Assembly (NCBI GenBank): GCA_947631115.1
Contig: CANRKB010000008.1
Location: 1-64,000 of the forward strand
Direction of reading: 5' to 3'
DNA: 64,000 bases
Source: an uncultured Clostridia bacterium
GTDB taxonomy: Bacteria; Bacillota; Clostridia; Oscillospirales; Ruminococcaceae
The first letter of the stretch is position 1, and each line of letters starts with the position of its first letter. Below the pieces are notes generated by a model. It was not told the DNA's origin. It did no database searches and saw nothing but the letters and a program-made list of their open reading frames with translations. The position numbers and the translations under genes are program-made. Positions 1 to 64,000 of this stretch are shown here, one piece after another.

Positions 1-114
1 TATGGCGCACTCAATTTCGTGCGCAATGCGAATAGACAAATCACCGAAACTGCGCTATAATTTTAATATAGGCTGAATATTTCAGCTTGCAAAAATAGGA
101 ATGGTGGTGATGTT

Positions 115-405
115 ATGATTTCAACTGCGGAAAAGCTGTCCGGACTTGAAACGAAAATCGAAAAGCGGAAGGCGGCTATCGCTGAAGAAACCAAAAAACT
201 TAATGCGGACTTGGCGGAGTGTGACAAGCTCTGCCTGCTGGCTCTTGCCGACAAATTCAAGCTGAAAGGCAAGGACTTGTTCACGGCAATTGAACGTGAA
301 CACGAACAGCTTGAAAAGCTGAAAGAAAATGCTCCTGTGAGTGATGCCGAAACGCTCGGACAGACTTCTTTTTTTGAAAGTAAACACAATCCGTATGAGG
401 ATTAA
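115..405 (+). CDS. small coiled-coil protein, probable mobile-element accessory protein
   Basis: 96-aa ORF with a Lys/Glu-rich coiled-coil sequence, directly upstream of a serine-recombinase fragment in the same orientation. Confidence 0.4.
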   Translation: MISTAEKLSGLETKIEKRKAAIAEETKKLNADLAECDKLCLLALADKFKLKGKDLFTAIEREHEQLEKLKENAPVSDAETLGQTSFFESKHNPYED

Positions 406-417
406 ACTTCGGCAGAT

Positions 418-711
418 ATGAGGGAAGATAGAGAATGCGAAACCCTTGAATTGAAAAAGGCAAAGAAAACACGCACGCAATCCGAAAAAAGAATTGCCGA
501 ACTTGACCGCCTTTTTACAAGCCTTTATGAGGACAACGTTTCGGGAAAAATTTCCGATGAGCGTTTCACGATGATGTCGGCAAATTATGAAGACGAGCAG
601 AAACGTCTGAAAATCGCCGTTTCTGAACTGACGGCTTTTATTGATTCCGCTGAACAGAAATCCGCTGACGTGACGGCATTCCTCGCAATCGTGAGGAAAT
701 ACGAACATATC
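418..711 (+). pseudogene. C-terminal fragment of large serine recombinase (TnpX/DUF4368-like), truncated at both ends
   Basis: Protein motif ...ELDRLFTSLYEDNVSGKISDERFTMMSANYEDEQKRLK...FLAIVRKYEHITE resembles the C-terminal region of Firmicutes large serine recombinases. No catalytic domain upstream; the recombinase-like sequence stops after HITE. Confidence 0.65.
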
Positions 712-1099
712 ACGGAAAATCTTTGGATATGCCGTATTTCAAATTAAATCTCGCAGTTTTAACAACAATAGTCAAATACTCGGGAAGCCCGTCTTCGATC
801 TTCATGTCTGCAATTTCGCGAATTATCTTTTCGCATTTATCGCGGTAATGATTATACAACAAGCACGCTATGTCCGCTCGAATGGAAATGCTGTCTGAAT
901 CCAGATACGGCAACAACTCATCCTGCCCTTTTTCAGCAAAAAGCTTACGCGCAAGTTTCCTCATTTCATTGAAATAACGATCGTATTTATTCGTTATCTG
1001 ACCTTGCTTTAAAATTTCCTCTCTTTTCTGACAGCAATTTATTATTTTAGGAGTAAAATCACTATCATCATACATTAGGATCATCAATAATTCTCCCAT
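710..1099 (-). CDS. hypothetical protein, DUF2019-like helical repeat fold
   Basis: 129-aa ORF; motif LLPYLDSDSISIRADIACLLYNH resembles HEAT/DUF2019-type proteins. Confidence 0.4.
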   Translation of the reverse strand: MGELLMILMYDDSDFTPKIINCCQKREEILKQGQITNKYDRYFNEMRKLARKLFAEKGQDELLPYLDSDSISIRADIACLLYNHYRDKCEKIIREIADMKIEDGLPEYLTIVVKTARFNLKYGISKDFP

Positions 1100-1152
1100 C
1101 AGATCTGATTTCAGCTGAAGTTTTTTCGGCTGTTATATTTTTCCGTTCAAGT

Positions 1153-4100
1153 TTAAGAATTTGGTACAAGCTTAACTTCTACAAGACACGAATCAGGGAA
1201 TACGCTGCTTATTGTAAGCCCTTCGGTTATCTCTATCCATTCTTCTTCCTTCTTGTAATACCATGTGCCTGTATAAATGCCGGCATGACCATCGACATTA
1301 TTTACAAAGTCATCGCTTTGTTCTACATCTACTGCGAAATAAACCGTTTTGCCGTCGGGATCTGTATATTGGAAAATATGTGTAAGAAGATATATTGTCA
1401 ATGACTCATATTCGTTATCAGGCATAAATCCGTCGAGATAATTAGGCGCGTTCATTTCGCCATTACCATTGTCTTGATCAGCATAATTCCATGAGGTATT
1501 ATAAGCTATAAAATGTCTGCCTGCTTTAGCTTCTATGGCTTCTATTATCCCGTCAGGAATTGCATCTCCTTTTTTCAAATCAAATTCAACAGTATAGTAG
1601 TTTGAGCCTGCTCTTGCATTAATGGTCAAAGAGATACCTTCATAAACTATATAATCCTGCTTAATAGGCATATTAAAAAACAGCATTTCATATTGCGGAT
1701 AATTTATGCCTTCTACACTAACTTCATACCCGGGCGAAATATAAGCACTATTTTCAAAAAGACCTCCCGTGTCGTAAATCCACGTACCGTCCGGCAATTC
1801 ATCATATGTATACCTTGAATTTTCTGAAAGGGTTTCGCCTTCCTTGAAATAATAAACAGTTTCAGAGCCGTCGGAGGAATGATATGTAACGGTATAATCA
1901 TAGTCTTTTACTGCTACGATAGTAAAGCGCGCGGCGTTGTATGCAGGATTACTGTTGAGCAATTCGTCATATTTCGTCCAGAAAGTATTTTCGTTAAACT
2001 CTTCGCCTATTTCTTCGCCATCTACAAAATGCCATTTATAACCGACGTCTTCGACATTCGGCAGTAAATCGGGCGAGAAGCCGTCGCCGAGCCAATAAAC
2101 TGTTCCCGGTTTTTTGTTTGCGTCGGTATAATTGAACATACCTTTTACTGCATACAGGTCGGTGTTTGCATTTATGACTGTTCCCGCCTCAACAAAATCA
2201 CATTTTTGGAGCGGATCTGTAATTGGTTCTGAAATAAATCCCGCAATAATTTCGCCAGCCGCAAGGTAGCTAAGGTCGGCGTCGGTGAGCGTATCGCCCG
2301 CCTTCTTGTAAATCATACCATAGAAACTATCTGTTTGCCAAACGCCGTTTGCAAAGCCGTATGATGAAACCCTGTAACCGCTGTAGATGTTAGTATTTTC
2401 ATAAATACTTGTCTGCTCGTAAAATTCGTCATATTCTTCATTTTCGTTCAAGTATATCCAAACGCTGTCGTTTGTAGTTTTGGGCATTTCCATTCCAAGC
2501 GAAGCGAATGACATACCGTCAAGTATTCTATACTCATCGTCATCGTCAAATGTGACAGTATGAATAGTCCAATCGGGCAGGAAGCAGATAGCAAGCTGAG
2601 AGACCTCTTCCCCGTCTGTTACAATATCTTCTGCACAATCGCCGAGAAGCGTACTTGCCGTAAATTCAGGAAGTGTGGATATGTCTAAAATATTCTGCGG
2701 CATTTCGGAGGGCCTTAAGTAAACAGTTTTTCCGACAGTGTAACCCGGCACCTGACTTAAATACTCGGAAATGCTCTGATAAAATTCTTCTTCGGAAATG
2801 TCATAATCAAAGCTGAGCTCGGCGAGACTGTTCAGTTTAAAGTTCTGCAGGTCGGTTACGCCCTCATTGTCGCTATATCCGCCCACATACTTAAACGAAA
2901 CATTGACCTTTATATGAGTATAAACGGCGGTTATTGTTATGTCGGAGTCCACCGTCTTGTCGGCAGGCACTTCGGCGCCGTCAATCGTCCATTTTCCCGT
3001 GTAGAACGCCTTATGCGGCACTTCAACGTTTTGGAGATTTTCCGGCAGATTCGCGCCGTATTCGAGCGTTAAATTATCGGGCATGGTTACGTTGTCTTCT
3101 GCGGTTTCAAATGTTACCGTGAAGGTCTTGATCGTGTAAACCGCCGTTACTGTAACATCCTCTTCAATTGTATAATTAGCGGGAATTTCTTCGCCGTTGA
3201 TTGTCCAAACGCCGGTGTAACCCGTCTTCTCGGGAACGTTGGGGAGTTCGCCGAGCAAGGTTGTGCCGTAGTCAAGAGTTAAGCTTTCGGGAAGGTCGAC
3301 AGTTTCATTGCTGTCGAAGGTTACCGTGTAACGGTTTATAGTGTAAACTGCGGTTACGGTGATGTCTTCTTCAATGACGTAATCAGCAGAAATTTCAGCG
3401 CCGTTAATTGTCCATTTTCCGGTGTAACCCGTCTTGTCGGGTACATTGCCGAGTTTTTCAAGTAGTTTTGTTCCGTAATCGAGCGTTAAATTATCGGGCA
3501 TGGTTACGTTGGGTTCACCAGTTTCAAATGTTACCGTGAACGTTTTTATTGTGTAAACCGCCGTTACTGTAACATCATCTTCAATTACGTAATCAGCGGA
3601 AATTTCGTTGCCGTTGATTGTCCAAACTCCCGTGTAGCCCGTTTTCTCGGGAACGTTGGGAAGTTCGCCGAGCAGGGGTGTGCCATAATCGAGAGTGAGG
3701 TTTTCGGGCATTGCTACGCCGGGTTCATCGGTTTCAAATGTTACCGTGAATGTTTTTATCGTGTAAACTGCGGTTACGGTAACATCGTCTTCAATTGTGT
3801 AATCAGCGGGAATTTCAACACCGTTAATTGTCCAAACTCCCGTGTAGCCCGTTTTCTCGGGAACGTTGGGAAGTTCGCCGAGCAAGGTTGTGCCGTAGTC
3901 AAGAGTTAAACTTCGGGCATAGTTACGCCGGATTCAGTGGTTTCAAAGGTTACCGTGTAGGTCTTAATCGTGTAAACTGCGGTTACGGTAACATCGTCTT
4001 CAATTGTGTAATCAGCGGGAATTTCTTCGCCGTCAATTGTCCATTTGCCGGTGTAACCCGTTTTCTCGGGAACTATTCCAAGCTTTTCGAGAAGTTTTGT

Positions 4101-7100
4101 GCCGTAGTCAAGGGTTAAGTTTTCGGGCATAGTTACGTTGTCTTCTGCGGTTTCAAATGTTACCGTGAACGTTTTTATCGTGTAAACTGCGGTTACGGTT
4201 ATGTTGTCTTCAATGGTATAATCAGCGGGAATTTCGTTGCCGTTGATTGTCCAAACGCCCGTATAACCCATTTTCTCGGGAACGTTGGGAAGTTCGCCGA
4301 GCAGTGTTGTACCATAATTGAGCGTTAAATCTTCGGGCATGGTTACGTCCTCGGCTTCGGTTGTAAACGTTACCGTGAACGTTTTTATCGTGTAGACTGC
4401 GGTTACTGTAACATCGTCTTCAATTGTGTAATCAGCGGAAATTTCCTCGCCGTTAATTGTCCAAACTCCTGTGTAGCCTGTTTTCTCGGGAACTGTTCCG
4501 AGCTTTTCAAGTAAGTTTGTTCCGTAATCAAGAGTTAAATCTTCGGGCATGGTTACGCCATCTTCTGCGGTTTCAAATGTTACCGTGAAGGTTTTAATTG
4601 TGTAAACTGCGGTTACGGTAACATCGTCTTCAATTGTGTAATCAGCAGGAATTTCCTCGCCGTTAATTGTCCAAACGCCCGTGTAGCCCGTCTTCTCGGG
4701 AACATCTCCGAGCTTTTCGAGAAGTTTTGTTCCGTAATCGAGCGTTAAATTATCGGGCATGGTTACGCCGGGTTCGGCGGTTTCAAAGGTTACCGTGTAG
4801 GTCTTAATTGTGTAAACTGCCGTTACTGCAACATCGTCTTCAATTATGTAATCAGCGGGAATTTCGTTGCCGTTAATTGTCCAAACGCCCATGTAGCCTG
4901 TTTTCTCGGGTACTGTTCCGAGCTTTTCGAGTAAGTTCGTTCCGTAATCAAGAGTGAGGTTTTCGGGCATGGTAACGCCGGGTTCGGCGGTTTCAAATGT
5001 TACCGTGTAGGTCTTGATTGTGTAAACCGCCGTTACGGTAACATCGTCTTCAATGGTGTAATCAGCGGGAATTTCCTCGCCGTTAATTGTCCAAACTCCC
5101 GTGTAGCCTGTTTTCTCGGGAACGTTGGGAATTTCGCCGAGCAGGGTTGTGCCATAATCGAGCGTTAAGTTTTCGGGCATGGTTACACCGGGTTCGGCGG
5201 TTTCAAATGTTACCGTGAATGATTTTATCGTGTAAACCGCTGTTACTGTAACATCGTCTTCAATGATGTAATCAGTGGGAATTTCTTCGCCGTCAATTGT
5301 CCAAGCGCCCGTGTAGCCCGTTTTCTCGGGAACTGTTCTGAGCTTTTCGAGAAGTTTTGTTCCATAATCGAGCGTTAAGTTTTCGGGCATTATTACGCCG
5401 GGTTCATCGGTTTCAAATGTTACCGTGAAGGTCTTGATCGTGTAAACTGCGGTTACAGTTATGTTGTCTTCTATGGTGTAATCAGCGGAAATTTCCTCGC
5501 CGTCAATTGTCCAAGCGCCCGTGTAGCCCGTTTTCTCGGGTACATCGCCGAGTCTTTCAAGAAGTTTTGTTCCATAATTGAGCGTTAAATCTTCGGGCAT
5601 GGTTACGCCTTCGGCTACGGTTTCAAATGTTACCGTGAAGGTCTTTATCGTGTAGACTGCTGTTACAGTGACATCGTCTTCAATTGTGTAATCAGCGGGA
5701 ATTTCAGCACCGTTGATTGTCCAAGCGCCAGTGTAGCCCGTTTTCTCGGGAACTATTCCGAGTTTTTCAAGTAAGTTAGTCCCGTAGTCGAGAGTAAGGT
5801 TTTCAGGCATGGTAACGCCGGGTTCAGCGGTTTCAAAGGTTACCGTGAATGTTTTTATCGTGTAAACTGCTGTTACAGTTATGTTGTCTTCAATTATGTA
5901 ATCAGCGGGAATTTCGTTGCCGTCAATTGTCCAAACTCCCGTGTAACCCGTTTTCTCGGGTACATCGCCGAGTCTTTCAAGAAGTTTTGTTCCTTAATCG
6001 AGTGTTAAGTTTTCGGGCATGGTTACGTTGGGTTCGGCGGTTTCAAATGTTACCGTGAACGTTTTTATCGTGTAAACTGCGGTTACGGTAACATCGTCTT
6101 CAATGGTATAATCAGCGGGAATTTTTTCGCCGTTAATTGTCCACTTGCCGGTGTAACCTTTCTTTTCGGGAACTTTGGGAAGTTCGCCGAGCAGGGTTGT
6201 GCCATAATCGAGCGTTAAATTATCGGGCATGGTTACGCCGGGTTCATCGGTTTCAAATGTTACCGTGAATGATTTTATTGTGTAAACTGCCGTTACGGTA
6301 ACATCGTCTTCAATGATGTAATCAGCGGGAATTTCTTCGCCGTTGATTGTCCAAACTCCCGTGTAACCCGTTTTCTCGGGTACATCGCCGAGTTTTTCGA
6401 GAAGTTTTGTTCCATAATCAAGAGTGAGATTTTCGGGCATGATTACACCGGATTCGGCGGTTTCAAATGTTACCGTGTAGGTCTTGATTGTGTAAACTGC
6501 GGTTACGGTAACATCCTCTTCAATTGTATAATCAGCGGGAATTTCTTCGCCGTTGATTGTCCAAACTCCCGTGTAACCCGTTTTCTCGGGTACATCGCCG
6601 AGTTTTTCGAGAAGTTTTGTTCCATAATCAAGAGTGAGATTTTCGGGCATGATTACACCGGATTCGGCGGTTTCAAATGTTACCGTGTAGGTCTTGATTG
6701 TGTAAACTGCGGTTACGGTAACATCCTCTTCAATTGTATAATCAGCGGGAATTTCTTCGCCGTTAATTGTCCATTTGCCGCTATAGCCTTTCTTTTCGGG
6801 GAGTTCGGGGAGATTTTCGGAAAGGTTAGTGCCGTAAATTAAATTGAAATTATCGGGCATTACTATATCGGGATCGGCGGTGTTGAAAGTAACGGTATGC
6901 TCTTCCCCTCTGAGCTTGCGCGCTATGTCCTCATCAAGCACAAGAAGTCCGCTGTTGTCCGAGGTCAAAGCTGTTTTTCTTATTGTCTCGGAAATTCCCG
7001 TGAAATCGGTCTTGTATGGCGGGGAATCCGTGCTGTCACATTTTACGATACCGTCGTTTGTCCTGAAAACAAAATACGCGTTTCCGTCAACATCGGGCGA

Positions 7101-7784
7101 ATTGCTCGTATTTTCATTCGGGTCAATGACAATAGTCACCATGTATCCCTCAGACACAATGACTTCGTCGCACTTTTTGTTTCCGTCCTCATCATAAAGC
7201 CACACGGCAACTTTTCCGTGTATAACTTCGAGGTCGGTAATATAACTTCCGTTTTCAAGCTCGGTCGTTCTGACGTCAAAGCTCGTGCCTCTTACTGCCA
7301 TTGTAGCCTTTGGCGTATTTACTTCATATGTAGAATTATTTGAAAGCGGCTCGGTTATCTCGTTTAAGATCTCGCCCTCTTTAAGCTGTACTATTGTTTT
7401 GCTGTCGGTCGCGTTGTTTTCGGCTATAAGTTCAAGTTTACTGTCGTGGTCAAGAAGTATATACTTGTTTCCGTCAAGTGAAATGTGCATATTGCTGTCT
7501 GCGCCCGTGGCAGCAATATCTCCGTTTTGTAAATTCATTCCGCTGTAAGCGTCAAGTACGCCTACGTCTTTGCGCTCAACGGTGTTACGTTCGCCTTGTG
7601 TTTCAAACACCTTTACAACTCTGTAGGAGTCTTCTCCCTGAGAATTTACGAACACAACAACGCCCACGGTCGCGGACACTACCGCCGCCGCTGCCGCAGC
7701 TATTGCAATTTTTGCTTTTAAAGCAAGACCCGCAAGTTTAACCAACTTTGTCCTCCATTTCGCCCAACAGTCCGATCTTTTCAA
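1153..7784 (-). pseudogene. FecR-domain membrane protein with about 19 InlB-B/Listeria-Bacteroides-type 70-aa repeats, split into three ORFs (5994..7784, 3906..5810, 1153..3885)
   Basis: N-terminal TM (KIAIAAAAAAVVSATVGVVVFV), FecR-like region (EVNTPKATMAVRGTSFDV), then repeats FTVTFETAEPGVTMPENLTLDYGTKLLEKLGDVPEKTGYTGVWTINGEEIPADYTIEDDVTVTAVYTIK. In-frame TAA at 5994-5996 replaces the conserved Tyr codon; 1-bp deletion near 3910 shifts frame. True start is possibly a TTG near 7745 overlapping the upstream stop. Confidence 0.85.
2910..6902 (-). repeat. tandem coding repeat array, about 19 units of 210 bp
   Basis: Exact 210-bp periodicity visible in the text (e.g. agcttttcgagaagttttgt motifs); 70-aa translated unit counted 19 times. 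Confidence 0.93.
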
Positions 7785-8541
7785 GATATTCGACAGACTT
7801 TAACTGCTTTTCAATTCCCGAAACTTCTATCAATACCGTACATTTTGAAAATACACGTTTATAAATTTCCGCAAACTGCTCCCAGTCTATCTTTCCGTCG
7901 CCGACAGCCAGATGCAAGTCGCTTTCAAGATCATTATCGTTTATGTGCATGTGCTTTACATACGGCGCGAGAGTATTCGACCATTCGTCTAAAGAAAATC
8001 CTTTTCCGAATGTAGCCGCATGAGCATAATCAAAACAAACCCCGTAATTTTCAAATCCGCTTAACCGCTCGCTCAGCATGTACAGCATTTCGGGAGAACG
8101 GTCGAACATATTTTCCATATAAATGTCCATATCGGGATTTTCTTCCAGTATGCCGCCGAAATATTCCGCATTGCGCGAGATCCAGTTATTGACATAAGAA
8201 CTTGACGTTAGAACAGGCTCGTAATTTGTATGAAAAACGACTGCTCTTGCGCCTATATTTCTCGCCGCAGAAATGCTCTGCCTTATGCGCCTGTCGGCAA
8301 TTTCACGGATAAGTTTGTCCTCGCTGAATACCAATACATCGAAGAAATCTCCGTGACAAGTACAATATTCGGGCAGAGCGAACTTTTTATAATCCGCCGC
8401 CAGCTTTTCAATTTGCGCGCTGTCGTCTAAAACATTCGGCATAAAGAAATCGTTATATTCAAACCCGAAGCCGTATTTTTTTGCGAGCGACAAATGCTCG
8501 TTTATATTTTTCAAATCGGGGATAATAAGAAAATTGCTCAT
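7738..8541 (-). CDS. sugar phosphate isomerase/epimerase (TIM-barrel, AP-endonuclease family 2)
   Basis: 267 aa; motifs VCFDYAHAATFGKG, HMHINDND, HLAVGDGKIDWEQF typical of xylose isomerase-like TIM barrels. Confidence 0.85.
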   Translation of the reverse strand: MSNFLIIPDLKNINEHLSLAKKYGFGFEYNDFFMPNVLDDSAQIEKLAADYKKFALPEYCTCHGDFFDVLVFSEDKLIREIADRRIRQSISAARNIGARAVVFHTNYEPVLTSSSYVNNWISRNAEYFGGILEENPDMDIYMENMFDRSPEMLYMLSERLSGFENYGVCFDYAHAATFGKGFSLDEWSNTLAPYVKHMHINDNDLESDLHLAVGDGKIDWEQFAEIYKRVFSKCTVLIEVSGIEKQLKSVEYLEKIGLLGEMEDKVG

Positions 8542-10358
8542 TTGTCATCCTCATTCGTTTTGATGTTTAAAAGTGAATACACAAATACTCCCTTTGCTTT
8601 TCCTTTAAGAGGTATCTCGCCTATAGGCTCGACCTCTACCCTGTCTTTAACCTGCTCGTAGACGCTCTCGCTTATAAGTACCTGTCCGCGCTTTGCGTTA
8701 GCTTCAAGACGGGCGGCGGTATTTACGGTATCGCCTATCGCCGTATAATCCATCCTGAAATCGCAGCCGATATTTCCCACGACGGCGTTTCCGCAGTTTA
8801 CGCCTACGCCGAAGCCTACCGACCTTCCGTACTTTTCCATAAACTTGCTTTCTATCTCGTTTCCGCCCTGAACTATATCCCATGCCGTCTTTACCGCGCG
8901 GAATATGTAATCGTCGAGGTCAAAAGGCGCGTTGAAGACTGCCATTGTTGCGTCGCCTATAAATTTGTCGAGCGTACCGCCGTTTTTGAAAATAGAGTTT
9001 GTGGTAAGATTGAGATAACTGTTAAGTATATCAACCACCTGCTCCGGCTCAAGCGCCTCGGACATAGGCGTAAATCCGCGAATATCCACAAACAACACGG
9101 CAATATGCCTGTTCTCTCCTCCGAGCTTTATCTGATAACCGCCCTTTTTGAATATCTCGTCTACGACCTGAGGCGCGACGTACTTCTTAAATGCTGCGGT
9201 TATCCTGCGCTTTTCAAGCGTTTCCACCGCATAGTGTCTTACAAGATTAAACAAAAATGCAACGGGTATAAACACCGTACAATATGCGAGAGGAATAGTA
9301 AGCCCATTGTCGTTGAGCATTATTCCGCAGAATACAAACCCTACTAGCGCAACAATTGTTATCGGAAGACTTATTTTTATTTTTGCCTTTCTTGATAACA
9401 GATAAACTGCCGTGCAAAGAGCCGCGCAGATAAGAGCAGCCGTTATTCTTGCGATGGGGAGCGGCATTCTGTTGTCTATAATGCCCTGGAGAATATTTGC
9501 GTGTATTTCTACTCCGAACATCTGAGCGGAGCTGTTAGGAACGGAATACTGGTCCTGAAGTCCCGAAGCATAAGCGCCCACAAAGACAATGCAGTCTTTG
9601 AATATCCTCGGATCGACTTTCCCCTCGATAACGTCCGAAAAGGAAATATGTTCGTAATCTCCGGGTCTTCCGGCGTAGTTTATCCACATTCTGCCGTTTG
9701 AGTCAAGCGAAAGGCTGTTTTTGCTCCTGCCCGTCCTTTCGCAATATTTTGAATAAATTACCGAAGATAGGCTCTCATAATCGCGAGAGGCGTCGCCGTC
9801 GTACATCATAGCCGAGCGAACAATGCCGTCGTCGTCGGGAGAAACGTTTACAAATCCCGTATCGCAATATTCCGCAAAAAACGGCTCCGTTACGCTCTCG
9901 ATGTTGAAATGGTCGATAAACGGCTTTCCGTTTTCGTCTACGGTATATTTACTCGTGTAATTTATGTAAGAACCCGCGACAACGTTCCCGTTTTTCTCGC
10001 AGGCGGCGCGCAGAGCCTCGTCGCCCTCCTCGTCGATATTACCGAAAAACATAATATCCATGGCTATTACCGCGGGGTTATCGCCCATTGAGTCTATAAG
10101 GTCGGCATAGACGCTCCTGCTCCATGTGCCGAAAGGCCCGAGCTTTTCAAGGGTCTTGTCGTCAATGGCGATTATTTTTATATTGTTGTTTATTCCTCGC
10201 GGAGACTGATAGAGTTTATCTTTAAGCGCGCTGTCGAGAGAATAAAAGAGGTCGGCATAAACCGTTATAAACACAATCGCAAAGCACAACAGGCACTCGA
10301 CAATGCCCGCCGCAAAGCGCATTTTTTTCTTTTTGTTTTCGGGAAGACCCATAAGCAT
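8538..10358 (-). CDS. CHASE2 sensor domain + TM + class III adenylate/guanylate cyclase
   Basis: N-terminal CHASE2-like region (IKIIAIDDKTLEKLGPFGTWSRSVYADLI), TM helices, cyclase domain with HIAVLFVDIRGFT, LDKFIGDATMAVF and DYTAIGDTVNTAARLE. Confidence 0.92.
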   Translation of the reverse strand: MLMGLPENKKKKMRFAAGIVECLLCFAIVFITVYADLFYSLDSALKDKLYQSPRGINNNIKIIAIDDKTLEKLGPFGTWSRSVYADLIDSMGDNPAVIAMDIMFFGNIDEEGDEALRAACEKNGNVVAGSYINYTSKYTVDENGKPFIDHFNIESVTEPFFAEYCDTGFVNVSPDDDGIVRSAMMYDGDASRDYESLSSVIYSKYCERTGRSKNSLSLDSNGRMWINYAGRPGDYEHISFSDVIEGKVDPRIFKDCIVFVGAYASGLQDQYSVPNSSAQMFGVEIHANILQGIIDNRMPLPIARITAALICAALCTAVYLLSRKAKIKISLPITIVALVGFVFCGIMLNDNGLTIPLAYCTVFIPVAFLFNLVRHYAVETLEKRRITAAFKKYVAPQVVDEIFKKGGYQIKLGGENRHIAVLFVDIRGFTPMSEALEPEQVVDILNSYLNLTTNSIFKNGGTLDKFIGDATMAVFNAPFDLDDYIFRAVKTAWDIVQGGNEIESKFMEKYGRSVGFGVGVNCGNAVVGNIGCDFRMDYTAIGDTVNTAARLEANAKRGQVLISESVYEQVKDRVEVEPIGEIPLKGKAKGVFVYSLLNIKTNEDDK

Positions 10359-10485
10359 AATATCCTCACTACTATCCCATTTTACAGTAATTTATTATCC
10401 TAAATAATTATAACATATTTTTTGTTAAAAATCAACAATTTTATATTCAAAACAAGAGCTTTTCGTAGAAAATCACAAATATAGG

Positions 10486-10514
10486 TTGATGTTATCGTCA
10501 TTTTGTGGTATTAT
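10486..10514 (+). promoter_or_regulatory. putative sigma-A promoter for GGDEF gene
   Basis: TTGATG-17 bp-TATTAT. Confidence 0.5.
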
Positions 10515-10604
10515 TTAAATGTTGAGTACCTATTAACGGATAACGGGCGCCTTTATGCTCAAGTAAAACTGAACATAAAAGCAATACTTATGGGAGGAAA
10601 TTAA

Positions 10605-11627
10605 ATGGGAAATGAAACGATAAGCAAGAGCGAAATGCTCGATAAAATATTTGACATAACACATAGCCTTTATTCCCAGATGTGCGTTACGGCTGACACC
10701 ACAAAAAACAACCACGCCGAGATATTCAGACTGATAACCGAGCTGGGGAGCGTTATTGTAAACGCCGACAGAGCGAGTTTCTGGAAATGGGAAAAGGATA
10801 AACACGAACTCTGGACAACTGCCGCCGTCGGTGAAGAGAGGATAATCATTCCCGAAAACACGGGGCTTGTCGGAAAGGCTTTGGCTCAAAAAACGGCGAT
10901 AGTTACGAACGACCCGTATAACTGCCCCGATTTCAACTCCGATGTTGACAAGAAAACGGGATATGTCACAAAATCGATAATGGTAATGCCTATTTCAAAC
11001 TGCAAGGGCGAATTTATAGGAGTTTTCCAGGCGATAAACAAACTCGACGAGGGCGGCTTTGACCTCGAAGAAGACACGAGAAAACTTTCGCTCGCGGCGT
11101 TTATCTGCGGTATCGCTCTAGAATCGGACACGTTCCTTGAAGACTCGCTCCACGACAAGCTTACAAAGCTCAAAAACCGCATAGCCTTTCATAACGACTA
11201 TGCGAGATTTAAAGCCGAGGCGGAAAAGAGCGGCGAGAAAAAAGCGCTCTTTATATGCGACATAGATTTCTTCAAAAAGATAAACGACGTAAACGGTCAC
11301 AATGCGGGAGACGAGGCGCTGCGCCATGTTTCCTCGACGCTGGCGGGGAGCATAAGACCGACTGACGGGGTATACCGCTGGGGCGGAGAAGAATTTATCG
11401 TCATTCTTTCAAACGCGGAATTAAAGGACGCCGCAGACGCAGCGGAAGCAATAAGGCAAAAGATAATGAACTCGGTTTGTATGTTTGAGCAGACCGAAAT
11501 TAAAATGACCATGAGCTTCGGTTGTACGGAAATTGACTTTTCATTATCCGCCGAGGACAATATAAAATCCGCCGACGAAAAGCTTTATACCGCAATGCAA
11601 ACAGGCAGAAACAGGGTCATCGCGTAA
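10605..11627 (+). CDS. GAF-GGDEF diguanylate cyclase
   Basis: GAF-like N-terminus; FICDIDFFKKINDVNGHNAGDEAL; YRWGGEEFIVIL; RPTD I-site five residues before GGEEF. Confidence 0.93.
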   Translation: MGNETISKSEMLDKIFDITHSLYSQMCVTADTTKNNHAEIFRLITELGSVIVNADRASFWKWEKDKHELWTTAAVGEERIIIPENTGLVGKALAQKTAIVTNDPYNCPDFNSDVDKKTGYVTKSIMVMPISNCKGEFIGVFQAINKLDEGGFDLEEDTRKLSLAAFICGIALESDTFLEDSLHDKLTKLKNRIAFHNDYARFKAEAEKSGEKKALFICDIDFFKKINDVNGHNAGDEALRHVSSTLAGSIRPTDGVYRWGGEEFIVILSNAELKDAADAAEAIRQKIMNSVCMFEQTEIKMTMSFGCTEIDFSLSAEDNIKSADEKLYTAMQTGRNRVIA

Positions 11628-11633
11628 AAAATC

Positions 11634-11669
11634 AAAACCACACTTCTTCCGAGTGTGGTTTTTTATTTA
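11634..11669 (+). terminator. intrinsic terminator after GGDEF gene
   Basis: aaaccacact-tcttccg-agtgtggttttttattt. Confidence 0.85.
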
Positions 11670-11693
11670 TAGCTTTTGTAAAGCGGTAGGGAG

Positions 11694-11926
11694 ATGACAG
11701 TATACAGTGGAGAGTGTACGCATTGAACGCTTCGCGTACAACGCTGTGGACAGTAGAATGTGTCCGCTTCGCGGACGGATTTAGATTGTTTTTATATTAT
11801 AGACACACAAGCATAACTTTTACGGTAGCGCTCCAAAACGTTTTAGTCCGATAACAATCTAAATAACGCCCGCGCCAGCGGGCACCATAACTGAATACTG
11901 TACCCTGTCCACTGTCAACTGTCAAC
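11694..11926. repeat. interspersed palindromic repeat family 1, copy 1
   Basis: Shares gtgtacgcattgaacgcttcgcgtacaacgctgtg, aaaacgtttt..ccgataacaatctaa and (c)tgtcaactgtcaa terminal sequence with the inverted copy at 49342-49626. Confidence 0.8.
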
Positions 11927-14405
11927 GCGCTTGTCCGTTGACATACTGCCTGTTATAGCGGACGGAGCCGTCGCTGTTATAGTAAACGTAAGTTCCGTTA
12001 TAGAGCTTATCGCCCTTAAACGTTCCCTCTTCAACTATTCGGGTATTGTCGGTGTTGTCCGTTGTTTTTACGCCCTCGCCGTTCATCGCGCCGTTTGAAT
12101 ATTCTCCCTCGTAAATAAAGGTTGAACCTCTCGCGTAATTATACGTAAGCTTTACGGTGCCCGACGCTTCACCGTTTACAAACTGTCCCTCCAAAACGCT
12201 CTTATGACCGCTTTGATAGTTTATGGTTCTCTTTCCCGTGCAGGTAAATTCTCCGTTTACAAAATCGCCCTCGTAAATATAGACGTTCCCACTGTTGTAT
12301 GATACAGTCCTTACGGCTTTGCCGTCAAGATTTCCGTTTTCAAATACTCCGTTATCTTCAATTACGGTGCCGTCGACATAAGTGGTTGTTTTAACGCCGC
12401 TTCCGTTTATTTCGCCGTCTTTGTATCCTCCATTATATTCAAAAGACGTTCCGTCCGTAAACGTATAGCTCATCTTTACGTTGCCGCCTACGTTTCCGTC
12501 TGTAAACTCGCCTTCGACAACGCTTACTTCGCCGTTTTCGTAATGAGTCGTCATTTTGCCGCTGCCCGTCATCTTTCCCTCGGCAAATTCTCCCTCATAG
12601 GTCATTCCGTCCGTTCCCGTAAATTTACCGGTTCCGTCTTTCAAGTCGTTTTTCCATTCGCCCTTGTAAACAGTTCCGTTGGAATAGGTCATTGTACCGA
12701 AACCGTTTCTTTGTCCGTCCGTAAGGTCTCCGATATAAACGCCATCGTCAAACTTCTTCATGATGTTTTTGCCTGTTTCGACTCCGTTTATTGCTGTAAG
12801 AGTGCCGTCGGGACTGTACCTGTACGTCATCGGCTCCGAATATATCTCGATATTTTCCGATCTCTTTACCGAAACAAGTCTGAAATAACTGTCTTCAGTC
12901 GGTTCAAATCCTTTCAGGAATATCCCGTTTTTACCGTCGGAATAATAACTTTCCAAAGCTTCTGTAAGAGTTCCGTTCATTTTGAGGAACAGGACATCGT
13001 CTGCATTTACATTCCATGTTATCCTGACTCCGTCTTTTTTCTCGGCTTTTACATCAGAGGGCGCAGACGGTTTTCCCGAAGGCGTATCGGCAAGCGCGGT
13101 TGTTTTTACCCATTTGGAATTTTCCGTTACACCGTTTTTCTCGGATAAAGTGCGCAGTCTTACTTCAGCCGACTTTACCCCCAACGGAATGGTAACGTAC
13201 AACTGAGCTTTATCCGAAATGCCGTTTGAAACGATATTGTTTTGGCTGTAAACTATATATTCGTAGCCCACCGCGTTTTCAACATCCGCCCATCCGAGCC
13301 TTACCGTGCCGCTGCCGCTGCCTGTTATTTTGATTTCGGGAACGGGAATGTTTTCAGAAAAGCACTCATAGTCATCCTTTGAAGCTTCGGGAAGCCACAA
13401 GCTCATTTCATCCGAATAAACATGAGCTTCCGTGTTTTGGTCGTTGTATGACATATAATCCGTTCCAACGCCGATATACTTTTCGGTTATACCGCTGCTG
13501 CCGTCATTAAGGCACGCGTCGACATAATAATAGTTTCCGTCGTCAAATTTTACGACATTCCAGACATAACCGCTGCTCTGCGCCGTATAGGCGTCTATTT
13601 CCAAAGCGTTTGCCATTGCGCAGAAAGCGAGAGCGTAACCCGTGCAGACCGATTTTCCCGTATTTAAAACCGAGTATGCCGAGCGATATTCTTCGCTTGT
13701 TTCATCGGACGGATATGCGGTGTTTTCGCATATTTTCTTATTTATCGCTCGAATTTTACCAGACGTTGTCGTTTCGTTATTACATTCGGATGTCCAACTC
13801 TCAAGCTTTTCAAAAAACTCGTTTGCTGTTTTCGCGGGATCGGAAATGTCGTCCATAAAACTTCCCAAATGGAAATAAACGTTGTTGGGCGAATACGTCA
13901 GCGAATTGTCCAAAAAGAAATACTGAGGGTTGTTAAGCCTGAACCAGAAAGCTATATTTGCAGCAGTGCTTGCGTTAAGCCCAAGGTCGGAATATTTTGC
14001 GCCTTTGAGCATCTTTTTGTCCGAATACTCCGCCGCTTCATACATTGAGTTCTTTAAATATTCGGAGCAGACCTCGTCGAGCCTGTCGTAAAACGACGCC
14101 TCGTCAGCTGTGAGATTATCCTTTGCGCTAAGGCAGGAATATACGTTCCACTCGCGTTCTTCGATTTCTGTTTCGCCTTTGAAAGAAAGCTCTTTGAATT
14201 TAAGCTCAAGTTCCGCCGCTTCATCTTCGGATATTGACGACACAAAGCCTATATTTTCGGAAAGATCGGGCGTTTCTTTATCCGTAACCGCAATATTTTC
14301 AAGAACAATTTCTTTTATCTCTCCGCCGTTTTCTTGCCCGTCGTTATTTGTACACCCGCCGAGCAGTGCGGCGCATAATACCACTGCAATGACTCTTTTT
14401 TTCAT
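11922..14405 (-). CDS. lipoprotein with transglutaminase-like domain and C-terminal MORN repeats
   Basis: Start adjusted to MKKRVIAVVLCAALLGGC (lipobox). TGK-SVCTGYALAFCAMANAL / YVWNVVKFDDGNYYYVDACLND transglutaminase motifs; repeated YEGEF..G...G.G MORN-like motifs. Confidence 0.85.
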   Translation of the reverse strand: MKKRVIAVVLCAALLGGCTNNDGQENGGEIKEIVLENIAVTDKETPDLSENIGFVSSISEDEAAELELKFKELSFKGETEIEEREWNVYSCLSAKDNLTADEASFYDRLDEVCSEYLKNSMYEAAEYSDKKMLKGAKYSDLGLNASTAANIAFWFRLNNPQYFFLDNSLTYSPNNVYFHLGSFMDDISDPAKTANEFFEKLESWTSECNNETTTSGKIRAINKKICENTAYPSDETSEEYRSAYSVLNTGKSVCTGYALAFCAMANALEIDAYTAQSSGYVWNVVKFDDGNYYYVDACLNDGSSGITEKYIGVGTDYMSYNDQNTEAHVYSDEMSLWLPEASKDDYECFSENIPVPEIKITGSGSGTVRLGWADVENAVGYEYIVYSQNNIVSNGISDKAQLYVTIPLGVKSAEVRLRTLSEKNGVTENSKWVKTTALADTPSGKPSAPSDVKAEKKDGVRITWNVNADDVLFLKMNGTLTEALESYYSDGKNGIFLKGFEPTEDSYFRLVSVKRSENIEIYSEPMTYRYSPDGTLTAINGVETGKNIMKKFDDGVYIGDLTDGQRNGFGTMTYSNGTVYKGEWKNDLKDGTGKFTGTDGMTYEGEFAEGKMTGSGKMTTHYENGEVSVVEGEFTDGNVGGNVKMSYTFTDGTSFEYNGGYKDGEINGSGVKTTTYVDGTVIEDNGVFENGNLDGKAVRTVSYNSGNVYIYEGDFVNGEFTCTGKRTINYQSGHKSVLEGQFVNGEASGTVKLTYNYARGSTFIYEGEYSNGAMNGEGVKTTDNTDNTRIVEEGTFKGDKLYNGTYVYYNSDGSVRYNRQYVNGQAR

Positions 14406-14543
14406 CTTCTTATTCCTTTCTTTTATGATTATTGTGATAATGATAAATAATAATATTGCTAAGAACATCTTTTACATTGTATCACAATCGGCGTTTTTTG
14501 TCAATATGCCGAATGATATGTACACAAAAATTTCATAAAACTA

Positions 14544-14572
14544 TTGACATTTGTCCGTTTCTGAGATAATAT
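14544..14572 (+). promoter_or_regulatory. putative sigma-A promoter
   Basis: TTGACA-17 bp-TAATAT upstream of 14627 CDS. Confidence 0.6.
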
Positions 14573-14626
14573 TATAGTAGGCAGGTTGCAGCGTACATCA
14601 AGTTTATTTTTGGGAGGAAATGCAAA

Positions 14627-15109
14627 ATGTATACGCTTAATGTACGGATAAATTACAGGCATAGCATTGTTGAAAATCAAATAAGAAAGCTGGATGATTC
14701 CGCCGAAATGTCGAGGAGCGCGATATTCAGACGCGCCTGCGCGGCGGCTGTAAAGGTCGAAAACTGGCAGGAGATAAGAGCGATGATTGCTAAGTTAAAG
14801 CCCGACAAAGATATGACTGTTGCCTATAACTATCAGGGGGAATACGACGAAAAGACAGCCGAGGAGCTTGAAATAATTTCGGAAAACATACTGCGCGACC
14901 TTTCGGATATGGAAAGTCTAAAAAAACAATATCTTCTGCTTCTCATACTTCTAAGCTACCGCCAGCATCTTGAAACGAGGCAAAATGTAAAAAACGTTTC
15001 AACCGAAAAGCCCGATCTTCCCGAAATGATGTCAATGATAACTGAGCTTATGATAAACGACCCCGAAAACCCGAAGCTAAAGCAGATATGCGAAATACTT
15101 ATAGAATAA
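14627..15109 (+). CDS. hypothetical protein; N-terminus possibly ribbon-helix-helix-like
   Basis: 160 aa, RBS gggagga upstream, own promoter and terminator. Confidence 0.65.
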   Translation: MYTLNVRINYRHSIVENQIRKLDDSAEMSRSAIFRRACAAAVKVENWQEIRAMIAKLKPDKDMTVAYNYQGEYDEKTAEELEIISENILRDLSDMESLKKQYLLLLILLSYRQHLETRQNVKNVSTEKPDLPEMMSMITELMINDPENPKLKQICEILIE

Positions 15110-15112
15110 TTA

Positions 15113-15152
15113 AAAATGCCCGCACTGTAATAATAACAGCGCGGGTATTTTT
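15113..15152 (+). terminator. intrinsic terminator
   Basis: aaatgcccgcactgt-aataata-acagcgcgggtattttt. Confidence 0.75.
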
Positions 15153-15169
15153 ATCTTGTGCAACAGACT

Positions 15170-15364
15170 TCATTGACAGCCCGAGATTTTATCTGCTAAA
15201 AAACTCATTGTCTTTCCTATGACGCATATAATGCCGAAAAGAATTACGGCGGGAACGGCAAAGACAGCAATGACTGCCGTTCCGAGAAAGCAAACCAGCT
15301 TTACTCCGATTCTGCGCGCGGGGGCGTTTGTTTTCGAGTCATGTCTGTAACGGTTTTCGTTCAT
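15170..15364 (-). CDS. small membrane protein at end of Bce-type operon
   Basis: 64 aa with one strong TM helix; overlaps the permease stop by 4 bp (ATGA). Confidence 0.7.
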   Translation of the reverse strand: MNENRYRHDSKTNAPARRIGVKLVCFLGTAVIAVFAVPAVILFGIICVIGKTMSFLADKISGCQ

Positions 15365-17430
15365 GACGTTTCCTCCCGCGCTCCGCTGACTATGTTATAA
15401 TAAGCGTTTGAAGTGAGCTTGTAGACTATAGTATAAAACACCGCGTAGACAATTACGCTTATTACGGTAGTAAGCGCGAACAGCGGGATATTGTCAAGCC
15501 CGAACGCCAGAAGAAGCTTTTGTATTATCGGGAATGCAAACGCTATATGCATTGCCGCAAAGACAAGCGGCAGAAAGAACACCGTCAAAAGTTGTGAGTT
15601 TATAGTTCTGCGTATGTCGCTTTTCGTCATTCCGACCTTTCGCATAATGTCAAAACGCGATTGGTCTTCATAACCCTCGGAAATCTGCTTATAGTAAATG
15701 ATAAGCACCGCCGCCGTTATAAACACAACGCTTAAAATTATTCCCAGATAGAACAGCGTTCCGAAAAGAGAGTAGAACGACTCGCGCTCCATAGCGCTGA
15801 AACCTATGGACAATGACGTAACTCCGATTTCCGAAAACCCTATGTCATCAAACTTTGAGGGTGCGAATTTTTCCTTTACAACGTCGTAAAGCTCTCTTTG
15901 CTTTTGGGAGTTTTGGTTTGTGTCAAGATAATATTCAAACCTGTAGCTTATCATTCTGTTGCCGTTATAATCGGCGAGGCGGTCTATTCCCTCCGTTGCC
16001 GAAAAAATATCGGGCACTATAAGCACAATGTCGGGGACAACATAAGTTCTGCTGTCCATTGCAGCGATTATATCGTTTAGTCGCTTTTTTATTTTTACAG
16101 TTTTACCGTGATCGAAGGAAATGCTGTCGCCCTTGAAATCGCCGTTTGCGTCATACATAAGCGCTTCGCCGTCGGAAAGCGTTTCGTTCTTGCCGTTCTG
16201 AGAATTGTAATCGGACAGCGGAATGAAATAAAACGTGCGGAGGTTTGAATAATAGTCGATTCCGAAGTTTTCATCAAGCTCTCTTACATCAAGGATTACC
16301 CTGCTTCCCGCGACCATTCCCGCTATATACGCCTGTTTGTATTTTATGGTGTTTGCGGGGATAATGCCGTTTTCAAAAGCTGTTTCATCTATCTTTGAGC
16401 AAAGCTCGTTTAATGTTTCGTCGTTGAAATTTTTTTCATCGGACAATCCGAAAGATATGTCTATTTCTCTCGGAAAACGCTTGCTTAGCACGCTTTCAAG
16501 CCCGAAATAAAGGCAAGCCGTAGACGAGATCATGACAAGCACCATTGTCGCGAGGATACAGATAGACGCAAGTCCCGCGCCGTTTCGCTTCATTCTGTAG
16601 GACATTGACGAAACGGAAACAAAATGGTTCGGTTTATAGTAATAGCTCTTGTTTTTCTGCAAAAGGCGGCAGAACACCACCGAGCCGGAAATGAACACAA
16701 GATAAGTTCCGATTATGACCATAATTACCGCGACAAAGAATCCCATCAGCGCGGCTACGGGGTCTTTTATCCTTACGGCGATAAAATACGCTCCCATAAG
16801 CAACAGAACGCCTACTATGCCGAAAAAGATGTTTCCTTTTGGCGGCTTTTCTCCGACGTTTTCACTTCTGAGCAGAGATACGGCGCTCGAAAATCTCACC
16901 TGTCTTATTGCATTTAAAAGCAAGAGCAGGAATATTATGCCGAACAGTATAGCGGTCTGTATAACAGCCTGAACCGAAACGGACAAGTCGTACTGTACTT
17001 TTCCGTGGAGCATATTCACCATTCCCAGCTCCGCGAGCTTTGAAACGGCGATTCCCCCGAAAATCCCGGCAATGACGGAAATAACGGCAATGTAAAGCGT
17101 TTCCCAGAAAAGTATGAGCGCGATATTTCTCTTGCCCATTCCGAGAATGTTATAAAGTCCGAACTCTTTCTTCCTGCGCTTTATAAGAAACGAATTTGTG
17201 TAAAATAAAAATATTGCCGAGAATATTGCAATGACCCAACTGCCCAGCGAAAGCACCTCGCGCATAATATCCGCGCCGTATACCATGTCTATCGCGTTTC
17301 CTACAGACAGAAACTCCATGATATAATACATCATCACCATGCCCGAAGAGGTGAAAATAAACGGCAGGTACATACGCTTGTTTTTGCGTATGCTGTCAAA
17401 GGCAAGTTTTGGATATAATCCCGCTTTCAT
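15361..17430 (-). CDS. BceB-type ABC transporter permease (FtsX family)
   Basis: 689 aa, LAFDSIRKNKRMYLPFIFTSSGMVMMYYIMEFL N-terminus, multiple TMs and large extracellular loop. Confidence 0.9.
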   Translation of the reverse strand: MKAGLYPKLAFDSIRKNKRMYLPFIFTSSGMVMMYYIMEFLSVGNAIDMVYGADIMREVLSLGSWVIAIFSAIFLFYTNSFLIKRRKKEFGLYNILGMGKRNIALILFWETLYIAVISVIAGIFGGIAVSKLAELGMVNMLHGKVQYDLSVSVQAVIQTAILFGIIFLLLLLNAIRQVRFSSAVSLLRSENVGEKPPKGNIFFGIVGVLLLMGAYFIAVRIKDPVAALMGFFVAVIMVIIGTYLVFISGSVVFCRLLQKNKSYYYKPNHFVSVSSMSYRMKRNGAGLASICILATMVLVMISSTACLYFGLESVLSKRFPREIDISFGLSDEKNFNDETLNELCSKIDETAFENGIIPANTIKYKQAYIAGMVAGSRVILDVRELDENFGIDYYSNLRTFYFIPLSDYNSQNGKNETLSDGEALMYDANGDFKGDSISFDHGKTVKIKKRLNDIIAAMDSRTYVVPDIVLIVPDIFSATEGIDRLADYNGNRMISYRFEYYLDTNQNSQKQRELYDVVKEKFAPSKFDDIGFSEIGVTSLSIGFSAMERESFYSLFGTLFYLGIILSVVFITAAVLIIYYKQISEGYEDQSRFDIMRKVGMTKSDIRRTINSQLLTVFFLPLVFAAMHIAFAFPIIQKLLLAFGLDNIPLFALTTVISVIVYAVFYTIVYKLTSNAYYNIVSGAREETS

Positions 17431-18191
17431 TTGTTCATACCCCCTGTCGCAAGCAGGGTAAGCGTATCGCTTATTTTCTGGTAAAACATATCTCTCGTGT
17501 CATTTCCGCGGTAGAGCTGGTGGAAAACTTCTCCGTCTTTTATAAACAAAACGCGGTTTGAAGAACTTGCCGCCTTTACCGAGTGAGTTACCGTAAGAAT
17601 AGTCTGACCCATGGCGTTTACTTCGGCAAACAGCTTTAAAAGCTCGTCTGTAGCTCTGGAATCGAGCGCGCCCGTCGGCTCGTCCGCCAAAATAAGCTTC
17701 GGCGAGGTTATCATGGCTCTTGCGACAGCGGCGCGCTGTTTTTGTCCGCCCGAAACTTCATAAGGGTATTTCTTCAGCAGCACCGTTATGCCGAGTTTTT
17801 CGGCTATGGGCATAAGCCGCATATTCATTTCCTTGTGGCTCTTTCCCGAAAGCACGAGCGGAAGATAGATATTGTCCTCGATTGTAAAGGTATCGAGAAG
17901 ATTGAAATCCTGAAAGACAAAACCTAAGTTGTCGCGTCTGAAAGCGGCGACTGCGGATTCTTTAAGGTTCTTTAAGTCTTTTCCGTCGAGGATAACAGTG
18001 CCGCTCGTGGGCTTGTCGAGGGCAGCCAGAATGTTTAAGAGCGTAGTTTTGCCCGAACCCGATTCGCCCATTATCGCGACATATTCCCCGTTTTCAACGC
18101 TGAAATTCACATTTTTAAGCGCTTCGACCTTGTTCCCGCCGAAACGGGCGGAATATATTTTTCTCAATCCGCTTACTTCAAGTATGCTCAT
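17427..18191 (-). CDS. BceA-type ABC transporter ATP-binding protein
   Basis: Walker A GESGSGKTTLL, signature VSGGQKQRAAVARAM, Walker B LILADEPTGALD; start adjusted to MSILEVSGL with ggagg RBS. Confidence 0.95.
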   Translation of the reverse strand: MSILEVSGLRKIYSARFGGNKVEALKNVNFSVENGEYVAIMGESGSGKTTLLNILAALDKPTSGTVILDGKDLKNLKESAVAAFRRDNLGFVFQDFNLLDTFTIEDNIYLPLVLSGKSHKEMNMRLMPIAEKLGITVLLKKYPYEVSGGQKQRAAVARAMITSPKLILADEPTGALDSRATDELLKLFAEVNAMGQTILTVTHSVKAASSSNRVLFIKDGEVFHQLYRGNDTRDMFYQKISDTLTLLATGGMNK

Positions 18192-18283
18192 AAATATTTC
18201 CTCCAAAAATTTTTCTGTTTATATGATAACAAATATCGGAGGTTTTTCGCAATAGATTCGACTTACAATTTGAGTGTTCAATC

Positions 18284-18297
18284 TTACATTTTTGTAA
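18284..18297. promoter_or_regulatory. BceR-type operator, perfect TNACA-N4-TGTAA inverted repeat (TTACA-TTTT-TGTAA)
   Basis: Read directly in the HK-ABC intergenic gap, about 93 nt upstream of the ABC ATPase start. Confidence 0.75.
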
Positions 18298-18303
18298 GGT
18301 TCA

Positions 18304-19299
18304 TTACTCGGCTTTCAGCTCATATTGCTTTAAATCAAGGGAAACTGTTGTTCCCTTGTCAAGTTCGGAGGTTATGCTTATGCCGATATTGAGCCTTTTA
18401 CAGATCCTATTGCAGAGATAAAGTCCTATTCCGCTCGCGCGATTATCGGTGCGACCGTTGTTTCCCGTATAACCTTTTTCAAAAACTCTCGGCAGGTCGC
18501 GCGGGTCTATTCCTATGCCCGTGTCTTCAATGCAAAGCGTTTTCGGCTCTTTCACATAAATTTTTATTACACCGTTTTTTGTATATTTGAGCGCGTTTGA
18601 GAGGAGCTGTCCTACTACGAACGAGAGCCATTTTTCGTCAGTCACCGCGCTTTCTTCGGTCGGAATGTAATCGAGTCTTATCCTGCGGTCTATAAACTCG
18701 GAGGCGAATTTTGAAACGGTCTGCTTTATTATATCGTCAAGGGAATATTCTTTAAACAAATAGTCGCTGGTTTTTGAATCAAGTCTTAAAAACGCCATTA
18801 CCATTTCGACATACTGCTCTATCTGAAACAAGTCGGACGACAGCTTTCTTGAAAGCGCGGTGTCCTCGTTTTCAAGAGAGAGCCGCATTGAGGTTATAGG
18901 AGTTTTTATCTGATGCACCCAGACGGTATAATATTCTTCCATATCCCTGTATTCGGCGAGAGAACGTGCTGTTGTTTCGGAAAATTCACTCAAAATGCCG
19001 CGTATTATCGCCTGATAGTCTTCTTCCTCTATAGTTTTCGGAGAGGGCAAATTGTCGATCATTTCCGCGCTGATCTTTTGTATTTCGCAAAGGGTTTTAT
19101 GACGGCTTTTTGTCTTAAAAAGATCATAGGCGACAAAACCGCCGCCGATGACTAAACACAAAAGCGCGGGATAGACAACCGCTCCGAACGGAAGATGATA
19201 GAGCGCAAAACTTGCGGCAAAAACCGCCGCGAACAGCATGAATGCAACGAGAAGTTTTTTATGCTCGGCGATATATTTAATAAACAATTTCATTTTCAC
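18304..19299 (-). CDS. BceS-type sensor histidine kinase (intramembrane-sensing)
   Basis: Two N-terminal TMs with short loop; VWVHQIKTPITSMRLSLE H-box; FVVGQLLSNALKYTK; GIGLYLC. Confidence 0.93.
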   Translation of the reverse strand: MKMKLFIKYIAEHKKLLVAFMLFAAVFAASFALYHLPFGAVVYPALLCLVIGGGFVAYDLFKTKSRHKTLCEIQKISAEMIDNLPSPKTIEEEDYQAIIRGILSEFSETTARSLAEYRDMEEYYTVWVHQIKTPITSMRLSLENEDTALSRKLSSDLFQIEQYVEMVMAFLRLDSKTSDYLFKEYSLDDIIKQTVSKFASEFIDRRIRLDYIPTEESAVTDEKWLSFVVGQLLSNALKYTKNGVIKIYVKEPKTLCIEDTGIGIDPRDLPRVFEKGYTGNNGRTDNRASGIGLYLCNRICKRLNIGISITSELDKGTTVSLDLKQYELKAE

Positions 19300-19308
19300 A
19301 TCTCCCGT

Positions 19309-19980
19309 TTATTCTACAAGATACCCCTGCCCTATTTTCGTTATTATAAAATCGGAAAGTCCTACGGCGTCCAGCTTTTTACGCAGGCGGTTTATATTCA
19401 CCGTCAAAGTGTTTTCGTCTATAAACTGACGGGTTTTCCAAAGGCGCTCCATAAGCTTTTCACGGCTGACTATTTTCCCTTTGTTTTCCATAAGGCAAAG
19501 CAAAATGCGGTATTCGTTTTTCGACAGCGGGATATTCTCGCCGTTATACATAAGCGTATCGTCGCCCGTATTCAGAAAAGCTCCGCGGTGATGTAAAACG
19601 GGAACGCTCGCCGCGAGGTCGTAAACTCTCCTAAGCAGCGCCTGAATTTTCGCAATAAGCACCGACCCGTCAAACGGCTTTGCAATAAAGTCGTCCGCGC
19701 CCATATTCATTGCCATAACGATATTCATATTATCGGACGCAGACGAGATAAAGATTATCGGAACGTTTGAGAGTTTTCTTATTTCCTTGCACCAATGATA
19801 ACCGCTGTAAACGGGAAGCCCTATATCTAAAAGAACTATGTGCGGCTGAAAATCGCTGAAGTCGCTTATGACGTCTCTGAAATTTACCGCTATCCTACAT
19901 TCCATTTCCCATCTCTCGGCGTTTTCTTTTATAAGCTCGGCAATTTTTTCGTCGTCTTCTACTATCAATACTTTGTACAT
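19309..19980 (-). CDS. BceR-type OmpR-family response regulator
   Basis: Receiver domain (VEDDEKI, LLDIGLPVYSG, KPF) plus winged helix C-terminus. Confidence 0.95.
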   Translation of the reverse strand: MYKVLIVEDDEKIAELIKENAERWEMECRIAVNFRDVISDFSDFQPHIVLLDIGLPVYSGYHWCKEIRKLSNVPIIFISSASDNMNIVMAMNMGADDFIAKPFDGSVLIAKIQALLRRVYDLAASVPVLHHRGAFLNTGDDTLMYNGENIPLSKNEYRILLCLMENKGKIVSREKLMERLWKTRQFIDENTLTVNINRLRKKLDAVGLSDFIITKIGQGYLVE

Positions 19981-20120
19981 ATTTGCTCCTTCGGGTCTGA
20001 AGTGTTCTTAAAAATCGGCTGACCGACAAATTCAGTATAACATATAATCACGGAAAAATCAATAAATTTTTATAAAGCAAACCTTTGTATCAACTTTTGA
20101 ATATCTATGCATAAAGAAAA

Positions 20121-20153
20121 ACCGCTTCGTGCCGTTAAACGGCGCAAAGCGGT
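20121..20153. terminator. hairpin, probable terminator of 20186-20464 gene
   Basis: accgcttcgtgccgt-taa-acggcgcaaagcggt. Confidence 0.6.
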
Positions 20154-20185
20154 AATTTAATGCGGTTAATATTAAAACAAAGATC

Positions 20186-20464
20186 TTACGAAAAAATTGC
20201 TTCCGTAAGCCAGACATACGCCGCGTCAAGCGCCTCGTAAAATCCGATAAAATCTCCCCTGCGCGCCTTTGTAATATCTGCCTCGGGCGTCTGAGGAACA
20301 AGCTGTACCATTATTTTATCAGGAACATCGCGGTCAGCTATCTTCTTTGTTTCCTTTACGACAAGTCTTGCGGCAAAGGAATCGCCGCCGCTCCCGTAAA
20401 AAATAGTGTTTCCGCTTCTGATAAGAGGAAATCCTCTGTAATACATGAGCTTATTTTCTTCCAT
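20186..20464 (-). CDS. conserved hypothetical protein
   Basis: 92 aa with upstream RBS; no recognised domain. Confidence 0.6.
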   Translation of the reverse strand: MEENKLMYYRGFPLIRSGNTIFYGSGGDSFAARLVVKETKKIADRDVPDKIMVQLVPQTPEADITKARRGDFIGFYEALDAAYVWLTEAIFS

Positions 20465-20488
20465 TTATAATTACCTCCTGAAAATTAT

Positions 20489-21952
20489 TTACATTTTTAT
20501 TATATCCTCGCCGTTTATCAACCGAATAACGTTTTCACATAGCCGCTCGGCATAAATGGCGTTGACTTTGAATATTGGTTTTCCGTCTATAACGGCAATG
20601 TTTTTCCTTTCGTCCGCTTTATAAAACTCGACAAGATTTTCCTTACAGCCGTATTTCTCCTCATACTTTTCGGCATATTTAAACTTTACGGAAAAAATCG
20701 GACTCCCGCTTATCTCGCCCGAATAATATTCCTCTCCGTATGAGCCTATGAGCTGTTGGTAATAACTGCGGAATTTATCTGTGTCAATTTCTTCGCCTTT
20801 ATAGAAAAACTCCTTTTTCTCATCATCTATGTCAAACACAAAAGTGCCGTCCGCGGTCGTTATTTCTATTTGCTCGACATAGTAGATATACGGAGAGAGC
20901 GGGCGCTTTGAAATCATCTGCTCAGGCTTGAATGTTGCCCACACGGCTTTGTCCTCTGGAAGCTCGAAAATGCAAGGATTTCCCTCAAGCACCGCGTAAT
21001 ATCCCGTGACTTCATTTAATCCTTCGCCTGTATCCTGCTTTATCTCATCTCCGATAAGTAGTTTTTTCCTATCGGTTCCGAGCGTAAATTCAACGACAGT
21101 AAACGGGTCAAGCAGTCCGCATTTTTCCATATTTTCATCGGTCTGTTCCAAATACACGCAACGGCTCATGGTAAGAGCGCAAAGGCTGTTGTAAAGCGCC
21201 GAGCCGGAACTTTCGTCAACCTCGGCGGTAAACGGGCTTATAAATCTATGCGTGTTTGACGTTGCCGAAACAAAATCTTCATCGGACAAAATATCCGACA
21301 TATAGCGTATCTCTACTGCTTCTTCAAGATCTTTACGATTTATCGTAACGCTTTCAACCGTCGTATCGCTCAAACTTTCCGTAAGCGTAAGCTCTACAAA
21401 ATCCTTTATGTCTTTGAACACTCCCGAAACATTATCCTTATCCGCCGTCAGAACGTTTCTGTCGTCTGTACGAAAATAATAAGCGGTATCCGAGGGATTT
21501 GCAATTCCGAAATAAAGCTTGGTCACGGTATCGTCGTCGAAAGTTACCGTTACTTCCGAAAGCGGGTCTTCAAGTCCGTATTTTTCAAGGTTCTCGGCGT
21601 TTTCTTCTACAAGAGGCTGTCTTGAAAGAGTCGCAAGTCCTCCGATAAACGCATTCACAACGTTTTCGTCCTGCTCCGCTCCTAAAAGCTGTCCGCACGT
21701 CCAATAAAACTCGGTCTTGCTGTCTTCGGTTTTTTCAACTCTTGTAAACAGAAAACTCCCGAATTGATTTTTGACTGAAACGGCCTCGACATTCTCTCGG
21801 TTTTTGTTTGTGACGCTAACTGTCGGAACATTCTCATCGGACGGGCTTTCCTCTTTTTTCTCGGGAAAGAATATCAGTATTACCGCCAGTATTACTCCGA
21901 GAACGGCAAGCGCTGAAGCGGAAATGACAATTGCCTTTGTCCCCCTTGTCAT
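20489..21952 (-). CDS. DUF4340 domain membrane-anchored protein
   Basis: Start adjusted to MTRGTKAIVISASALAVLGVILAVILIF; TGA/ATG overlap with upstream gene; repeated LEKYGLEDP-type motifs. Confidence 0.85.
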   Translation of the reverse strand: MTRGTKAIVISASALAVLGVILAVILIFFPEKKEESPSDENVPTVSVTNKNRENVEAVSVKNQFGSFLFTRVEKTEDSKTEFYWTCGQLLGAEQDENVVNAFIGGLATLSRQPLVEENAENLEKYGLEDPLSEVTVTFDDDTVTKLYFGIANPSDTAYYFRTDDRNVLTADKDNVSGVFKDIKDFVELTLTESLSDTTVESVTINRKDLEEAVEIRYMSDILSDEDFVSATSNTHRFISPFTAEVDESSGSALYNSLCALTMSRCVYLEQTDENMEKCGLLDPFTVVEFTLGTDRKKLLIGDEIKQDTGEGLNEVTGYYAVLEGNPCIFELPEDKAVWATFKPEQMISKRPLSPYIYYVEQIEITTADGTFVFDIDDEKKEFFYKGEEIDTDKFRSYYQQLIGSYGEEYYSGEISGSPIFSVKFKYAEKYEEKYGCKENLVEFYKADERKNIAVIDGKPIFKVNAIYAERLCENVIRLINGEDIIKM

Positions 21953-23475
21953 CAGCGGTGCCTCCTGCAAACATAGATAACTATTCCCGCCGCGATTATC
22001 AGAACGGGTATTACTATGCACAATATTATACCGAGAACGTTTGCCGTGGTTGCGTTCATTTCAAACGTTACGGCGTCAAACGATTTCGGGGTTATGGATA
22101 TGCCCGAGTTCCTGCCGCACATACCGTCGAATATTCCGAGGAAGAAGAGCTGGTTTCCCACGTTTGAGTAGGACATAAGCGTCTGTCCCGCGAGGGCGTC
22201 CGACCCTGCCGCACAGACTCTGCTGACGTTGTCCGAGCCGTTTTTCGAGGACATAACAACGTCGTTATAAATACCCGTCTCCGCTGAAGAAAGGTCAAAT
22301 TCTTCATCTTCTCCCAGGTCGAGCGGATACAAAAACGAATTTTCAAACGAACCTAAAAGCACATCGAGCTGATTTGAAGTTCCCGAAAGAGTATAAACAG
22401 GGCGCAAGTCCGAACCTATCATCATCATTCCAAATGCGTCCTGAGTAAACTCGGTGTCCTTTATATCCTGCAAATGGATATAATACGTCTGCTGGTTTAT
22501 CAGATAATCGGGGTTTTTCTGCCCTATAACAGAATACCCTACCGACAATCCCCAATCATTCAGAAAGCCCTCTATATTCGGAGTTTCGGGCTGGTCGGAA
22601 GAAGCAAAATAGAAAACGTTCTTTCCCGACTGTCCGCCGTTGTCGAGGAATTTATCGAGCTTTGCGAGCTGTCCCGCGCCATAATCGGAAGTCGGCGCAT
22701 ATACCACGACAACGTCCGCGTCTTCGGGAATTTCTCCCGTAAGAATATTTACGGTTTCAATTTCATAGCCGTTCTTTTTGAGCAGATCCGAAAGCGCTTC
22801 GCTCCCATGCTCGCCGTAGCCCTCGGTGAATACGACCTTTGAAGGATCGTCGTCCGAAACGTAGAGCATTGCCGAAACAGCCTCCTGCTCGATATAAGAG
22901 CCTGCAATGTATCCATAGTAATAGTAATAATACATCGCGTCTTCATTGTCAAGCCCGAAATAATCGTTCGGGGTAATTATCCTGTATCTCCCCGAATTTT
23001 TATTTTCAACTACAACGCAGGCTTCCGTAAGTCCGTCTTCGGAAAACTTCGCCGCAAAATCGGGGTTTTGTTCAAGGTCAAGAAAATCAAGCGTTATGCG
23101 GCTGCTGTAGGCGCTGAGTTTTTTCAGGATCTCGTCTACCTGTTTGAAATAATCTCCGCCCTCGTTAAATCTCTTTTCCGAGCTTGTAACGGTAATCGAA
23201 ATGTCCGTATTTAGAAAATAGTCGAGATAATACTCCGTCTGACTGTCGAGAGAATACAGACCCTTTGCCGTAAGGTCGGCTTTTAGCCCGAACCTGTCCG
23301 ACAAAATGCCTATAATTATATTAAGCACAACTGCCGCCGCGATAAACAGCGCCGTAAACACCGCCGCAACGACGATATATTTTTTGCGCGGACTTCCCTC
23401 GTGAACAGACGCGGCAACTGATTTTTCGTTCTTTACCGCGTTTTCCTTTTCGGGGATATTGTTTTTCTTTTTCAT
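21952..23475 (-). CDS. GldG-type ABC transporter auxiliary protein
   Basis: N-terminal TM, LTAKGLYSLDSQTEYYLD, VVVVYAPTSDYGAGQLAKLDKFLDNGG, C-terminal TM. Confidence 0.88.
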   Translation of the reverse strand: MKKKNNIPEKENAVKNEKSVAASVHEGSPRKKYIVVAAVFTALFIAAAVVLNIIIGILSDRFGLKADLTAKGLYSLDSQTEYYLDYFLNTDISITVTSSEKRFNEGGDYFKQVDEILKKLSAYSSRITLDFLDLEQNPDFAAKFSEDGLTEACVVVENKNSGRYRIITPNDYFGLDNEDAMYYYYYYGYIAGSYIEQEAVSAMLYVSDDDPSKVVFTEGYGEHGSEALSDLLKKNGYEIETVNILTGEIPEDADVVVVYAPTSDYGAGQLAKLDKFLDNGGQSGKNVFYFASSDQPETPNIEGFLNDWGLSVGYSVIGQKNPDYLINQQTYYIHLQDIKDTEFTQDAFGMMMIGSDLRPVYTLSGTSNQLDVLLGSFENSFLYPLDLGEDEEFDLSSAETGIYNDVVMSSKNGSDNVSRVCAAGSDALAGQTLMSYSNVGNQLFFLGIFDGMCGRNSGISITPKSFDAVTFEMNATTANVLGIILCIVIPVLIIAAGIVIYVCRRHR

Positions 23476-23485
23476 AATATCCCCC

Positions 23486-24205
23486 TTATGCGTAGCGGCG
23501 GCGTTCGATAACGCGTATTGTCAGAAAGTTGAACACTACCGTTATGCTCAGAAGAAACACCGTGTTTTTTAGGCTGAATATCCCCTGAGTAAACTCGCTG
23601 TACTTGTAATAAACCGAAAGAGAATTTATGATCCCCGCAAACGTATCGTCCGTTATATAATTTGAAATGATGTCAAACATACATATCACTATATTAAGAC
23701 CTATACTTCCTATCGCCGCTATCATCTGGCTTTCGGTAAGAGATGAGATGAAAATTCCTATCGAGATAAACAACATACCTATAAGCACAAGACCCGTATA
23801 GTGTCCCCAGAACATCGCCCACTCAAATCGGCTGCCCGCCGCCGAAACTGCAAACGACAGAAAGACCGCATATATTATCAGGACAACGCTCGCGCAGAAG
23901 AAAACGAAAAACGCTCCCAAAAACTTTCCCGCAACTATCCCGAAAAGACTGACGGGACTTGTAAGAGTGAGCTGGTCGGTTTTCTGGCGCTTGTCGTCGG
24001 CAATTGTCCTCATAGTAAGAACGGGTATCAATATAACGTTTATGAAAAACATCATCTGGAAAACTCCGCCCATAGCCGAGCTTCCGATGCTTAGACAATT
24101 AAGCCACAAAAACAGTCCCGAAAATCCGCAGAATACCGCAAGGAAAACATATCCGAGAGGAGAGGTGAAATATGCTCTTATCTCGCGTTTCATTATCGCA
24201 AGCAT
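23486..24205 (-). CDS. GldF-type ABC-2 permease
   Basis: MKREIRAYFTSPLGYVFLAVF, multiple TMs. Confidence 0.9.
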   Translation of the reverse strand: MLAIMKREIRAYFTSPLGYVFLAVFCGFSGLFLWLNCLSIGSSAMGGVFQMMFFINVILIPVLTMRTIADDKRQKTDQLTLTSPVSLFGIVAGKFLGAFFVFFCASVVLIIYAVFLSFAVSAAGSRFEWAMFWGHYTGLVLIGMLFISIGIFISSLTESQMIAAIGSIGLNIVICMFDIISNYITDDTFAGIINSLSVYYKYSEFTQGIFSLKNTVFLLSITVVFNFLTIRVIERRRYA

Positions 24206-25164
24206 TATTCTCCACCTCCGTTTTCCCCGTAAAAGTCGCCTGTCGTAAGTTTTAAGAATATTTCCTCAAGGCTAAGCTCCGTGTTTTTCATAAGCAGAAT
24301 GGGATAATTTCTCGCCGCCATACGTCTGAATATTTCTCTTCTAACATCGCAGCCCTCTTTTTGGGATATTTCATATTCCGAAACGTTCTTTGCGGGGCTT
24401 TTTAACTCATATACACGGTCAATATCGGAAATTCCCGTCAGAATATCCTTTACTTCTTTTGACGGCCCCTCTATCTGAACAAGGAGCTTTGCGTCGGGAG
24501 AAAGCGAATGTGACAGGTTTTCGGCGGTATCGTTGGCGATGAGCTTTCCGTTGTTTATTACCACTATTCTGTCGCAGACCGCCTGTACTTCGGGAAGAAT
24601 GTGCGACGACAATATAACGGTATGATTCTTTCCGAGCTTTTTTATAAGCGAGCGGATTTCTATTATCTGCTTCGGGTCAAGTCCTACAGTCGGCTCGTCA
24701 AGTATAAGTACCTTTGGATTTCCTACGAGCGATTGAGCCAAACCTACTCTCTGGCGATAACCCTTTGAAAGATTTCGTATAACGCGCTTTCTGACGTCCG
24801 CTATTCTCGACAGCTCGCATATCTCTCCGAGATGAGAGCGCTTTGGGAGCTTGCATTTTTTAAGATCGTATACGAAATCAAGATACTCGTTTACGGTCAT
24901 ATCAAGATAAAGCGGTGGAATTTCGGGAAGATAACCGATATTCTTCTTCGCCGAAACAGGGTCTTCTAAAACGTCAATGTCGTTTATAAGGACCTGTCCG
25001 CTAGTTGCGGAAAGATAGCCCGTGAGTATATTCATGGTGGTTGATTTTCCCGCGCCGTTAGGTCCGAGAAATCCGAGTATCTCGCCGTTTTCGGCACGGA
25101 AGCTTATATTGTCAACGGCTTTTTTAGAGCCGTAATTCCTGCATAGATTATTTACCTCGATCAT
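24205..25164 (-). CDS. ABC transporter ATP-binding protein (GldA-like)
   Basis: Walker A GPNGAGKST, signature LSKGYRQRVGLAQSL, Walker B LILDEPTVGLDP; start set to MIEVNNLCRNYG since the upstream ORF extension reads through a repeat element. Confidence 0.93.
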   Translation of the reverse strand: MIEVNNLCRNYGSKKAVDNISFRAENGEILGFLGPNGAGKSTTMNILTGYLSATSGQVLINDIDVLEDPVSAKKNIGYLPEIPPLYLDMTVNEYLDFVYDLKKCKLPKRSHLGEICELSRIADVRKRVIRNLSKGYRQRVGLAQSLVGNPKVLILDEPTVGLDPKQIIEIRSLIKKLGKNHTVILSSHILPEVQAVCDRIVVINNGKLIANDTAENLSHSLSPDAKLLVQIEGPSKEVKDILTGISDIDRVYELKSPAKNVSEYEISQKEGCDVRREIFRRMAARNYPILLMKNTELSLEEIFLKLTTGDFYGENGGGE

Positions 25165-25178
25165 AGTTTTCCCCCGTC

Positions 25179-25312
25179 CAGGCTGTCGATAAAGCCCCAT
25201 CTGCGTTGTCAGCGGCAATGCAACAGCCACAAAGGCTAGTTGCATTGCCGCTTCAGTGTTGTGCGCCGCAGGCGCTCAATACGAGCATACTGGGGCTTTC
25301 TCAACAGCCTGA
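25179..25312. repeat. hairpin repeat family 2, copy 1
   Basis: caggctgtcgataaagccccatctgcgttgtcagcg...actggggctttctcaacagcctg with inner perfect stem gcggcaatgcaac/gttgcattgccgc. Confidence 0.8.
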
Positions 25313-25400
25313 AATTTCTCATTTCACACTATCTGAAATTTAATTGTTTATTATAATTGTAATTGATGTCAGTGAAAAATATGTGAACCGAAAATGAAAC

Positions 25401-26288
25401 TTATAGAGTATTTTTTACATCTTGGGCGATTTGCTCCCTGAGAGCCGACAAATCGGCAAATTTCTTTTCGCCGCGCAAAAATCCGCACAGCGACACGGGT
25501 ATCTTTTTTCCGTAAAGATCGCCGCTGAAATTCAATATATGAGTTTCCATGACAACATTGTCCGTTTTTCCGACAGTCGGACGCACTCCGATATTCGTTA
25601 TACCTTTGAGGTTTTTTCCGTCTACTTGTACAAAGCTTTTATACACGCCGAACTTCGGGATAACGTTTGTTTCGGGGATTATCTGGTTTATCGTCGGAAA
25701 AGAGAGCTTTCTGCCTATCTCGTTTCCGTGGACTACATTGAGCTTAAAGCTAAGTTCATAGCCTAAAAGCCTGTTTGCTTCTTCTATTTTTCCCTCGCGG
25801 ATAAGCTCGCGTATGCGCGTTGAGCTTATAGGCTCGCCGTCTATGCAGATGTCCTTTGCTATATGAGCCGAAAAGCCGTATTTTTCCGAAAGCATAAGAA
25901 GCTTTTCGGGCGTTCCCTCTCCGCCTTTTCCAAAGCGGAAACTTTCTCCGCAGCACGCAAACCCGATATTCAGTTTTTTTACAAGTATCCTGCTCACAAA
26001 CTGTTCGTAGCTTAATCCGCAGACCGCGGCATAATCGGGAGCGTAGAGATATTCGACGCCCATTTTTTCGAGCATTTCCCTCTTGTTCTCAAAGGAGATT
26101 ATGTCCTCCTGCTTTGAGAATTTAGGGAGCGTCGTGTCGCAGTTGAATGTAAAAACTGCAGGCGCAAGATCTTTCTGCGAAAAAGTTTTTCCTATGACAT
26201 AGACATGCCCCAGATGCAGTCCGTCAAAATATCCGAGCGCAACGGCGGTTTTTCTCCTCGGCGCCGCGCCGTATGTTATATCTATCAA
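25401..26288 (-). CDS. ribF: bifunctional riboflavin kinase/FAD synthetase
   Basis: VALGYFDGLHLGH; SSTRIRELIREGKIEEANRLLGYE; GNEIGRKLSFPTIN. Confidence 0.95.
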   Translation of the reverse strand: MIDITYGAAPRRKTAVALGYFDGLHLGHVYVIGKTFSQKDLAPAVFTFNCDTTLPKFSKQEDIISFENKREMLEKMGVEYLYAPDYAAVCGLSYEQFVSRILVKKLNIGFACCGESFRFGKGGEGTPEKLLMLSEKYGFSAHIAKDICIDGEPISSTRIRELIREGKIEEANRLLGYELSFKLNVVHGNEIGRKLSFPTINQIIPETNVIPKFGVYKSFVQVDGKNLKGITNIGVRPTVGKTDNVVMETHILNFSGDLYGKKIPVSLCGFLRGEKKFADLSALREQIAQDVKNTL

Positions 26289-26310
26289 ATTATTTCACCT
26301 GTTTTTGTTG

Positions 26311-27210
26311 TCAACCTTGAAAATGTTTTACCGAAACAAGTTCACCCTGTTCGTTTATCATTCCCGCTCCGAGCAGAATCGGCGCGTCCTCGGAATATAT
26401 CAGCAAAAGCTCTCCTTTGGGGATCTCAGCGTTACTGTCATTTGTACTTCTGAGCCGCGCCGCGTCAAGCCTTACGCCGTTTAAGTACAGTCTTTTCTGC
26501 ACATCATCGAGAACAACGGGAAAATATCCCGAAAGCACATTATCGACCGACCACAAACAAAGCTCGTCCACGGGCTTTGAATTTATATCCTCAATTGTCA
26601 CGCACTGCGAAAGCGTAAAGCCGCAGCTTTTTGTTCTGACAAGGCTCGTCATGACCGCGCTTGTTCCCAGAGTTTTTCCTATATCGTCTATAAGCGAACG
26701 GATATACGTTCCCGCGGAACAATCGACTTCAAAAGCGCCGTTTCTGCCGTCAAAATCTTTCAGCTCAATGCGCGTTATTGTTATCCTCCGCGCTTTTCGC
26801 TCCACCTCGACGCCCTTTCGCGCAAGATCGCAGAGCTTCTGACCGTTTACTTTAAGAGCAGAATACATCGGCGGTATTTGGTCTATGTCTCCGATAAATC
26901 TTCCGAGCGCTTTTTCAAGCTTTTCGCGCGTTACGCTTATCTCTTGCTGTTCAGTGCAATTACCCCAAATATCAAGCGTATCGGACTTTACTCCGAGCCT
27001 GAAGCCCGCGCGATAGCTCTTGCTTTTATCGAAAACAAGATCGACGGCTTTCGTTGCGTTTCCTATAAATACGGGCAGAACGCCTGTCGCCATAGGATCG
27101 AGAGTGCCGCCGTGCCCTACTTTTTTTGTGCCGAATTTTTTTCTAACGACGGCAACCGCGTCAAACGACGTAAAGTTCTGCGGCTTATTTACGACAAGTA
27201 TCCCGTTCAT
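26311..27210 (-). CDS. truB: tRNA pseudouridine(55) synthase
   Basis: GILVVNKPQNFTSFD, KVGHGGTLDPMATGVLPV; start adjusted to MNGILVV. Confidence 0.95.
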   Translation of the reverse strand: MNGILVVNKPQNFTSFDAVAVVRKKFGTKKVGHGGTLDPMATGVLPVFIGNATKAVDLVFDKSKSYRAGFRLGVKSDTLDIWGNCTEQQEISVTREKLEKALGRFIGDIDQIPPMYSALKVNGQKLCDLARKGVEVERKARRITITRIELKDFDGRNGAFEVDCSAGTYIRSLIDDIGKTLGTSAVMTSLVRTKSCGFTLSQCVTIEDINSKPVDELCLWSVDNVLSGYFPVVLDDVQKRLYLNGVRLDAARLRSTNDSNAEIPKGELLLIYSEDAPILLGAGMINEQGELVSVKHFQG

Positions 27211-28172
27211 ATTATTCCCGCTTTTTTGCATGCTTCTTCGCAGGCTTTTATAACCTGAGCTGCGGCTTCTTCAATTGTGCCGCCTTTAAAAGAACAGCCC
27301 GACGCTCTTTCGTGTCCGCCGCCGCCGAAAAGCTGCGCAATCTCGGAACAGTCAATAAGCTTTGAAGAACGCAGCGACAATTTATAAACGCCCTTTTTCT
27401 TTTCCTTTGCGCATATGCCAATATCCACGCCCTGTATTTGACGGGGAATATTCGCGAGCGCGCCGATGTCGTCGCTGTCTATACCCTCTATGCTTTCGGT
27501 CATAGAAAGCGGAGCATAGATTATAGCTATATGACCGTCGGCGTAATATTCTATTGTATTGAGAGCAAACTGTTCGAGCTTTATTCTGCCTTTTGTTTTC
27601 AGCTCAAACATGGTATAGTTTATACCCGCAAAATCCGCTCCTAAGCCTATCAAATCTGCGGCGATACGGTGGGTGCGCGGGGTGGTGTTGCTGTATCTGA
27701 AACAGCCCGTGTCGGTCGCAGTTCCCGTATAGACGGAGTTTGCAAGAGCCTTATCAAAAGGAACTCCGAGCTCGTTTATTATCTCGTAAATTATCTCGCA
27801 AGCCGCCGCGCTGTCCGCGTCTAAAAGCGTTCTTTTTGCATATTCGGTGTTTGAGATATGGTGATCAATGCAAAGCTCGGCTTTGTCGCCTGTTTCTTTC
27901 ATATCGCCGAGCAGCTTTGTATCCGCGACGTCCACGCACACTATCGTCTTAGGCTCGAAATCCTGCGCCTTTACGGCGTCAAAAAGATAATCGAATTTAT
28001 GGGGTATTTCTTCGGGGCATACCGCTTTCGCATTTTTCCCCAGCCTCTGAAGCGCTCCGCAAAGCGCCGTGCCGCAGCCGAGAGTATCGCCGTCGGGACT
28101 TGCGTGCATAAGGATAAGATAATCGTCGTTTTCGCGAAGAAATTTTACCGCTTCTTTTATGTCAATCCTCAT
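27207..28172 (-). CDS. nrnA: DHH family phosphoesterase, oligoribonuclease/pAp phosphatase
   Basis: HASPDGDTLGCG, CVDVADTKLLG, CIDHHISN, FGGGGHERASG. Confidence 0.93.
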   Translation of the reverse strand: MRIDIKEAVKFLRENDDYLILMHASPDGDTLGCGTALCGALQRLGKNAKAVCPEEIPHKFDYLFDAVKAQDFEPKTIVCVDVADTKLLGDMKETGDKAELCIDHHISNTEYAKRTLLDADSAAACEIIYEIINELGVPFDKALANSVYTGTATDTGCFRYSNTTPRTHRIAADLIGLGADFAGINYTMFELKTKGRIKLEQFALNTIEYYADGHIAIIYAPLSMTESIEGIDSDDIGALANIPRQIQGVDIGICAKEKKKGVYKLSLRSSKLIDCSEIAQLFGGGGHERASGCSFKGGTIEEAAAQVIKACEEACKKAGII

Positions 28173-28530
28173 CGCTTTCACCCTTATCCTTTGAAAATCC
28201 CGATATGATCTTGTCGATATGCTCCGCATAATCAAGAGAATTATCCGAAAGGAATATAAGTTCGGGCATTTTGCGCATTCTTATTCTTGCGGCTATCATC
28301 TTCTTGAAATAACCGCCCGCGGCTTTCATGCCCTCTACAGCTTTTGCGGTGCGTTCTTCCCCGCCCATGCACGATACCCATACCTTACAGTATGAAAAGT
28401 CGCTCGAAAGCTCCGTGTGCGTTATTGTCACAAAGCTTTCGGAAACGCGCGGGTCTTTTACTCCCGCTACCGCCGCGGACAATTCTCTTAAAATATCCTC
28501 GTTTATGCGTTTAATATTATAATTCGGCAT
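28162..28530 (-). CDS. rbfA: 30S ribosome-binding factor A
   Basis: Position in nusA-infB operon; VKDPRVSESFVTITHTELSSDFSYCKVWVS, RIRMRKMPELIFLSDNSLDYAEHI. Confidence 0.95.
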   Translation of the reverse strand: MPNYNIKRINEDILRELSAAVAGVKDPRVSESFVTITHTELSSDFSYCKVWVSCMGGEERTAKAVEGMKAAGGYFKKMIAARIRMRKMPELIFLSDNSLDYAEHIDKIISGFSKDKGESDED

Positions 28531-28562
28531 AGTAATTTCCTTTACTCATAACAAAGGAATAC

Positions 28563-31364
28563 TTATTCTCTGTATTCCTCCATAACATAAGCTTCAAAAA
28601 TGTCGCCTTCCTTGATGTCCGTAAACTTTTCAAGACTTATTCCGCACTCAAATCCCGCGGAAACTTCCTTTACGGCGTCCTTAAAGCGCTGAAGTCCCGC
28701 TATCTTATCGTCGCCTACGACAATTCCGTCGCGAACAATACGTATCTGCGAGCTGCGCGAAATTTTTCCGTCAAGGACGTACGAACCTGCGACTGTTCCG
28801 ACGCTGCTTATCTTGTAGACCTGTCTTACCTCAGCCTTTCCGAGAGCGACCTCGCGGATCTTCGGAGCGAGCATTCCCTTCATAGCGGAGGTTATATCTT
28901 CAATTGCGTCGTAGATGACCCTGTAAAGGCGAATCTCAACGCCGTTTTCCTTTGCGACTTCTTCAGCCGCGGAGTTAGGTCTTACGTTAAAGCCTACGAT
29001 TATGGCGTTGCTGGCGTCCGCAAGCTTTACGTCACTTTCGTTTACAGCTCCTACGCCGCCGTGGATAACGCGAACGTTTACTTCTTCGCTCGACAGTTTT
29101 TCAAGCGACTGCTTTACCGCTTCGACAGAACCCTGTACGTCCGCCTTTACGATAATCGGAAGTTCCTTTATTTCGCCCTGCTCGATAGAACTGAACAGAT
29201 TGTCGAGAGTTACCTTTTTGTATGCTGAGAACTGTTCTTCCTTTGCCTCGGTCTTGCGCTTTTCAACAAGCTCTCTCGCAAGTTTTTCGTCCTCGACCGC
29301 CGCAAATGTGTCGCCCGCGGACGGAACTTCGGAAAGTCCCATTATCTCTACGGGTATGGACGGTCCCGCTTCGCTTACGCTCTTTCCCGTATCGTCGCGC
29401 ATAACGCGTACTCTGCCGACTGCCATTCCCGCGATTATGATGTCGCCCGTATGGAGCGTTCCGTTTTGTACCAAAAGCGTAGCTATCGGACCTCTCGACT
29501 TGTCGAGGCGCGCTTCTATAACTGCGCCCTTTGCAAGTCTGTCGGGGTTTGCTTTAAGCTCCATTACGTCTGCGGCAAGTCCTACCATTTCAAGCAGATT
29601 ATCCATTCCCTCGCCTGTTTTTGCAGATACGGGAACGCAAATAACATTTCCGCCCCAATCCTCGCACACAAGGTCGTACTTTGTAAGCTCTTCTTTTATC
29701 TTGTCAGGATTAGCGCCCTCTTTATCCATTTTGTTTATAGCTACAATTATCTGAACGCCTGCCGCTTTGGCATGGTTTATCGCTTCGATAGTCTGCGGCA
29801 TAATTCCGTCGTCCGCCGCTACAACGAGTATGGCTATATCCGTTATCATCGCTCCGCGCGCTCTCATTGCCGTAAACGCCTCGTGTCCGGGAGTATCGAG
29901 AAACGTTATGTCGCGGTCTTTAAGATGAACGCGGTATGCGCCGATATGCTGGGTTATACCTCCCGCTTCGGTAGAAGTAACGTGCGCATGGCGTATATAG
30001 TCGAGGATAGAGGTCTTTCCGTGGTCAACGTGTCCCATAACTACGACAACGGGCGAACGCGGTTTAAGATCCTCGTCCTTGTCCTCAACGTCTTCAAAAA
30101 GACGCTCCTCTATAGTTACGACAATTTCCTTTTCGACCTTTGCGCCGAGTTCTTCGGCTACCAAAGACGCCGTATCGAAATCTATGGTTTCGTTTATATT
30201 CGCCATTACTCCGAGTCCGAACAGCTTCTTTATGACCTCGGACGCCGTGACCTTGAGCCTTGTCGCAAGTTCTCCGACAACTATCTCGTCGGGAATCTGA
30301 ACTTTAAGCTGCTGCTTTCTTGCGCGCTCAAGCTCAAGCCTTTTCAGCTTCTGCGCTTCGGTTTCACGCTTGCTAGAATACTGCTGCTTTCCGCGCTGCT
30401 GGGATTTCTGCGTCAATTTCTGCTTGCTGCGGAAATTGTCGTTGTTCATTCCCCTGCCGCCTGCCATTGTTTCATAGCGCTCGTTGTATTTGTCAAGCTC
30501 GAAATAGCTTCCTCTTGTATCGACCTTTTTCGTTACCTGTTCGCCGTGCTTTACGGCTTCGCCTTTCTGCTTCTGCTGAACGGGCGGAGTGTTTACCTTT
30601 ATCTTGCTGCTGTCAATAGCTGGCTTTGAAACAGGCTGCTGTTTTATAACAGACGATTTCGTGCTGTTCGGCTTCGGCTTTTGTCCTTGACGATTGTTTG
30701 CAGGCTGGTTTTGCTGTTTAGAAGACCCGCGATTATTATTGCCGTTATTGTTCTGCTTATGATTATCACGGTTTTCACGAGTCTGAGCGTTGCCCTGCTT
30801 ATTTTCAACACGGTTACTCTGACCGCTCGGGAGGCTTTCGTGACTATCGGCTGCCTTTTGTTCGGGCTTCTGTTCTTTTTCGGAAACCTTTTCCGACTTC
30901 TTTTCTTCGGTTTTTACTTCGACTTTTACTTCTGATTTTTCTTCCTGCTTTTCCTTTGCGGAAGAAACGACCTTTTCGGCAGTCTTCTCTTCCGGTTTTT
31001 CCGCCTGTTTTTCCTCTGCTTCAGTCTGCAGTTCGACTTTTTCGGCTTCCGAAGATTTTTTCGCCGATGCTTCGGTCTTCTTTGTCGAAGTCTTTTTCTT
31101 GGTCTCTTTCTTTTCCTCCGCCGCAGGCTTAGGAGTCTTTATGCTCTTAGTTTGCGCAAAAGCGGCAAACAAGTCTTTGACCTCGTTTTCTCTTGTAAAT
31201 TTCTCAAGAAGATAACCTACCTCGTCAGCTCCGATAGTTGACGCGGCTTTTCTCGGGGTTTTTACGGGAAAAACCTCGTCCAGAACGCTCAAAAGCTCTG
31301 ATTTGTCAACGCCCAGATCGTTTGCGACCGTCTGAACCTTGTATTTGATTTGTTTACTTGGCAA
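28563..31364 (-). CDS. infB: translation initiation factor IF-2
   Basis: [39 protein letters not shown]; long charged N-terminal region. Confidence 0.98.
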
Positions 31365-31418
31365 TGTATATTTCCTCCAAACCTTTGGGCTTTACGCCCC
31401 GAAATTTATTATTTTCAA

Positions 31419-31715
31419 TCATGCTATGTGCTTAACCGCCGATTTGAAAAGTCCCTCGTCGTTTATGAGAAAAACTCCCGTGCGCTTTCCTAAGGCATCG
31501 AGCGCCTCGTCCATTGTAAAATCCGCTTTTACAACGGATCTGTTATACTTCCCTGCGAAAAAGCGAACTTCTTTTTCCGTCTTTTGAGATATATCAAAAG
31601 CCAGTATCACTCCGCAGTATCCCTTTGCCGAAAGCCCGTCGCATACCGCCTCGAACCCCGTGACAAGCTTTCCCGCACGTTTGCTTAAAGCTATCACGCT
31701 AAGTGTTTTATTCAT
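31419..31715 (-). CDS. ylxQ: L7Ae/L30e-like protein YlxQ
   Basis: MNKTLSVIALSKRAGKLVTGFEAVCDGL; operon context. Confidence 0.88.
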   Translation of the reverse strand: MNKTLSVIALSKRAGKLVTGFEAVCDGLSAKGYCGVILAFDISQKTEKEVRFFAGKYNRSVVKADFTMDEALDALGKRTGVFLINDEGLFKSAVKHIA

Positions 31716-31980
31716 CGGGCAATATCTCCTTTCGGATGCTTTCGTATATATCATCCGATATAGGGAGTTTAAAAGAACGTTCAAGTTTTTTTCCTTTTCT
31801 TGCGATCTGAAAACAGTTCAAATCGTTGCAGAGATAAGCTCCTCTGCCGTTCATTTTTCCCGTTTTGTCAAGAACAATATTTCCTTCGGGAGTGCGTACT
31901 ATTCTTATAGCGCCCTTTTTGCCTATCATTTCTCCGCAGGCAATGCACTTTCTCATAGGGACTTTTGCTTTCTCAGCCAT
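31708..31980 (-). CDS. ylxR: YlxR family RNA-binding protein (DUF448)
   Basis: KVPMRKCIACGEMIGKKGAIRIVRTPEG, NGRGAYLCNDLNC. Confidence 0.93.
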   Translation of the reverse strand: MAEKAKVPMRKCIACGEMIGKKGAIRIVRTPEGNIVLDKTGKMNGRGAYLCNDLNCFQIARKGKKLERSFKLPISDDIYESIRKEILPDE

Positions 31981-31984
31981 CGAC

Positions 31985-33166
31985 TCACTCCGTTTCTTCG
32001 GATTCGTTTACTTCAGTTTCGTTTTCTTCGAGCGGGACCGTTTCATAGTCTTCGGGCTTTACCGCGCTCTGCGCTTTTATGTCGATCTTATATCCCGTAA
32101 GCTTTGCGGCAAGCCATGCGTTCTGTCCCTTGTTTCCTATTGCAAGAGAAAGCTGGTTGTCGGGAACGATGACCTTGCAGGACTTCTTGTCGGGATTCGG
32201 ATTTGTGATGATGACCTTTACTACATCGGCGGGCTTCAGAGCCTGTTTTATAAACTCCTCCGCGTCGTCGCCGTACAAAACGACATCGACCTTTTCTCCG
32301 TTTATTTCCTTTGTAACTGCGTTTATCCTGCTCTTCTGAGGACCTATGCAAGCGCCCAGAGCGTCGACGTTCGGATCGTTGCTCTTAACGGCTATCTTGC
32401 TCCTGCTTCCGGGAACGCGGCTGACTGCCTTTATTTCGACTGTTCCGTCGTATATTTCGGGACACTCAAGCTCGAACAGGCGCTTTATCAGCCACTTGTC
32501 TGTTCTCGAAACTTTCAGATACTGGTTCTTCTCGCCCTCTTTATATTCCTTTGAAATACCCGAGATATATACCTTTATTACCTGTCCGACTTCAAGCACT
32601 TCGCCGGGTATCTGCTCGTTTCTAGGCAGGATAACTTCGTTCTTGTTTATTTCAAGCGTAGCTATGAGCGTCTTCGGCTCTACCTTTGTAACGACAGCCG
32701 ACACGGCTTCGTTTTCATACTGACCCCAGATCTCGCTTAAATGCTGGCGCTCTGCGTTTGAAAATCCCTGTTTTATCAGGTCTTTAGCGTTTTTCGCGGC
32801 AATTCTCTTAAACATTTTCGTATCAACGGGGCATTTTACTCTCGAGCCTACCTCCGCTTTCGGGTCGATCTTCAGCGCCTCCTCGAGCACTATTTCCTTT
32901 TCGGGCTCGTAAAGCGAGTCAACGACCTCAATGACCTCTTTCATAATGCTTACGTCAAATATCTTCTTTTCAATGTCGATATTTACAATGACAAAGCTCT
33001 CCTCGTCATCGTCAAAATGAAGATTTGACTTCAGGCTTTTTTCAATCGCGTACTTTATCTTGTCCGCCAGGATCTCGCTCGATATTCCCTTTTCCTGAGC
33101 CAACAGCGCGAGATTTTCGTAAATGTCGCCGTAGTCTTCGCCTTTTACTGCTTTTCGTTTAGCCAT
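31985..33166 (-). CDS. nusA: transcription termination/antitermination factor NusA
   Basis: SRVPGSRSKIAVKSNDPNVDALGACIGPQKSRINAVTKEINGEKVDVV. Confidence 0.97.
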   Translation of the reverse strand: MAKRKAVKGEDYGDIYENLALLAQEKGISSEILADKIKYAIEKSLKSNLHFDDDEESFVIVNIDIEKKIFDVSIMKEVIEVVDSLYEPEKEIVLEEALKIDPKAEVGSRVKCPVDTKMFKRIAAKNAKDLIKQGFSNAERQHLSEIWGQYENEAVSAVVTKVEPKTLIATLEINKNEVILPRNEQIPGEVLEVGQVIKVYISGISKEYKEGEKNQYLKVSRTDKWLIKRLFELECPEIYDGTVEIKAVSRVPGSRSKIAVKSNDPNVDALGACIGPQKSRINAVTKEINGEKVDVVLYGDDAEEFIKQALKPADVVKVIITNPNPDKKSCKVIVPDNQLSLAIGNKGQNAWLAAKLTGYKIDIKAQSAVKPEDYETVPLEENETEVNESEETE

Positions 33167-33172
33167 TTTCCG

Positions 33173-33679
33173 TTATACCTCCGTCAATATTTTGTCAAAA
33201 TCATCAAAATCATCATAATTCATCGAAGAAATATCCGAGAGCAAAATTTCCGCTTCTCCGAATTCCCCCGAAATTTTTACTTTCTCTCCGTCAAAGCCTT
33301 TAAGAACACATTTAACTTCCTTAGCTTTTAACTCTTCCGAGAGCTTATATGTCTTCAGCTTTATCCTTTTCCCGACAGAAACGTATATCTGGTCTACACG
33401 CCTTATCGGACGTTCAAGCCCTGCAGAACCTACCTCGAGGTAGTCTATCTTCTCCACGAACGGCTGTTTGTCAACTTCTGCGTTTATCAGCCCGTCTATG
33501 CTCTCGCAGTCGTCTATGGATATTCCCTCGGGCTTATCTATAAGTATCCTCAGATACCAACTCGCGCCTTCCTTTATGAAAACAACGTCCCATAAAGAAT
33601 ATCCGTGACCCTCGACTATGGGTCTTACGACTTTTTCCGCCGCCGCTTCTACCTGATTGAAACCTTTGGAAAAACCCAA
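33173..33679 (-). CDS. rimP: ribosome maturation factor RimP
   Basis: LRILIDKPEGISIDDCESI, DYLEVGSAGLERPI. Confidence 0.95.
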   Translation of the reverse strand: MGFSKGFNQVEAAAEKVVRPIVEGHGYSLWDVVFIKEGASWYLRILIDKPEGISIDDCESIDGLINAEVDKQPFVEKIDYLEVGSAGLERPIRRVDQIYVSVGKRIKLKTYKLSEELKAKEVKCVLKGFDGEKVKISGEFGEAEILLSDISSMNYDDFDDFDKILTEV

Positions 33680-33788
33680 AAAACTACCTCCTCTTTTTTC
33701 AGGCTGTAGATAAAGCCTGTAATTTGCTTTTATATTATTTTATGCGCATACGGCTCTGTTCGCAATAAAATGCCCTTTCAAAAAACCG

Positions 33789-33812
33789 CCGCTCGGATCT
33801 CTCCGAGCGGTG
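33789..33812. terminator. intrinsic terminator after rplA
   Basis: ccgctcgga-tctc-tccgagcgg next to T/A-rich flank. Confidence 0.7.
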
Positions 33813-33836
33813 ATAATTATGCGCAATAATCCCCCG

Positions 33837-34529
33837 TCACACACCGAAACGCAAGGTGTTTACCCTAACGCCGGGACCCATGGTCGAGGATACAGTACAG
33901 CTCTTTATATACTGTCCCTTTGCCGCAGCGGGCTTAGCCTTAACAACCGCTTCCATAAGCGCGTCAAAGTTTTCCTCAAGCTTTTCTATGCCAAAGGACG
34001 CTTTTCCTATGGGGCAGTGAATGATGTTGGACTTATCAAGGCGATACTCTATCTTACCTGCCTTAGCTTCCTGAACAGCCTTTCCGACGTCGGGAGTTAC
34101 CGTTCCTGCCTTGGGGTTAGGCATAAGTCCTCTCGGACCGAGTACCTTACCGAGACGTCCTACAACGCCCATCATATCGGGCGTAGCTATAACTACCTCG
34201 AAATCCATCCAGCCGCCCTGGATCTTTGCGACTGTTTCATTATCAGCGATATAATCAGCTCCCGCAGCCTTTGCGTCAGCCTCTTTCTCGGGCTTGCAGA
34301 ATACGAGAGTTCTTATGGTCTTACCAGTTCCGTTGGGAAGTACGACCGCGCCGCGAACCTGCTGATCAGCGTGCTTTGAGTCTACGCCCAAACGAATATG
34401 AAGCTCGACAGTTTCGTCAAACTTTGCCTTTGCTGTCTTGCAGACAAGGTCAAGAGCCTCCTGTGACTCATAAACCTTTGCGGAATCTATGAGCTTTGCG
34501 CTCTCAACATACTTTTTTCCGTGTTTCAT
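33837..34529 (-). CDS. rplA: 50S ribosomal protein L1
   Basis: [51 protein letters not shown]. Confidence 0.98.
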
Positions 34530-34601
34530 CTAATAATCCTCCTTGTGGTTATCGGCGATTTTCGCCGCATTAGCGGAATTTATATCCTCCCACTTATTTT
34601 A

Positions 34602-35027
34602 TCAGTCAACTACCTCTACGCCCATCGAACGGCAAGTTCCCGCGATCATCGACATTGCAGACTCAACGCTTGCTGCATTAAGATCGGGCATCTTTGTCTC
34701 GGCAATTTCCTTAAGCTGAGCCTTTGTGATCTTTGCAACCTTTGTCTTATTCGGAACTCCCGAACCGCTCTCGATCTTGCAAGCCTTCTTTATAAGTACG
34801 CTCGCAGGAGGAGTCTTGGTAATAAAGCTAAAGCTTCTGTCAGCGTAAACCGTTATAACGACAGGGATTATAAGTCCTGCCTGAGCCTTTGTGCGCTCGT
34901 TGAATTCCTTTGTAAACGCCATAATATTAACGCCGTGCTGTCCGAGCGCCGGACCTACAGGCGGAGCCGGCGTAGCCTTGCCGGCAGGGATCTGAAGTTT
35001 AATAAAACCTGTAACCTTTTGTGCCAT
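34602..35027 (-). CDS. rplK: 50S ribosomal protein L11
   Basis: [29 protein letters not shown]. Confidence 0.98.
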
Positions 35028-35076
35028 TGCAATTATCCTCCGTAAATTTTTCTGAAAAACGTCCTCGAATTACCGC

Positions 35077-35637
35077 TCAAGCTTTCTTGACCGCGGAAAA
35101 TTCGATCGTCGCGGGAATTATCCCGCCCATCATATTGACGAGATTTACGACAAGCGTCTTATTTTCCTCGTCAACCTCAGCGACAGTTCCTGTAAAGTCT
35201 ACAAATATGCCGCCCGTAATAACTACTTCGTCGCCGACCTTGAACGCGGGCGCTGAATTGTCCGAGCTGTTGTATCTGCCCTGCTCGAGCGCCATTGCTT
35301 CGCTTTCGCTGAGCGGAGTAGGCTTGGACTCGGGACCTACAAATCCCGTCACGCCTCTTGTGTTTCTGCAGATATACCACGTTTCGTTTGTTTCGACCAT
35401 CTTAACGAAAACGTATCCGGGATAAACCTTTTCTTCAACTTCTACTTGCTTTTTAACAGTTACCCCGTTTTCCTTTACTTCCTTTTCGACCGTCTTTTTG
35501 GTCATCGGAATAGTGACATCTTCTATAAGATGCCCCAAATTGCGGTTGTCAACAAGTGTCCTAATATCATCGGCAACTTTTTTCTCATATCCCGAATAGG
35601 TGTGAAGAATATACCATTTTGCTTCTGAATCAGCCAT
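35077..35637 (-). CDS. nusG: transcription antitermination factor NusG
   Basis: AKWYILHTYSGYEKKV, TRGVTGFVG, VGDEVVITGGIFVDFTGTVAEVD. Confidence 0.97.
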   Translation of the reverse strand: MADSEAKWYILHTYSGYEKKVADDIRTLVDNRNLGHLIEDVTIPMTKKTVEKEVKENGVTVKKQVEVEEKVYPGYVFVKMVETNETWYICRNTRGVTGFVGPESKPTPLSESEAMALEQGRYNSSDNSAPAFKVGDEVVITGGIFVDFTGTVAEVDEENKTLVVNLVNMMGGIIPATIEFSAVKKA

Positions 35638-35655
35638 ATTAACCCCCGTAAATCG

Positions 35656-35955
35656 TCAGAACAGCAAGTTGTTCAAAAGACCGAACAGCGAATCCACGCC
35701 GAAAACCAACAGTCCCGCAATAAGGCATACCACAACGACAACTATAGTATTTCGCGTCGTTTCTTTCGGACCCGGCCAAACAACCTTTTTAAATTCCGCT
35801 TTTGCGTCCTTAAAGAACTTTATCGGGCCTTTCTTTGCCTTTTTGTTCTTATCCGCTTTTTTGGAATTTTTCTTGTCGTCTGTTTTTACTTTCTTTGCGG
35901 ATTTGTCATCTTCACTTTCGGGAGAGTTTTTCTCAAGCTCTAAATCGTTTGCCAT
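35656..35955 (-). CDS. secE: preprotein translocase subunit SecE
   Basis: FKDAKAEFKKVVWPGPKETTRNTIVVVVVCLIAGLLVFGVD; position. Confidence 0.93.
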   Translation of the reverse strand: MANDLELEKNSPESEDDKSAKKVKTDDKKNSKKADKNKKAKKGPIKFFKDAKAEFKKVVWPGPKETTRNTIVVVVVCLIAGLLVFGVDSLFGLLNNLLF

Positions 35956-35971
35956 AAAATCCTCCCTCTCG

Positions 35972-36121
35972 TCACTTGGTTTCTTTGTGAAGAGTGTGTT
36001 TCTTGCAGAATCTGCAATACTTCGTCATTTCGAGCCTGTCTGGGTCGTTTTTCTTGTTCTTCATGGTGTTGTAATTGCGCTGCTTGCACTCTGTACACGC
36101 CAGTGTAATCTTTACTCTCAC
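35972..36121 (-). CDS. rpmG: 50S ribosomal protein L33 (GTG start)
   Basis: Hand translation: [49 protein letters not shown] (49 aa), two CxxC pairs, RBS ggagg upstream; absent from ORF track. Confidence 0.95.
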
Positions 36122-36354
36122 TTTCGGCACCTCCTAATTTTTTCTGAGCCTCCCTCACGCGGCTTTCGCATAGCAACGGGCTTTGCAATAAGCTCCGCGT
36201 CTGCCTTTCGACAGCGTTTTTCGGGAAATTTTTCCGCACATAAAAATGCACAAAAAAATATACCCCATTCGAGGTATATTCATTTTATCACATTTTATAA
36301 TCTTTGTCAAGCACTTTTTTATAATTTTTTTTATTTTTTATTTTTTCGCCCGAA

Positions 36355-36933
36355 TTATGACAGCATAGCGTCTGCAATCAGCGTTCCGTTCGGGTGAACT
36401 ATAATGTAAATGTATCCGCTTTCGGTCTTTCCCTTGACCGCTCCTGCGGCGCTTGCCTGCTGGTCGGGATAGAACGCGCCCTCGTTTCTTATATATTCAA
36501 AATAATCGTCCATTGCGCTTTGGATAGATTGCGTCTTATCCGCCTTTGGTTTTACCAAAAGTATTTTATAGAGCTGAGCGCTTATTGTATTTGACATCAG
36601 GCAGAAGTCCTCGCAATCTGCGAGGACTATTTCTTCGTTGAACAGAGCGTTTACATAATTCTGTTCCGACACGGTTTCCATGCTCGGCCATTCGTCTGCG
36701 TTCAACGCCTTATCAGCCATTTTTTCGGCTGTAGAACCCGACGCCCGGCTATCCGAAGACTGCGAGCTGTCAGAAGACGCCGAACTCTGCGAGCCGCTCG
36801 AACTTGAGGATGACATAACTGAGCTTTGCGAGCTGCTCTGAGAAGAGTCTGACGGATTTTCCGTATTATTTCTGCAGCCGCCGAGCGTCAGCACGGCAGC
36901 GGCGCAAATCATTGCAACAAATAATTTTCTCAT
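36355..36933 (-). CDS. lipoprotein with Ser-rich linker
   Basis: MRKLFVAMICAAAVLTLGGC lipobox then SSQSSSQSSVMSSSSSSGSQ linker. Confidence 0.75.
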   Translation of the reverse strand: MRKLFVAMICAAAVLTLGGCRNNTENPSDSSQSSSQSSVMSSSSSSGSQSSASSDSSQSSDSRASGSTAEKMADKALNADEWPSMETVSEQNYVNALFNEEIVLADCEDFCLMSNTISAQLYKILLVKPKADKTQSIQSAMDDYFEYIRNEGAFYPDQQASAAGAVKGKTESGYIYIIVHPNGTLIADAMLS

Positions 36934-37031
36934 ATAGATACTCCTTTCTTTTGTCTGAAATATTGTGCGTGGTTTTTTTTAATTTATACGTCGTTATTAT
37001 ATGTTGTGTTTTTTTGAAATTTACACCAAAA

Positions 37032-37054
37032 AGCAGCCGCATAAAGCGGCTGCT
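37032..37054. terminator. intrinsic terminator
   Basis: agcagccgc-ataaa-gcggctgct. Confidence 0.6.
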
Positions 37055-37100
37055 CGGATTTAATGCTCTTGGGGAAGACGCCCGTCATGGCGGATCAAAA

Positions 37101-37147
37101 AATGTATAACCTGTACAACCTTTAAATCATGTACAACCTGTACAACC
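37101..37147. repeat. short tandem repeat of 9-bp unit tgtacaacc
   Basis: tgtataacc tgtacaacc tttaaatca tgtacaacc tgtacaacc. Confidence 0.8.
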
Positions 37148-37180
37148 GTTTGAATGATTCCCGCGCGCATTATTTGGCGA

Positions 37181-37456
37181 TTACTCGCCTTTCTGCTTTG
37201 CGAAGCACTCGCTGCACAGAACGGGTCTGTCGCCCTTGGGCTCAAACGGAACGCGAGCTACACCGCCGCATACAGCACAAGTTGCCTCATAAAACGTTCT
37301 TGCGCCTCTGCCTGCATTCTTTCTCGCATCGCGGCAAGCCTTGCATCTCTGCGGCTCATTCTCAAAGCCCTTTTCTGCGTAGAATTCCTGTTCGCCCGCA
37401 GTGAACACAAAATCAGCGCCGCAGTCTTTGCATTTCAGTGTCTTGTCAGTGTACAT
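37181..37456 (-). CDS. zinc-ribbon protein (CxxC-x20-CxxC type)
   Basis: MYTDKTLKCKDCGADFVFTAGEQEFYAEKGFENEPQRCKACRDARK... second CxxC pair TCAVCGG / CSECF. Confidence 0.9.
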   Translation of the reverse strand: MYTDKTLKCKDCGADFVFTAGEQEFYAEKGFENEPQRCKACRDARKNAGRGARTFYEATCAVCGGVARVPFEPKGDRPVLCSECFAKQKGE

Positions 37457-37563
37457 AGATTTACCCCTTAAAAAAATAATAATGTTAGCCCTCATCGGAT
37501 TTTACCGACATCTCAGCGCAAAGAATATTTGCACAGCGCTTTTTTTAAGCTATTCGGGACATA

Positions 37564-38100
37564 TTAACCTTTGTAAATTGCGCGAAGCTTTTTCCTCGCG
37601 CGAACCAGCGCGTTGTCCACAGACTTTTTATCCACTCCCAGCTTCTTTGCCAGTTCGTCGTAAGAAAGGCCCATTACGACGCCCTTTATGCATTTGTATT
37701 CAAACTCCGAAAGCTCTTTTTCGATAGCCCGTATCATATCAATGCTGTTTTCCCTTTGAATGACTTCTTCTTCGGGAGTAGGCTTCATATCTGCGACCGC
37801 GTCCAGTTCTTCCTCGCGGACGAGCCGTTTCGCACGGTTTATAGAACGCCTCACGGTATTTTTGAGCCTGTTTTCAATACACACCGCCGCAAAGGCCGAA
37901 AACTCGCCCTTTTCTTCGTCATAGCTCTTTACGGCGCTCATAAGCCCATCCATTCCGTCGGACACCAATTCTTCATAATCGGCGTATGCCGAGTATTTTT
38001 TTGCAATTGCGAAAACTATCTTTAAGTGGCTCGAGATCATCTCCGCAACTTTTTCGCTGTCCGAACGGTTTTGTTCGATAAGTTTTTTCTCATTCTGCAT
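37564..38100 (-). CDS. RNA polymerase sigma factor, SigH/SigI-like
   Basis: AKKYSAYADYEELVSDGMDGLMSAVKSYD (region 2), LSYDELAKKLGVDKKSVDNALVRARKKLR (region 4); start adjusted to MQNEKK. Confidence 0.85.
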   Translation of the reverse strand: MQNEKKLIEQNRSDSEKVAEMISSHLKIVFAIAKKYSAYADYEELVSDGMDGLMSAVKSYDEEKGEFSAFAAVCIENRLKNTVRRSINRAKRLVREEELDAVADMKPTPEEEVIQRENSIDMIRAIEKELSEFEYKCIKGVVMGLSYDELAKKLGVDKKSVDNALVRARKKLRAIYKG

Positions 38101-38239
38101 TGAATTATCTTTCAACGTTATGCTCCTACCGTTCAATACATTTTATCACAACTTATACTTTTTGTCAACAATTTCTTTTCACATTTAACAAAAAATCGAC
38201 ATATTAGCGAAAATTTTCAAAAAAAATTAGGCATTTTAA

Positions 38240-38785
38240 CTATGTTCTGTAATTCGCTCTTCCCGTCTTGAAAATATTGCCGCCCGCGCAGTCTATAGCC
38301 ACTATCAGAGGGAATTTTTCAAATTTCAGCCGCTTTACGCTTTCACAACCGAGGTCCTCGAAAGCTATAACTTCACACTCTGTTATGCATTTACAAGCGA
38401 GCGCGCCCGCGCCTCCCACGGCGCAGAAATATACTGCTCCGTTTCTTTGGATAGCGTCGCATACGGCTTCGCTTCTTTCGCCTTTTCCTATCATTGCCGA
38501 AAGACCCAGATCGAGAAATCTCGGCGAATATACGTCCATTCTGCCCGACGTCGTAGGACCGCACGACCCTATAACCATTCCCTCGCGCGCGGCTGTAGGC
38601 CCGGCATAATATATTGCCGCGCCCGAAAGCTCATACGGGAGCTTTCCTCCCTCGTCAAGCAGCGCGTTTATCCTCTTATGCGCGGCGTCGCGCGAAGTAT
38701 AGACTGCGCCCGACAAGAACACCCTGTCGCCGACGCGGAGAGTTTTCGCTTTTTCTTTGAGCTCGGCGGTATTCATTTCTATCAT
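38240..38785 (-). CDS. Fe-S hydro-lyase / class I fumarase beta subunit
   Basis: GDRVFLSGAVYTSRDAAHKR, YAGPTAAREGMVIGSCGPTTSGRMD, VGGAGALACKCI. Confidence 0.92.
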   Translation of the reverse strand: MIEMNTAELKEKAKTLRVGDRVFLSGAVYTSRDAAHKRINALLDEGGKLPYELSGAAIYYAGPTAAREGMVIGSCGPTTSGRMDVYSPRFLDLGLSAMIGKGERSEAVCDAIQRNGAVYFCAVGGAGALACKCITECEVIAFEDLGCESVKRLKFEKFPLIVAIDCAGGNIFKTGRANYRT

Positions 38786-38874
38786 AAGCTTTACCTTAAT
38801 CTATATAACGTTTTAACATATAAATCGGGAATAAGTTTTAGAAAAGTCAAATTCCCGATTTATATTTCTTTTTA

Positions 38875-40245
38875 TCAGAAGCTGCCGAAAAGGTCGGAAC
38901 TCATATCATCGTCATCGCCCGTATCGCTCATATCCATATCGCCAAGGCTCCATATGTCGTTTTCGGAACTTTGCTTATTATCGTTATCCGAAGAAGCGTG
39001 ACTTTCGTCTGCCGAGCCGTCTTGTTTTTCAAGAGCGTCAAGCTCGTTCTGAAGACTCGACCAGTCGTCACCGGCAACCGCTTCGGAAGCGTCGGACGTT
39101 TTTTCTTCAAACTCGGAAGAACCTCCTCCGAACGTAGCCTCCGCCTGTTCAAGAAGCTTCTGCATTTCGTCCATCTCGCTGCTCTGTCCGAGATCCGAAC
39201 TTGTTATATCATCGGCTTCTACCGTATCCGCAAGATCCGCCGTCAGGTCGGCGTTCATTTCCTCGGACGCTTCAGCAACTGCGCTTGAGAACATATCGAC
39301 GCCAAGGTCAATATCGAGTGCGCTTGCTTTCTGCTCTTCCGCGTCGTCGGATGAAACATCGGCGTTAAGTCCGAATGACGTTTCCGTACTCTCGGCGTTT
39401 GTATCGGTGAAACCGAATCCCATATCCATTTCTTCGCCGCCGACGTTTTCGTTCATATTGCCGCTCATATCGCTGTCGTCGATATTATCTCCCGACATAC
39501 TTGCGATAAGATCGTTTATATCGTCCATTGCGTTTGAGGTATCGCTTTCACCGCCGAAATCAAAGCTTCCCGTTTCGGGAACATCAGCCGACGGAGCCGT
39601 AAAGTCGGAAAAGTCGGGCATTTCAAAAGAAGTCTCGCTCTGACCCTCGGAAATTTCCGAGGCGCTGTCCATAAGCTCTTTACAGCCTGCATTTACGCTG
39701 TTTGCAAATTTGCGCAGTTTTGCCATAAATCCGCTCAGATCCACGCTCTTTCCCGCGCCGCCCGCGCTTCCCATAATTTCGGCAGCGGTCTTCTTTGCTT
39801 TTTCAACAACCTCCGACGCCGTCTTATTTGCCTTAGCGACGGTTTCTTTTGCCGTCTTTTCGGCGTCCTCGATTATCTCCGACGCGCGCTGTCTTGCAGC
39901 GGAAGTGCCGTCGGACTTTCCTGCGGGAATATTTACGGAAACGCCCGCGTTTTTAAGCTTTCTTTTCAGTTCGTCTATCTGATCTATAAGGTCCTCGGAA
40001 TTTTTACGCTCCGTTTTGACCTGGGCTTCAAGCTGGTCGATTCTTTCCTTTGAGGCGAATTCGATCTGCTTGATCTTTTCGTCGCTTCCGTCAACTACTT
40101 TTTTAACGGACTCATATTTTTTCTCGATCTCTTTCTTTTCCGCTTCAAGCTCGCTCATTCGCTTGCTTAAACTCGCTATGTACTCGTTGACCTCCTGCTT
40201 ATTAAAACCCATTGGGCTCGTACCAAAGCCTTTACCTGCTGGCAT
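38875..40245 (-). CDS. DivIVA-domain protein with long acidic C-terminal region
   Basis: GTSPMGFNKQEVNEYIASLSKRMSELEAEKKEIEKKYE; coiled coil; acidic low-complexity tail. Confidence 0.88.
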   Translation of the reverse strand: MPAGKGFGTSPMGFNKQEVNEYIASLSKRMSELEAEKKEIEKKYESVKKVVDGSDEKIKQIEFASKERIDQLEAQVKTERKNSEDLIDQIDELKRKLKNAGVSVNIPAGKSDGTSAARQRASEIIEDAEKTAKETVAKANKTASEVVEKAKKTAAEIMGSAGGAGKSVDLSGFMAKLRKFANSVNAGCKELMDSASEISEGQSETSFEMPDFSDFTAPSADVPETGSFDFGGESDTSNAMDDINDLIASMSGDNIDDSDMSGNMNENVGGEEMDMGFGFTDTNAESTETSFGLNADVSSDDAEEQKASALDIDLGVDMFSSAVAEASEEMNADLTADLADTVEADDITSSDLGQSSEMDEMQKLLEQAEATFGGGSSEFEEKTSDASEAVAGDDWSSLQNELDALEKQDGSADESHASSDNDNKQSSENDIWSLGDMDMSDTGDDDDMSSDLFGSF

Positions 40246-40534
40246 TGTGAATATCTCCCCTCAAAAAATTTAGACGGCGGTAGGCAAACCTATTTTCCGC
40301 TTTCAATCTATTATAACATAAATTTTCAAGATATACAAGTGTTTTAGCAAATTTTATAAATATGTATATTTTCTTTAACTATTTTTGTGTAAAACTACTA
40401 ATGTTTTTTTATTAATTTTGTGCTAATCATAGATTTTAACAATTTGTATAATCAAAAATAATAAATGCGGTTGTTTTTTCGGCAAAAAAAGTGTATAATA
40501 TCCTTATGATAAAACAAAGAAAGGATATGATAAA

Positions 40535-40780
40535 ATGAAAGATAAAACAGTTACATTTTCGGTGCATGAGGACAGAGAAAATGAAATGAAAGAAATTCTT
40601 ATGACCGTATATGACGCGCTGAAGCAAAAAGGCTACAATCCCATAAATCAGCTTGTAGGCTATATCCTTTCGGAAGATCCTACATATATCACTACGTTCA
40701 ATAACGCGCGTGGGCTTATTCGCCACATTGACCGCGACGAACTTTTACAGGTGATAGTAAAGTCTTATCTGTCCGAATGA
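40535..40780 (+). CDS. IreB family regulatory phosphoprotein (UPF0297)
   Basis: TVTFSV...[59 protein letters not shown]. Confidence 0.95.
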
Positions 40781-40829
40781 CATAACGAGGTATGCCGCGA
40801 GACGAAGCAGTTATATCTCAGGTTGTAGA

Positions 40830-40864
40830 AAAAACCGAACTCCGCCATTTGGCGGAGTTTTTTC
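40830..40864 (+). terminator. intrinsic terminator
   Basis: aactccgccatttggcggagttttttt. Confidence 0.85.
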
Positions 40865-40909
40865 TGTAAATTTTTTACAAGAATAATCGGCTCGATAACA
40901 CCAAAAAAT

Positions 40910-40934
40910 AAACTTGCGGCAAGTCCGCAAGTTT
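40910..40934 (+). promoter_or_regulatory. leader hairpin upstream of DUF1540 gene
   Basis: aaacttgcgg-caagt-ccgcaagttt immediately upstream of RBS. Confidence 0.55.
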
Positions 40935-40955
40935 ACTGTTTTAAGGAGAATTATT

Positions 40956-41132
40956 ATGGGAACGGAATATGCAAACAAGCACATCGGCTGTACTATCCAC
41001 AACTGCGAACACCACTGCTGTTGTGAAGATTATTGCTCTCTTGACAAAATCGAAGTCGGCACTCACGAGGCTAACCCCTCCGTCGTTCAGTGTACCGACT
41101 GTCTTTCCTTTAAAGCTAAGCCCGAAGTTTAA
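40956..41132 (+). CDS. DUF1540 Cys-rich protein
   Basis: GCTIHNCEHHCCCEDYCSLDKIEVGTHEA...CTDCLSF; start at ATG after aggag. Confidence 0.9.
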   Translation: MGTEYANKHIGCTIHNCEHHCCCEDYCSLDKIEVGTHEANPSVVQCTDCLSFKAKPEV

Positions 41133-41167
41133 ATAACGTGTATAAGGGTTTCGTCTGAACCATAAAA

Positions 41168-41193
41168 ACAGCGCGGGCGTGAGTCCGCGCTGT
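41168..41193. terminator. bidirectional terminator between convergent genes
   Basis: acagcgcgg-gcgtgagt-ccgcgctgt. Confidence 0.7.
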
Positions 41194-41203
41194 AAACTTA
41201 TTC

Positions 41204-42580
41204 TCAATAATATGTGTATTCGTAATTTGACGGATTTACCGCAACGCCGTCTACACGAACCTCAAAGTGCAGATGATAACCCGTACTCCAGCCCGTCGTG
41301 CCGACGTTTCCTATAACGTCGCCCTGATTTACCTGCTGACCTTTTGAAACGTTTATTTTCTGACAATGAGCGTACATAGTAGAGATCCCGCCGCCGTGGT
41401 CGATTATTATGTAGTTTCCGTAACCGCCGCCGCAGCCGCAGCTGTATTGTTTTCCGTAATTGTGCGGGCAGCCCGTGTATACCGTGATTACTTTACCCGA
41501 CTGGACTGCGCGTATTTCCGCTCCTGCAATGGAAGTCGTCGACCCGACTATGTCGAGTCCCCTATGCTGTCCGTTTCTCCAAGGGTCATATCCGAAAGGA
41601 GTGGAGATCCTCCGGAATTTCGAGCTGACGGGCCAAATGAAACCGTCCGCAGAGTAGTTCGGCTGTCCGTTGTTTTTCTCCTGCTCCAGTCTGATAAGCT
41701 CTTCGAGTTCTTGATTAAGTTCGTCCATTCTCTTCATGGACTCTTTTTCGTCGTACTGCAGAGCGCTTACTTTATTCATAAGCTCTGTGTTCTGCCGGGC
41801 AAGGCTCTGAAGATAATCTTTTTGCTGAGCTGCGTAACTGTCAAGCTCTGCTTTGGAGCTTTTCAGAGCAGCCATGTCTTTTTCAAGCTGAACTTTTTCT
41901 TCCGAAAGCTCGGTTTTTTCCTGCTCAAGTTTACTTATTTCATCTTTCAGATCTTCTATAAGCTTTTCCTGGTCCTTTATATCCGCAAGCAGCTTTTTCA
42001 TAAAGTTCAGGTTTTGCGTGCTTATGTTCTTTATTACGTCCGAATAAACGAAATAATCATACCAGTCGTCAGAGCCGCTAAGTATAGGGATAGTATCCGA
42101 AACGTCGTTCATGTACATCGCTCTCGCAAGCTCGCCGAAGCGTTTGAGATTTTCCTTATTCTTCGCCTCAAGCTCCGAGATATAAGCCTTTTTGTTTTCT
42201 ATGTCTGTTTCTTTGCTCTGTACCTCTCGTTCAACGTTTTCTATCTCTATCTGCTTATCGTCGATGCTTTGCTTTTGCGCAAGTATAAGCTCCCCGTATT
42301 TTTCTATTTCAAGCGTTACGCCGTCTATATGCTCGTTTACGAGCTTTATCGAGGCTTTGTTCTCGTTTATATCCCCGTTAAGTCCCTCTATCTGTTCTTT
42401 GCGCTTTTCATTTTCTTCCTTTATTTTGTCTATCTGCGCCTGCAAGTCGTCAATGCTCGTACTTCCCGAAGCGCTGTTTTCACTGAGAAAAGCCGCGTTC
42501 GGCAAAGTCAACGCCACTACAGCCGCGCATATTGCCGAACATATTTTCACTCCGAACGGCAAATGCCTTTTTTGTGACAT
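41204..42580 (-). CDS. coiled-coil + M23 (LytM) peptidase, EnvC-like, secreted
   Basis: Signal peptide, coiled coil, HRGLDIVG ... HCQKINVSKGQQVNQGDVIGNVGTTGWSTGYHLHFEVR. Confidence 0.92.
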   Translation of the reverse strand: MSQKRHLPFGVKICSAICAAVVALTLPNAAFLSENSASGSTSIDDLQAQIDKIKEENEKRKEQIEGLNGDINENKASIKLVNEHIDGVTLEIEKYGELILAQKQSIDDKQIEIENVEREVQSKETDIENKKAYISELEAKNKENLKRFGELARAMYMNDVSDTIPILSGSDDWYDYFVYSDVIKNISTQNLNFMKKLLADIKDQEKLIEDLKDEISKLEQEKTELSEEKVQLEKDMAALKSSKAELDSYAAQQKDYLQSLARQNTELMNKVSALQYDEKESMKRMDELNQELEELIRLEQEKNNGQPNYSADGFIWPVSSKFRRISTPFGYDPWRNGQHRGLDIVGSTTSIAGAEIRAVQSGKVITVYTGCPHNYGKQYSCGCGGGYGNYIIIDHGGGISTMYAHCQKINVSKGQQVNQGDVIGNVGTTGWSTGYHLHFEVRVDGVAVNPSNYEYTYY

Positions 42581-42869
42581 AAAAAATCCCCCTTCACCTG
42601 AATTGAGCAATTGTCCTCCCAAAATACTCAATATATATTAATTATACAATATTCAACATAAAATGTCAAGGTTTGTTTGTATGAAAAGTATATGAAATTT
42701 TTCCCGCTTGAATTGCAAAGCGAGCATAACTTGCACCAAAATGAATTTTATATTTCACGGCAAAAAGTCGAAAACAGCGGGTTTTTGTGGAAGATGAATA
42801 ATTTTCAAAAAATAAATTGTTATAATGCACAAAATCTCAAAGCGATTTTGAAAAAATTTAAAAAAATTC

Positions 42870-44312
<1,443 letters not shown>

Positions 44313-44343
44313 GAATTGCTCTTTAAATCAGCTGCAAAAATTC

Positions 44344-44375
44344 AAAAGCGGAGAGTTCAAGCTCTCCGCTTTTTT
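44344..44375 (+). terminator. intrinsic terminator after gdhA
   Basis: aaaagcggagag-ttcaag-ctctccgctttttt. Confidence 0.85.
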
Positions 44376-44487
44376 ACTTTTACGGGTTAATCATATTATC
44401 CGTGCGAAAAGTATTTCCCGTATTGATATTGAAATATTATACAAAACTTTTCGGGCGGAAACGTTTCTATTTGGCACTATTTCAGTA

Positions 44488-44516
44488 TTGACAATGTGAT
44501 GGTTTTGTGATAGAAT
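44488..44516 (+). promoter_or_regulatory. putative sigma-A promoter
   Basis: TTGACA-17 bp-TAGAAT. Confidence 0.65.
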
Positions 44517-44581
44517 ATGTTTTGTTGATAATGTATCAGCAAAAGTTTAAGGTAATTTTATTTTGAGAAAGGAAAAGCACA

Positions 44582-45814
44582 ATGACAAAAATGAAAAAGT
44601 TTATCGCTCTGCTTACGGCACTGAGCACGCTGCTTGTGTGCTTTAGTTTGACGGGCTGTAACGCGACCGTAGATGTTACTCAGACGGTCAGTGTAAAGTT
44701 CAAGGGCGTAAACGGCTATGGTACGGCGACGCTGGACGACGAGTACGACTGGATAGACGATGTAAATAAGGAAGAAGACGAACTGAAGTATCTTGCAAAT
44801 GAAATAAAGATGCGCGAAGCGGTTCAATATTCTCTCGACAAGGCAGATCACCTTTCAAACGGCGATGAAGTTACAGTTACGATCGAGACCAAAGAAGTTG
44901 AAGGCCTCAAAATGAACTTTAAGGGCGGCGAACTTAAGTTTGTAGTAAAGGGACTTAAGGAAGTTGAATCCTTTGACCCGTTTGCAGATCTCAAGGTAAA
45001 TTTCGAGGGCTTTTCGCCTAACGGAACAATGAGCTTCACCGGCGGCGACAGCTCCCTCAGATACACCGCGGACAAGGACAGCGGACTTAAAAACGGCGAC
45101 AAGATCACCATTACGGTAACTCCTCGCAGCGGCGGCAGTCTTGAAGACTACATAGAGTCTTACAACAAGGTATTCGATCCCGATACAAAGGAATTTACCG
45201 TTGACGGACTTGCGGCGTATGTAACAAAGGTCGACGATATTCCCGCGGATATGCTGGACAAGATGCATAAGGAAGCGGAAGACTCGATGAAGGCAAATGC
45301 TGCAACTTGGATGGAGGGCAATTCTCTGAAGAGCGCTGATCCCATAGGTTATTACTTCCTTACTTTAAAGGACGGCGTAAACAGCTCAACCGTAAACCAG
45401 TTATACTGCGTTTATAAATGCACGGCTTCTCTGACAGGCAAGATCGACAATAAGGGCGACGAAGTAACGGTCGACAGAGTATACTATACTTGGTATTCAT
45501 ATAAGAATTTGGTTATTATGCCCGACGGCACTTGCTCGGTAGATCTGTCCAAGGGAACGCGATACAGCGGCACATACAAGACAGATATAAAAAGAAATAG
45601 TTATACAACGCTCTATCTCCCCGGATACAAGGATCTTGACAGTATGCTGAACGATACCGTTACAAAGGTAATAGACAAGTATACATACGAAAACACCGTA
45701 AAGGACACGGAAACACCCGCTCCTACTGATCCCGACACGAATTCATCCGCTCCCGCAGATTCGGAGACTGAATCTTCGGAAAATACTTCTGATACATCTT
45801 CATCGGCAGCTTAA
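44582..45814 (+). CDS. hypothetical secreted lipoprotein
   Basis: MTKMKKFIALLTALSTLLVCFSLTGC lipobox; Thr/Ser/Pro-rich C-terminus. Confidence 0.75.
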   Translation: MTKMKKFIALLTALSTLLVCFSLTGCNATVDVTQTVSVKFKGVNGYGTATLDDEYDWIDDVNKEEDELKYLANEIKMREAVQYSLDKADHLSNGDEVTVTIETKEVEGLKMNFKGGELKFVVKGLKEVESFDPFADLKVNFEGFSPNGTMSFTGGDSSLRYTADKDSGLKNGDKITITVTPRSGGSLEDYIESYNKVFDPDTKEFTVDGLAAYVTKVDDIPADMLDKMHKEAEDSMKANAATWMEGNSLKSADPIGYYFLTLKDGVNSSTVNQLYCVYKCTASLTGKIDNKGDEVTVDRVYYTWYSYKNLVIMPDGTCSVDLSKGTRYSGTYKTDIKRNSYTTLYLPGYKDLDSMLNDTVTKVIDKYTYENTVKDTETPAPTDPDTNSSAPADSETESSENTSDTSSSAA

Positions 45815-45842
45815 TTCGGCAAGTTAAAATTTAACAGCACAT

Positions 45843-45880
45843 ATCGGACTTAAACCTGTTTGTTGGTTTAAGTCCGATTT
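45843..45880 (+). terminator. intrinsic terminator
   Basis: atcggacttaaacc-tgtttgtt-ggtttaagtccgatttg. Confidence 0.8.
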
Positions 45881-45965
45881 GCTTTTCAACAATCGGGTAC
45901 GTTTATCGGGTTTCGCTTTGCGTTATCGCTTTGAAATCATTTTTTCAGTTTATGGCGAAAATATC

Positions 45966-45994
45966 TTGACAAAAAAATAAGAATTTGATATAAT
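45966..45994 (+). promoter_or_regulatory. putative promoter of ilvBNC
   Basis: TTGACA-17 bp-TATAAT, consensus. Confidence 0.75.
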
Positions 45995-46058
45995 TAAAAG
46001 AACATTAAAATTTGTTTTTTAAAGAAAAATATTGAAACAGAATTTTGGAGTGTGGACA

Positions 46059-47699
46059 ATGCAGAGAATGACCGTTGCGAAAGCAATGACTGAGTGTCTT
46101 AAAGCCGAGGGGATAACAGATATTTTCGGTTATCCCGGCGCGGCTATCTGCCCGTTTTATGACGAGCTTTATAAATCGGGGATAAATCATATTCTGGTGC
46201 GCCATGAGGTGAACGCGGGTCATTCCGCGTCGGGCTATGCGAGAATAACGGGCAAGCCCGCGGTATGCGTCGCGACAAGCGGACCGGGCGCGCTCAACCT
46301 GATAACCGCCATAGCTACGGCGTATATGGATTCCGTTCCGATGATAATTATCACGGGGCAGGTAAACTCCGACCAGATAGGGCGCGACGTTTTTCAGGAA
46401 GCCGACATTACAGGCTCCGCCGAGCCTTTTGTAAAGCACAGCTATCTTTTGAAAAGGCCCGAAGATACCGCCGAGGTATTTAAAAAAGCGTTTTATATAG
46501 CGGGTACGGGCAGGCGCGGTCCCGTGCTGATAGATGTTCCGTGCGACGTCCAAAAAGCGGAGATCGACTTTGAATATCCCGAAACTGTGGATATTAGAAG
46601 CTACCGTCCGAGTTCAAAGGGAAACGGCTATCAGATAAAACGTGCGGCAATGACTATTCTTGAAGCAAAAAAACCGCTTATAATCGCGGGCGGCGGACTG
46701 TTTTCGGGAAATGCCGCGGAGCTTATGAGAGAGCTTTCGGAAAAGATGGACATCCCCGTTATCTCGACGCTTATGGGACTCGGGGCTATGCCTACGGACA
46801 GCGAGCGTTATTTCGGTATGCTCGGTATGCACGGCTGCGAGAGCGCGAAGTGCGCGGTAAATAACTGCGACACGCTTATTCTGCTCGGCGCAAGGCTGAG
46901 CGACAGAACGTCCGCTCCGATAATGCTCAAAAAAGACCTTACGGTCATTCATATTGATATTGACCCTGCGGAGATAGGAAAAAGCGTTGCGGCTAATATT
47001 CCTATCGTAGGCGATATAAGCATAGTTTTGGGACAGCTTCTTGAACAACTGAATAACACCGTTTCCGAAAATGCCGTTTCAAATCACGACGAATGGAAAG
47101 CTATGCTTTCGCAGAGCCGTGTTGACAAAGGCATAAAGCCGGTGGAAAAGGGTTTTGTAAACCCGAAGTGGTTTATACGCGAGCTTAACAACTATCTTCC
47201 TAACCGCTCTATTGTCGTTGCGGACGTAGGCGAAAATCAGTTCTGGACGGCGCTCAACATTGAGCTTAAAAACGGACGTTTTCTTACTTCGGGCGGAATG
47301 GGAACAATGGGCTATTCCCTGCCTGCGGCTATCGGAGCAAAAACAGCCGAGCCGAAAGCTGAAGTTATCGCGGTATGCGGCGACGGATCTTTCCAGATGG
47401 AAATGCCCGAGCTAGCGACCTGCGTTCAGCATAACATCGCGGTAAAGGTTATAGTTATGAGAAACAAATATCTCGGAATGGTAAGAGAATTTCAGACCAA
47501 TCATTATGGGAACAGGCTCTATGCGGTTTCACTTGACGGAAGTCCGAGCTATACGAAAATCGCCGAGTCCTACGGCATAGAGAATATGCTGGTAGACAGC
47601 GAGGAAAGCGCAAAAGAGGGCATAAAGCGTCTGACGGAAAGCAAGAAGCCGTTTTTGCTCGAAGTTGCCGTTCCCGAAATGCTCGAAACCATACTTTAA
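46059..47699 (+). CDS. ilvB: acetolactate synthase large subunit
   Basis: GYPGAAICPFYDEL, RHEVNAGHSASGYARITGKPAVCVATSGPGA, GDGSFQMEMPELAT; start adjusted to MQRMTVAKAMTECL. Confidence 0.96.
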   Translation: MQRMTVAKAMTECLKAEGITDIFGYPGAAICPFYDELYKSGINHILVRHEVNAGHSASGYARITGKPAVCVATSGPGALNLITAIATAYMDSVPMIIITGQVNSDQIGRDVFQEADITGSAEPFVKHSYLLKRPEDTAEVFKKAFYIAGTGRRGPVLIDVPCDVQKAEIDFEYPETVDIRSYRPSSKGNGYQIKRAAMTILEAKKPLIIAGGGLFSGNAAELMRELSEKMDIPVISTLMGLGAMPTDSERYFGMLGMHGCESAKCAVNNCDTLILLGARLSDRTSAPIMLKKDLTVIHIDIDPAEIGKSVAANIPIVGDISIVLGQLLEQLNNTVSENAVSNHDEWKAMLSQSRVDKGIKPVEKGFVNPKWFIRELNNYLPNRSIVVADVGENQFWTALNIELKNGRFLTSGGMGTMGYSLPAAIGAKTAEPKAEVIAVCGDGSFQMEMPELATCVQHNIAVKVIVMRNKYLGMVREFQTNHYGNRLYAVSLDGSPSYTKIAESYGIENMLVDSEESAKEGIKRLTESKKPFLLEVAVPEMLETIL

Positions 47700-47711
47700 C
47701 GGAGGCAGAAC

Positions 47712-48209
47712 ATGAAGCATACTATTTCCGTTCTGGTTGAAAATCATGCGGGCGTTCTCGCGAGAGTTGCGGGACTTTTTGCCCGCAGAGGATTTAATAT
47801 AGACAGTCTTGCCGTAGGAGTTACGGACGACGTAAACATTTCGAGAATAACTATTGTCGCAGACGGGAGCGATTATACTCTCGAACAGATAGAAAAACAG
47901 CTCAACAAGCTTATTGACGTTATAAAAGTAAAGACGCTCGCGCCCGAAAATATGGTGTCAAGGGAGCTTATACTGATAAAGGTGAGCTGTTCTCCGAAGC
48001 AAAGACCCGAGATAATAAGCATTTGCGAGCTTGCTCACGGTAAAATATCGGATATTTCCGCAAATTCGATAACCGTTGAAATATCCGACAACACAAATGC
48101 ACTGAACAATTTTGAAGAACTGCTGCGTCCCTACGGAATAAAAGAGATAGTCCGCACGGGAACTATCGCCATACAAAAAGGCGAAGCGGCTGTTTCCGTA
48201 AGAAACTGA
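47712..48209 (+). CDS. ilvN: acetolactate synthase small subunit
   Basis: HTISVLVENHAGVLARVAGLFARRGFNIDSLAVG. Confidence 0.96.
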   Translation: MKHTISVLVENHAGVLARVAGLFARRGFNIDSLAVGVTDDVNISRITIVADGSDYTLEQIEKQLNKLIDVIKVKTLAPENMVSRELILIKVSCSPKQRPEIISICELAHGKISDISANSITVEISDNTNALNNFEELLRPYGIKEIVRTGTIAIQKGEAAVSVRN

Positions 48210-48249
48210 TGTGTCAACAACGCTTAAAGGCGCTAAAATAATATTTTAA

Positions 48250-49284
<1,035 letters not shown>

Positions 49285-49306
49285 TAATTCACTGCACACA
49301 TAATTC

Positions 49307-49342
49307 AACCGCCGCCCGTTACGCCCAACGGACGGCGGTTTT
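49307..49342 (+). terminator. intrinsic terminator after ilvC
   Basis: aaccgccgcccgtt-acgcc-caacggacggcggttttgg. Confidence 0.85.
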
Positions 49343-49626
49343 GGCAGTTGACAGTTTACAGTGTACAGTATTCAGTTATGGTGTCCGCTTCGCGGATAAT
49401 ATTAGATTGTTATCGAACTAAAACGTTTTGAAATATACCCATAAAGATGGGCTTGTGTGCCTGTTTATTAAAATCAATTTAAATCTTATCCGCCGCAAGG
49501 CGGATACCTTTGCTGTACACTGTACACAGCGTTGTACGCGAAGCGTTCAATGCGTACACTGAATACTGTATAAATGCGTTGTGCATTTTATACTGTGTAC
49601 CGATATTGTAAACCTTATATTGTCAA
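49342..49626. repeat. interspersed palindromic repeat family 1, copy 2 (inverted)
   Basis: Reverse complement matches copy 1: cagtgtacgcattgaacgcttcgcgtacaacgctgtg; ttagattgttatcg..ctaaaacgtttt; starts cagttgacagtttacagtgtacag. Confidence 0.8.
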
Positions 49627-50975
49627 TAAACATCGTGGTACGTATACTTGAGCGGGTCAACTCTTACTCCGTTCTCGCGCACCTCAAAATGCAAATGCTC
49701 GCCCTGCGACCAACCCGTTGTTCCTACTATCGCAATAACATCGCTTTTTGACACCGTTTGGCCGACGCTTACGTAAATCTTCCGGCAATGAGCGTAAAGC
49801 GTGGAGATCCCGCCGCCATGGTCGATTATTACGTAGTTTCCGAAACCGCCTCCGCAGCCGCAGCTGTAATTCTTCCCGTAATCATGCGGGCAGCCCGTGT
49901 AAACTTTTATGACCTTTCCCGACTGAACGGCGTAAATGTTCCTGCTTGAAACCGAAACGTCCGTCCCGACTATATCTATACCGCCGTGATTTCTTCCGCC
50001 AAAAGCCGTATCCCAGCCGAAATATGTAGTAAGCCTGTGAAATTCGGGGTCAAGCGGCCACCTGAAATCGCTGCTGTGGTCTTCGGTGCTTCCCTGTCCG
50101 CTTTGCTGTAACTTTCTTATCTCTTCCTGAAGCTGCCTGTCATACTCTTCTATCTCTTTATTAGTTTTGTCAATATCGTAGTTCAGACCGTCTACTTTGT
50201 TCTTCAATTCATTGTTATCCGCAACTAAGCTGTAAAGATAATTCTTTTGCTCTGCGGCGTAGTCGTCGAGCCTTTTTCGTTCGTCTTTCAGCTCGGACAT
50301 CTCGCTGTCGAGCTTCTCTTTTTGCTGCTGAAGGCTCTGCTTATCTTGCTCAAGCTGCTGTTTTTCGCTTTCAAGATCATTTATCATCTGTTCGCAGCTT
50401 TTTATCGACGCAGTCAGTCTTTTCATAAAACCAAGGCTCTGTTCGCTTATGTTTTTAATGACGTCCGAATAGACAAAATAATCGTACCAATCGTCCGAGC
50501 CGCTGAGTATAGGGACGGTGTCCGAAACATCATTCATATACATTGCTCTTGCAAGCTCGCCGAAACGTTTTAGGTTTTCCTCGTTTCTTTCCTGAAGTTC
50601 GGAGATCTCGGAATTTTTGTTTTCGATCTCAATTTCTTTATCGCCAATCGATTTTTCTGCGGTTTCTATCTCGGCTTTTTTTGCGTCGATCTCCGCTTGC
50701 TTTGCGATAATAAGCTGACCGCTTTTGGTTATCTCGTCGTTTATGCTGTCTATCTGTTCGTTTATAAGCTCGATAAGTTTATCGTTGTCGCTCATCTCGC
50801 TTTTATATTTATCAATAAGCTGCTTTCTCTGTTCGTTTTCTTTACGCTTAGCGTCTATCTGCGACTGAAGCCCCTCGACTGAAGAGCTGTCGGCTCTAGA
50901 CAGCGGAACTACCGCTAGCACAGCCGTCAGAAAGACAGCGCACACTTTTTTTAAAAATGACGTTTTTCTCCCCAT
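49623..50975 (-). CDS. coiled-coil + M23 (LytM) peptidase, paralog of 41204-42580
   Basis: HGGIDIVG ... HCRKIYVSVGQTVSKSDVIAIVGTTGWSQGEHLHFEVR; shared block FGELARAMYMNDVSDTVPILSGSDDWYDYFVYSDVIKNIS. Confidence 0.92.
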   Translation of the reverse strand: MGRKTSFLKKVCAVFLTAVLAVVPLSRADSSSVEGLQSQIDAKRKENEQRKQLIDKYKSEMSDNDKLIELINEQIDSINDEITKSGQLIIAKQAEIDAKKAEIETAEKSIGDKEIEIENKNSEISELQERNEENLKRFGELARAMYMNDVSDTVPILSGSDDWYDYFVYSDVIKNISEQSLGFMKRLTASIKSCEQMINDLESEKQQLEQDKQSLQQQKEKLDSEMSELKDERKRLDDYAAEQKNYLYSLVADNNELKNKVDGLNYDIDKTNKEIEEYDRQLQEEIRKLQQSGQGSTEDHSSDFRWPLDPEFHRLTTYFGWDTAFGGRNHGGIDIVGTDVSVSSRNIYAVQSGKVIKVYTGCPHDYGKNYSCGCGGGFGNYVIIDHGGGISTLYAHCRKIYVSVGQTVSKSDVIAIVGTTGWSQGEHLHFEVRENGVRVDPLKYTYHDVY

Positions 50976-51179
50976 AATTTTCCTCTCCAAAACAAGCCGG
51001 ACAAAACGCTTTTACAGCACATACTTCTTATGTTTAATTATATCATTTTCGACAAAAATTGTCAAGGAAAATATGAAGTTCTCTCATTTATTGCTTTTAA
51101 TAAAACTTAACGAACTTATATTACCGCTCTGAGGTTTTTCGTACTGAATGTACTTTCACGGTCAAAGCATTTCCGTAAG

Positions 51180-51330
51180 ATTGCCGTTTCAAAGCACGGC
51201 TTTGAAACGGCAATGCGGGGAAAACTCTTGTTTTCCCCGCACCCCAGGTTCAATGCCGAAGGCATTGAACCTGATGCGCTGTTTAAGCGTTATTGAGGGA
51301 AAACTTTTTTGAAAAAAAGTTTTCCCTCAA
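51180..51330. repeat. cluster of four consecutive perfect or near-perfect hairpins
   Basis: attgccgtttcaaag/ctttgaaacggcaat; tgcggggaaaac/gttttccccgca; caggttcaatgcc/ggcattgaacctg; ttgagggaaaactttttt/aaaaaagttttccctcaa. Confidence 0.88.
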
Positions 51331-51429
51331 GCTCCCTTTCAAAAAACTTTCGTGCGCCGCTCGTTTTGTAGTTTAAACTCAAACGTTGTTCGCCGCTCAA
51401 AACAGCTTCTAATCCCTTGCAAACACTCT

Positions 51430-51537
51430 TCAGACTGTATAGAAAGCCCCAGATGTAAGAAAGCGTGGCTACGGCTAGGCTTTGTGCCTGCCGTAGTCAC
51501 GCTGACAACGCAGATGGGGCTTTATATACAGTCTGAA
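51430..51537. repeat. hairpin repeat family 2, copy 2 (inverted)
   Basis: Reverse complement shares aaagccccatctgcgttgtcagcg and the cacaaag loop with copy 1; outer arms cagactgtat/atacagtctg. Confidence 0.8.
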
Positions 51538-51687
51538 TTTTCGTCATTATTTCAAAATACCTGCTATTATAGTAGTTTGTTATTGTTTACAACCACCGAA
51601 AATAAAAAAATCCACTTGAATTCATAGACTAAGTGTGATAAAATAAACGCGTAACGTCAAATTATTATTCCGAAAGGAGCGCCGGAT

Positions 51688-52428
51688 ATGCATCATATCG
51701 CCGTTTGCGATGACGAAGAAATTTGGATAAAAGCCACCGTCGAACACCTCAACAACTATTTTGCTAAACATAGCGAAATACCCATAAAAATACACTCTTT
51801 TCAAAACGGACTTGAACTCCTGGAAAAAGCAGGCGGTATTGATTTCGACCTCTATATAATTGACGTTCTTATGCCTGCAATAAAAGGTATTGACTTAGGG
51901 CGAAAGCTCCGCGACAACTCTAAGGACGGAATGATAATCTACCTCACTTCTTCAAAGGATTTCGCTCTCGAAGCTTATGACGTGCAGCCGTTTCACTACC
52001 TCATAAAGCCCCTCGAAAAAGAAAAGCTGTTCTCAACACTCGACAGAGCGTTTGACATTATCAATAAGAGAAAGAACAGCTCTATCGTCGTAAAAACAAA
52101 AGACGGCATTTTGTCGCTTGCGTTCGACGACATCATATATGTTGAATATGCGAACCGAATTTGTAAATATCATCTGAGGGGTGGACAGACTATCTCCCAA
52201 AGCCGTCAAAGGCAGTCTTTTGCGGAAATAAGCTCGCCGCTTCTTGAGGACGACAGGTTCAGCCGCTGCGGAGCGAGCCTTGTTGTAAATCTTTATTATG
52301 TCAATGCCATAAATAAAGACCAGCTCTATTTCAAGGACAACCCCGAACCGCTGTTTCTTCCGAAAAAATCGGGAACGCCGCTTTTATCGGCATGGCTCGA
52401 CTATTGGATGAAGGGAGAGAAACACTAA
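51688..52428 (+). CDS. LytTR-family response regulator (AgrA-like)
   Basis: VCDDEEIW, LYIIDVLMPAIKGIDLGRKL, KPLEKEKL; C-terminal LytTR region DIIYVEYANRICKYHLRGG...FSRCGASLVVNLYYVNAI. Confidence 0.92.
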   Translation: MHHIAVCDDEEIWIKATVEHLNNYFAKHSEIPIKIHSFQNGLELLEKAGGIDFDLYIIDVLMPAIKGIDLGRKLRDNSKDGMIIYLTSSKDFALEAYDVQPFHYLIKPLEKEKLFSTLDRAFDIINKRKNSSIVVKTKDGILSLAFDDIIYVEYANRICKYHLRGGQTISQSRQRQSFAEISSPLLEDDRFSRCGASLVVNLYYVNAINKDQLYFKDNPEPLFLPKKSGTPLLSAWLDYWMKGEKH

Positions 52429-53735
52429 TGAGCGAAGTTCTCAGGATTTCTTCCGGAATATGGTCGACAATACACATTGTTATACTGTTTATACTTTCTT
52501 CTTTCCCGAAGCTCTATTCTAAAAAGTCGACGGCAGTTTTATGCGGGATAATGGTTTTAATTATTGCGGCGAACATCGTACTCTTTTTAAATCTCGGACA
52601 AGACGGTTTTGGAAAGATCATACTGATTTCGGTTACATTTCCGTTTTTTTTCGCCGCTCTTATTCTCTCAAAGAAACGCGACACGCAGTTTGTCTTTACG
52701 TTCTGCCTGGTAAACACGGTGTCTACCGCAATTATAGTGCTTTCTCTTATCCTCAATTATTACATTTCTCCAACAACCAACCTCTTTATGTTTATATCGA
52801 GGATAGCGGGATTTCTGCTTATTGAAATAGGAGTAATTAAAAAGCTACGCAGGAAATATTTCGAGATACAGGAAAGCGTAAAAAAGGGCTGGGGAATATT
52901 TACCATGACAGCCGCGGCGTCCCTTATTATAATGATAACTTTGTCTACGTTTCCCTCGGTCATTTCGGAGCGACCCGATGATATGCCGATGCTTATAACG
53001 CTTATCATTCTTATGCTGCTGATGTATCTGATGATCTTCCAGACACTAAGCAGGCAGAAAGAACTGAACGAAATTGAGCGAGAAAACGAACTCTGGCAGA
53101 TTGAACTCAAGCAGATGCAGCGGCGAATACGCCAGATGAACGAAGCAAACGAGCAGATAAAAATAGCCCGCCACGACATGAGGCACAGGCTTTCGGGAAT
53201 AGACGTTATGCTCAAAAAAGGCGAGATAAACGAAGCGGAAGAATACATAGCCTCGTCGCTCAAAACGCTTGAATACAGCGGCGAGAAGCTGTATTGCAAA
53301 AACGCGGTGCTTGACGCTATATTCAGCTATTATTTTTCTCTTGCAAAAGAAGCGGATATAGAAGTAGTACACGATCTGAATATTTCTGACGAGCTTCCCG
53401 TTAAAGCGTCGGAGCTTTCGGTCGTTGTGGCGAACGCTCTTGAAAACGCAATTCACGCTTGTGAAGCAATAAATGCGGACAATAGGATAATACGCTGTCG
53501 CTGTATTGAAACTCCGCAATTTATGCTTCAAGTCAGCAACCCTTATTCAAAAGAAATCAAGACGGACGAAAACGGCGTTCCCATTGGCGCTGACGGAAAC
53601 CACGGCATCGGAACGCGCTCGATACTTGCATTTTGCGAAAAATACGGCGCGCAGGTAAACTATAAGATAGGAAAAGACATCTTTTCGATAAGGATCGTAA
53701 TTCAGGAACTCCCCCCCCCGAAGATTTTTAACTAA
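52428..53735 (+). CDS. GHKL sensor histidine kinase (AgrC-like)
   Basis: Multiple TM helices; IKIARHDMRHRLSGIDVMLKKG; VVVANALENAIHACE; GNHGIGTRSILAFCEKYG; TAATG coupling with RR. Confidence 0.92.
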   Translation: MSEVLRISSGIWSTIHIVILFILSSFPKLYSKKSTAVLCGIMVLIIAANIVLFLNLGQDGFGKIILISVTFPFFFAALILSKKRDTQFVFTFCLVNTVSTAIIVLSLILNYYISPTTNLFMFISRIAGFLLIEIGVIKKLRRKYFEIQESVKKGWGIFTMTAAASLIIMITLSTFPSVISERPDDMPMLITLIILMLLMYLMIFQTLSRQKELNEIERENELWQIELKQMQRRIRQMNEANEQIKIARHDMRHRLSGIDVMLKKGEINEAEEYIASSLKTLEYSGEKLYCKNAVLDAIFSYYFSLAKEADIEVVHDLNISDELPVKASELSVVVANALENAIHACEAINADNRIIRCRCIETPQFMLQVSNPYSKEIKTDENGVPIGADGNHGIGTRSILAFCEKYGAQVNYKIGKDIFSIRIVIQELPPPKIFN

Positions 53736-53778
53736 ATTTCAACCGGTTTTAATTTTTATCGATTTGTATAATGATCGC

Positions 53779-53833
53779 AGGCTGTTGATAAATCTCCTGT
53801 TTTGCAGACAGAGTTTTATCTACAGCCTGATTT
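53779..53833 (+). terminator. hairpin after GHKL kinase, probable terminator
   Basis: caggctgttgataaa...ttttatctacagcctgatttttt. Confidence 0.6.
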
Positions 53834-53850
53834 TTTCGCAAAATATTTTT

Positions 53851-53886
53851 GACTAATTTGGTGAAAAATTCGACCAATTTGGTGAA
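53851..53886 (+). promoter_or_regulatory. direct repeats with 21-bp period, candidate LytTR operator
   Basis: gactaatttggtgaa-aaattc-gaccaatttggtgaa directly upstream of the pilus promoter (TATAAT at 53915-53920). Confidence 0.55.
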
Positions 53887-53972
53887 TTGTCTTTAAATAT
53901 TAAAGAAACTGTGGTATAATGGCAAAAGAATTTTTGAGTTGCCGCTTATACGGCTTGTCGGAGGAAAACGAT

Positions 53973-56900
53973 ATGCAGAACCGAAATAACGCTTCAAATA
54001 AAAAACTGCATAGCAAAAAGGCTCCGTGGCAAAGAATACTTGCCTCGGTGCTTTGCGTTTGTCTTGTCGTTCCTATGCTGAACGGCGTTGATCTCACATG
54101 GAAAATGCAATCGAAGTCGAATATAGCTTCCGCGGCAGAAGCCACAGCAGAGCAGGAAGCGCGCGCAGAGGAATACGCGAAGAAGTTTAATTTGGATGAT
54201 CTTAAATGGAACGAGAACACAGACGACGGAAAATTAAACTACGGCGGTTCTAATAGAAATTATCTTGACTGGCGAACAAAGGGTACATCTTTCTGCGGCA
54301 TTACTCAGAGAAACTATATCCATGTTTTTGCATTTGAGGGCGACACTATTTGCTTCGGTTCAAATGTAGATCAATCCCAGCTCGATATAAGCGGAGATAC
54401 ATTAGTATCAACAAATAAGGATTTGCAAGATGAAATCGAGGCTAAGCTCGGAAAAGGCGCAACGGCGGATATTATCCTCATTGACCTGCAAGGAAACCGC
54501 ATACCTTTTGACGTTATTACAAACGGCGCAGGTCATATTCCGAATGTACAGACAGAAGTTCTTGCGAAAACCATGGAGAGCATGGCGGGAAATAGCAGAA
54601 CAGACAAAAGTGGCAAAGAATTTTCTTATACTCCCCTTACCTATAAAGTAAAGGAAACGGGCGTTTATACATTTGAATTCCATTCTACCAACACCGACAG
54701 CAAAAACGGTACAAGGGGGCAGGGCTTAAGGAAAGAAGAGGATTTCTATAACGGGACTGTTCCTGATGGGATTACAGCAAATGAAGCACAAGGTATGTTG
54801 GTTGCCGCATGGGACGTTAGCGTTTTTAATGAAATGGATCAGAAAGAAACGGGCAGAGTTTATGCCGATTATCTTTCTTTACAAAACAACGGTAACACGG
54901 TAGAAACATATTACGTACTTACTACCGACAGCTATATCTACAGGTGGGATTGGAACGGAAACGCTCCTTATACATACGGCTTCTTTACAGACAACCGCGG
55001 TCTTATCGACAATGTTACGGGAGATACCATTTATAAATCCGTAAAGAACCTTGATAACGGCGGACAGGATTATACAAAGTTCGGAGCGGAATATAAATAT
55101 CCTACAAGTATAAACACGGAAACTTCTAAAACGTTTTCCATATTCTTTGAAATGCCGAACACCGACCTTGAGGGGCATTTGTATTCAAAGGCTCTCCAGC
55201 CCGACCCCGCAGAGGATATAAAGTTTATAGACAAGGTTACTGTAGAGGGCAAGGAAGTACCCGGCGCTTATCAAGGGGCGGGCGGATATTTCTCGTTTAA
55301 AACGGGAGAAGCAACTACAGCCACGCTGACGCTCGATTTCACTAAGCTTAAAGACGCAGAAGGAAATCCTGTAAAGGAAAAGTATGCTCCCGTTAGTATT
55401 TCAAGGTCGGTAACTCCTCATTCCATAAACTATTTTTACTGGGACGGAAAAGACGGAAACGGAGAAGTTATACCCAAAGGAAAATATAATATAGCAGACC
55501 TGCTTACTATCACCACAAAAGCGGGAGAAATACATTTCCCCGTAACCGATATGGAAAATGCCACAGAAGGTTTTACCATTACCCGCGTCAGCCACATCTA
55601 TGACAAAAACGGAAATCAATTGGACACAGAAGGCTCTATCCTTGACGCGACAAAGAGCGTAATATATTATGACGATACGGCTATTTATTACGGAGAAAAA
55701 ATCGGAGACGGAAAGTATACAGAAGCTGATGTTAATGTATGGAAAAGTCTTGAAGTAAAGAATGATGAAACAGGTTATAGTTATCGTCAATACAGCAATA
55801 TGAATGATAATGCAGGCGAATATACTGTCAGAAAAGCCTGCGAAGATTATGTAGGCGGTATTACTGCACTTAAAGAAGGAGTTGCTGCAGAAGACTTTAT
55901 CCGCATAGGCGACCATAGCCATACCACAAACACAATTGAGTATTATGATGAGGACGGTAATTTCCGCAAAGAAAGCAGCCTTAGCGATACGGAAAAGAAG
56001 ATGATAGAATATCTCGACAGCGACAGACACCCTGTTGGGCTTACGAAATCAAGCAGCCACAGTACAACCGACTATGGACTTGCAAACTTCTGGACATTTA
56101 TTCCCTCCCAGCCCGTAACGCTTAGCTCAGATATAGGAACGATAGATATAATAGAGGGAAATTCTTTCAATCTTTCTTGCCAGGTATTCTTTGACAATGT
56201 GGTAAACGGATATTACGACCAGATGGTGGACGAGGACACGCTCCTTTCGGGCATTACTCTAAGACTTTACCGCAAGACAACGGACACAAGCCCGATAAAA
56301 GGCAAAACATACTACAGAAAAGGTACATCAAGCACAAAAGTTAATAGCAGTGATAAGGTTAATTCCAAATGGGATACTATAACTCCTGTAAATTCAGCCA
56401 CAGTAACTAACCCCCAAGGAAGCGGACTTTTTGAGCTATACAGCGAAGCAGTTACCACTATAGGCGGATATGTGTTCAGCAATATCCCCTATGAAGACGG
56501 AGATGTTTTCGCATATGAAGTTGTACGTCCGAATAATAGTTATATCCTTACTTCGGGAACACAACAAGGTAAATCACAAACACTATCAAAGGGTCATATC
56601 ATAGGAAATAACTATGTTCTTTATAACTATGACAAGGCAGCTTTCGGAACGGAAGTTCAGCTTATGACTGTAGGCAAGAATGCGGGACAAATTGACCCGA
56701 CAAAGAAAAGCGACGGTAAGAGCGAAAACGAAACCCGCACCATATCGGCGATAGACGTAGGCTATAACTATTCTACATACAAGACCGTAACGCTTCAGAA
56801 AACATGGGATACAGCGAAGCCGACTGACGAAACGCCCGTACCCGTGTTTGAGCTCAGCTATGTAGACAACAATAATATAGGTCATGTCTACGAGGAAAGA

Positions 56901-59900
56901 CCCCTCGCAAAGATAGACAAGCTTTCATATTCCTATCCCCTGCTTTCAGACTCGATAGGCGGAAATAAAATAAAAGACTGGTTTGTTTCTGCAGAGTACT
57001 ATATAATAGGCAACACGCTGTATAAGCAAGTGTTTGAATATTCGCCCGAAGCGGGAGATTATTCGAGCTTTGTCGGAACGTGCTATAAATATAAGGTAGA
57101 CCTCGAAGACGGAAACGAGGACAAGGTAACAAACCAGTTTGACCTTCCCGACAAAAACGGCGACGGAGTGAGCGACTGGAACGACCTCGCGGGCTTTTCG
57201 GGAGCTGACTGGGAATTGTCGTCTGCTTCGACCTATCACGCGGTTCTCGACAGAATAATCGGAACACAGGAAATAAACATAAGCATAACAAACTCGACAA
57301 ATTCGGGTATTATCGAAGTGTTGAAATACACGGGCGCACTAAAGGACAACAATCTGCTTCAGGGCGCAACGTTCCGTGTATATACGACGATCAACTCGGA
57401 AACGGAGATAACGCTTGAAGATGTTCAAAAGAGGATCGACAGCGGAAAAAACGAAGATCTGCAATGGCTTTCCGAGCATCAGGTCGGAAGCTCCACGACA
57501 AGAACAAACGGGCGCGTTACGTTTGCGGGACTTGATCCCAAAAAGCACTATATCGTGCGCGAGGTCTACTCCCCCGCAGGCTACAGATTTATGGAAGCGC
57601 TCTATATGGTTCACCCGATGGACTGCACAGAACATAAGTTAGCCGAAGGCGCAGGCGAAGTTGAAACCGAAAAGTGGAAAATGCAGAACTTCTTCTTTAA
57701 TGAAGAAGGTTATGTCCAGGCGGCTATAGCGAATATCCCCGCAAACGGAGATATGGCGATAAGAAAACAGATCGTCGGGCGCGCATGGAACAGCGACGAC
57801 AGCTTCTCTTTTGACCTTACTTTCTGGAACGAAAAAGACCCGCTTAGCTTTTCGAGCGGAACTTATAACTATCCCGGAGCGATCGAAATATCGGAACAAG
57901 AATTTGATATAGTAAAAGGCACTGACCTAGGATTATCTTTCTACGACAACCTTAAAAAGTTTATTGAAGCGATAAATAACAGCACTGAAGATATAGTAGT
58001 AAACTATCTGAGCGACTTTGCGAAGAATGTTATTTCAATAAACGGCACAAAGGATATTGAAGAATCGCTCGTTGACACAAAACAGTCGGTTTCGCTGGTT
58101 GTAAATGCCAAGACCGATGAAGACGGAGAGCCTGTCGACGATCACCCCGAAGACGCTATTCTTAATACTTCAAAAGACGAAGGTACGGAGAATAAAAAGC
58201 AGACGGTTGATCCCCACTTCTTCCCTGCTGCGGGAACGTATACATTTACGATAAAGGAAAATGTTCCGACCGAAACAGGAACAATGGTTTACACGGGGCG
58301 CGTTTATACACTGGAGGTAGTAGTAACGAGAGTGCTTGACCCGAATGAAGCTGAAGGCACTGCTATAAGACTTGAGAACTCATACCTCAAAGCGGAAGTA
58401 AACCAGATCTACTATCAGGATCCGACAACAGACACCGCAAAATACCCCAACGATTACAGTGCGAAGCAGATCTATGCGGGCGTTGCTCCTACATTTACAA
58501 ACGAGTATTATGTACAGCCCGCAAAGCAAAGCACAAGCTACGCTATTGAAAAACTGTTCAGCGGAAGAATGGACGAGGACGGAAATCTGCTGAAAGACTG
58601 GCTTGACGATGATGAATTCACAATCAAGATAGAGGGCGAGGACGACATAACAAAAGAAGCTCTCTTAAACAGAAACATCTTTATTGGCGGTCTGAATGAA
58701 ACAGGCTCTTACAGTGAAACAAAGACGCTTGTCTTTAAAAATAACGGAGTTTATGACAGCAAAGACAAGTTGCTAAGCAAAGTTGATGAAAAACACTTAT
58801 TCAGGTTTGACGAGCTGGATTTCAGAAACCTTGCGTTCCCTGTTGAATGGGTGTTTTCAGAAACCAAAGGCTCGTATAAAACCGGCGAAGTTGTTCCGAA
58901 GAGCGAAGCGGAAGACAGAAATGTAGTTCTTTATGTTGACGAAGCAAACGCAACTGAATATGGAGTAGTCGAAGGAAACTACTTTGTTGAAAATGTAAAC
59001 GCCGAATTAAATAAAGACACTCTCTATCCCGTAACTTCGCGGACGCAGAACATTGTTTATACTCTGATAATAAGCGAAGAAGACGGCAAATTACCGGGCG
59101 TTAAGTATGACACAACGAAATATAAAATGGTCATTACTCTTAAAAATGCCCTCAATGTCGGCACTACAAAACCTTCGGAAGCAGTTACAGACGGCATAAT
59201 CGACGAGATAGAAATAAGTCTTTATTCTGTAGACGGCACAACAGGAGAAGAAAAATTAAAGGCATACTGCAAGACCGATCAGCACGTTGTGACAAGCTTT
59301 GACGCTTGGAGTGATCCCGAAACATATTTTGCTTCTTATACGACACAAAGCGGTCATACGGCTACTTGTACAGTTTACTACGTTAATTCCAAAGGAGAAA
59401 TAAGAGAGCCGGAAAAAAACGGATCAGGCTATAGAGTGTACATTGACGGTACCGCTTACGATATAACTGAAAGTACATTCAGTGAGTATATTAATCGCGG
59501 TGTTACTTTTATAATCAAGCGCGAGGAACATTCCGACAAGGAAACCCACGCAATGCCGTTTAACAACACCTACACGGAAACCGCGACATGGAAGCCGACG
59601 ATAACAAAAACGATAAACGGCAGAAAATGGCTTGAAACAGACAGCTTTAAGTTCACAATAGAAGCAACTTCTTGGCCGGGATACGACGGCGAACATGAAA
59701 CAGGCAACTACAAATTGCACGAGCCTATAATCACTGATAAAGATATTGATGTCACATACGCTAACTTGACGATGACAGGCGGAACGACAGCCGAGGCTTC
59801 AATGTCCGAAATAGTGTTCAATGCTCCGGGTAAGTACACGTTTACGGTGACCGAAAGTTCGGCTTTACCGGGTATAAGTCAAACATACGGGACGGTAAAG

Positions 59901-61127
59901 CTTACAGTGACGGTAACGAGCGACAAGAAAGGCACCTTGACAGTTGCAAACATAACGGCTGAAGAAAGCGAAACCGATATAACAACTCCTTTTATAGACA
60001 GAACTCCAGAAAATGTTAAACTGAACTTTGTAAACACCTACAGCGAAACGGGAGATTTCCAACTTTACCTTACAAAGACGCTTAAGGGAAGAACATGGAC
60101 GAAAGAAGAATTTACCTTTACCATTACTCCCGAAGATGATACTTTAGAGGCAATAGGGAAGCAAATCAAAGTTCCCGAAAGTTGGACGGACAACAAGGAC
60201 GGAACATATACCGTAACTATCAAAAAAGATGATCTTAACTCAAAGGACGTTACGGAAGAGCTAAAAACTTCTCCATGGACAACAAGAAAACTAGATTTGG
60301 GAAAACTTAGTGTAACCACCGAGGGAACAGACGGCGGGTCATTCGGGTTTACGATTGCGGAAGATACATCGCAATTTGCTTCTACTGAAGATAATATTCT
60401 AAACGGTCTTGAGTGCGCTCAATCGGAAATATACCTGCAAATTAACGCTGCTACCAATAAGAGCAGCACGGGTACACTCGAATTTTCGGCAACCTATGCT
60501 ACTGTAGGTTCTGACACGATTATCCCCGTTGACGGCAGCATTACACTTCCGTTTACAAATGCGGACACAAGGCTCGGAACAATAACGGTGAAAAAGACCG
60601 TCAGAGATGAACCTGCAGGCGAAAAGTTCAAGTTTACGCTGACATTGACAGAGCCGCCAAAAGGCAGCAATCTTCTTTTAGTGATCGATGAGCTTGTAAT
60701 TACTGTTAGCGGCGGTACAATCACAAAGAAATTTGACACAAGTTCCACCGACGGAAAATATTCCATGACTTTTGAGTTAGGAAACGAAGATGTTCTTAAA
60801 ATTGAGAACGTTCCTTTTGGTACGGAATACACGGTCACGGAAACAGTTCTTGACAAATTCCACCTACAAGAAGTCAAAAACAAAGACAACAAAGCTCTTA
60901 CATTGTTGCCTGACGGAAATGGAGTAAGCGGCGAAGTAACGACCACCAACAAAGAAGTTTATCTTGAGTTTGTAAACTCGCGGTTCTATGATATGCCGTT
61001 TACGGGCGGAACGGGCGTTCACCCGTGGGTAATACTCGGAATAATGCTTACGGTTCTCCCGCCGACTGTTTATTTGTTTTACAGGAAAAAGCGAAAACAA
61101 GAGTTCGCCAAGTCCTTTAAAAAATAG
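53973..61127 (+). CDS. giant sortase-anchored surface adhesin / pilus tip protein with multiple FctA-like isopeptide domains and a Cna-B-like domain
   Basis: Start adjusted to MQNRNNASNKK (RBS ggagg). Signal peptide, repeated KTINGRKWLETDSFKFTI-type domains, Cna-B-like E-box VREVYSPAGY, C-terminal MPFTGG + TM + KKRKQ tail. Confidence 0.9.
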   Translation: MQNRNNASNKKLHSKKAPWQRILASVLCVCLVVPMLNGVDLTWKMQSKSNIASAAEATAEQEARAEEYAKKFNLDDLKWNENTDDGKLNYGGSNRNYLDWRTKGTSFCGITQRNYIHVFAFEGDTICFGSNVDQSQLDISGDTLVSTNKDLQDEIEAKLGKGATADIILIDLQGNRIPFDVITNGAGHIPNVQTEVLAKTMESMAGNSRTDKSGKEFSYTPLTYKVKETGVYTFEFHSTNTDSKNGTRGQGLRKEEDFYNGTVPDGITANEAQGMLVAAWDVSVFNEMDQKETGRVYADYLSLQNNGNTVETYYVLTTDSYIYRWDWNGNAPYTYGFFTDNRGLIDNVTGDTIYKSVKNLDNGGQDYTKFGAEYKYPTSINTETSKTFSIFFEMPNTDLEGHLYSKALQPDPAEDIKFIDKVTVEGKEVPGAYQGAGGYFSFKTGEATTATLTLDFTKLKDAEGNPVKEKYAPVSISRSVTPHSINYFYWDGKDGNGEVIPKGKYNIADLLTITTKAGEIHFPVTDMENATEGFTITRVSHIYDKNGNQLDTEGSILDATKSVIYYDDTAIYYGEKIGDGKYTEADVNVWKSLEVKNDETGYSYRQYSNMNDNAGEYTVRKACEDYVGGITALKEGVAAEDFIRIGDHSHTTNTIEYYDEDGNFRKESSLSDTEKKMIEYLDSDRHPVGLTKSSSHSTTDYGLANFWTFIPSQPVTLSSDIGTIDIIEGNSFNLSCQVFFDNVVNGYYDQMVDEDTLLSGITLRLYRKTTDTSPIKGKTYYRKGTSSTKVNSSDKVNSKWDTITPVNSATVTNPQGSGLFELYSEAVTTIGGYVFSNIPYEDGDVFAYEVVRPNNSYILTSGTQQGKSQTLSKGHIIGNNYVLYNYDKAAFGTEVQLMTVGKNAGQIDPTKKSDGKSENETRTISAIDVGYNYSTYKTVTLQKTWDTAKPTDETPVPVFELSYVDNNNIGHVYEERPLAKIDKLSYSYPLLSDSIGGNKIKDWFVSAEYYIIGNTLYKQVFEYSPEAGDYSSFVGTCYKYKVDLEDGNEDKVTNQFDLPDKNGDGVSDWNDLAGFSGADWELSSASTYHAVLDRIIGTQEINISITNSTNSGIIEVLKYTGALKDNNLLQGATFRVYTTINSETEITLEDVQKRIDSGKNEDLQWLSEHQVGSSTTRTNGRVTFAGLDPKKHYIVREVYSPAGYRFMEALYMVHPMDCTEHKLAEGAGEVETEKWKMQNFFFNEEGYVQAAIANIPANGDMAIRKQIVGRAWNSDDSFSFDLTFWNEKDPLSFSSGTYNYPGAIEISEQEFDIVKGTDLGLSFYDNLKKFIEAINNSTEDIVVNYLSDFAKNVISINGTKDIEESLVDTKQSVSLVVNAKTDEDGEPVDDHPEDAILNTSKDEGTENKKQTVDPHFFPAAGTYTFTIKENVPTETGTMVYTGRVYTLEVVVTRVLDPNEAEGTAIRLENSYLKAEVNQIYYQDPTTDTAKYPNDYSAKQIYAGVAPTFTNEYYVQPAKQSTSYAIEKLFSGRMDEDGNLLKDWLDDDEFTIKIEGEDDITKEALLNRNIFIGGLNETGSYSETKTLVFKNNGVYDSKDKLLSKVDEKHLFRFDELDFRNLAFPVEWVFSETKGSYKTGEVVPKSEAEDRNVVLYVDEANATEYGVVEGNYFVENVNAELNKDTLYPVTSRTQNIVYTLIISEEDGKLPGVKYDTTKYKMVITLKNALNVGTTKPSEAVTDGIIDEIEISLYSVDGTTGEEKLKAYCKTDQHVVTSFDAWSDPETYFASYTTQSGHTATCTVYYVNSKGEIREPEKNGSGYRVYIDGTAYDITESTFSEYINRGVTFIIKREEHSDKETHAMPFNNTYTETATWKPTITKTINGRKWLETDSFKFTIEATSWPGYDGEHETGNYKLHEPIITDKDIDVTYANLTMTGGTTAEASMSEIVFNAPGKYTFTVTESSALPGISQTYGTVKLTVTVTSDKKGTLTVANITAEESETDITTPFIDRTPENVKLNFVNTYSETGDFQLYLTKTLKGRTWTKEEFTFTITPEDDTLEAIGKQIKVPESWTDNKDGTYTVTIKKDDLNSKDVTEELKTSPWTTRKLDLGKLSVTTEGTDGGSFGFTIAEDTSQFASTEDNILNGLECAQSEIYLQINAATNKSSTGTLEFSATYATVGSDTIIPVDGSITLPFTNADTRLGTITVKKTVRDEPAGEKFKFTLTLTEPPKGSNLLLVIDELVITVSGGTITKKFDTSSTDGKYSMTFELGNEDVLKIENVPFGTEYTVTETVLDKFHLQEVKNKDNKALTLLPDGNGVSGEVTTTNKEVYLEFVNSRFYDMPFTGGTGVHPWVILGIMLTVLPPTVYLFYRKKRKQEFAKSFKK

Positions 61128-61160
61128 TAAAATCAAATGATTTTAAGGAAGGAGTTTTTT

Positions 61161-63206
61161 ATGAATACTTCAACAAAACATTTTTTACCCAGGATAATAA
61201 GCGCGGTAATTGCGGTGCTGCTGGCGCTTACGGTGGCTGTGCCGGCGATGGCGGAGCCTACTGCGGATGATAATCTGACTATCACCATTAAGAATAACAA
61301 GGGTCTGCCCGCAATGACTGAAGATATGTTTGCGGTTTATCAGCTCTTTAAAGGTACGCCTATGAAAGAAAACGAAGAAGACGTACCCGTAGGCGAAAAT
61401 GATTGGAACGCCACAAACTGGAACAATTATGTTTTAGCGGATATTGAATGGGGCGCAAGCGTTGAAACTCCCGATACTTTTATTGAAAAATTACAAGCTT
61501 TAGATGAAGAATGGGCAAAAGATACAAGCGGCACACTTTTTGATACTGTTAAAACAGCTGCTGATCTCGCAAAAGTTCTTGTAGGGAAAGGCAATGAATT
61601 TATGCAGCATTTTGCTAAGTGGCTTGTTAAATCCGGACAGCTTAAGGCTTTGGAGGTGGACGAGCAAATAACTGTATTACTCAAAAGCGTTGAAGAAAAG
61701 CCGGAAGAAGATAGTCTGATTTATGAAGTAAAAGACGCAGGTTATTATCTGCTGGCTGAAACCGGCGACCATAGTGACGTAGGCGGTGAGGAAAACGACG
61801 CTGAATCCGAATATATCATAACGGTACTCGGAAATCAGACAATAAATCTTAAAGCTTCTATTCCTACTGTAAATAAAGTTATAAAAACTACAGAAGGAAA
61901 TGTAAAGGGTACTTCTGCCGATATAAACGAAGAATTGACATTTGTTATAGAAGGCACGCTCCCCAAGAACTATGGCGACTTTACAGAGGGATATGAGTAT
62001 ATTTTCCATGATTCTCTTCCCAACAGTTACAGTGCAATAAAAAATGTAGTTGTTACTATCTCTACAGATTTAAATGGAGATGGAGTATATTCTACTGAAG
62101 AGATTTTCACCCTTACGGCAGATCAGTATGAGAAAAGAATAAGAAGCACAACTTACAGCGATATTGACTGCACTCAGGAATTTCTGATTGGAAAAGAAAC
62201 TGGACCCGACGGTAAAAGTTATAGCAACATAAAGAGTTTAGAGGACAAAATAGATGCCTCGGGCAATGCAATTAAAATAAATAGGACTTCTAAAATAACT
62301 GTTCAGTATACAACGTCATTGGACGGGGACGCAAAATTAGGAAACAGCGGAACTGAAGGCAATAAGAGTACTGTTATTCTTCAGTATTCAAACGACCCCA
62401 ACGCTGAGTTGACATCTTCCAGCAGAACTGCTTATAGCGAGGTTTATGTTTATACTTATGGACTTGATTTGACGAAAATCGGAAACGACGTCGACCATAC
62501 AGAAGGACTTGGCGGAGCAGGATTTTTGCTTTACAAAACCGAAGAGAAAAAGAAAATCTATGCAAAATTTGATACTGTATATGATGCATCAATAGATAAA
62601 GATTCATGCTATAGATTTAATAGTTGGGAATTAGATGAAGATATAGATGTAGAAGAATTAATTAATAATTACAACAATGCTAAAGAAGCATATGACAATG
62701 CTTCAAAAGCAGATCGTGAAAGCTCGTCTTCTGTAGTAAGCTCTAATCTTCAAGCTGCATTAAATGCTTTGAAACCTTATTTGCTCAATTCTTCAATTGC
62801 AGAGGGAGAAGAAGGTAAGATCCTAAATATTACCGGAATTGCAGCAGGAGAATACGCTCTCACCGAGGTAGTTACTCCCGCAGGCTATAACACTATGGCT
62901 GATTATGGATTTACAATAACTGAAAATATAAATAAAACTTCCGGATTACTTACCGAATTTGTATATACTCCATCTGTAGGAGAATTTAAGACCTTTAATT
63001 CCTCATCTAAATATTCCGCAGAATTTGAAACAGGTCTTATCCCCGACACTCTGGAAAACATAAAAGCTCCACTGCTTCCCTTTACGGGCGGTATAGGAAC
63101 GGTTATATTCTATGTTCTCGGCGGAACGCTTGTTGCGGGAGCTATAGTGTACATCGTTATTATCGCTAAAAAGCGCAGAAAAGAAACAGAAAACTCTGAT
63201 AAATAA
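61161..63206 (+). CDS. backbone pilin, SpaH/EbpB-like, LPXTG-anchored
   Basis: Signal peptide, candidate pilin lysine motif SIPTVNKVIK, E-box ALTEVVTPAGYNTM, LPFTGG + TM + KKRRK. Confidence 0.9.
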   Translation: MNTSTKHFLPRIISAVIAVLLALTVAVPAMAEPTADDNLTITIKNNKGLPAMTEDMFAVYQLFKGTPMKENEEDVPVGENDWNATNWNNYVLADIEWGASVETPDTFIEKLQALDEEWAKDTSGTLFDTVKTAADLAKVLVGKGNEFMQHFAKWLVKSGQLKALEVDEQITVLLKSVEEKPEEDSLIYEVKDAGYYLLAETGDHSDVGGEENDAESEYIITVLGNQTINLKASIPTVNKVIKTTEGNVKGTSADINEELTFVIEGTLPKNYGDFTEGYEYIFHDSLPNSYSAIKNVVVTISTDLNGDGVYSTEEIFTLTADQYEKRIRSTTYSDIDCTQEFLIGKETGPDGKSYSNIKSLEDKIDASGNAIKINRTSKITVQYTTSLDGDAKLGNSGTEGNKSTVILQYSNDPNAELTSSSRTAYSEVYVYTYGLDLTKIGNDVDHTEGLGGAGFLLYKTEEKKKIYAKFDTVYDASIDKDSCYRFNSWELDEDIDVEELINNYNNAKEAYDNASKADRESSSSVVSSNLQAALNALKPYLLNSSIAEGEEGKILNITGIAAGEYALTEVVTPAGYNTMADYGFTITENINKTSGLLTEFVYTPSVGEFKTFNSSSKYSAEFETGLIPDTLENIKAPLLPFTGGIGTVIFYVLGGTLVAGAIVYIVIIAKKRRKETENSDK

Positions 63207-63259
63207 TTCGCGCGGTCGGGGCGGCTTGCCGTCCCGCACGCGGGGTTATGTAGAAACAT

Positions 63260-64000
63260 ATGGGAAAAACCGCAAAACCGAAAAGTAAAAAACATACCGC
63301 GGTTTCAGCAGTAATTCTGACGCTTGTTCTTCTTACGGGCGTTGCGCTGCTGCTGTATCCGACTGTAGCGGATTATATAAATTCTCTAGACTACAGAAAG
63401 GATATTGAAAAGTATCAGGACGACGTAAAAAAACTTGACGACACGACAAGGCAGAATATGCTAAAAGAAGCGGAAGAATGGAACACAAGACTTGCCGAAA
63501 AATCGGAGTTTATGGGTCTGCTTACAAGCAAGGAACACACAACCTATAACAGCCTTTTGGATCCTACGGGGACGGGAATTATAGGTTATATAGAAATTGA
63601 AAAGCTGAAAATTTACCTTCCTATCTACCACGGAACGGAAGAACCCGTGCTTCAGAGCGGCATAGGACATCTTGAGGGTTCGTCGCTCCCCATAGGCGGG
63701 AAAGGAACACATTCGCTTTTGTCGGGACATAGCGGTCTTCCCTCCTCAAAGCTTTTCAGCAACATAGATCAGCTTGAAAAGGGAGATACGTTTGTTATCC
63801 ATGTTCTCGGAGAAGTATTGACATACAGGGTTGAAAGCTCGGTGGTGGTGCTTCCCGAAGCTGCCGAAAAGCAGGAGTTTTATCCAGACCGCGATATTTG
63901 CACGCTTATGACCTGCACGCCGTACGGAGTGAATACACACCGTCTTCTTGTTCAGGGAGCGAGGGTGGAAACCGTTGCGGAGGAAAAGCCCGAAATGCCC
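63260..64000 (+). CDS. class C sortase (truncated by window end)
   Basis: Hand translation from MGKTAKPKSKKHTAV; LSGHSGLPSSKLFSNIDQL, catalytic TLMTCTPYGVNTHRLLVQG; no stop before 64000, absent from ORF track. Confidence 0.93.
   Translation, partial: MGKTAKPKSKKHTAVSAVILTLVLLTGVALLLYPTVADYINSLDYRKDIEKYQDDVKKLDDTTRQNMLKEAEEWNTRLAEKSEFMGLLTSKEHTTYNSLLDPTGTGIIGYIEIEKLKIYLPIYHGTEEPVLQSGIGHLEGSSLPIGGKGTHSLLSGHSGLPSSKLFSNIDQLEKGDTFVIHVLGEVLTYRVESSVVVLPEAAEKQEFYPDRDICTLMTCTPYGVNTHRLLVQGARVETVAEEKPEMP

What the first reader, a model, noticed from the sequence alone, without database searches (positions are those of the whole stretch)
25179..25312. Hairpin repeat family 2: conserved arms and loop, divergent but still paired stems
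Copy 1 (25179-25312) and the reverse complement of copy 2 (51430-51537) share AAAGCCCCATCTGCGTTGTCAGCG and the AGSCACAAAGSCTAG loop. Their inner stems differ in sequence (gcaatgcaac/gttgcattgc versus tgactacggc/gccgtagcca), yet each is self-complementary. Retained pairing despite sequence change looks like compensatory covariation, i.e. selection on, or replication through, a DNA/RNA hairpin.
Basis: seen in the sequence. Interest (0 to 1): 0.7.

Follow-up and report, generated by a model that had tools for sequence, protein, structure and literature searches.

The report
Tiny transposon with strand-specific folded hairpin
The hairpins are copies of a roughly 107-160 base mobile element without genes, present at about 58 places in this gut bacterium's genome, apparently moved by a borrowed transposase that inserts at gene-end hairpins, and its fold has been kept through matching base changes with a bias showing that one particular strand has to fold.

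Summary
The pair at 25179-25312 and 51430-51536 belongs to a family with about 58 sites in this genome and copies in 33 of 36 congeneric genomes, none in other genera tested. In 52 gapless copies 97.3% of pair cells are standard pairs and 24 of 42 pairs show changes on both sides, far above shuffled and slid controls.

It is a MITE-like element: terminal inverted repeats TCAGACTGTATAWAAAG, no gene, empty sites in related species, and target duplications of about 7 bp or of a whole terminator hairpin (20-34 bp). Intact IS1182-family insertion sequences in two congeners have closely similar ends and also duplicate whole terminator hairpins; they are the likely source of transposase, though none was found in this genome. 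REP/IS200-type transposases are absent here. The fold's purpose is unproven: orientation to genes is random and private changes look neutral, so selection seems to act on propagating lineages. Optional hairpin modules favour the opposite strand, which is unexplained.

The parts
25179..25312 (-). Copy 1 of the element core (long variant, 134 bp); the constrained fold is on the - strand
25179..25194 (+). Copy 1 left terminal inverted repeat CAGGCTGTCGATAAAG, also the outer arm of the hairpin
25224..25239 (-). Copy 1 conserved apical hairpin CTAGCCTTTGTGGCTG (loop UUUGU, bulged A)
25256..25282 (+). Copy 1 optional hairpin module GTGTTGTGCGCC-GCA-GGCGCTCAATAC
   Evidence: sequence; module family
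25313..25336 (+). Copy 1 degraded right tail ending in the far terminal repeat (..ACTATCTGA)
   Evidence: sequence; comparison with tailed copies
51430..51536 (+). Copy 2 (short form, 107 bp, no tail); the constrained fold is on the + strand
51430..51451 (+). Copy 2 P1 5' arm, pairs with 51515-51536
51515..51536 (+). Copy 2 P1 3' arm and terminal inverted repeat
51462..51475 (+). Copy 2 inner stem P3 5' strand, pairs with 51490-51503; carries most of the compensatory changes across the family
51452..51453 (+). One side of the conserved GA/GA internal loop (other side 51513-51514)

Best explanation
The repeats are a non-autonomous transposable element (MITE-like) of one genus of uncultured Clostridia. 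An IS1182-family transposase supplied in trans recognises its ends (TCAGACTGTATAWAAAG), inserts it at hairpins, preferably intrinsic terminators, and duplicates either about 7 bp or the whole hairpin (shown: ends, duplications, empty sites; inferred: that this transposase does it). The body is a long hairpin: P1, a GA/GA internal loop, a 3-bp helix, a second internal loop, a long inner stem and an apical UUUGU hairpin. Its fold on one strand is conserved by compensatory change (shown). Selection on that fold acts on lineages that propagate, not on every resident copy (inferred from random gene orientation and neutral-looking private changes). The most likely way it works is that the folded strand, as RNA when the site is transcribed or as single-stranded DNA, helps the element persist or spread, for example by making an insertion tolerable in transcribed regions or by being handled as a hairpin by the transposition machinery (inferred, unproven). 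The hairpin body and tail can later be lost by slippage between short direct repeats (inferred from two sites).
For: Copies: about 58 sites in this genome, 33/36 congeners, 0/24 other families of the order, 0/195 other genomes of the class. Structure: 97.3% of cells paired, 24/42 pairs changed on both sides, covariation score 0.316 versus 0.128 shuffled and 0.03-0.07 slid; 5 structural pairs significant in a tree-aware test. Strand: inner stems 144 GU versus 17 AC; inferred events WC->GU 40.6 versus WC->AC 14.6, p=0.0004, with AU->GU 12.5 versus AU->AC 2.6, while unpaired columns show G>A above C>T, so cytosine deamination on that strand does not explain it. The bias holds in both gene orientations. 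Mobility: target duplications score >=7 in 21 of 83 tailed copies versus 0.5 expected, and the longest (20-34 bp) are hairpins; the copy-1 site is empty in G033, G022, G006 and G012, and the copy-2 site is empty in G005. Partner: IS1182-family elements in G033 and G020 have ends TCAGTCTGTATATAAACCCC / TCAGCCTGTCGAAAAAGTCA and duplicated whole terminators.
Against: No IS1182 transposase is found in this genome or its closest congeners; a short-read MAG may have lost it. IS1182 presence and element copy number do not track each other (G020 has the IS, no element). The optional hairpin modules favour folding on the opposite strand (G-T at the third pair in 44/51, i.e. A-C on the core's strand). 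No promoter was identified by eye and no RNA data exist. Three pairs supply most of the GU excess in cells, although the event count remains biased.
Confidence: 0.7

Rival explanations
1. No selection on the fold: templated correction of one hairpin arm by the other (quasi-palindrome correction during replication) regenerates perfect palindromes and mimics compensatory change.
For: 52 whole-pair WC-to-WC changes were inferred in one step; strictly private pair states are GU 9 = AC 9 with 13 other mismatches.
Against: Correction is strand-symmetric and should leave GU = AC among uncorrected pairs, but shared states are 144 GU versus 17 AC on one strand. Internal-loop GA/GA, the apical loop and the bulged A are also nearly invariant though unpaired.
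Confidence: 0.13
2. A host regulatory RNA (cis element or small RNA) in many copies, maintained at each site for gene regulation.
For: Conserved structure; copy 1 lies about 15 bp upstream of an ABC-transporter ATPase gene, co-directional with it; copies are intergenic.
Against: Orientation to flanking genes is balanced: 22 sense/sense, 19 antisense/antisense. Orthologous sites are empty or have lost the hairpin. Transposon hallmarks. No Rfam match at gathering.
Confidence: 0.07
3. A REP-like element mobilised by a RAYT or IS200/IS605 Y1 transposase acting on a single-stranded hairpin.
For: Strand-specific hairpin; multi-copy.
Against: No Y1_Tnp in this genome; present in only 8/41 congeners, none of them the closest ones. 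Inverted terminal repeats and target duplications are not expected for that class (general knowledge).
Confidence: 0.03

Closest known systems
BOX elements of Streptococcus pneumoniae (PMC3049150)
   Same: Small interspersed, modular, TIR-bearing repeats with strong predicted RNA folds, proposed to be mobilised by a resident IS (ISSpn2) through similar ends; variable internal hairpin modules.
   Different: No sequence relation was tested. Here whole terminator hairpins are duplicated and compensatory change with a one-strand GU bias is measured; the word compensatory does not occur in PMC3049150.
IS1272/TnSha1 of staphylococci, IS1182 family (PMC4923244)
   Same: IS1182-family transposase; insertion into hairpins, mostly terminators, without primary-sequence preference.
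   Different: IS1272 is reported to make blunt cuts with partial deletion of the hairpin and no target duplication; here the whole hairpin or about 7 bp is duplicated.
IS1630 of Mycoplasma fermentans, IS30 family (from memory)
   Same: Remembered as targeting and duplicating terminator-like inverted repeats of variable length.
   Different: Different transposase family; no IS30 transposase in this genome.

Membership tests
MITE | short, non-coding, many copies | tested here: met
   107-160 bp (up to about 185 with tail and modules), about 58 sites
MITE | terminal inverted repeats | tested here: met
   TCAGACTGTATAWAAAG, 192 genome matches, about 3 per copy, versus 15 for the reversed pattern
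MITE | target site duplications | tested here: met
   21/83 tailed copies at score >=7 versus 0.5 in shuffled flank pairs
MITE | empty sites in relatives | tested here: met
   copy-1 and copy-2 loci
IS1182-mobilised element | ends shared with an autonomous IS1182 element | tested here: met
   similar but not identical ends in L263 (G033) and L264 (G020)
IS1182-mobilised element | transposase present in the same genome | tested here: not met
   no NF033551 match in G000 at E<=0.001; the assembly is an incomplete MAG
IS1182-mobilised element | transposition by that transposase | not testable with these tools
   needs an assay
REP/RAYT or IS200/IS605 | Y1 transposase in the genome | tested here: not met
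   0 matches of PF01797 in G000
IS30 (IS1630-like) | IS30 transposase in the genome | tested here: not met
   0 matches of NF033563
Rfam-described RNA families | match at gathering score | tested here: not met
   none; permissive matches only chance-like
BOX elements | boxA/boxB/boxC sequence modules | not tested
   only architecture compared

The most novel reading that the evidence does not exclude
A DNA transposon derivative whose spread depends on one of its strands folding into a specific RNA (or single-stranded DNA) structure, into which separate mobile hairpin modules are slotted in fixed orientation.
Probability: 0.25. Interest if true: 0.8.

Novelty: new variant of a known kind. Interest (0 to 1): 0.55.

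Why it matters
MITE folds are usually predicted, not shown to be selected. Here dozens of copies per genome and over 30 congeneric genomes give a measurable test: compensatory change plus a GU/AC strand bias. It offers a natural data set to ask why a gene-less transposon needs a folded strand, and it extends the IS1182 hairpin-targeting theme to duplication of whole terminators.

Tried and rejected
IS30 transposase in the own genome: none. Y1/RAYT: none in the own genome. Rfam at gathering and permissive thresholds: no credible family. Viral contigs with the core pattern: none. Host-gene orientation bias: none. Cytosine deamination on one strand as the cause of GU excess: not supported, since AU->GU also exceeds AU->AC and unpaired columns show the reverse. 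Inversion of copy 2 in G002/G005: rejected; it is a separate insertion in the 5' region of the LytTR gene, about 100 bp away. Apical loop UUUGU to internal-loop ACRA contact: the loop columns hardly vary, so untestable.

Full report
OBSERVATION. Copy 1 (25179-25312) and copy 2 (51430-51536, opposite orientation) are present as described. The shared 18-mer occurs only at these two places in the window, against 0.03 expected at up to three mismatches. Copy 2 folds to -73.3 kcal/mol on the + strand, z -12. A covariance model built from 52 gapless copies finds about 58 sites in this 2.06-Mb genome when the better strand is taken at each place (my count from its list). It finds copies in 33 of 36 other genomes of the genus, none in 24 other families of the order and none in 195 other genomes across the class, including another genus of the same family. 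Named relatives are gut MAGs labelled Clostridia or Oscillospiraceae, from samples named Lapin, water deer colon and others. No viral contig holds the core pattern.

ANATOMY. Many copies have a further tail of about 24 bp ending in a second terminal repeat, TTTTTATACAGTCTGA. Longer copies carry an 11-bp hairpin module of the form GCGTTNT..NNNAATGC at one or two fixed positions.

COVARIATION. On alignment A1, 97.3% of cells are standard pairs and 24 of 42 pairs have changes on both sides; the covariation score is 0.316, against 0.128 in column shuffles and 0.03-0.07 when partners are slid. In a tree-aware test that I wrote (APC-corrected G-test, null from re-placing inferred substitutions on the tree) nine column pairs are significant; five are pairs of the structure, and the other four link columns 45, 50, 58 and 62, which mark two subtypes. 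This is a home-made analogue of R-scape, not R-scape itself.

STRAND. In 85 distinct copies the inner stems hold 144 G-U but only 17 A-C on the favoured strand. Three pairs supply most of these cells, so I also counted inferred events: 40.6 WC->GU versus 14.6 WC->AC, p = 0.0004. The bias is present from A-U pairs (12.5 versus 2.6) and from G-C pairs (28.1 versus 12.0), while unpaired columns show the opposite of C>T excess. Excess cytosine deamination on that strand therefore does not explain it, and strand-symmetric templated correction should not give it. The bias is the same whichever way the copy lies relative to its neighbours (13:2 and 21:0). States found in only one copy are balanced (GU 9, AC 9, other mismatches 13), which suggests that constraint acts on propagating lineages while resident copies drift. 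That last step is an inference from small numbers. The data cannot tell RNA from single-stranded DNA.

MOBILITY. The copy-1 site lacks the element in G033, G022, G006 and G012; in G009 and G005 a 43-bp remnant with both ends remains, consistent with slippage between AGCC repeats (inference). The copy-2 site is empty in G005, and G002 and G005 share a different insertion about 100 bp away, in the 5' region of the LytTR regulator gene; that insertion has an extra module and the tail in G005 but not in G002. Flanks of 83 tailed copies show direct duplications at score >=7 in 21 cases against 0.5 in shuffled pairings. They fall mostly into two classes: 7-11 bp, mostly AT-rich, and 20-34 bp in which the duplicated sequence is itself a hairpin, such as ATCCGCTCTCAAAATAAGAGAGCGGAT. 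A longer repeat (about 245-330 bp) with a different interior has the same ends and also duplicates terminators.

PARTNER. IS1182-family transposases (NF033551, PF05598, PF13751) sit in G033 and G020 between ends TCAGCTTGTCCAAAAACCCC / TCAGTCTGTATATAAACCCC and TCAGCCTGTCGAAAAAGTCA / TCAGTCTGTCGAAAAACGGTCA. Each is flanked by two copies of a complete terminator, 34 bp in G033 and about 21 bp in G020. Ends and target habit match the element closely but not exactly. The own genome has no such transposase, no IS30 and no Y1 transposase. IS1272 of the same family is reported to insert into terminator hairpins, but with blunt deletion and no duplication (PMC4923244).

FUNCTION. Copies are essentially all intergenic with no orientation preference (22 sense/sense, 19 antisense/antisense, 17 mixed). 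Copy 1 lies between a riboflavin kinase/FAD synthetase gene and an ABC ATPase gene, co-directional with both; copy 2 lies between an M23 peptidase and a LytTR regulator. A site-by-site regulatory role is therefore unlikely. I commit to a non-autonomous IS1182-type element whose folded strand helps it persist or spread; how it does so is open. One observation does not fit: the optional modules keep a G-T pair on the opposite strand (44 of 51), that is A-C on the core's favoured strand, always in the same orientation. They may be independent hairpins slotted into the core.

Noticed in passing
window 11701-11940 and 49326-49572: A second repeat family of roughly 240 bp in inverted copies, containing the same GCGTTGTACGCGAAGCGTTCAATGC hairpin module as the long copies of this element.
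   Followed up: partly
own genome, 50 places (27 outside this family), e.g. window 11720-11744 and 49529-49553: Hairpin module GCGTTNT..NNNAATGC occurs 50 times against 0 for the reversed pattern, with stems that differ but still pair; it looks like an independent nested palindrome.
   Followed up: partly
window 51080-51420: Repeat of about 290 bp next to copy 2, many copies at 80-93% identity in this and related genomes.
   Followed up: no
L165, L166, L168, L157, L158, L172: Longer element (about 245-330 bp) with the same terminal repeats but a different interior, inserted at terminators and duplicating them.
   Followed up: partly
L156, L159, L161: Minimal remnants consisting of little more than the two terminal repeats.
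   Followed up: partly
window 3044-6967: Tandem array of 18 units of 210 bp, 60-88% identical, period divisible by 3, probably a repeat protein.
   Followed up: no
window 41349-42214 and 49771-50639: Two regions 74-75% identical, one inside the M23 peptidase gene at 49623-50990; likely paralogues.
   Followed up: no
L264, L266, L279: Some IS1182 elements of the genus have a terminator-like hairpin just inside an end, its T-run near or overlapping the terminal repeat.
   Followed up: no
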